A stretch of 20,222 nt of DNA, taken from a virus. Made by a program: the position numbers and the translations under genes. The stretch lies in IMG/VR virus record IMGVR_UViG_3300037042_002114, positions 1-20,222 of that record; one strand, given 5' to 3'. Positions within the stretch are counted from its first letter, which is position 1. Each line of letters begins with the position of its first letter. The notes beneath the pieces were generated by a model. It worked only from the letters and a program-made list of their open reading frames with translations. It was not told where the DNA came from and made no database searches. Positions 1-20,222 of the stretch are shown here, one piece after another.

Positions 1-2
1 CG

Positions 3-197
3 ATGACGGACCACCACGCTTTCATTCGAGATATCTCAATAGGCGTCGGTGGTCCGGCCATCGGCATTCTGGGGAACGCGGTATTCTCCGATCCTCATCT
101 CAAGACTGCATCATTGGCACTTGGCGCAATCGCCGCGCTTCTAACCTGCGCCGTGAAAGCGGTCGAACTGTATCGAAAACTCAAGAACGACAAATGA
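3..197 (+). CDS. small membrane protein of the lysis module (holin-like, unassigned)
   Basis: A 64-residue protein with two hydrophobic stretches, roughly residues 13-29 (Gly/Val/Ile-rich) and 36-52 (Ala/Leu-rich), followed by a short charged tail ending in Lys-Asn-Asp-Lys. The size and the two predicted membrane helices fit a small phage membrane protein. Its stop codon overlaps the next start in an ATGA junction, which suggests translational coupling to the putative holin gene. I do not recognise a specific family. Holin, antiholin or accessory membrane protein are all possible and rest only on context. The gene begins two bases into the window, so a longer N-terminus cannot be excluded; the visible start is ATG. 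Confidence 0.5.
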   Translation: MTDHHAFIRDISIGVGGPAIGILGNAVFSDPHLKTASLALGAIAALLTCAVKAVELYRKLKNDK

Positions 198-376
198 ACC
201 CTAACATCGCCTCTCTTATCCGCCACATCCTCACAGCCGCTGGCGGTTTCATCGTCGCCAAAGGTCTGGCTAGTGCCGATCAAGTTTCCGAACTTGCCGG
301 TGCCGCCGTGAGTATTTCAGGCGTCGCTTGGTCGATTTACAACAACAAGTCGAAGAACGCTTCCAAGCCTGAATGA
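194..376 (+). CDS. putative holin, Pam3-gp28-like family
   Basis: A 60-residue protein of the layout IASLIRH..LTAAGG..AKG..SADQV..LAGA..SISGVAWSIY, followed by a short polar tail. From memory this matches the Pam3-gp28 family of putative phage holins: an N-terminal IASLIRHILTAAGG stretch, then a second hydrophobic helix ending in AWSIY. Two hydrophobic helices are visible, at about residues 6-24 and 34-49. Holins form lesions in the inner membrane so that endolysin or spanins can act. The gene overlaps both neighbours by ATGA-type 4-base junctions (194-197 and 373-376), so the group is probably translated as a coupled unit. Family membership is recalled, not searched. Confidence 0.65.
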   Translation: MNPNIASLIRHILTAAGGFIVAKGLASADQVSELAGAAVSISGVAWSIYNNKSKNASKPE

Positions 377-585
377 ACTTCTTGGCCGACTTGGTGGTGA
401 AGCTGGTTATCTGGCTTCATGCGCTGACGAAGCAGGATACGACAAATGAAGACGCCAAGAAACAGCCGGATCTTAAGCGTTCTCTTCTTGATCGTGTGCG
501 CGAGCATGAGCGTGAGCTGCGCGAGCCGGGTGATTTACGTCCCGCACGGGGAGCCGGTGAGGCTGGCACAGAGCGTAAAAGCTAA
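373..585 (+). CDS. small membrane-anchored protein, candidate inner spanin subunit
   Basis: A 70-residue protein. Residues 1-18 form a hydrophobic or amphipathic N-terminal helix (NFLADLVVKLVIWLHAL). The rest is highly charged, with an Asp/Lys/Pro-containing linker and an Arg/Glu-rich helix around residues 33-52. The start overlaps the putative holin stop (ATGA). A lipoprotein gene begins inside it in the +1 frame at 446 and extends past its end. An N-terminally anchored protein with a charged helical body and an overlapping out-of-frame lipoprotein is the classical Rz/Rz1 (i-spanin/o-spanin) arrangement. The protein is short for an i-spanin and the C-terminal 20 residues are low-complexity, so this is an inference from architecture. 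It may instead be a small phage membrane protein of unknown role. Confidence 0.45.
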   Translation: MNFLADLVVKLVIWLHALTKQDTTNEDAKKQPDLKRSLLDRVREHERELREPGDLRPARGAGEAGTERKS

Positions 586-676
586 GGTTTGGGTCGTTGA
601 CGCGAGCGGCAAATCGGTGCGTAGCCAAAACCGCATTACCATCCATGAAGGCTGGTACGCGCTTCCGAAAGAGTAA
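446..676 (+). CDS. small lipoprotein nested out of frame, outer-spanin-like
   Basis: A 76-residue protein with a typical lipoprotein signal: positively charged N-terminus (MKTPRNSR), hydrophobic core ILSVLFLIVCASM, then SVSC, giving a probable lipidated Cys at residue 25. The -3 position is Ser rather than Leu, so the lipobox is not ideal. The mature part contains YVPHGEPVRL, KVWVVDASGK and a final EGWYALP motif, a pattern I recall from small phage lipoproteins. The first 140 nt lie inside the preceding gene in another frame, as in Rz/Rz1 pairs. If it is an o-spanin it would sit in the outer membrane and help disrupt it at lysis. It is followed directly by the 690-735 terminator. The lipoprotein call is firmer than the spanin call. 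Confidence 0.6.
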   Translation: MKTPRNSRILSVLFLIVCASMSVSCASRVIYVPHGEPVRLAQSVKAKVWVVDASGKSVRSQNRITIHEGWYALPKE

Positions 677-689
677 CTGACCTAAAGCG

Positions 690-735
690 AAAAGCCCCCG
701 GCGGTAATGAAAACCATCGGGGGCTATTTGTTTTT
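690..735. terminator. bidirectional intrinsic terminator between convergent operons
   Basis: A GC-rich stem AGCCCCCG (693-700) pairs perfectly with CGGGGGCT (718-725), and an inner GGT/ACC pairing closes a short A-rich loop. On the plus strand it is followed by ATTTGTTTTT. Read from the other side, the complement of AAAGCGAAAA gives TTTTCGCTTT after the stem. It lies 14 bp after the lipoprotein stop and 22 bp after the end of the minus-strand scaffold gene. It can thus stop both the lysis operon (+) and the head operon (-). The plus-strand T-run is stronger. Confidence 0.78.
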
Positions 736-747
736 AAACGTAGCGGA

Positions 748-1929
748 TCAGCGTCCTAACGACTTCAAGACACTCGCAACGAAGTCCTCGCTCTTGGCAG
801 CATTCGTGTTAGCCGGTCGTGAGCCGCCGCCACCCGTTGCCTTAGACGTAACTCCCGGCTCGCTGCCACGATACTTCGCCAGTTCGGCTTGCAGGCGTTT
901 GTTCACCTCGACCTGAGAATAGAGAAGCTCGCGGTATTTAGGCGCGGCAGCGGCCCAAAGAGCGGCCTTTGCGAGGTCTTCTTCGCTGTTCTCGCCATTG
1001 AAGATCTGCTGCGCGAGACTCAGACGCTGGTTCAGCTCGCCGTTCCATTCCTCATCACCTTCACGCGGTTCGAAGATTTCAAGCGCGCGAGCATTCTCGC
1101 TCACCTTCTGCCAAGTCTTGGTGGCCGACTCCAATGCGGCCTTCGTACCCTGCTCGTTGTCCTGCTGGTACTTGGAGATGATGGCGTCGTAATCAGCCTT
1201 AGCCTCGGAAATCTCGGACGCCTTCTCGCCGTTAATCTCGTCGTACTTGACTATCAACGCGCCGAGCTTGGCTTTCTTGGACGGGGAAAGACCTTCGACA
1301 ATGTCGTCGATCTGCGAGTTGCGATAATCGCTTTCGGGCGACTTGAGTAGGCCAACGAGCCTCTCGCCATCGGTTCCGACAAGGCTCTTCACGGAATCAA
1401 AGACGCCATTGATCTTGCCTTCGTACTTCTTGACGAACTCGGGGTGACGCTCGACATCAAGGATGCGGACACGCTCAGAAAGCGCATCACGCTCCTGCTG
1501 CAATGTCTTAAGCTGCTCCTCGAAGTTGGGGTTGGTGGTCTTTCCAGACTTCAGCTCCTCAAGCTGCTTGGCCAGTGCAGCCTTCTCTTCCTTGATCTTG
1601 CGGAATGCGTCAGCGGCCTTAGTGGACTTGATCGTCTCGGGGATATCGGAATCAGCGTCCGTAGAAGTCGGAGTTTCGGCCTGCTGCTTCTTGGTGCCGA
1701 ACATCCGCTCGATGTCCATCTCGGCTTTCGTCATCTTATCGTTAGACTTCGTCTGAGGCTTCTGCTTCGTCGCCTTTGGCTCTTCCGTAATCTGCGAGGC
1801 AGAATTGGCCGACTCGTCAGCCAACGCGGCGTCATCAATGCCGCTCGCTTTGAAAGCGTCGATAAACGAGCTGCCAAAGTCGGGAGTTTTTCCGTTGTTA
1901 ACGAGAGGTGAGTTCAGTTGTTCTTCCAT
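748..1929 (-). CDS. scaffold-like head assembly protein
   Basis: A 393-residue, acidic, Lys/Glu/Ala-rich and mostly helical protein. It has a disordered polar N-terminus (residues 1-60), strong coiled-coil potential around residues 108-160 (Leu, Glu, Lys and Gln at heptad-like spacing) and further helices to about 360. A Gly-rich linker then leads to a short amphipathic C-terminal helix (EDFVASVLKSLGR). Long helical proteins with a small C-terminal capsid-binding helix are typical of phage scaffolding proteins, which template the procapsid. The position in the same operon as portal and terminase supports this. It is the last gene before the terminator, and no capsid gene follows it, which is unusual. 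It could instead be another coiled-coil virion protein. No clear SD precedes the ATG. Confidence 0.6.
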   Translation of the reverse strand: MEEQLNSPLVNNGKTPDFGSSFIDAFKASGIDDAALADESANSASQITEEPKATKQKPQTKSNDKMTKAEMDIERMFGTKKQQAETPTSTDADSDIPETIKSTKAADAFRKIKEEKAALAKQLEELKSGKTTNPNFEEQLKTLQQERDALSERVRILDVERHPEFVKKYEGKINGVFDSVKSLVGTDGERLVGLLKSPESDYRNSQIDDIVEGLSPSKKAKLGALIVKYDEINGEKASEISEAKADYDAIISKYQQDNEQGTKAALESATKTWQKVSENARALEIFEPREGDEEWNGELNQRLSLAQQIFNGENSEEDLAKAALWAAAAPKYRELLYSQVEVNKRLQAELAKYRGSEPGVTSKATGGGGSRPANTNAAKSEDFVASVLKSLGR

Positions 1930-1935
1930 AATCTA

Positions 1936-2259
1936 TTAGTATTGCTTATCGAATGTTGCTTCTGGTTCTTTCGCTGTTTCAGTTACTGCCAATTTACGAA
2001 GGTTTTCAAGACAATGCGCGTAGCCAGCGGTTACACCGGCCGCGAAAATAATGTCCGATTCCTTGCTTCCATGCGATGGCATCGGCACCGGCATGGATTC
2101 AGCGACGATGCGTAATGCCATGCGTAGGACTGGCATGTTTAGGATCTGCGCTAGTTCAGCCTGTTGGCCATCAGTCTGCCAATCGGACAGATTGATGTCA
2201 GGCAACTCCAGCAGGTTCTTCGGATTCTCCTTCTTCAAGCCTCTTAGCCAGTTGATCAT
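1936..2259 (-). CDS. small conserved phage protein of unknown function
   Basis: A 107-residue protein. The N-terminal basic segment (MINWLRGLKKENPKN) is followed by a motif of the form DWQTDGQQAELAQILNMPVLRMALRIVAE. A short Pro-rich stretch (SMPVPMPSH) comes next, then GVTAGYAHCLENLRKL near the C-terminus. I recall small phage proteins with this plan (a segment ending in a hydrophobic helix, then a G-x-H-CL-xLR helix) near portal and capsid genes, but I know no function. It starts inside the 3' end of the GH130-like gene (62-bp out-of-frame overlap) and ends 6 bp before the scaffold start, so it is transcribed with the head operon. An internal ATG at residue 42 is a possible later start. Confidence 0.6.
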   Translation of the reverse strand: MINWLRGLKKENPKNLLELPDINLSDWQTDGQQAELAQILNMPVLRMALRIVAESMPVPMPSHGSKESDIIFAAGVTAGYAHCLENLRKLAVTETAKEPEATFDKQY

Positions 2260-3541
2260 ACTTTGTTTTCTTGTTTCGTTTCAGTTTATGCCTCGGCGGA
2301 ATTGGGTCGAGAATATCGTCCAGCTTAATCGGTTTTTCTGGCGTGACGACATCGCGATTCGGTCGGATGACCTTGGTAATTTCAAGCATGTCGCCCAGCG
2401 GCAGCTTGATGTAGCCGCAATCAACGTCGTTGATGCCGTAAGAGACGACGAATTGATTCTTCGCGGCGTCGTAGAATGAGCCGCACGGAAAGACGACCGC
2501 CGGAAGCCCCGGCCACCAGTCTTGCTGATTGGTTCCAGTCAGGATCGGCAGCGTCGTCATGCGGACGATGCGAAACGGAGGCTTTGCTTCGAATGCGTAC
2601 GCTCCCATGTAGTACCGACGCTTCTTGTTTATCCACGGCAGAGAGCTGTGGAAGAAAGTCCAGTAAAGGCCATCGACCAGAATGGGGTTGGAGCCGCCAC
2701 GAACCTCGCCGAATTTCCAGAGCGGGTTGAACTCGTCGGTAATGTATTTCGTTTCGCTCTCAAGACGCCCATTAAGGCGTACAACGACATGAGGGTTGGC
2801 CGAATACACCAGATGTGGCGCGTTGTCGTGCGTGAAATACAGCCAGTTCTTCTCATGGCCATCGTTCACCATCGCTTGAGCCAAATTGTTTCCGTAGATC
2901 GGATCGAATCTGGCCACGTTTGAAAACTGGCCATCAAGCAGGAACATCGCCTGATGCGCGTATGATTTTAGAGGAATGTAAGAGCAGCAGCTCAGTCCGT
3001 ATTTGTCGCCGAACTTCAGCACGCGCGGGTCTTCGAATTGTTCGTTCGGATAGCTCGAATTGAGCTGAATAAGAGCCTTTTTTGTGGCGCGCAAATCGTT
3101 GTTCAGTTCGAAAACGGCGATGTCATTCTTCTCGATGTAGACATCATCGTCCTTCTCGCGCTTGTTCCGGCAGCGTCGGGCAAAGAGCAGGATCTTTCCG
3201 TCAGGTTCTTGGATGATTGCTGGATTGAAGTAGTACGTCCCAACTTCTTTCGGAAGTCCAATCTTGCCGACCTCCCAGTCCACTTGTTCCGCCAGAATTG
3301 GAACATCGTTTTGTGCATAACTCATAAGAAATTCAGCGGCAAATTTGACCTCATCGTATTGAGCGAGCCAGTAGTCGCGTTCCTCGCGGACTTCGGTCAG
3401 ATGCTCTTCGTGTTCTTTCGTCCGTATTTCGATTGTCTTGCGAAGATCCTCGATCTGCATGAGAAGATCCGCTTGGCCATCTCCTCCGTTAGCAAATCGC
3501 TTGAGAGCCTTGAGTGAAAGACTGCGGATTATGTCTTTCAT
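2198..3541 (-). CDS. GH130-like five-bladed beta-propeller protein with N-terminal coiled coil
   Basis: The ATG at 3541 gives 447 residues, 2 bp after the GT25 stop. An upstream in-frame ATG at 3601 would overlap GT25 by 58 bp and is less likely. Residues 24-66 are a charged coiled coil. From about residue 100 the protein resembles the GH130/GH43-type propeller: FNPAII (105-110), DGKILLFARR (114-123), FEDPRV (169-174), EKNWLYF (230-236), RGGSNPILVDG (281-291) and YYMGAYAF (310-317). GH130 enzymes are mannoside phosphorylases or hydrolases, and the ED-P-R region holds the acid Asp in the members I know. A charged tail follows residue 395. The neighbouring glycosyltransferase and methyltransferase support a role in glycan handling. 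Activity is unproven: the protein could be a sugar-binding propeller or a virion-attached enzyme. Confidence 0.62.
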   Translation of the reverse strand: MKDIIRSLSLKALKRFANGGDGQADLLMQIEDLRKTIEIRTKEHEEHLTEVREERDYWLAQYDEVKFAAEFLMSYAQNDVPILAEQVDWEVGKIGLPKEVGTYYFNPAIIQEPDGKILLFARRCRNKREKDDDVYIEKNDIAVFELNNDLRATKKALIQLNSSYPNEQFEDPRVLKFGDKYGLSCCSYIPLKSYAHQAMFLLDGQFSNVARFDPIYGNNLAQAMVNDGHEKNWLYFTHDNAPHLVYSANPHVVVRLNGRLESETKYITDEFNPLWKFGEVRGGSNPILVDGLYWTFFHSSLPWINKKRRYYMGAYAFEAKPPFRIVRMTTLPILTGTNQQDWWPGLPAVVFPCGSFYDAAKNQFVVSYGINDVDCGYIKLPLGDMLEITKVIRPNRDVVTPEKPIKLDDILDPIPPRHKLKRNKKTKYDQLAKRLEEGESEEPAGVA

Positions 3542-3543
3542 TT

Positions 3544-4146
3544 TCAGTCTGAAAGGTGGGTTCCATCTTGGTCTACGACCCGTGGAAAAATCGTAAAGCA
3601 ATTCAGGAGATGGCGATTATTGAGGTACATCTGAATGTCCACCTTGCCATAAAATTGCTCGTTGGTAGACACCAGTGTTTCCAAGGCTTTTTTTCTTACA
3701 ACGTAGCAATGAGTGCAAAAAGGCATCCCTTCAAAAAGGTTCGGTCCAATTTGATTTTTGATTTTGTCGGCAGCACAGCATGAGCCTAGATAAAGAATGT
3801 CCCAGTCATCCGGCATGCATGAGATGGCAGATTCAAGAGCATGTTTCCAATTTGGCCTAAAAATGGCATCGTCTTCGACTACCATGAACATGTCTTCTGT
3901 CGAATTCTCGAACAGCAGAGAGTTCCAAAGTATCCAGTGGGAAACGGTGCATCCCAAGTGTTCGGGCGGAATCAGATAGCCAGATCCTGGCGCATCGTAT
4001 TCATACGGAATGACGGTTCTTAAGCCGGACTTTTTTCCGTTTATTCCATAGAAAATGCGGTAGTCTGAGATTCCCGCTGAATTGAGGCTGTTTTGAATAA
4101 ACTGGATGCGCGAAGAGCCGCGCATCGTGAGAACAACCGTTTGCAT
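3544..4146 (-). CDS. glycosyltransferase family 25 (LPS-type)
   Basis: A 200-residue protein with the GT25 hallmarks: an N-terminal beta strand TVVLTMRGS and a second strand IFYGINGK (31-38). Then come LGCTVSHWILW (64-74), the acidic nucleotide-sugar/metal motif MVVEDDA (88-94), DDWDILYLG (113-121) and THCYVVRKKAL (145-155). GT25 enzymes transfer galactose, glucose or related sugars, classically onto lipooligosaccharide. It starts 4 bp after the methyltransferase stop and is followed 2 bp later by the GH130-like gene, forming a tight three-gene cassette. Sample lines near its 3' end are about 40-48% G+C by my count, against 53-62% in sampled portal lines, which is consistent with acquisition. 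Acceptor and sugar cannot be read from sequence: virion protein, host LPS or phage DNA are all formally possible. Confidence 0.8.
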   Translation of the reverse strand: MQTVVLTMRGSSRIQFIQNSLNSAGISDYRIFYGINGKKSGLRTVIPYEYDAPGSGYLIPPEHLGCTVSHWILWNSLLFENSTEDMFMVVEDDAIFRPNWKHALESAISCMPDDWDILYLGSCCAADKIKNQIGPNLFEGMPFCTHCYVVRKKALETLVSTNEQFYGKVDIQMYLNNRHLLNCFTIFPRVVDQDGTHLSD

Positions 4147-4150
4147 TCAA

Positions 4151-4768
4151 TTATTTGAGTTTTCGATAGATGGCGAAGCAGCTCTCGTTCAGATCGAAAC
4201 GCGCAATAAATTCGCACCGCTTGAGGACGAACTTCAGCGCAGTCTGCGTCGATTCCCAATTCACATCATCCATGACGATGTAACCCCCAACCTTGAGCTT
4301 TGGAAGCCAGTTGACGACATCACTCGTAGACGGCCATTCGGCATGATTGGCGTCGATGTGAACCATGTCTACATCAGGAAGGAGTCGCGAAGCATCCCAA
4401 GATGACATGCGGCAGAACTGAATATGACGAACAACCTCCGCTCGGACACAGTGGCGTACAAAAGCCTCGTAATGGCCGTCCAAATCGATTTTTGACCACC
4501 ATTCCTGATTGGTTGCGTTTTCATCGTCGATGCAGTCCTCTTTCTTCCAAGAGTCGATAGCATAGACGATTCCGCTTCCGTTCAGCTTGCAGGCTTGCGC
4601 GAGAGCGAGCGTTGACTTGCCCTCGAAGACGCCAACTTCAGCGATACGCTGCGGTTTGGTTTCGAGAACAAGTTTGGCAAGTTCAAAACCTTTTTTCGGA
4701 TCGCACCAACCGCCCATCTTCGGGAAGTTGTCTGCGATGAATTGAACGATGTTTTCTTCGTTTCCCAT
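4151..4768 (-). CDS. class I SAM-dependent methyltransferase (Methyltransf_24 type)
   Basis: A 205-residue protein with a Rossmann-type SAM-binding glycine motif RIAEVGVFEGKSTLALA (41-57). A strand with an acidic end, IVYAIDSW (67-74), follows, then MVHIDANH (135-142) and the late strand GGYIVMDDVNW (161-171). Together these match the Methyltransf_24 group, often found beside glycosyltransferases and thought to methylate small molecules or sugars. HIDANH is the typical catalytic or metal-side motif of that group. It begins 5 bp after the portal stop, with an AGGGA Shine-Dalgarno-like sequence about 9 bases upstream of the ATG, and is followed 4 bp later by GT25. The position suggests it caps or modifies the same glycan as GT25. 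DNA methylation is unlikely because no NPPY- or PC-type motif is present. Confidence 0.8.
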   Translation of the reverse strand: MGNEENIVQFIADNFPKMGGWCDPKKGFELAKLVLETKPQRIAEVGVFEGKSTLALAQACKLNGSGIVYAIDSWKKEDCIDDENATNQEWWSKIDLDGHYEAFVRHCVRAEVVRHIQFCRMSSWDASRLLPDVDMVHIDANHAEWPSTSDVVNWLPKLKVGGYIVMDDVNWESTQTALKFVLKRCEFIARFDLNESCFAIYRKLK

Positions 4769-4773
4769 AATTT

Positions 4774-7023
4774 TTATCCCTGACGCGCCAAGTTGGACTC
4801 GGCAGTTGCATTCGCTCGCTGAATATCAGCAGTTGTCTTTGCATTCCGGCGTGACAGATCAGCCATCGCCTTCGTGTTTTGACGTTGAATGTTGGCCATA
4901 GTCTCGGCGTTCTGGCGAGCGATTTTCGATTGAACTTCAGCGTTGAGAACAGCGGTCTTCGGATCGACACCTTGCTGAATCGCCTGAGCCTGCTGCATCT
5001 GCATCTGAGCCTGCTGCTGTTCCTGAAGCATCTGCCCAAGCTGTTCAATCGTCTGACTAAGCATCTGAAGCTGCTGCGCGTACGCATCAACCTGAGGGCG
5101 ACGAGTAGGATCGGTGGACAATCGAGCCAGATGATCCTGAACGTGTTGACCAATGCCCTGAAGGAAGAGAACAATCTCCTGCGGATTGCCACCCTGCTGG
5201 AGCGATGCGGCAGCTTCGTTTGCAGCAGCCAGATGTGTGTCGATGTGAACGATTTGATTCTGTGTATCCGTGACGATTGCCATGTTTCCCTGGCGCAAGG
5301 ACGAATGCTCCAGAACAGCCAGCGCGGTCTGATCCTGAACTCGCGAAGATTGGATCTGAGTCGGCAGATACCGATCCACCATTTGTTGGCCAACCTGAGC
5401 GGCGATGTAGTCGCGCAAGAGGCTGACTTTTCCACCCTCTGGCAGAGAACCAAGAAGTCCGAGCAGAGAACCAAGGAGCTGCTGCTTCGCGAACTGAGAA
5501 CCTTGGCCGACCGTGCGAGTCGCTTCAACGAAGTCGATGTCTAGCATGGCTTGAACCGGAACACCACGTTCCTTGCATCGACGCTGGAACTCAATCGCAT
5601 CCTTGTCCGACTTGGTAATCGGATTCAGGTTGGGATTGGAGGCTCGGTTGTACCGCTCTTCGAAGAAGGAATCGAGCTGGTTGTAATACCGACTGAGCTG
5701 CGTCTTACCGATTGCTGACTGCTGCGCCACGATGGCTTGGATTTCAGTCGCGGTTCGTGGGTTGCCAGCCGGTTTGTTGAGCGATTGGCGATACTGAGAG
5801 AGGTTGCCTTGAAGAACATTCTCAAGGTCCGCGTTGACCGCCATAGGAGCGTCCAGAACGCCAGCAATGTTCTGCTGAATGACTTCGTAGTCTGGCGGTA
5901 GAATGGCATACGGTCCTTGCTGAACGACACTGGTCTTGCTGAGAGCGTTCGGGTTGAGGGGGCGGAAGAGAATCTGCGTACGAGCGAATGCGCTGTCCAC
6001 CATCGAGCAGCGGAGCCGGTTCTTCAGCTCCATCGCCTGAAGCATCTTGATGCCAAGACCCTTCACACCGTGATGCTCGCCGTCGCCACGGTCGTAATAC
6101 ATCGGATGAATGATCTGCTCCCACCGTTTGTAACGGCGCAGCTTCCGGTACATGAAGTTCTCGCTGTCCCGCTCATCGATGATGGCATGGCTGATCTGAC
6201 CATCGAACTCCTTGTAGAAGATGTGCGACATCAGCACGACCTCTGACCGCGCGCTGAAGGTGATGTCGTTCGAGCGGAGCTGGCGTTGGAAGAACTCCCA
6301 ATCGTACTGAACACCGGAGCGATACGGCTCAGGCATCGCAGCGCGGATACGCTGGCGAACGTAGTCCACGTTCCAACCAGCAGCAGTTGCAGCTTCCTCG
6401 TCCTGAATCTTCTCGAACAGATCATCGACGCCCATGCGAGTGCGGACGCAGGCCACCTTCCAGTCGCTGACGTTGGACTTGGTGCCGTCGGGGACGAGAA
6501 GGTCCGTCGCCATGATGGCCTTGCATCGCCAGTTAGAACCGTCTTCGAAGATTAGCGGACCATCACCAATGAGGACCATCTCACGCTGCGAGAGCTGCAT
6601 GATGTAGTCGAAGTCCTTATCCATCTTCTGAAGACGGTCGAACTCCTCGGTAATAATCTTCGACCATTCCTCCCGCTTATCCATGTCGTTGCCGTAAGCG
6701 GTACGAATGTTGGCGTAGGTGGGAACCTCGGCGAACACATCGTAAAAGGCAGACATGGCCAACGTGAGAAACGCTTCCGACTCGCGGAAGTTGACGTTGG
6801 TGCGGAACGCTTGGTTGTTTCGACGAAGCTCGGCAGGGTTATACGGAGGATTTCCATCGACCAGACCACGGAGCTTTGCGCGGGTACTGTTCCGCAGCTC
6901 GTCGGCCATGATGAGCTTTTGGAATATTTCGCGAGCCGATGCCGCGTCGGCAATACGAGTTTCGGGAGCTTTACCCTCCTCGTTAATGGTTTCGAGCGGC
7001 AGTTGTGCTAGGTTTCCGTACAT
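4774..7023 (-). CDS. portal protein, podovirus type with long C-terminal helical barrel
   Basis: A 749-residue protein. Size and layout fit the P22-like portal group: an N-terminal helical region (25-60), a PPYNPAELR..NQAFRTNVNFRESEA segment (59-84) that begins the wing, and a GDGPLIFED strand near 153-161. The DYEVIQQNIAGVLDAPMAV and RQSLNKPAGNPRTATEIQA segments correspond to the stem and tunnel region. The last ~100 residues are Gln-rich and end in regular 11-residue repeats (see separate entry). Portals form the dodecameric vertex through which DNA is packaged by terminase and later ejected. It overlaps the preceding zinc-ribbon gene by 16 bp and precedes the methyltransferase. No functional annotation other than portal fits a protein of this size next to terminase. 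Confidence 0.85.
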   Translation of the reverse strand: MYGNLAQLPLETINEEGKAPETRIADAASAREIFQKLIMADELRNSTRAKLRGLVDGNPPYNPAELRRNNQAFRTNVNFRESEAFLTLAMSAFYDVFAEVPTYANIRTAYGNDMDKREEWSKIITEEFDRLQKMDKDFDYIMQLSQREMVLIGDGPLIFEDGSNWRCKAIMATDLLVPDGTKSNVSDWKVACVRTRMGVDDLFEKIQDEEAATAAGWNVDYVRQRIRAAMPEPYRSGVQYDWEFFQRQLRSNDITFSARSEVVLMSHIFYKEFDGQISHAIIDERDSENFMYRKLRRYKRWEQIIHPMYYDRGDGEHHGVKGLGIKMLQAMELKNRLRCSMVDSAFARTQILFRPLNPNALSKTSVVQQGPYAILPPDYEVIQQNIAGVLDAPMAVNADLENVLQGNLSQYRQSLNKPAGNPRTATEIQAIVAQQSAIGKTQLSRYYNQLDSFFEERYNRASNPNLNPITKSDKDAIEFQRRCKERGVPVQAMLDIDFVEATRTVGQGSQFAKQQLLGSLLGLLGSLPEGGKVSLLRDYIAAQVGQQMVDRYLPTQIQSSRVQDQTALAVLEHSSLRQGNMAIVTDTQNQIVHIDTHLAAANEAAASLQQGGNPQEIVLFLQGIGQHVQDHLARLSTDPTRRPQVDAYAQQLQMLSQTIEQLGQMLQEQQQAQMQMQQAQAIQQGVDPKTAVLNAEVQSKIARQNAETMANIQRQNTKAMADLSRRNAKTTADIQRANATAESNLARQG
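4777..4929 (-). repeat. eleven-residue (33-nt) repeat at the portal C-terminus
   Basis: Residues 699-749 of the portal consist of four full and one partial 11-residue units with the pattern [AS]-x-[IL]-x-R-x-N and four variable positions. Ile/Leu at position 3 and Arg at position 5 are present in all five units; Asn at position 7 is present in the four full units. An 11-residue period is the hendecad repeat of near-straight or right-handed coiled coils, which suits the long barrel of helices seen above the crown in P22-like portals. Confidence 0.75.
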
Positions 7024-7643
7024 GGTCGTTTTTTCCAGCAGTGAGCTGGTAAGTTTTCGTTCTCTGTAGCGTCCGTGAAGCGGTGAAGTGTTTCAATGGG
7101 AAACCACACCATGCTCCTGATAAAGCAACCACAAAATTCACAGCTCTGAACCTGCTCGTCATACGGCGTGTTGCCGTGCTGAGAGAAGGTTTTTACGGCT
7201 TCTTTGAGGACGCGAGCGTTGCATCCAGTGCATCCGAGTGGCTTTCGGTTGAAACGGCATCCAGAGCAAATGCTTGCGCGCCGGTTCGCCTCCGTCTGAT
7301 CGACTTTTCCGCCGCCAACGGTCAGTCCATGAAGCAAACTCATGCTGAACTTGATGACATCCCCGATCTGGAGCGACTTTCGACCTGCTGGCTTGGGAAT
7401 TTCAACTTCGTCGTAAGCGCAGTCCGCACCGTTTTTGCAGATAAATTCCAACATCAAAACGTCAAGATTTGACGGGAGGTTGATGGCATTTGATTTGTAG
7501 TGATTACGGACGAACTCATGGAGCTGCGGCCATGAACCTGCCGTAACCTCGATTCCAGTTTCTGGAACTCGATAGAACCATCCGCCAGGAAGGCCAAGAT
7601 GATCGTTTAACAGCTTGTATCCGGTGTTTGATCCGTATGTCAT
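7008..7643 (-). CDS. cysteine-rich zinc-ribbon-like phage protein between terminase and portal
   Basis: A 211-residue protein with 11 cysteines. Three CxxC pairs are clear: ICSGC (126-129), GCTGC (138-141) and SCEFCGC (168-173). A late HCW at 201-203 completes a pattern CxxC...CxxC...CxxCGC...CW that I recall from small zinc-ribbon segments in phage proteins. The N-terminal half contains GLPGGWFYRVPETGIEV and SWPQLHEFVRNHY, then MLEFICKNGADC. It overlaps the terminase stop by 4 bp (ATGA) and the portal start by 16 bp, so its product is likely made in step with terminase and portal. I do not recognise a named function. A structural zinc protein, a DNA-binding partner of the packaging motor or an unusual small terminase-like factor can be imagined but not shown. 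Confidence 0.72.
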   Translation of the reverse strand: MTYGSNTGYKLLNDHLGLPGGWFYRVPETGIEVTAGSWPQLHEFVRNHYKSNAINLPSNLDVLMLEFICKNGADCAYDEVEIPKPAGRKSLQIGDVIKFSMSLLHGLTVGGGKVDQTEANRRASICSGCRFNRKPLGCTGCNARVLKEAVKTFSQHGNTPYDEQVQSCEFCGCFIRSMVWFPIETLHRFTDATENENLPAHCWKKRPCTET

Positions 7644-9319
7644 AAATCGTCGTAATAGATTGAATCAGCGTCTTTAACGAGCTTTTCCCAGACTTTGTCC
7701 ATCTTGGTTGCTCGCGGTTCGAGGACAGCAGTTTTGCGGACCAGATCAAGCAAGACTGTAGCTGCGTCGGCTAAGTCAGGCGATTTGCCGGTTCGCTGCT
7801 TCATCACGGTCTTCGATTCGACGGATATCTTCCGCTTGGAATCGTCGAACATGCGCGCGCAGAACTCTTGCAGCGTCTCGATGTCCATTCCGCCGACCCG
7901 CTCCTCGACAACCCATTTACGCATGGAGAACCAGAGTTCCGTCACCTTGCGGTCATAAGCCTCATTGCATGGCCTACTATCCTCGTCGCTGACCGGAATG
8001 GTCGATGGAGAGCCGCCAAACTCAACGCGATGAACAACGCCCCATTCACGCGTCAGAATGTCCGCAAGACCGCCACCTTCACCGCTTGAATCGAGAGCGA
8101 ACTTGTCGGGCGACACGCCCCGTTTGCTGCACTCCTCTTTGACGCGATTGGCTATCTGGTAGTGAACAGGCTCGGTTAGCTGTGCATTTGGAGATATCTG
8201 AACCACATCGCCAAAAAGTATGCTAATTTTATCGTTAGCGGTGCCAACCTTGGCAAAGCGAAGAACGCATCTGTCGCCGCCAAAGCCTGGGTCAAGACCG
8301 GCTACCGACTGAATATTCGTAGTAAACACCAACTTTCTTGTAGGTGTGTGCGTCTCGATGAGCGATTCGGACAATACCGTCTTGACCATGCCGTCAGGAC
8401 TCCAGAATCCGCGCGTGTACTTCCAGAACGTAGGACTCTGCTCACCCTCATGGCGCATCGCCGACAAGACCTGATCGTGAGTGATAAGGTATGGGTACTT
8501 CGTTCGCCCTTCGCTGATGTTCGGCGACTTCATGCCATCGAAACGTCGGCACATGCCGCGTTCCGTCAGCCAATGCTGGTCCTCAATCGTAACGCTTCGC
8601 CATCCCTTTGCAGGAGTGCAGAATCGGCCGTGCGGATCGTACTTCGATGCCGGATTCCCGATGACCAGCATCTTGAACTCGCGGCAACCCTTGGAAAGGT
8701 TCGTACACGCTTCGAACGCCGCTTCAGGCGTATCCGTTGCTTCGTCGATGATGACCATCACCCGCTCAGCGTGAATACCCTGAATGTTGGCCACCGCCTT
8801 CGAGGTGTTACCTTCTGCGACGGCGATAGCTGAAATCGAATGGCGGTCGTCACCTTTGACAGCTTGCAACGCCATCTTCGAATCGACCATGTTGCCGGGG
8901 AATCCGCGCGATTTCCGAACAAGATCCTGAAGATTGGCCCACATACGCTTTCGGATCATCTTCGCGGTCGTGGATGTCAGGACGACGGTCGTCTTGGTAG
9001 GGTTGGCTAGCCACCAGACTGTCGCGAAAAGCGTTGCGCCAAAGGTCTTTCCACTCGCGCCGCATCCAGCCCATCCAACGTAGTCATGTTCGCAAAGGCT
9101 TTCGACTTGAGCTTCAAGCCACGGATTCCAGCTCAGCTTTGGCCATAGCATTTTCGTCGCATTCCGAAAATGTTCGAAGGTGCCAAGTCCGCCCTCGTTT
9201 GGCTGGAGTCGGTTTCGGAAAGCGTACAGCTCCAACTCCAAGTCAGGAATTTTGACGGGAGAACGAATCCCGTACTTGTGGTTTATGAGCGGTTGCTCTT
9301 GGATGTTTTGTTCTTGCAC
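7640..9319 (-). CDS. terL: terminase large subunit (ATPase and nuclease)
   Basis: A 559-residue protein. Walker A is GCGASGKT (85-92) and Walker B is VMVIIDEA (187-194), with D192 and the catalytic E193. The coupling motif region is LVIGNPAS (218-225). The RNase H-like nuclease part shows the expected acidic residues in AGLDPGFGGDR (D343), FALDSSGEGG (D410) and SPDLADAA (D515 and D518). Terminase pumps DNA into the procapsid through the portal and cuts the concatemer. The start is GTG at 9319: an in-frame TGA lies 18 bases upstream, and a later ATG (residue 58) would remove the conserved FEHFRNATKMLW region. The gene opens the minus-strand head operon and overlaps the next gene by ATGA. No small terminase gene is visible upstream; the divergent tail operon begins there. 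Confidence 0.93.
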   Translation of the reverse strand: MQEQNIQEQPLINHKYGIRSPVKIPDLELELYAFRNRLQPNEGGLGTFEHFRNATKMLWPKLSWNPWLEAQVESLCEHDYVGWAGCGASGKTFGATLFATVWWLANPTKTTVVLTSTTAKMIRKRMWANLQDLVRKSRGFPGNMVDSKMALQAVKGDDRHSISAIAVAEGNTSKAVANIQGIHAERVMVIIDEATDTPEAAFEACTNLSKGCREFKMLVIGNPASKYDPHGRFCTPAKGWRSVTIEDQHWLTERGMCRRFDGMKSPNISEGRTKYPYLITHDQVLSAMRHEGEQSPTFWKYTRGFWSPDGMVKTVLSESLIETHTPTRKLVFTTNIQSVAGLDPGFGGDRCVLRFAKVGTANDKISILFGDVVQISPNAQLTEPVHYQIANRVKEECSKRGVSPDKFALDSSGEGGGLADILTREWGVVHRVEFGGSPSTIPVSDEDSRPCNEAYDRKVTELWFSMRKWVVEERVGGMDIETLQEFCARMFDDSKRKISVESKTVMKQRTGKSPDLADAATVLLDLVRKTAVLEPRATKMDKVWEKLVKDADSIYYDDL

Positions 9320-9353
9320 AAAAACTTGATGGATTCAGAGTTTTAACACGGTT
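9320..9353. promoter_or_regulatory. divergent 34-bp gap between head and tail operons
   Basis: Only 34 bp separate the GTG start of terminase (-) from the ATG of the first tail gene (+). Both large late operons point away from this spot, so promoters must lie here or inside the 5' ends of the two genes. The gap is A/T-rich but I see no convincing sigma70-type -35/-10 pair in either direction, and no strong Shine-Dalgarno for either gene. It is listed because of its position; the element itself is not identified. Confidence 0.3.
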
Positions 9354-9779
9354 ATGCCAGCGCAACCCTACTTCGGATCTTCCTGTTCATCGCCATGCGC
9401 GACAGCGGCAACCGACTGCCAACCTTCCGGTGATAATTGCGCCGTAATTGGCGTGATGACCATCAAAATTGGCGAGGAGTACACGGTTTCGTTGTTTATT
9501 CCTGCAAATCCTCCGATTTCTTGGACTGGAATTGTTGGGTATTCCCAGATTCGAGATTCTTCAGGGGTGCTGCTTTACGATTTCGGAACCATTTCAGGCG
9601 CAATCGACGGAAGTGGAAACGCCACGATCCTGTTTATCGCTCCCGGTTCGGCGACGGCAAATTGGGCCGCTGGAACCTACTACGTTGATTTTTCGTTCGA
9701 AGTTGTCGGCACGTTTGGTCCGAAAACGACCGGAACCTACAAACTCATCGTCTGTGACGGAATCACAGTCGCGCCATGA
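9354..9779 (+). CDS. Ig-like or beta-sandwich tail protein with Cys-rich N-terminus
   Basis: A 141-residue protein. The first 30 residues hold four cysteines (11, 15, 22, 29) in a Ser/Ala/Thr-rich context. From about residue 35 the sequence is beta-rich (TIKIGEEYTVSLFIP, WTGIVGYSQIRDSSG, GTYYVDFSFEV, TGTYKLIVCDG). This layout resembles the Ig-like N-terminal module of BppU-type baseplate or upper-fibre proteins that anchor fibres. It is the first gene of the plus-strand tail operon and overlaps the next gene by ATGA. An adsorption-apparatus role is inferred from fold type and position. An internal ATG at residue 35 would give a protein without the Cys-rich segment; the longer start is kept because both frames are intact and no SD distinguishes them. 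Confidence 0.6.
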   Translation: MPAQPYFGSSCSSPCATAATDCQPSGDNCAVIGVMTIKIGEEYTVSLFIPANPPISWTGIVGYSQIRDSSGVLLYDFGTISGAIDGSGNATILFIAPGSATANWAAGTYYVDFSFEVVGTFGPKTTGTYKLIVCDGITVAP

Positions 9780-10126
9780 GCAGCTACGACATTTCAATTC
9801 AATTTGACGGGGCTGGAGTCGTTTCGACGATTTCCCAGAACGAGTTGGATTACACGCTCAACCTCGTAAATGTCGTCTATTCAACTGCCCCAATTTCGAG
9901 CATCGGGCTTTCAGGCGGAAGCACTGGATTGACCGTGGCCAACTCCCCGTTGACATCAAACGGCACAATGACCATCGGAGGAACTCTTGCCGTTGCAAGC
10001 GGGGGTACTGGAGCGATTACAGCCGATTCCGCTCGGTCGAATCTTGTCGCTCAAAAAACCATAACAAGCGGAACCCCTTCGCCATCTGGCGGATCTGACG
10101 GGGATATTTACCTTCAATACACATAA
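9776..10126 (+). CDS. short tail-fibre-like protein
   Basis: A 116-residue protein, Ser/Thr/Gly-rich with a beta-type composition. It contains SSIGLSGGSTGLTVANSPLT, then GTMTIGGTLAVASGGTGAITADSARSNL. The GGTGA..A..AR.NL segment is a common tail-fibre motif. The C-terminus SGTPSPSGGSDGDIYLQY is also a frequent short fibre ending (a G-D-I-Y-L-Q/R-Y strand). It is too short for a complete receptor-binding fibre, so it may be a small fibre subunit or connector. It is coupled to the previous gene (ATGA) and followed after 3 bp by the long fibre gene. No recognisable SD. Confidence 0.6.
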   Translation: MSSYDISIQFDGAGVVSTISQNELDYTLNLVNVVYSTAPISSIGLSGGSTGLTVANSPLTSNGTMTIGGTLAVASGGTGAITADSARSNLVAQKTITSGTPSPSGGSDGDIYLQYT

Positions 10127-10129
10127 TCT

Positions 10130-12694
10130 ATGGCAGACAACGTAGGATACACACCTGGAGCCGGAGCTACGGTAGCCGCCGACGAAATCGCAGGAGTCCT
10201 GCATCAGCGCGTTAAGATTGGCATTGGAACCGACGGCTCTGCTACCGATGTCTCGTCAAGCAACCCCATGCCGGTTACGGGAACCGTTACGGCGAACACA
10301 GGCTTGAGTCAGCCCCTGACTGACGCTCAGCTTCGTGCTGCCGCCGTTCCGGTTAGCGGCACCTTTTTTCAGGCCACCCAGCCAGTTAGCATCGCTGCGT
10401 CTGTTCCTGTTACAGGTCCGGCTACAGATGCTCAACTGCGAGCGACTCCGCTTCCCATTTCTGGAACCGTAACCGCCAACACTGGACTTAGCCAGCCGCT
10501 TACCGACGCGCAACTCCGCGCATCGGCCGTTCCCGTTAGTGGTCCGCTCACCGATACTCAACTTCGCGCCACTGCGATTCAAATCCAAGGTACTGTCAGC
10601 GGAACAGCCGTTCCGGTCAGTGGCACGTTTTTTCAAGCCACACAACCGGTGAGCATTGCTGCATCGGTTGCCGTGACTGGGCCTTTGACGGACGCTCAGC
10701 TTCGCGCGGCTGATGTTCCGGTAACCGGAACGGTAACCGCCAACACTCCGTCAACCGGTGCTATCGGTTTCCCAGTCCTTGCTCAGGCGACTCAAGTTGG
10801 CGGAAGCGACGGCACAAATCTCCGAATTCTTAAGACCGATTCAAGCGGGGAGCTTCAGGTTGACGTTGTTTCCAGCGCACTGCCGACCGGTGCGGCAACA
10901 GAAACCACCCTTGCGGCCGTCGAAGTAGACACCTCGGCCATTGCGACATCGACCTCCGGTATCAACAACAAACTCGCCGCGCTATCGACCCGAGTTCTCG
11001 ACAACGAAGCATCCGGTTCGCCCGTCCGCGCAATCGGTCAGGAAATCTGGAACGTATCGTTCAGTGAGGTTGGTGCATCGGTAATCTCGCCACAGCTTCA
11101 AACCCCAACAACAGGCACAGGTGTTTCCTACTCTCAAGCATCCGGTGCGCTGGCTATCGTTGCAGGAACCACAACCAACGCTGAGTTCTTCACCCGCTCG
11201 ACAACGTCATGGCGCGCAGCAATGCGCCTCAAGTTCTCGATTGTTGCGTCACAGCGCATTGCCAACACCAACTTGGCCGTCATGTTGGCAGACCTGATTG
11301 GTGAAGGTCTGACTATCACAATCAACTCAGCGACGAGCATCACCGTTGCTCAGTCGGGTCATGCGTTCACTTCAACGAGCGTCGGTCAATTTGTCCAAGT
11401 TGGTCGAATCGTCGGTGCCGCTGGTGTTCCCGGTCGTTACGCCATCGCATCAGTGGTTGCCGGTGTTTCGTACAATCTGACCGTTGCTGGCTGGCCGGCG
11501 TCAGGTAGCTGCACTGCAACGATCTTTGGGCATTCGTATGTCCGAAATCTTGTCACCGGAACAACGGCGACAAACATCAGCGTTGATGCCCAGCGGCGCG
11601 GATGGGCGCAGGGCGACACTACCGCAACGATCAACACGACGGCATCTCCCGGTACGATCATCACTTGCGAACTGACTGGCCGCGAAGTGTTCTGGGCCGA
11701 TCAACTGCGAGCAACAACGACGACCCCAACCGTTGCCCTCCGAGCCAACCGCGTCGAAAACATCCCCGACGACAATCTGGATCTGTACCTGTTCGTTTGG
11801 TCGTTCAACGGCACGACCGCCCCAGCCTCATCGACGACATGGACGATGTCATTTTGTTCGATTGAGAAGTTCGCCAATATGCCCGTCTACATTCAGGGTA
11901 ATAGGGCGCAGGGAGCAATGAATCCGCTGCCGGTGACACAATCGGGAACGGTAACCGTCAGCGGTACTGTCACCAGCAACATTGGCACGGGTACGCTTGC
12001 GGCGGTTACGTCAGCCAACCTTGGCTTTCCCGGCATCATCGCGGACATTTCTTCGTCTGCAATAACGTCCTCCACCACTACATCAGCTTTCACCCCGACG
12101 TTCGGCACTTGCTACTCGGTCGGCATAGTTGTCACAGCAGTCACCGGAAGTTTTGCAACAATGGATGTTGCCATCGAGGAATCCGACGATTCCGGCACCA
12201 ACTGGTTCAAGGTCTACGACTTCCCGCGAATCACGTTAAGCGGAGCGTATCGTTCGCCAATCATGCGCCTGACCGGCAACCGTGTGCGGTACGTCCAAAC
12301 GCTTGGCGGCACTACACCTTCATTCACTCGTGCAATCAATCGACTGCAGGCCAGCACCAACAACGAGGCAGTGCGCCAGTTGATTGATCGAACCATTAAT
12401 ACCAACACGCTCAACAGCACGACGCCGAGCCTTGACACCCGCGATTGTGGAAACCGCGCTCAACTGGTCATCAACGTCGGCGCAATCACCACGACCGCAC
12501 CGGCTATCCAGATGGAAGGCAGCGACGACAACGGCGGTTCATGGTACAGCATCGGAACGCCTCTGACCGCTGTGGCCAGCTCTACCGTTCAACTGACCGT
12601 CACGGACATCAACGCTGCTTTGATGCGCGCTAGGGTCAGCACGGCCGGTGTAGGCGTTACGGCTGGGTATGTAATGATCAAGGCGCACGACTAA
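10130..12694 (+). CDS. long repeat-containing tail fibre or virion surface protein
   Basis: An 854-residue protein. Residues 1-46 contain AGATVAADEIAGVLHQRVKI, a common opening of phage structural proteins. Residues 47-205 are built from PVxG-TV/TFF, TANT and L-T-D-A-Q-L-R-A repeats (separate entry). Residues 230-290 may form a helix-containing linker (TGAATETTLAAVEVDTSAIATSTSGI..KLAAL). Residues about 300-600 are a large beta-rich domain beginning QEIWNVSFSEVG. The last 220 residues hold two similar beta-sandwich-like units, each with an E-x-SDD-x-G-x-x-W core. Composition (Thr/Ser/Ala/Gly-rich, few Cys) is typical of fibres. The protein probably contacts the host receptor or decorates the tail. 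It lies between fibre-like genes; specificity cannot be read. Confidence 0.7.
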   Translation: MADNVGYTPGAGATVAADEIAGVLHQRVKIGIGTDGSATDVSSSNPMPVTGTVTANTGLSQPLTDAQLRAAAVPVSGTFFQATQPVSIAASVPVTGPATDAQLRATPLPISGTVTANTGLSQPLTDAQLRASAVPVSGPLTDTQLRATAIQIQGTVSGTAVPVSGTFFQATQPVSIAASVAVTGPLTDAQLRAADVPVTGTVTANTPSTGAIGFPVLAQATQVGGSDGTNLRILKTDSSGELQVDVVSSALPTGAATETTLAAVEVDTSAIATSTSGINNKLAALSTRVLDNEASGSPVRAIGQEIWNVSFSEVGASVISPQLQTPTTGTGVSYSQASGALAIVAGTTTNAEFFTRSTTSWRAAMRLKFSIVASQRIANTNLAVMLADLIGEGLTITINSATSITVAQSGHAFTSTSVGQFVQVGRIVGAAGVPGRYAIASVVAGVSYNLTVAGWPASGSCTATIFGHSYVRNLVTGTTATNISVDAQRRGWAQGDTTATINTTASPGTIITCELTGREVFWADQLRATTTTPTVALRANRVENIPDDNLDLYLFVWSFNGTTAPASSTTWTMSFCSIEKFANMPVYIQGNRAQGAMNPLPVTQSGTVTVSGTVTSNIGTGTLAAVTSANLGFPGIIADISSSAITSSTTTSAFTPTFGTCYSVGIVVTAVTGSFATMDVAIEESDDSGTNWFKVYDFPRITLSGAYRSPIMRLTGNRVRYVQTLGGTTPSFTRAINRLQASTNNEAVRQLIDRTINTNTLNSTTPSLDTRDCGNRAQLVINVGAITTTAPAIQMEGSDDNGGSWYSIGTPLTAVASSTVQLTVTDINAALMRARVSTAGVGVTAGYVMIKAHD
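10268..10748 (+). repeat. imperfect protein-level repeats in the long fibre
   Basis: The region encodes five copies of an LTDAQLRA-type unit (one as ATDAQLRA, one as LTDTQLRA), each followed by a [VLI]P[VI]SG-like turn. It also has three SGTVTANT-type segments and two copies of VSGTFFQATQPVSIAAS (10352-10402 and 10616-10666). The two long copies are identical in protein but differ by synonymous changes in 11 of 17 codons by my comparison. These are coding repeats, not a CRISPR array. Confidence 0.85.
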
Positions 12695-12699
12695 TTCAA

Positions 12700-12855
12700 A
12701 TGCTCCTAACGCTCCTTTCAAATCAGGGGACGGTTGCCAACAAGCTCTGGATTAAGGTTTCTGGAGTTTGGAAGCAGGCTGTCGTCTGGATAAAGGTGTC
12801 GGGAGTGTGGAAGCAGTCCACGCCGAAGATTAAAATTGCAGGAACGTGGAGATAA
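12700..12855 (+). CDS. 51-residue WIKVSGVWK-repeat microprotein
   Basis: A short ATG-started frame of 51 codons plus TAA between two fibre genes, 5 bp after the long fibre stop. After an N-terminal MLLTLLSNQG it carries three related units: LWIKVSGVWKQ, VWIKVSGVWKQ and PKIKIAGTWR. Such (I/V)KV-x-G-x-W-K units recur in phage structural proteins, often at the start of small tail proteins, and may form short beta-hairpins. The even spacing of the repeats and the tight fit between genes argue that it is real, although it is small and has no clear SD. Possible roles are a fibre tip or adaptor, or a leftover fragment of a larger fibre gene. Confidence 0.6.
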   Translation: MLLTLLSNQGTVANKLWIKVSGVWKQAVVWIKVSGVWKQSTPKIKIAGTWR

Positions 12856-12862
12856 GAGGAGG
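12855..12862 (+). promoter_or_regulatory. strong Shine-Dalgarno of the collagen/C1q-like gene
   Basis: AGAGGAGG is 11 bases upstream of the ATG at 12874. It is by far the clearest ribosome binding site in the window; most other genes have no recognisable one. It fixes the start of the 390-residue fibre gene. Confidence 0.75.
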
Positions 12863-12873
12863 CTGATTTCAAG

Positions 12874-14046
12874 ATGAGCTGCACAAACCCTGTCATCGTG
12901 AACATCCCAGGACCGCGCGGCGCGGCTGGTACGAACGGGACGAATGGGACGAATGGCGTAAATTCGTTCTCTGTAACGACTGCTTCATTCTTTGTGCCAG
13001 CCCTTGGCGCGAGCGTTGTCGTTCCGGTTTTGAACGCGTCGTTCTTGCCGGAGTCTGTTGCTGGCCAGTTTTTTGTTTCAGTTCAAGGTTGCGGATACCT
13101 GCAAGTTACCGATGTCACCGGATTAAACGTGACGTTGCAAAATCCGGCTGCTGGAGTCTTGAGCATCCCGAATGCTGTTCCGACTACGCTCATTCCATCA
13201 GGCTCGCTCGTTACGCTCGCTGGAGCGGTTGGTCCGCAAGGTCCGGCGGGTGCTGCCGGTGGCGCGTCGTCCGCTGGAACGTATATCGTACGCACTCCAG
13301 ATGTGTCGATTCCGAGTGCCACGGCTCTTGATTCCCTATCTGCTGGTTATCTTAAGACTCAAGGATCTGGCGGATCTGGTGCTGTTTCGACTATTGCTTC
13401 CGTTCCTGTAGGCGACATCAGCGGAGTTCTTCCGATTGCGAAAGGTGGAACGAATCTGTCCGCCATCCCAACCAATGGCCAACTTCTGATTGGTAATGGC
13501 TCTGGATTCACGCTGGCTCAACTTACCGCAGGATCGAACGTCACGATTACGCCGAGTGCTGGGGGAATTACCATCGCGGCAACGGCTCCTGCTTCGACGT
13601 TTAGCTATGTCACGTTTACGCGGAGGGTGACTGGAACCGGGGCATCCGCTCCGAATGTTGTTGGTCCTACGGCTGGTAGTAATCCGTACAGCACGTCTGT
13701 TTACACTGGGGCATCCTACGTTGGCCTTGATAGCGCATCAGGATTTACCGCTTCAAGCGGTCGATTTACAGTTCCATACACTGGGTACTACAGGATTGAC
13801 GCATATTTCAACCTTGTAGCAGACACAACTACAGCAAGCGTTAATGTTTACATTAGGAAAAACGGTTCAAATGTTTTAGCTTCAAAAGCATTTAACGTAA
13901 ACAGTTCTGGTTATCATCCGATTAGTTTAATGTATATTGATCAAGCATCTGCGGTTACCGATTATTATGAAATAATTGTTGGAACCACGCAGACGCTAAT
14001 TGTTGACAGCGGCTCCTCGTTCTCCGTTCAGCGGATTCAGGCTTAA
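12874..14046 (+). CDS. collagen-like tail fibre with C-terminal C1q-like domain
   Basis: A 390-residue protein with modules in order. Residues 13-30 hold six Gly-X-Y triplets (GPR, GAA, three GTN, GVN). Residues 31-116 are a beta module containing VAGQFFVSVQGCGYLQV and PTTLIPSGSLVTLAG, which I recall beside collagen-like repeats in phage and bacterial proteins. A second short collagen run is GAVGPQGPAGAA (117-128). A fibre motif GVLPIAKGGTNLSAIPTNGQ (184-203) follows, then a C1q/TNF-like beta-sandwich at about 245-388, with the signature GRFTVPYTGYYRIDAYF and a final FSVQRIQ. Trimeric collagen-like stalks with C1q-like heads are receptor-binding architectures. Part of the head (13801-13980) is strikingly A+T-rich. 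The preceding SD is strong. Confidence 0.75.
   Translation: MSCTNPVIVNIPGPRGAAGTNGTNGTNGVNSFSVTTASFFVPALGASVVVPVLNASFLPESVAGQFFVSVQGCGYLQVTDVTGLNVTLQNPAAGVLSIPNAVPTTLIPSGSLVTLAGAVGPQGPAGAAGGASSAGTYIVRTPDVSIPSATALDSLSAGYLKTQGSGGSGAVSTIASVPVGDISGVLPIAKGGTNLSAIPTNGQLLIGNGSGFTLAQLTAGSNVTITPSAGGITIAATAPASTFSYVTFTRRVTGTGASAPNVVGPTAGSNPYSTSVYTGASYVGLDSASGFTASSGRFTVPYTGYYRIDAYFNLVADTTTASVNVYIRKNGSNVLASKAFNVNSSGYHPISLMYIDQASAVTDYYEIIVGTTQTLIVDSGSSFSVQRIQA
12931..12957 (+). repeat. 9-nt tandem repeat encoding GTN collagen triplets
   Basis: Three near-perfect copies of ACGAAYGGG in a row encode Thr-Asn-Gly. Short in-frame tandem units of this sort can gain or lose copies by slippage and so change stalk length without a frameshift. 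Confidence 0.8.
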
Positions 14047-14049
14047 ACC

Positions 14050-15900
14050 ATGAGCGAACGCGCACCACGGAGGTACACGGACGGATCTGTCACCTTTGAG
14101 GGTGGCATTGATGCCGGTGTAATGCCGTCTGAGGTGGAAAAGAATCAGGTGGCGTTCGCTGTAAATGCCAGCTTCCGACAGAGCTTCATCTCCCCTCGCC
14201 CCGGTTACGTTCAGAAAGATTACAATCTCTGCACGACGGTTACCGCAGACAACGCCGAGATTACCGCAGATCAGACCAATGTAACGGCTGATGGGTGGTC
14301 AGAAGAATGTTACGGTTCTCAAAGCCTGACCGGCACGTTCCAATGCGCGCTTCCGTATATCGGAGACAATGGCCAGACGTTCATCCTGATGCTGATCAGT
14401 GGTAAAGTGTGGCTTTACGACTGCCTTCAAAACAACGCTCAGAATCTGACGGTTTCTCCAAGTCTTGAGAATCCTTCCAATCTGCTCGACGGCTGGATGG
14501 TTCAAGCCGAGAACTTTGTCGTCATTCAGGATGGGTTCAGCAAGCCGCTGATCTTCAACGGAACGAATCTGCGCCGCGCCACTGACGACGAAATCAAGTG
14601 CGGCAAGATTATGGCCTACGTCAATGGCCGCATCTGGTACGCGCTTCCTGACGGGTTCTCTTTCCGCGCTACGGACATCGTTTATGGGGATGGAACGCGA
14701 GCGAGTGTTCTCAAGGAAACCGAGAACACCTTCCTCAATGAGGGTGGAGACTTCGCGGTTCCGTCGGATTCAGGCGGCATCACGGCAATGGCCGTCCCCG
14801 GCAATCCAGATACGTCGCTTGGACAAGGACCGCTTCTCATCTTCACGCCTCGCTACGTCTTCAGCGTTCAAGCTCCCACAGACCGTGATACTTGGAAGAA
14901 CCTGAACTATCCGATTCAGGCAATCAGCTTGCTGACAAGCGGCGCGCTTGGTTCTCGGTCGGCCATCACCGTCAATGGCGATGTGTTCTACCGAGCTATC
15001 GATGGCATCCGGTCGTTCATCATTGCTCGCAGGTCGTTCAGCGACTGGGGTAATACCCCTATCAGCGGCGAGATGACGCCTATCGTTGAGAACGATCAGA
15101 CGAATCTTTTGTGGGCCAGCTCAGCGGTTGTCTTTGATAATCGAGTGCTGATGACTTCTCAGCCTCGTTTCAATTCTGAAGGCGTGATTCACAAGGCTAT
15201 ATCCGTGTTGGATATGGAGCTTGTCACATCGATGCGGAAGAAGGCTCCTCCGGCATGGTCAGGAATCTGGACTGGGTTGAACATCTTGCAGCTCGTCAAG
15301 ACCGAGAACGCTTACGGAGACAACTGCTTTGCCATCGCTCGCGGATCGGATGGTTCAATTCAGATTTGGGAAATCACCAAGTCCAACAAGTTCGATTCGA
15401 ATCTGTCTGATCCTAGGAAGGAAATTGAGTGGCAGGTGCAGACTCGCGCCTACAACTTCGAACTTCCGTTCGGACTGAAGAAGCTCGATTCGGGCGACAT
15501 TTTCATCGACTCGCTAAGCGGTTCGGCGGCGTTCTACGTTCAATATCGACCAGACCAAAATCCCGGTTGGATTGAATGGGCCGACTGGACCGAATGCGCG
15601 ATTGTCGATCAGTGTCTTACTGGGTTGTGTCCTCTGACAAACTTTCAGCCGCAATACCGGCCGAAGATGCGGCTTCCAACTCCTGGCGACCTTGCGTGTA
15701 ACGAGTCCATCAATACTCCGGCCAGAAACCTGTACGAGGTTCAGCTCAGCATTGCCGTTTCAGGCTATTGCAGAATCAAGAGCATCCGCGTTCACGCTTA
15801 CGACGTTCAGGAATCTCCTGTTGGAGAATGCCGGACATATCAGGGATGCAAAGTTCTTGGAGGCTGCGACATAGATCCTTTCACCTACACATCGGAATAG
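14050..15900 (+). CDS. tail tubular B-like / stabilisation-type virion protein (beta-rich)
   Basis: A 616-residue protein. Its N-terminus is of the form VTFEGGIDAGVMPSEVEKNQVAFAVNASFRQSFISPRPG, a pattern I associate with podovirus tail-nozzle or stabilisation proteins (roughly FxGG-x-x-x-G-x-x-P-x-x-I-x-x-x-Q-x-A-x-x-x-N, then RPG). The body alternates short beta strands with loops (ILMLISGKVWLYDC, LIFNGTNLRRATDDE, VNGRIWYALPDG, VNGDVFYRAIDGIRSF), consistent with a propeller. The C-terminal 120 residues are Cys-rich (ECAIVDQCLTGLC, GDLACNES, GECRTYQGCKVLGGCD). It sits 3 bp after the C1q fibre gene and 1 bp before the collar gene. Role: part of the short tail tube or nozzle. The name is an inference from architecture and order, since direct similarity to T7 gp12 is not claimed. 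Confidence 0.6.
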   Translation: MSERAPRRYTDGSVTFEGGIDAGVMPSEVEKNQVAFAVNASFRQSFISPRPGYVQKDYNLCTTVTADNAEITADQTNVTADGWSEECYGSQSLTGTFQCALPYIGDNGQTFILMLISGKVWLYDCLQNNAQNLTVSPSLENPSNLLDGWMVQAENFVVIQDGFSKPLIFNGTNLRRATDDEIKCGKIMAYVNGRIWYALPDGFSFRATDIVYGDGTRASVLKETENTFLNEGGDFAVPSDSGGITAMAVPGNPDTSLGQGPLLIFTPRYVFSVQAPTDRDTWKNLNYPIQAISLLTSGALGSRSAITVNGDVFYRAIDGIRSFIIARRSFSDWGNTPISGEMTPIVENDQTNLLWASSAVVFDNRVLMTSQPRFNSEGVIHKAISVLDMELVTSMRKKAPPAWSGIWTGLNILQLVKTENAYGDNCFAIARGSDGSIQIWEITKSNKFDSNLSDPRKEIEWQVQTRAYNFELPFGLKKLDSGDIFIDSLSGSAAFYVQYRPDQNPGWIEWADWTECAIVDQCLTGLCPLTNFQPQYRPKMRLPTPGDLACNESINTPARNLYEVQLSIAVSGYCRIKSIRVHAYDVQESPVGECRTYQGCKVLGGCDIDPFTYTSE

Positions 15901-15901
15901 C

Positions 15902-16705
15902 ATGCCAAACCTAACCCTCATCACGCTTACCGCTCCAAGCCTTCCGCTGACGTACTGCCCGTCCAACTACCAGCAGTTGGCCAACGACATCATTGGAGGC
16001 ACTCAAGCGACGTTCAACAGCGCGATTGGAAACTCGTTCTTCAACTTTGGTTCGACGACTCCTGCACTGAACAATCAGATTTATCCGTGGCTGGATGACA
16101 ACGGTTTTTGGTGGGTGTTCAACGGAGGTTATTGGACGCGCCAAAATCCGGTTGCGGCCGGAAGTTCTGAGCGTCGTATCTTTGTCGGAACCACGACAGA
16201 TGTTCTCTCTTACGACGGAGGTGACGGAACCGCTTATGCGGGTAATCCGTATGCTGGCGCGATGTGGGAGATTGACACGGCTTTTGACGCTCGATTCCCG
16301 GTTGGCGTTGGAGCTTTCGCCGGAAGCGGTGCGGTTGCCGTTCAAGGGACGACTACGTCTACCTCTGTTGTCGGCGAGGACAAGCACACGCTGACCGTTT
16401 CCGAAACCGCGTTCAACGAGCATACTCACGGTGTCGCTCAACTGATTGCGCCTGCAAACGACGATTACTACCTCGTCAATAAGTCGTGGAGCGGACTCGG
16501 ATCGTACCCGACACAGATCCTCCAAGGTGCTGCCGGAAGCGGTGGCGGCGGTGCTGGCCCGAGCATTACGACCGGAGATATCGGAACCACAACCTCCGAC
16601 AAGACCGGCAACGATAGCCAGAACGCTGTCGGCCACAACAATCTCCCACCGTTCTACGGTGTTTACTTCATCAAGCGAACTGGCCGAGTCTACTACACCA
16701 AATGA
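15902..16705 (+). CDS. tail collar-type fibre protein
   Basis: A 267-residue protein with features of phage tail-collar and short-fibre C-termini: MWEIDTAFDARFPVGVG (121-137), GEDKHTLTVSE (158-168), HTHG (174-177, a possible metal-binding His-x-His as in T4 short fibres) and HNNLPPFYGVYFIKRTGR (245-262). The N-terminal 85 residues (LPLTYCPSNYQQL, PWLDDNGFWWVFNGGYW) form a separate module, probably the attachment part. A Gly-rich loop at 208-219 precedes the last domain. It overlaps the next gene by ATGA. Its place between the nozzle-like and adaptor-like genes suggests a tail-end spike or fibre that touches the receptor. A long antisense frame across it is a codon-bias shadow. Confidence 0.75.
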   Translation: MPNLTLITLTAPSLPLTYCPSNYQQLANDIIGGTQATFNSAIGNSFFNFGSTTPALNNQIYPWLDDNGFWWVFNGGYWTRQNPVAAGSSERRIFVGTTTDVLSYDGGDGTAYAGNPYAGAMWEIDTAFDARFPVGVGAFAGSGAVAVQGTTTSTSVVGEDKHTLTVSETAFNEHTHGVAQLIAPANDDYYLVNKSWSGLGSYPTQILQGAAGSGGGGAGPSITTGDIGTTTSDKTGNDSQNAVGHNNLPPFYGVYFIKRTGRVYYTK

Positions 16706-17673
16706 AGCTAATCGTTCAGGACATTCGCTCCACAATCGCTCGGGTCATCGGCGTATGTGTCGATGATGCGCGCGTTTATGATTACATCAATCAAGCGTGT
16801 CGAAGGCTTCTACACAAGGGGTTGTGGGCCGGATCGTACGGCAGATTCACGGTTACGACCGTTGATGGATGCATTACTTGGCCGCGTTCGATTGAAACCA
16901 TCGAGGCTGTTGCTGACTGCTGCGGAACTGGGTCGGTGAGAAACCAATGGTATGAATTTCAAGAAACCGGATTTGGACTTCTTGGAAAATACAATCCATG
17001 CGCCGGAAACCAGCTTGTTGATCGTGGCACTGTTGTTTCTTACCGTGATTTGTCTGGTGGCAATAACAGCTACATTCGAGTCTACCCTGGCGACGCTTCG
17101 GATGTCGGCAAAACCATCACGCTCCAAGGATACGACGCGAACGGCCAATGGATTCGCACCCAATCTGGTGGCACATGGATTGACGGCGAAAAGCTGACGC
17201 TCGCTTTGCCGTACGTTCAGTCTTCCAAGAAATTTACCGCGCTAACCGGCGTCATCAGGGAGGCAACAAATACCGCGTCGCGACTGTACGAGTTCAATCA
17301 GGCGGTTTTCGCCGAGATTGATCTGGCAGTTTACGACCCTGATGAAACTTTGCCGCAGTATCGTCGGAGCTTCTGGACTGGCCGGAATAGCGACTGCTGC
17401 ACCCAGACCGTTACGGTGATTGGCAAGATGCGCCATATCAACGCGACGAGCGTGAACGACTACCTCATTCCTCCGTGCGCTGACGCCATCAAGCTGATGG
17501 TCATGGCGATTCGTAAGGAAGAGAACGATTTGATTCAGGAAGCAGTGGCCTACGAAGCCAAAGCGGTTCAAGCTGTTCAGGAGCAGACGATGCAGTATCT
17601 GGGTGACGCTGTCGCAACGATACGCATGGTCGGTGTAGGATTAAATGGCGGTGGATTCTCGCAATGGTTCTGA
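16702..17673 (+). CDS. head-tail adaptor / tail tubular A-like protein
   Basis: A 323-residue protein. The N-terminal helical part (VQDIRSTIARVIGVCVDDARVYDYINQACRRLLHKGLWAG) resembles the adaptor fold of head-completion and tail tubular A proteins, followed by GCITWPRSIETIEAVADCC. The middle is beta-rich, with an IRVYPGDASDVGKTITLQGYDANGQ segment. The C-terminus returns to helix (PPCADAIKLMVMAIRKEENDLIQEAVAYEAKAVQAVQEQ). I recall homologues with the same GCITWP / LQGYD-x-NG-x-WIRT / DG-E pattern in environmental phages, lacking a firm function. Expected role: a ring that joins the portal to the tail nozzle. Cys clusters (DCCG, NPC, SDCC) are unusual for this group. It is coupled to the collar gene by ATGA. 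Confidence 0.6.
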   Translation: MKLIVQDIRSTIARVIGVCVDDARVYDYINQACRRLLHKGLWAGSYGRFTVTTVDGCITWPRSIETIEAVADCCGTGSVRNQWYEFQETGFGLLGKYNPCAGNQLVDRGTVVSYRDLSGGNNSYIRVYPGDASDVGKTITLQGYDANGQWIRTQSGGTWIDGEKLTLALPYVQSSKKFTALTGVIREATNTASRLYEFNQAVFAEIDLAVYDPDETLPQYRRSFWTGRNSDCCTQTVTVIGKMRHINATSVNDYLIPPCADAIKLMVMAIRKEENDLIQEAVAYEAKAVQAVQEQTMQYLGDAVATIRMVGVGLNGGGFSQWF

Positions 17674-17689
17674 ACCAAAAGGATAATTT

Positions 17690-18562
17690 ATGGCAATAGG
17701 ACTTGGAGCGGCAATTTTGGGCGGAGCTGGAATCTCGGCAGCGGGAAGCCTGCTCGGTGGATTGTTCGGTGGAAAGAAGCCGAAGGTTCCCGAGCTGAAG
17801 CCGATTGATTTCGCCAAGGAGCAGCAGCAGGCGATTCAGCAGAACATCGCGTCGCTTGAGTCGGCCACTGATCTGGCAAAAAGAACGACCGCCGCTGAAC
17901 AGTCTCAGCTTGAGACGCAGCTTCGCCGTGCGATTCCTGGCTATGACCAGCTTGTTTCTCAGGCTGGGCAGAACATTGCCGCTTCTCTTCGCGGTGAAAT
18001 CTCGCCTGAGGTTTCCGCTCAAGTTCAGCGTTCGACCGCTGGACGCGCTTTGTCAGGTGGATTCGGCGCAGGATCTGGATTCGGTCGTGCGCTGACCGCT
18101 CGCGATTTAGGGCTGACTGGCATGCAGATTCAGAATCAGGGTCTTGCTCAAGCTCAGAACTTCATCCAGCAGCAGCGAGCGTTCGGCATGGTTCAGCCGT
18201 TCTCGGTGAGCAGCATGTTCATCACGCCAGCGCAGCGCATTGGAGCGATTCAGCAGCAACAGTCGGCCATGTACGGTCGTGATTTGACTGCCGCTCAGGT
18301 TGCTGCCGCTCCTTCACCGATGCAGCAGGCGGCGCAGACTGCGCTTACCAACTTTGGCGGTGTTGCCGGTGGCGCGCTGTCGCAGTACGGAATGTATCAG
18401 GGGTTGATGGCTGGCCAACGTGGGCCGTCGCCTTCGTACAATCCGCAGAACGATCCTGAGCTTTACGCCAATCTCTACCCTACGCCCACCACTACGTCTG
18501 AATTTTTCCAGCAATCTACCAGCCTATTCCCAGAGTACGGCTCTTCAATCTACGGACGCTAA
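17690..18562 (+). CDS. internal virion / DNA-ejection protein with membrane-seeking N-terminus
   Basis: A 290-residue protein. Residues 1-28 are almost entirely Gly, Ala, Leu and Ile (a hydrophobic glycine-zipper-like helix), then GGKKPKVPELKPIDF and long Gln/Ala-rich helices (45-130). After them come a Gly-rich turn RALSGGFGAGSGFGRALTARD, more helix and a Pro/Ser-rich C-terminus. This is the composition of podovirus internal virion proteins such as T7 gp14 or P22 ejection proteins, which enter the cell envelope with the DNA. An AAAGGA Shine-Dalgarno lies 6 bases before the ATG. It precedes two more large coiled-coil virion genes, as in the T7 14-15-16 order. Function is inferred from composition and order. 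Confidence 0.65.
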   Translation: MAIGLGAAILGGAGISAAGSLLGGLFGGKKPKVPELKPIDFAKEQQQAIQQNIASLESATDLAKRTTAAEQSQLETQLRRAIPGYDQLVSQAGQNIAASLRGEISPEVSAQVQRSTAGRALSGGFGAGSGFGRALTARDLGLTGMQIQNQGLAQAQNFIQQQRAFGMVQPFSVSSMFITPAQRIGAIQQQQSAMYGRDLTAAQVAAAPSPMQQAAQTALTNFGGVAGGALSQYGMYQGLMAGQRGPSPSYNPQNDPELYANLYPTPTTTSEFFQQSTSLFPEYGSSIYGR

Positions 18563-18566
18563 TCTT

Positions 18567-19946
18567 ATGGCCGACGAAACTCTTCAAGCATTTCAACTCG
18601 GAGCATCGCTGTATGACCGCGCGCAGACGCAGAAGCGGATGATGGAGCAGTTCCAGCAGCAGACTGCGGAATCCGTGCTTCAACGGCAGGGACTGGAGCT
18701 TCAGAACAAGATTCGTGATATCACCCTTGCCGACACCATCGAGGAGCGGCAGGCGCAGGTTGATGAGTTCAAGACGTTCTCGGATCTTAGCAAGCAAGTT
18801 GGAAGCTATCTCGACAATCCTAGCGCAAAAGCAAAGTTTCCGGTCATTCCTGCTTTCAAGTCCAAGCAGTACCGGCTTGAGGCGGACAAGATGCTCAACA
18901 ATCTGGAGAAGTATTCTGCTCGCGCTGAACTTCTGAAGGCTAGAGATAGGGCGGAAGCTACCTCCAACACACTGAGAGCATCGACGATAAACAAGGCAAT
19001 CGATGCTGGTGCGTGGATAGGCTTCAATCAAGACGGAAGCCCTAACATCGACGTTCAGAAAATGAACGCATATTATGAAAAATTAGGCTCTTCAAAGATT
19101 GGTCAAACTGAAGCTAAAACTACATCACTTCTTGGAAATCTTGATGTCTCAAGAGACAGGCTAAGAATCGCAGCCGCCAATCTTGACAGGCTGACAAGGG
19201 AAGGCGCATCTAAAATTGATATCGATAAAGCGAGGCTTGAGTTTGATCAGGCTCTGAAAACAGATGAGGCATTGCTGAAAGAAAAGAGGTATCAGCTTGA
19301 TGTTGAAACCAAGGGTAGAGAGCTTGACATAAAACAGCAGAATGCCGACACCGCAAAAACCAAAGCAGAGTCTGGAGGTAAACTTCCTGCTCCGACTAAA
19401 CTCGATCTGGATGAACTTGAGTTTTCCGAGGCTGTTCTTAACGGAATCAAGCCGCTTGAGCCTTATCTCAGTCAGGACATTTTCGGTCCAGCATTCAACA
19501 TCAAGGTGAAAGCTGGCGAAGTGTTTGGCGGTTCACTACCCGAGAAAACTGTAAATCAGTTTTATGAAAATATGCGAACTGGCGCGTTGTTCAAACGCGG
19601 TGGTAAGGCGTTGACCAAAACTGAAGTTGATCGAGTTACGTCTTCAATCGGAAAACCGACAGACGTTGGTTTCTCTAACCGCATCGACACGTTCAAAAAA
19701 ATCACCGCTCGCTCAATCAAAGACCGTGTTGAGAAGCTGAGGATGCAGGGAATCACTTCCAACCCGCAATACGGAGCTTACGTCAACGAACTTGAACGTA
19801 GGGCGGATGAGATTTTGGGTTTTGAAACAGCCCCTCAACAACAGTCTGAAATTCGGTCGTTTAACTCAATCCAAGAAGCTCAGTCGGCAAATCTTCCAGT
19901 TGGAACCAGAATCTCAGTCGGTGGAAGACCCGCAACCATCAAGTAA
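18567..19946 (+). CDS. coiled-coil internal virion protein
   Basis: A 459-residue protein when started at the ATG 4 bp after the preceding stop. A longer in-frame extension upstream overlaps the previous gene by 143 bp and is rejected. Residues 5-70 and 185-270 are long charged helices (Gln/Glu/Lys/Arg/Ala) typical of coiled coils. A more globular part around 290-420 contains GALFKRGGKALTKTEV and GFSNRIDTFKKI. The C-terminus SIQEAQSANLPVGTRISVGG is a short module I recall from several phage virion proteins (EA-x-x-LP-x-GT-x-I-x-V-x-GR). The region matches the position of T7 gp15, but sequence identity to gp15 is not claimed. Probably ejected with the DNA or lining the portal. Confidence 0.6.
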   Translation: MADETLQAFQLGASLYDRAQTQKRMMEQFQQQTAESVLQRQGLELQNKIRDITLADTIEERQAQVDEFKTFSDLSKQVGSYLDNPSAKAKFPVIPAFKSKQYRLEADKMLNNLEKYSARAELLKARDRAEATSNTLRASTINKAIDAGAWIGFNQDGSPNIDVQKMNAYYEKLGSSKIGQTEAKTTSLLGNLDVSRDRLRIAAANLDRLTREGASKIDIDKARLEFDQALKTDEALLKEKRYQLDVETKGRELDIKQQNADTAKTKAESGGKLPAPTKLDLDELEFSEAVLNGIKPLEPYLSQDIFGPAFNIKVKAGEVFGGSLPEKTVNQFYENMRTGALFKRGGKALTKTEVDRVTSSIGKPTDVGFSNRIDTFKKITARSIKDRVEKLRMQGITSNPQYGAYVNELERRADEILGFETAPQQQSEIRSFNSIQEAQSANLPVGTRISVGGRPATIK

Positions 19947-19954
19947 AAACGAAC

Positions 19955-20222
19955 ATGGCTGAAATTGTTTTTGACGACGAAGTTCAAGTAACTCAGCAGC
20001 AACCTTCCGCACTGTCTACGCCGCAAGCCCCTCCGATGCGGAAGCCTGAGGTTGTTTTTGAAGACGCAGGTTCACCGGCAGCACTAAATCAAGCTGTTCA
20101 GCAGTCTGCAAAAGTCGGTCAGCAAAGATTTCAAAGCCAAGATCCGATTGTTCAGCAGGCTGACTTTTACCTCGGTCCTGACAGCGCGCGTAAATTCCAG
20201 AAGTTTGTGGCTGGCAATTACG
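19955..20222 (+). CDS. N-terminal part of a large virion protein (runs off the window)
   Basis: 89 residues are visible from an ATG 8 bp after the previous stop, with no stop codon before the window ends. The sequence starts MAEIVFDDE and has a second similar unit PEVVFEDA (31-38) in a Pro/Gln-rich disordered stretch. A helical segment follows (ALNQAVQQSAKVGQQRFQ). The repeated [IV]VF[DE]D unit in a disordered N-terminus recurs in phage internal virion proteins. By T7-like order this would be the large gp16-like ejection protein, sometimes with a transglycosylase domain, but no enzymatic motif is in view. No SD is recognised. Confidence 0.6.
   Translation, partial: MAEIVFDDEVQVTQQQPSALSTPQAPPMRKPEVVFEDAGSPAALNQAVQQSAKVGQQRFQSQDPIVQQADFYLGPDSARKFQKFVAGNY

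Follow-up and report, generated by a model that had tools for sequence, protein, structure and literature searches.

Transferase exchange around a fixed GH130-family propeller in the head operon of an uncultured phage group: a probable glycan-modifying cassette

What do genes for sugar-modifying enzymes do inside a phage head operon? The question is raised by a 20,222-base IMG/VR virus record (IMGVR_UViG_3300037042_002114), all of which was analyzed and is referred to here as the window. From the terminase large subunit (TerL, 7640..9319; PHROG_2 E=2e-22, with weak tblastn matches to phage terminases) to a scaffold-like protein of 393 aa (748..1929), the genes form a single minus-strand run in which neighbors overlap or are separated by gaps of at most 6 bp. 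Between TerL and a portal-like protein of 749 aa (4774..7023), which has homologues across the family, lies a Cys-rich conserved protein of 211 aa (7008..7643) that relatives also carry and that weakly matches a PHROG family of unknown function. No significant profile match (Pfam, PHROG) was found for the portal-like or the scaffold-like protein, and the names rest on position (after TerL in the case of the portal), on charged composition (scaffold), and on the MCP-like gene that follows the scaffold homologue in two deeper lineages, L334 and L336. A small head-operon gene (107 aa, 1936..2259), without a Pfam match, precedes the scaffold, as does a gene of similar size in divergent lineages.

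The portal and this small gene are the upstream and downstream borders of a slot that contains genes for a SAM-dependent methyltransferase of the Methyltransf_24 type (MT-A, 205 aa, 4151..4768), a GT25 glycosyltransferase (GT25-A, 200 aa, 3544..4146) and a propeller of the GH130 family whose N-terminus is helical and coiled-coil-like (447 aa, 2198..3541). The ORF coordinates give gaps of 5 bp (portal to methyltransferase), 4 bp (methyltransferase to GT25) and 2 bp (GT25 to propeller), and so confirm the tightly spaced three-gene cassette between portal and scaffold that was reported in a preliminary description. The propeller gene starts with an ATG at 3541, and its first residues, MKDIIR, are conserved among relatives; a TTG listed at 3601 overlaps the GT25 gene and was rejected. 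The arrangement is not a product of chance, because all close relatives in which the interval can be seen have this triplet, or a variant, at the corresponding position.

These relatives belong to a little-known uncultured phage family without a close cultured relative. Searches of IMG/VR recovered 141 stretches via the propeller and 159 via the portal, and about 150 contigs were used for comparison. Long contigs of the group are typically 41-48 kb, indicating genomes of roughly 45 kb; one relative of 44.6 kb (G001), whose first 40 bases are repeated near its end, may be a complete genome. No match to cultured phages was found for the cassette DNA or the portal. The propeller gave one weak match among the 50,697 phage records searched, and its cultured phage match is one fragment at 26% identity. 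Cultured phage terminases are about 23-26% identical among the matches listed, and a search with the MCP-like protein of G001 gave no close relative among cultured phages. Neither the window nor the three long contigs that were checked have tRNA genes. A genome scan with the propeller returned one match, a phage-like contig binned in a Nitrosomonadales MAG. The search for cellular counterparts extended to 397 further genomes from the phylum of this MAG and gave no match. The binning of this phage-like contig is a weak hint that Nitrosomonadales are hosts.

The content of the slot is constant at one end and variable at the other. The propeller is present in all 68 portal-anchored relatives that reach its position (ten further loci end before it), and in each of the 68 it follows the transferase genes and is itself followed by the 107-aa gene that precedes the scaffold. 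Upstream of it, the transferases occur in at least ten arrangements assembled from four methyltransferases (MT-A, MT-B, MT-C and MT-D), three GT25 types (GT25-A, GT25-B and GT25-C) and two enzymes that are GT32-like (Gly_transf_sug) and GT2-like, respectively. The commonest arrangement (MT-A, GT25-A, MT-C, GT25-B) accompanies 24 of 70 distinct portal sequences and the second commonest (GT32, MT-B, MT-A, GT25-A) 18; the two-gene transferase form of the window is found with 5 of the 70, the window included. Mapped onto a tree of the 70 portals, the arrangement requires at least 28 changes, where 9 would be the minimum possible and shuffling gives a mean of 40; it is therefore clustered yet unstable.

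Some of these changes are recent. Two relatives, L121 and L126, are 99.58% identical across 8,794 bp, and this identity ends at the portal stop. Past it, one has MT-A and GT25 and the other GT32, MT-B, MT-A and GT25; identity is 77% in the MT-A stretch that both have and 92% from the propeller onward. The interval from the portal to the small gene is a cassette site at which transferases have been exchanged recently while the propeller stayed fixed. Both the propeller (dN/dS 0.06-0.08) and MT-A (0.04-0.09) are under purifying selection similar to that on the portal (0.05-0.07). The GT25 genes are far more divergent than either, with dS at or near saturation.

Triplets like that of the window extend to related phages as distant as L297, where the same three genes occupy the same place (TerL 75%, portal 71% and propeller 48% identical). 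Scans started from the propeller of L297 and from a portal alignment reached lineages with portals about 35-50% identical, and revealed a propeller with a readable slot in L330/L332, L334, L335, L336, L340, L342, L368, L370 and L413. Each of these lineages combines the propeller with Methyltransf_24 and one or more glycosyltransferases; the GT2-like gene of L368, L370 and L413 is on the opposite strand. No Methyltransf_24 match was obtained in propeller-less lineages that show the whole interval, using profiles built for this analysis, which very divergent copies could escape. Most propeller-less lineages have a nearly empty slot of about 285-500 bp. Others have a two-gene cassette without a Pfam match, and the slot of L344 encodes two sulfotransferases and an FkbM methyltransferase.

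The preliminary description had named the three genes as SAM methyltransferase, GT25 and GH130-like, and all three assignments hold up, with Pfam matches above the cut-offs. The GT25 enzyme matches PF01755 (Glyco_transf_25) with 45.5 bits (cut-off 24, E=1e-11). Its EDD metal/nucleotide motif is invariant in 33 of 33 aligned copies, some of them only 27% identical to that of the window. The AlphaFold model (pLDDT 93.5) has a GT-A fold, and the top Foldseek matches are GT25 structures, of which Mimivirus R655 and human COLGALT1 are nearest. A bacterial beta-1,4-galactosyltransferase (8xlz) comes next, and a PBCV-1 capsid glycosyltransferase is found further down. We take the model to indicate the family rather than the acceptor. 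MT-A matches Methyltransf_24 (PF13578) with 73.4 bits (cut-off 26.3, E=3e-20), and has weaker matches to PF01596, CmcI and TylF as well as PDB matches to O-methyltransferases; it is likely a sugar O-methyltransferase. GT25 and Methyltransf_24 enzymes also serve LPS and O-antigen pathways, an observation that speaks against a virion target.

The propeller matches PF04041 (Glyco_hydro_130) over positions 21-319 of the 320-position profile (38.8 bits, cut-off 26, E=7e-10). A family-wide profile matched ten distinct GH130-family sequences in the PDB, and every significant PDB match was to this family. In the GH130_NC beta-mannosidase BT3780, residues N74, R89, E141, D142 and D363 bind mannose or are needed for activity, and a Glu pair, E227 and E268, acts as base (PMC4599007). 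The first five align with N106, R122, E170, D171 and D372 of the propeller, which are invariant in 12 of 12 divergent copies. The catalytic Asp (D142 in BT3780, D171 here) and the residues of the -1 subsite are thus kept. With the EDD motif, the key acidic residues of both the glycosyltransferase and the propeller (E170, D171 and D372) are retained.

Other positions depart from characterized enzymes. The Lys or Arg common to the six solved GH130 enzymes that were aligned is E279 in the propeller of the window, and other copies have E, H, N or M at this position; the His-Arg of three solved enzymes is H238-D239. The positions of D239 and E279 vary between lineages. As the basic residue of the aligned enzymes, a presumed phosphate-binding position, is replaced by E279 and is variable across the family, the propeller is, by sequence alignment, not a typical GH130 phosphorylase. 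Scores against the NCBIfam GH130 equivalogs (38.5 against a cut-off of 550 bits, and 37.7 against 450) are far below these thresholds. E279 could correspond to one of the base Glu residues of BT3780, a sequence outside the direct alignment, and it varies among lineages. Variation between lineages at the position proposed as catalytic base counts against the proposed enzymatic role. Many copies have a helical N-terminus before the propeller, and some, such as that of L334, do not. The AlphaFold model (pLDDT 38, from a shallow alignment) was not used. GT108 enzymes transfer sugars with the same fold as GH130 (PMC8950772). The propeller shares with GH130 mannoside phosphorylases and hydrolases and with GT108 a near full-length profile match, the catalytic Asp and the -1 subsite residues (PMC4599007, PMC8950772), and differs from GH130 enzymes in the acidic or variable residue at the shared basic position, in scores below the equivalog cut-offs and in its head-operon context. 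The propeller may be a hydrolase, which would fit the trimming suggested in the preliminary description, a GT108-like transferase or a sugar-binding protein.

A glycan function of the cassette is very likely, because several sugar-modifying families occur in the slot, their active sites are conserved and the genes are under purifying selection. This part of the preliminary description, which had the set acting on a glycan of the virion or of the host envelope, is well supported; placement of the glycan on the virion is plausible. Our preferred reading, to which we give about even weight, is that the phage uses the cassette to equip its own head proteins with a methyl-capped glycan of variable structure. 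Its genes would be co-expressed with the head genes from the slot, and the gene order suggests late expression. Sugars would be added in the cytoplasm by one or two soluble GT-A glycosyltransferases of small size, which belong to GT25 in the window and are GT32-like or GT2-like in relatives. The acceptor would most probably be a protein of the head, or another virion protein, from the same operon, and sugar O-methyltransferases would cap the added sugars. The constant propeller would work on this glycan too, either by transferring sugar or by hydrolytic editing. With transferase genes recombining and the propeller staying in place, the glycan coat would differ from phage to phage. We infer that the enzymes serve one common glycan and that its variation is of benefit to the phage.

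A virion protein is favored as the acceptor because the cassette is placed in the head operon, its enzymes are small and match no membrane families, and no flippase or base-hydroxylating enzyme was seen among 35 other proteins of G001. The main rival explanation is that, during infection, envelope glycans of the host (LPS core, O-antigen or capsule) are modified by the cassette from the cytoplasmic side. This would block superinfection or the loss of progeny on debris, and the variation would track the diversity of host surfaces. This is a possibility to be taken seriously, at a probability well short of that of the virion reading. It would fit the rapid swapping, the naming of GT25 for LPS biosynthesis, the presence of the beta-1,4-galactosyltransferase 8xlz among the structural neighbors of GT25, and the weak Methyltransf_24 matches to the sugar methyltransferases TylF and CmcI. 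Prophage Gtr seroconversion cassettes, which modify by means of a flippase and membrane glycosyltransferases, likewise have a specific glycosyltransferase swapped around constant genes. However, a profile search of the cassette found no flippase or membrane glycosyltransferase families, and a scan of 35 other G001 proteins (part of the genes of its 44.6-kb genome) found no gtrA/gtrB-like protein, membrane glycosyltransferase, hydroxymethylase or TET-like enzyme. The gtrA flippase, the gtrB bactoprenol glycosyltransferase and the membrane gtr gene of the Gtr systems thus have no counterpart among these proteins. Also, the cassette genes lie within the head operon rather than apart from it, and the closest structures to GT25 are Mimivirus and human proteins rather than LPS enzymes, which mainly reflects the GT25 family.

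Within the reading that places the glycan on head proteins, a more specific and more tentative proposal can be made for the propeller. It may be a GT108-like transferase of GH130 fold that makes an inner head-protein sugar shared by all members, with the swapped glycosyltransferases and methyltransferases writing the outer part, so that the slot would be a capsid-glycan diversification site of an undescribed family. We regard this as rather unlikely in its full form; if true, recombination alone would change the glycan of the particle. It is about as doubtful that the propeller is non-enzymatic, with a sugar-binding or structural role, for example as a lectin-like component of the head or as a scaffold for the swapped transferases. 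Its status as the sole constant member of the cassette, the helical N-terminus of many copies and the variation at D239 and E279 are in keeping with such a role. However, the mannose-binding and catalytic positions of BT3780 are invariant in the 12 copies, a degree of conservation beyond what binding alone should require. These estimates are not mutually exclusive, as a lectin-like propeller is compatible with a glycan on the virion or on the envelope.

Action of the glycosyltransferases on hypermodified phage DNA bases is very improbable. Phage glycosyltransferases that act on DNA are known (Pyle et al. 2024, as cited in PMC12619734), and the PHROG label on the GT25 match is 'glucosyltransferase'. 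Among the 35 G001 proteins scanned, however, none was a base-hydroxylating enzyme, and the cassette is in the head operon, not among replication genes. Methyltransf_24 enzymes and a GH130 propeller are also not known to take part in DNA glucosylation, which counts against the idea. Also very improbable is a slot that merely serves as a neutral site for the insertion of accessory genes (morons) of unrelated functions: the empty slots of some lineages indicate that the genes are dispensable at the level of the family, but nearly all assignable genes are sugar-modifying (GT25, GT32, GT2, methyltransferases, sulfotransferases), purifying selection is as strong as on the portal, and every relative in the clade of the window that shows the interval has the cassette.

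Glycosylation of head proteins by phage enzymes would not be without precedent. In mycobacteriophages Che8 and Rita, glycans on proteins of the capsid and the tail have been connected with glycosyltransferases of the phages themselves (Freeman et al. 2023, cited in PMC11256854 and PMC12619734). The likeness lies in phage-encoded glycosyltransferase genes, which here are beside structural genes. The genes of mycobacteriophage Maravista are near the 3' end of the genome (PMC11256854), whereas those described here are between portal and scaffold, and neither a constant GH130 propeller nor swapped methyltransferases are described in PMC11256854 and PMC12619734. Thus, the suggestion in the preliminary description of an undescribed virion-glycosylation system needs to be narrowed: the kind of system is already known, and what is new is the swapping of transferases around a fixed propeller. 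No relevant description of a glycan slot between portal and scaffold was found in the open-licence literature.

A more remote parallel is the chlorovirus PBCV-1, in which A064R (GT-GT-MT) builds the capsid glycan and changes in A064R/A061L give antigenic variants (PMC9614988). There too, two glycosyltransferases and methyltransferases build and methyl-cap a glycan on the virus's own capsid. Unlike the cassette, the PBCV-1 system belongs to an algal virus, has a single fused three-domain protein and is without a propeller (PMC9614988). At most, the two may work alike, and we do not claim common membership.

Few cultured phages are known to have glycosylated virions, and the purpose of this modification outside an animal host is an open question. 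Here, close relatives differ sharply in the sugar enzymes at one head-operon slot, with a GH130-family protein fixed beside them. If the target is the virion, these phages would provide a natural set of variants for testing the role of phage glycans in adsorption, shielding or escape from recognition. The propeller also points to an unassigned branch within the GH130 superfamily, in which a new transferase or hydrolase may be found.

A collagen-like stalk protein (12874-14046) was considered as the acceptor for the GT25 enzyme of the window. GXY stalks also occur in lineages without the cassette, so co-occurrence lends this candidate no support.

In L344, a relative of the phage in the window, the slot between the portal and the small gene before the scaffold encodes a different gene set (6070-9795). 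Here, a pair of sulfotransferase-like proteins, an FkbM methyltransferase and a 557-aa protein with no Pfam match replace the propeller cassette. A two-gene cassette occupies the same slot in L355 (10232-11648) and is present too in L356, L362 and L376. Its proteins (~257 and ~213 aa) possibly represent other glycosyltransferases; for neither of the L355 proteins was a Pfam match found.

In three relatives (L368, 10244-11236; L370, 10906-11820; L413, 10913-11827), the portal and the GT2-like gene of the slot are encoded on opposite strands. In L334 and L336, the MCP-like gene lies downstream of the scaffold and shares its strand, whereas in the 44.6-kb contig G001 (8711-9958) it is on the other strand from the scaffold. 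The terminase of L332 (1016-2687) is divided into two ORFs (155 and 371 aa) that are separated by a gap, due to a frameshift, an insertion or a sequencing error.

The 92,531-bp contig G005 (L166-L170) includes two 1,161-bp copies that are 96% identical and are separated by ~46 kb. Within this stretch is a second, distant phage with its own TerL and portal, either as an insertion or as the result of chimeric assembly. No cassette match was identified in this second phage, in which the next long ORF is 257 bp past the portal.

Outside the cassette, the window encodes a putative virion protein (12874-14046) that has a short collagen-like stalk with GXY and GTN repeats, and C1q, collagen and tail-fibre matches, all of them weak. 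An 854-aa protein (10130-12694) contains repeated PVSGTFFQATQPVSIAASV / TDAQLRA-type units. Small ORFs at 3-676 were recognized by eye as holin-like and lipoprotein-like, and the latter may be part of a spanin. Also by eye, rather than by profile, we noted an ORF in G001 (19368-21059; L160 end, L161 start) that resembles a ThyX gene with an intein-like interruption.

A 4.8-kb contig of the window's phage group (L171) was binned with an uncultured Nitrosomonadales genome, which weakly hints at a Nitrosomonadales host.
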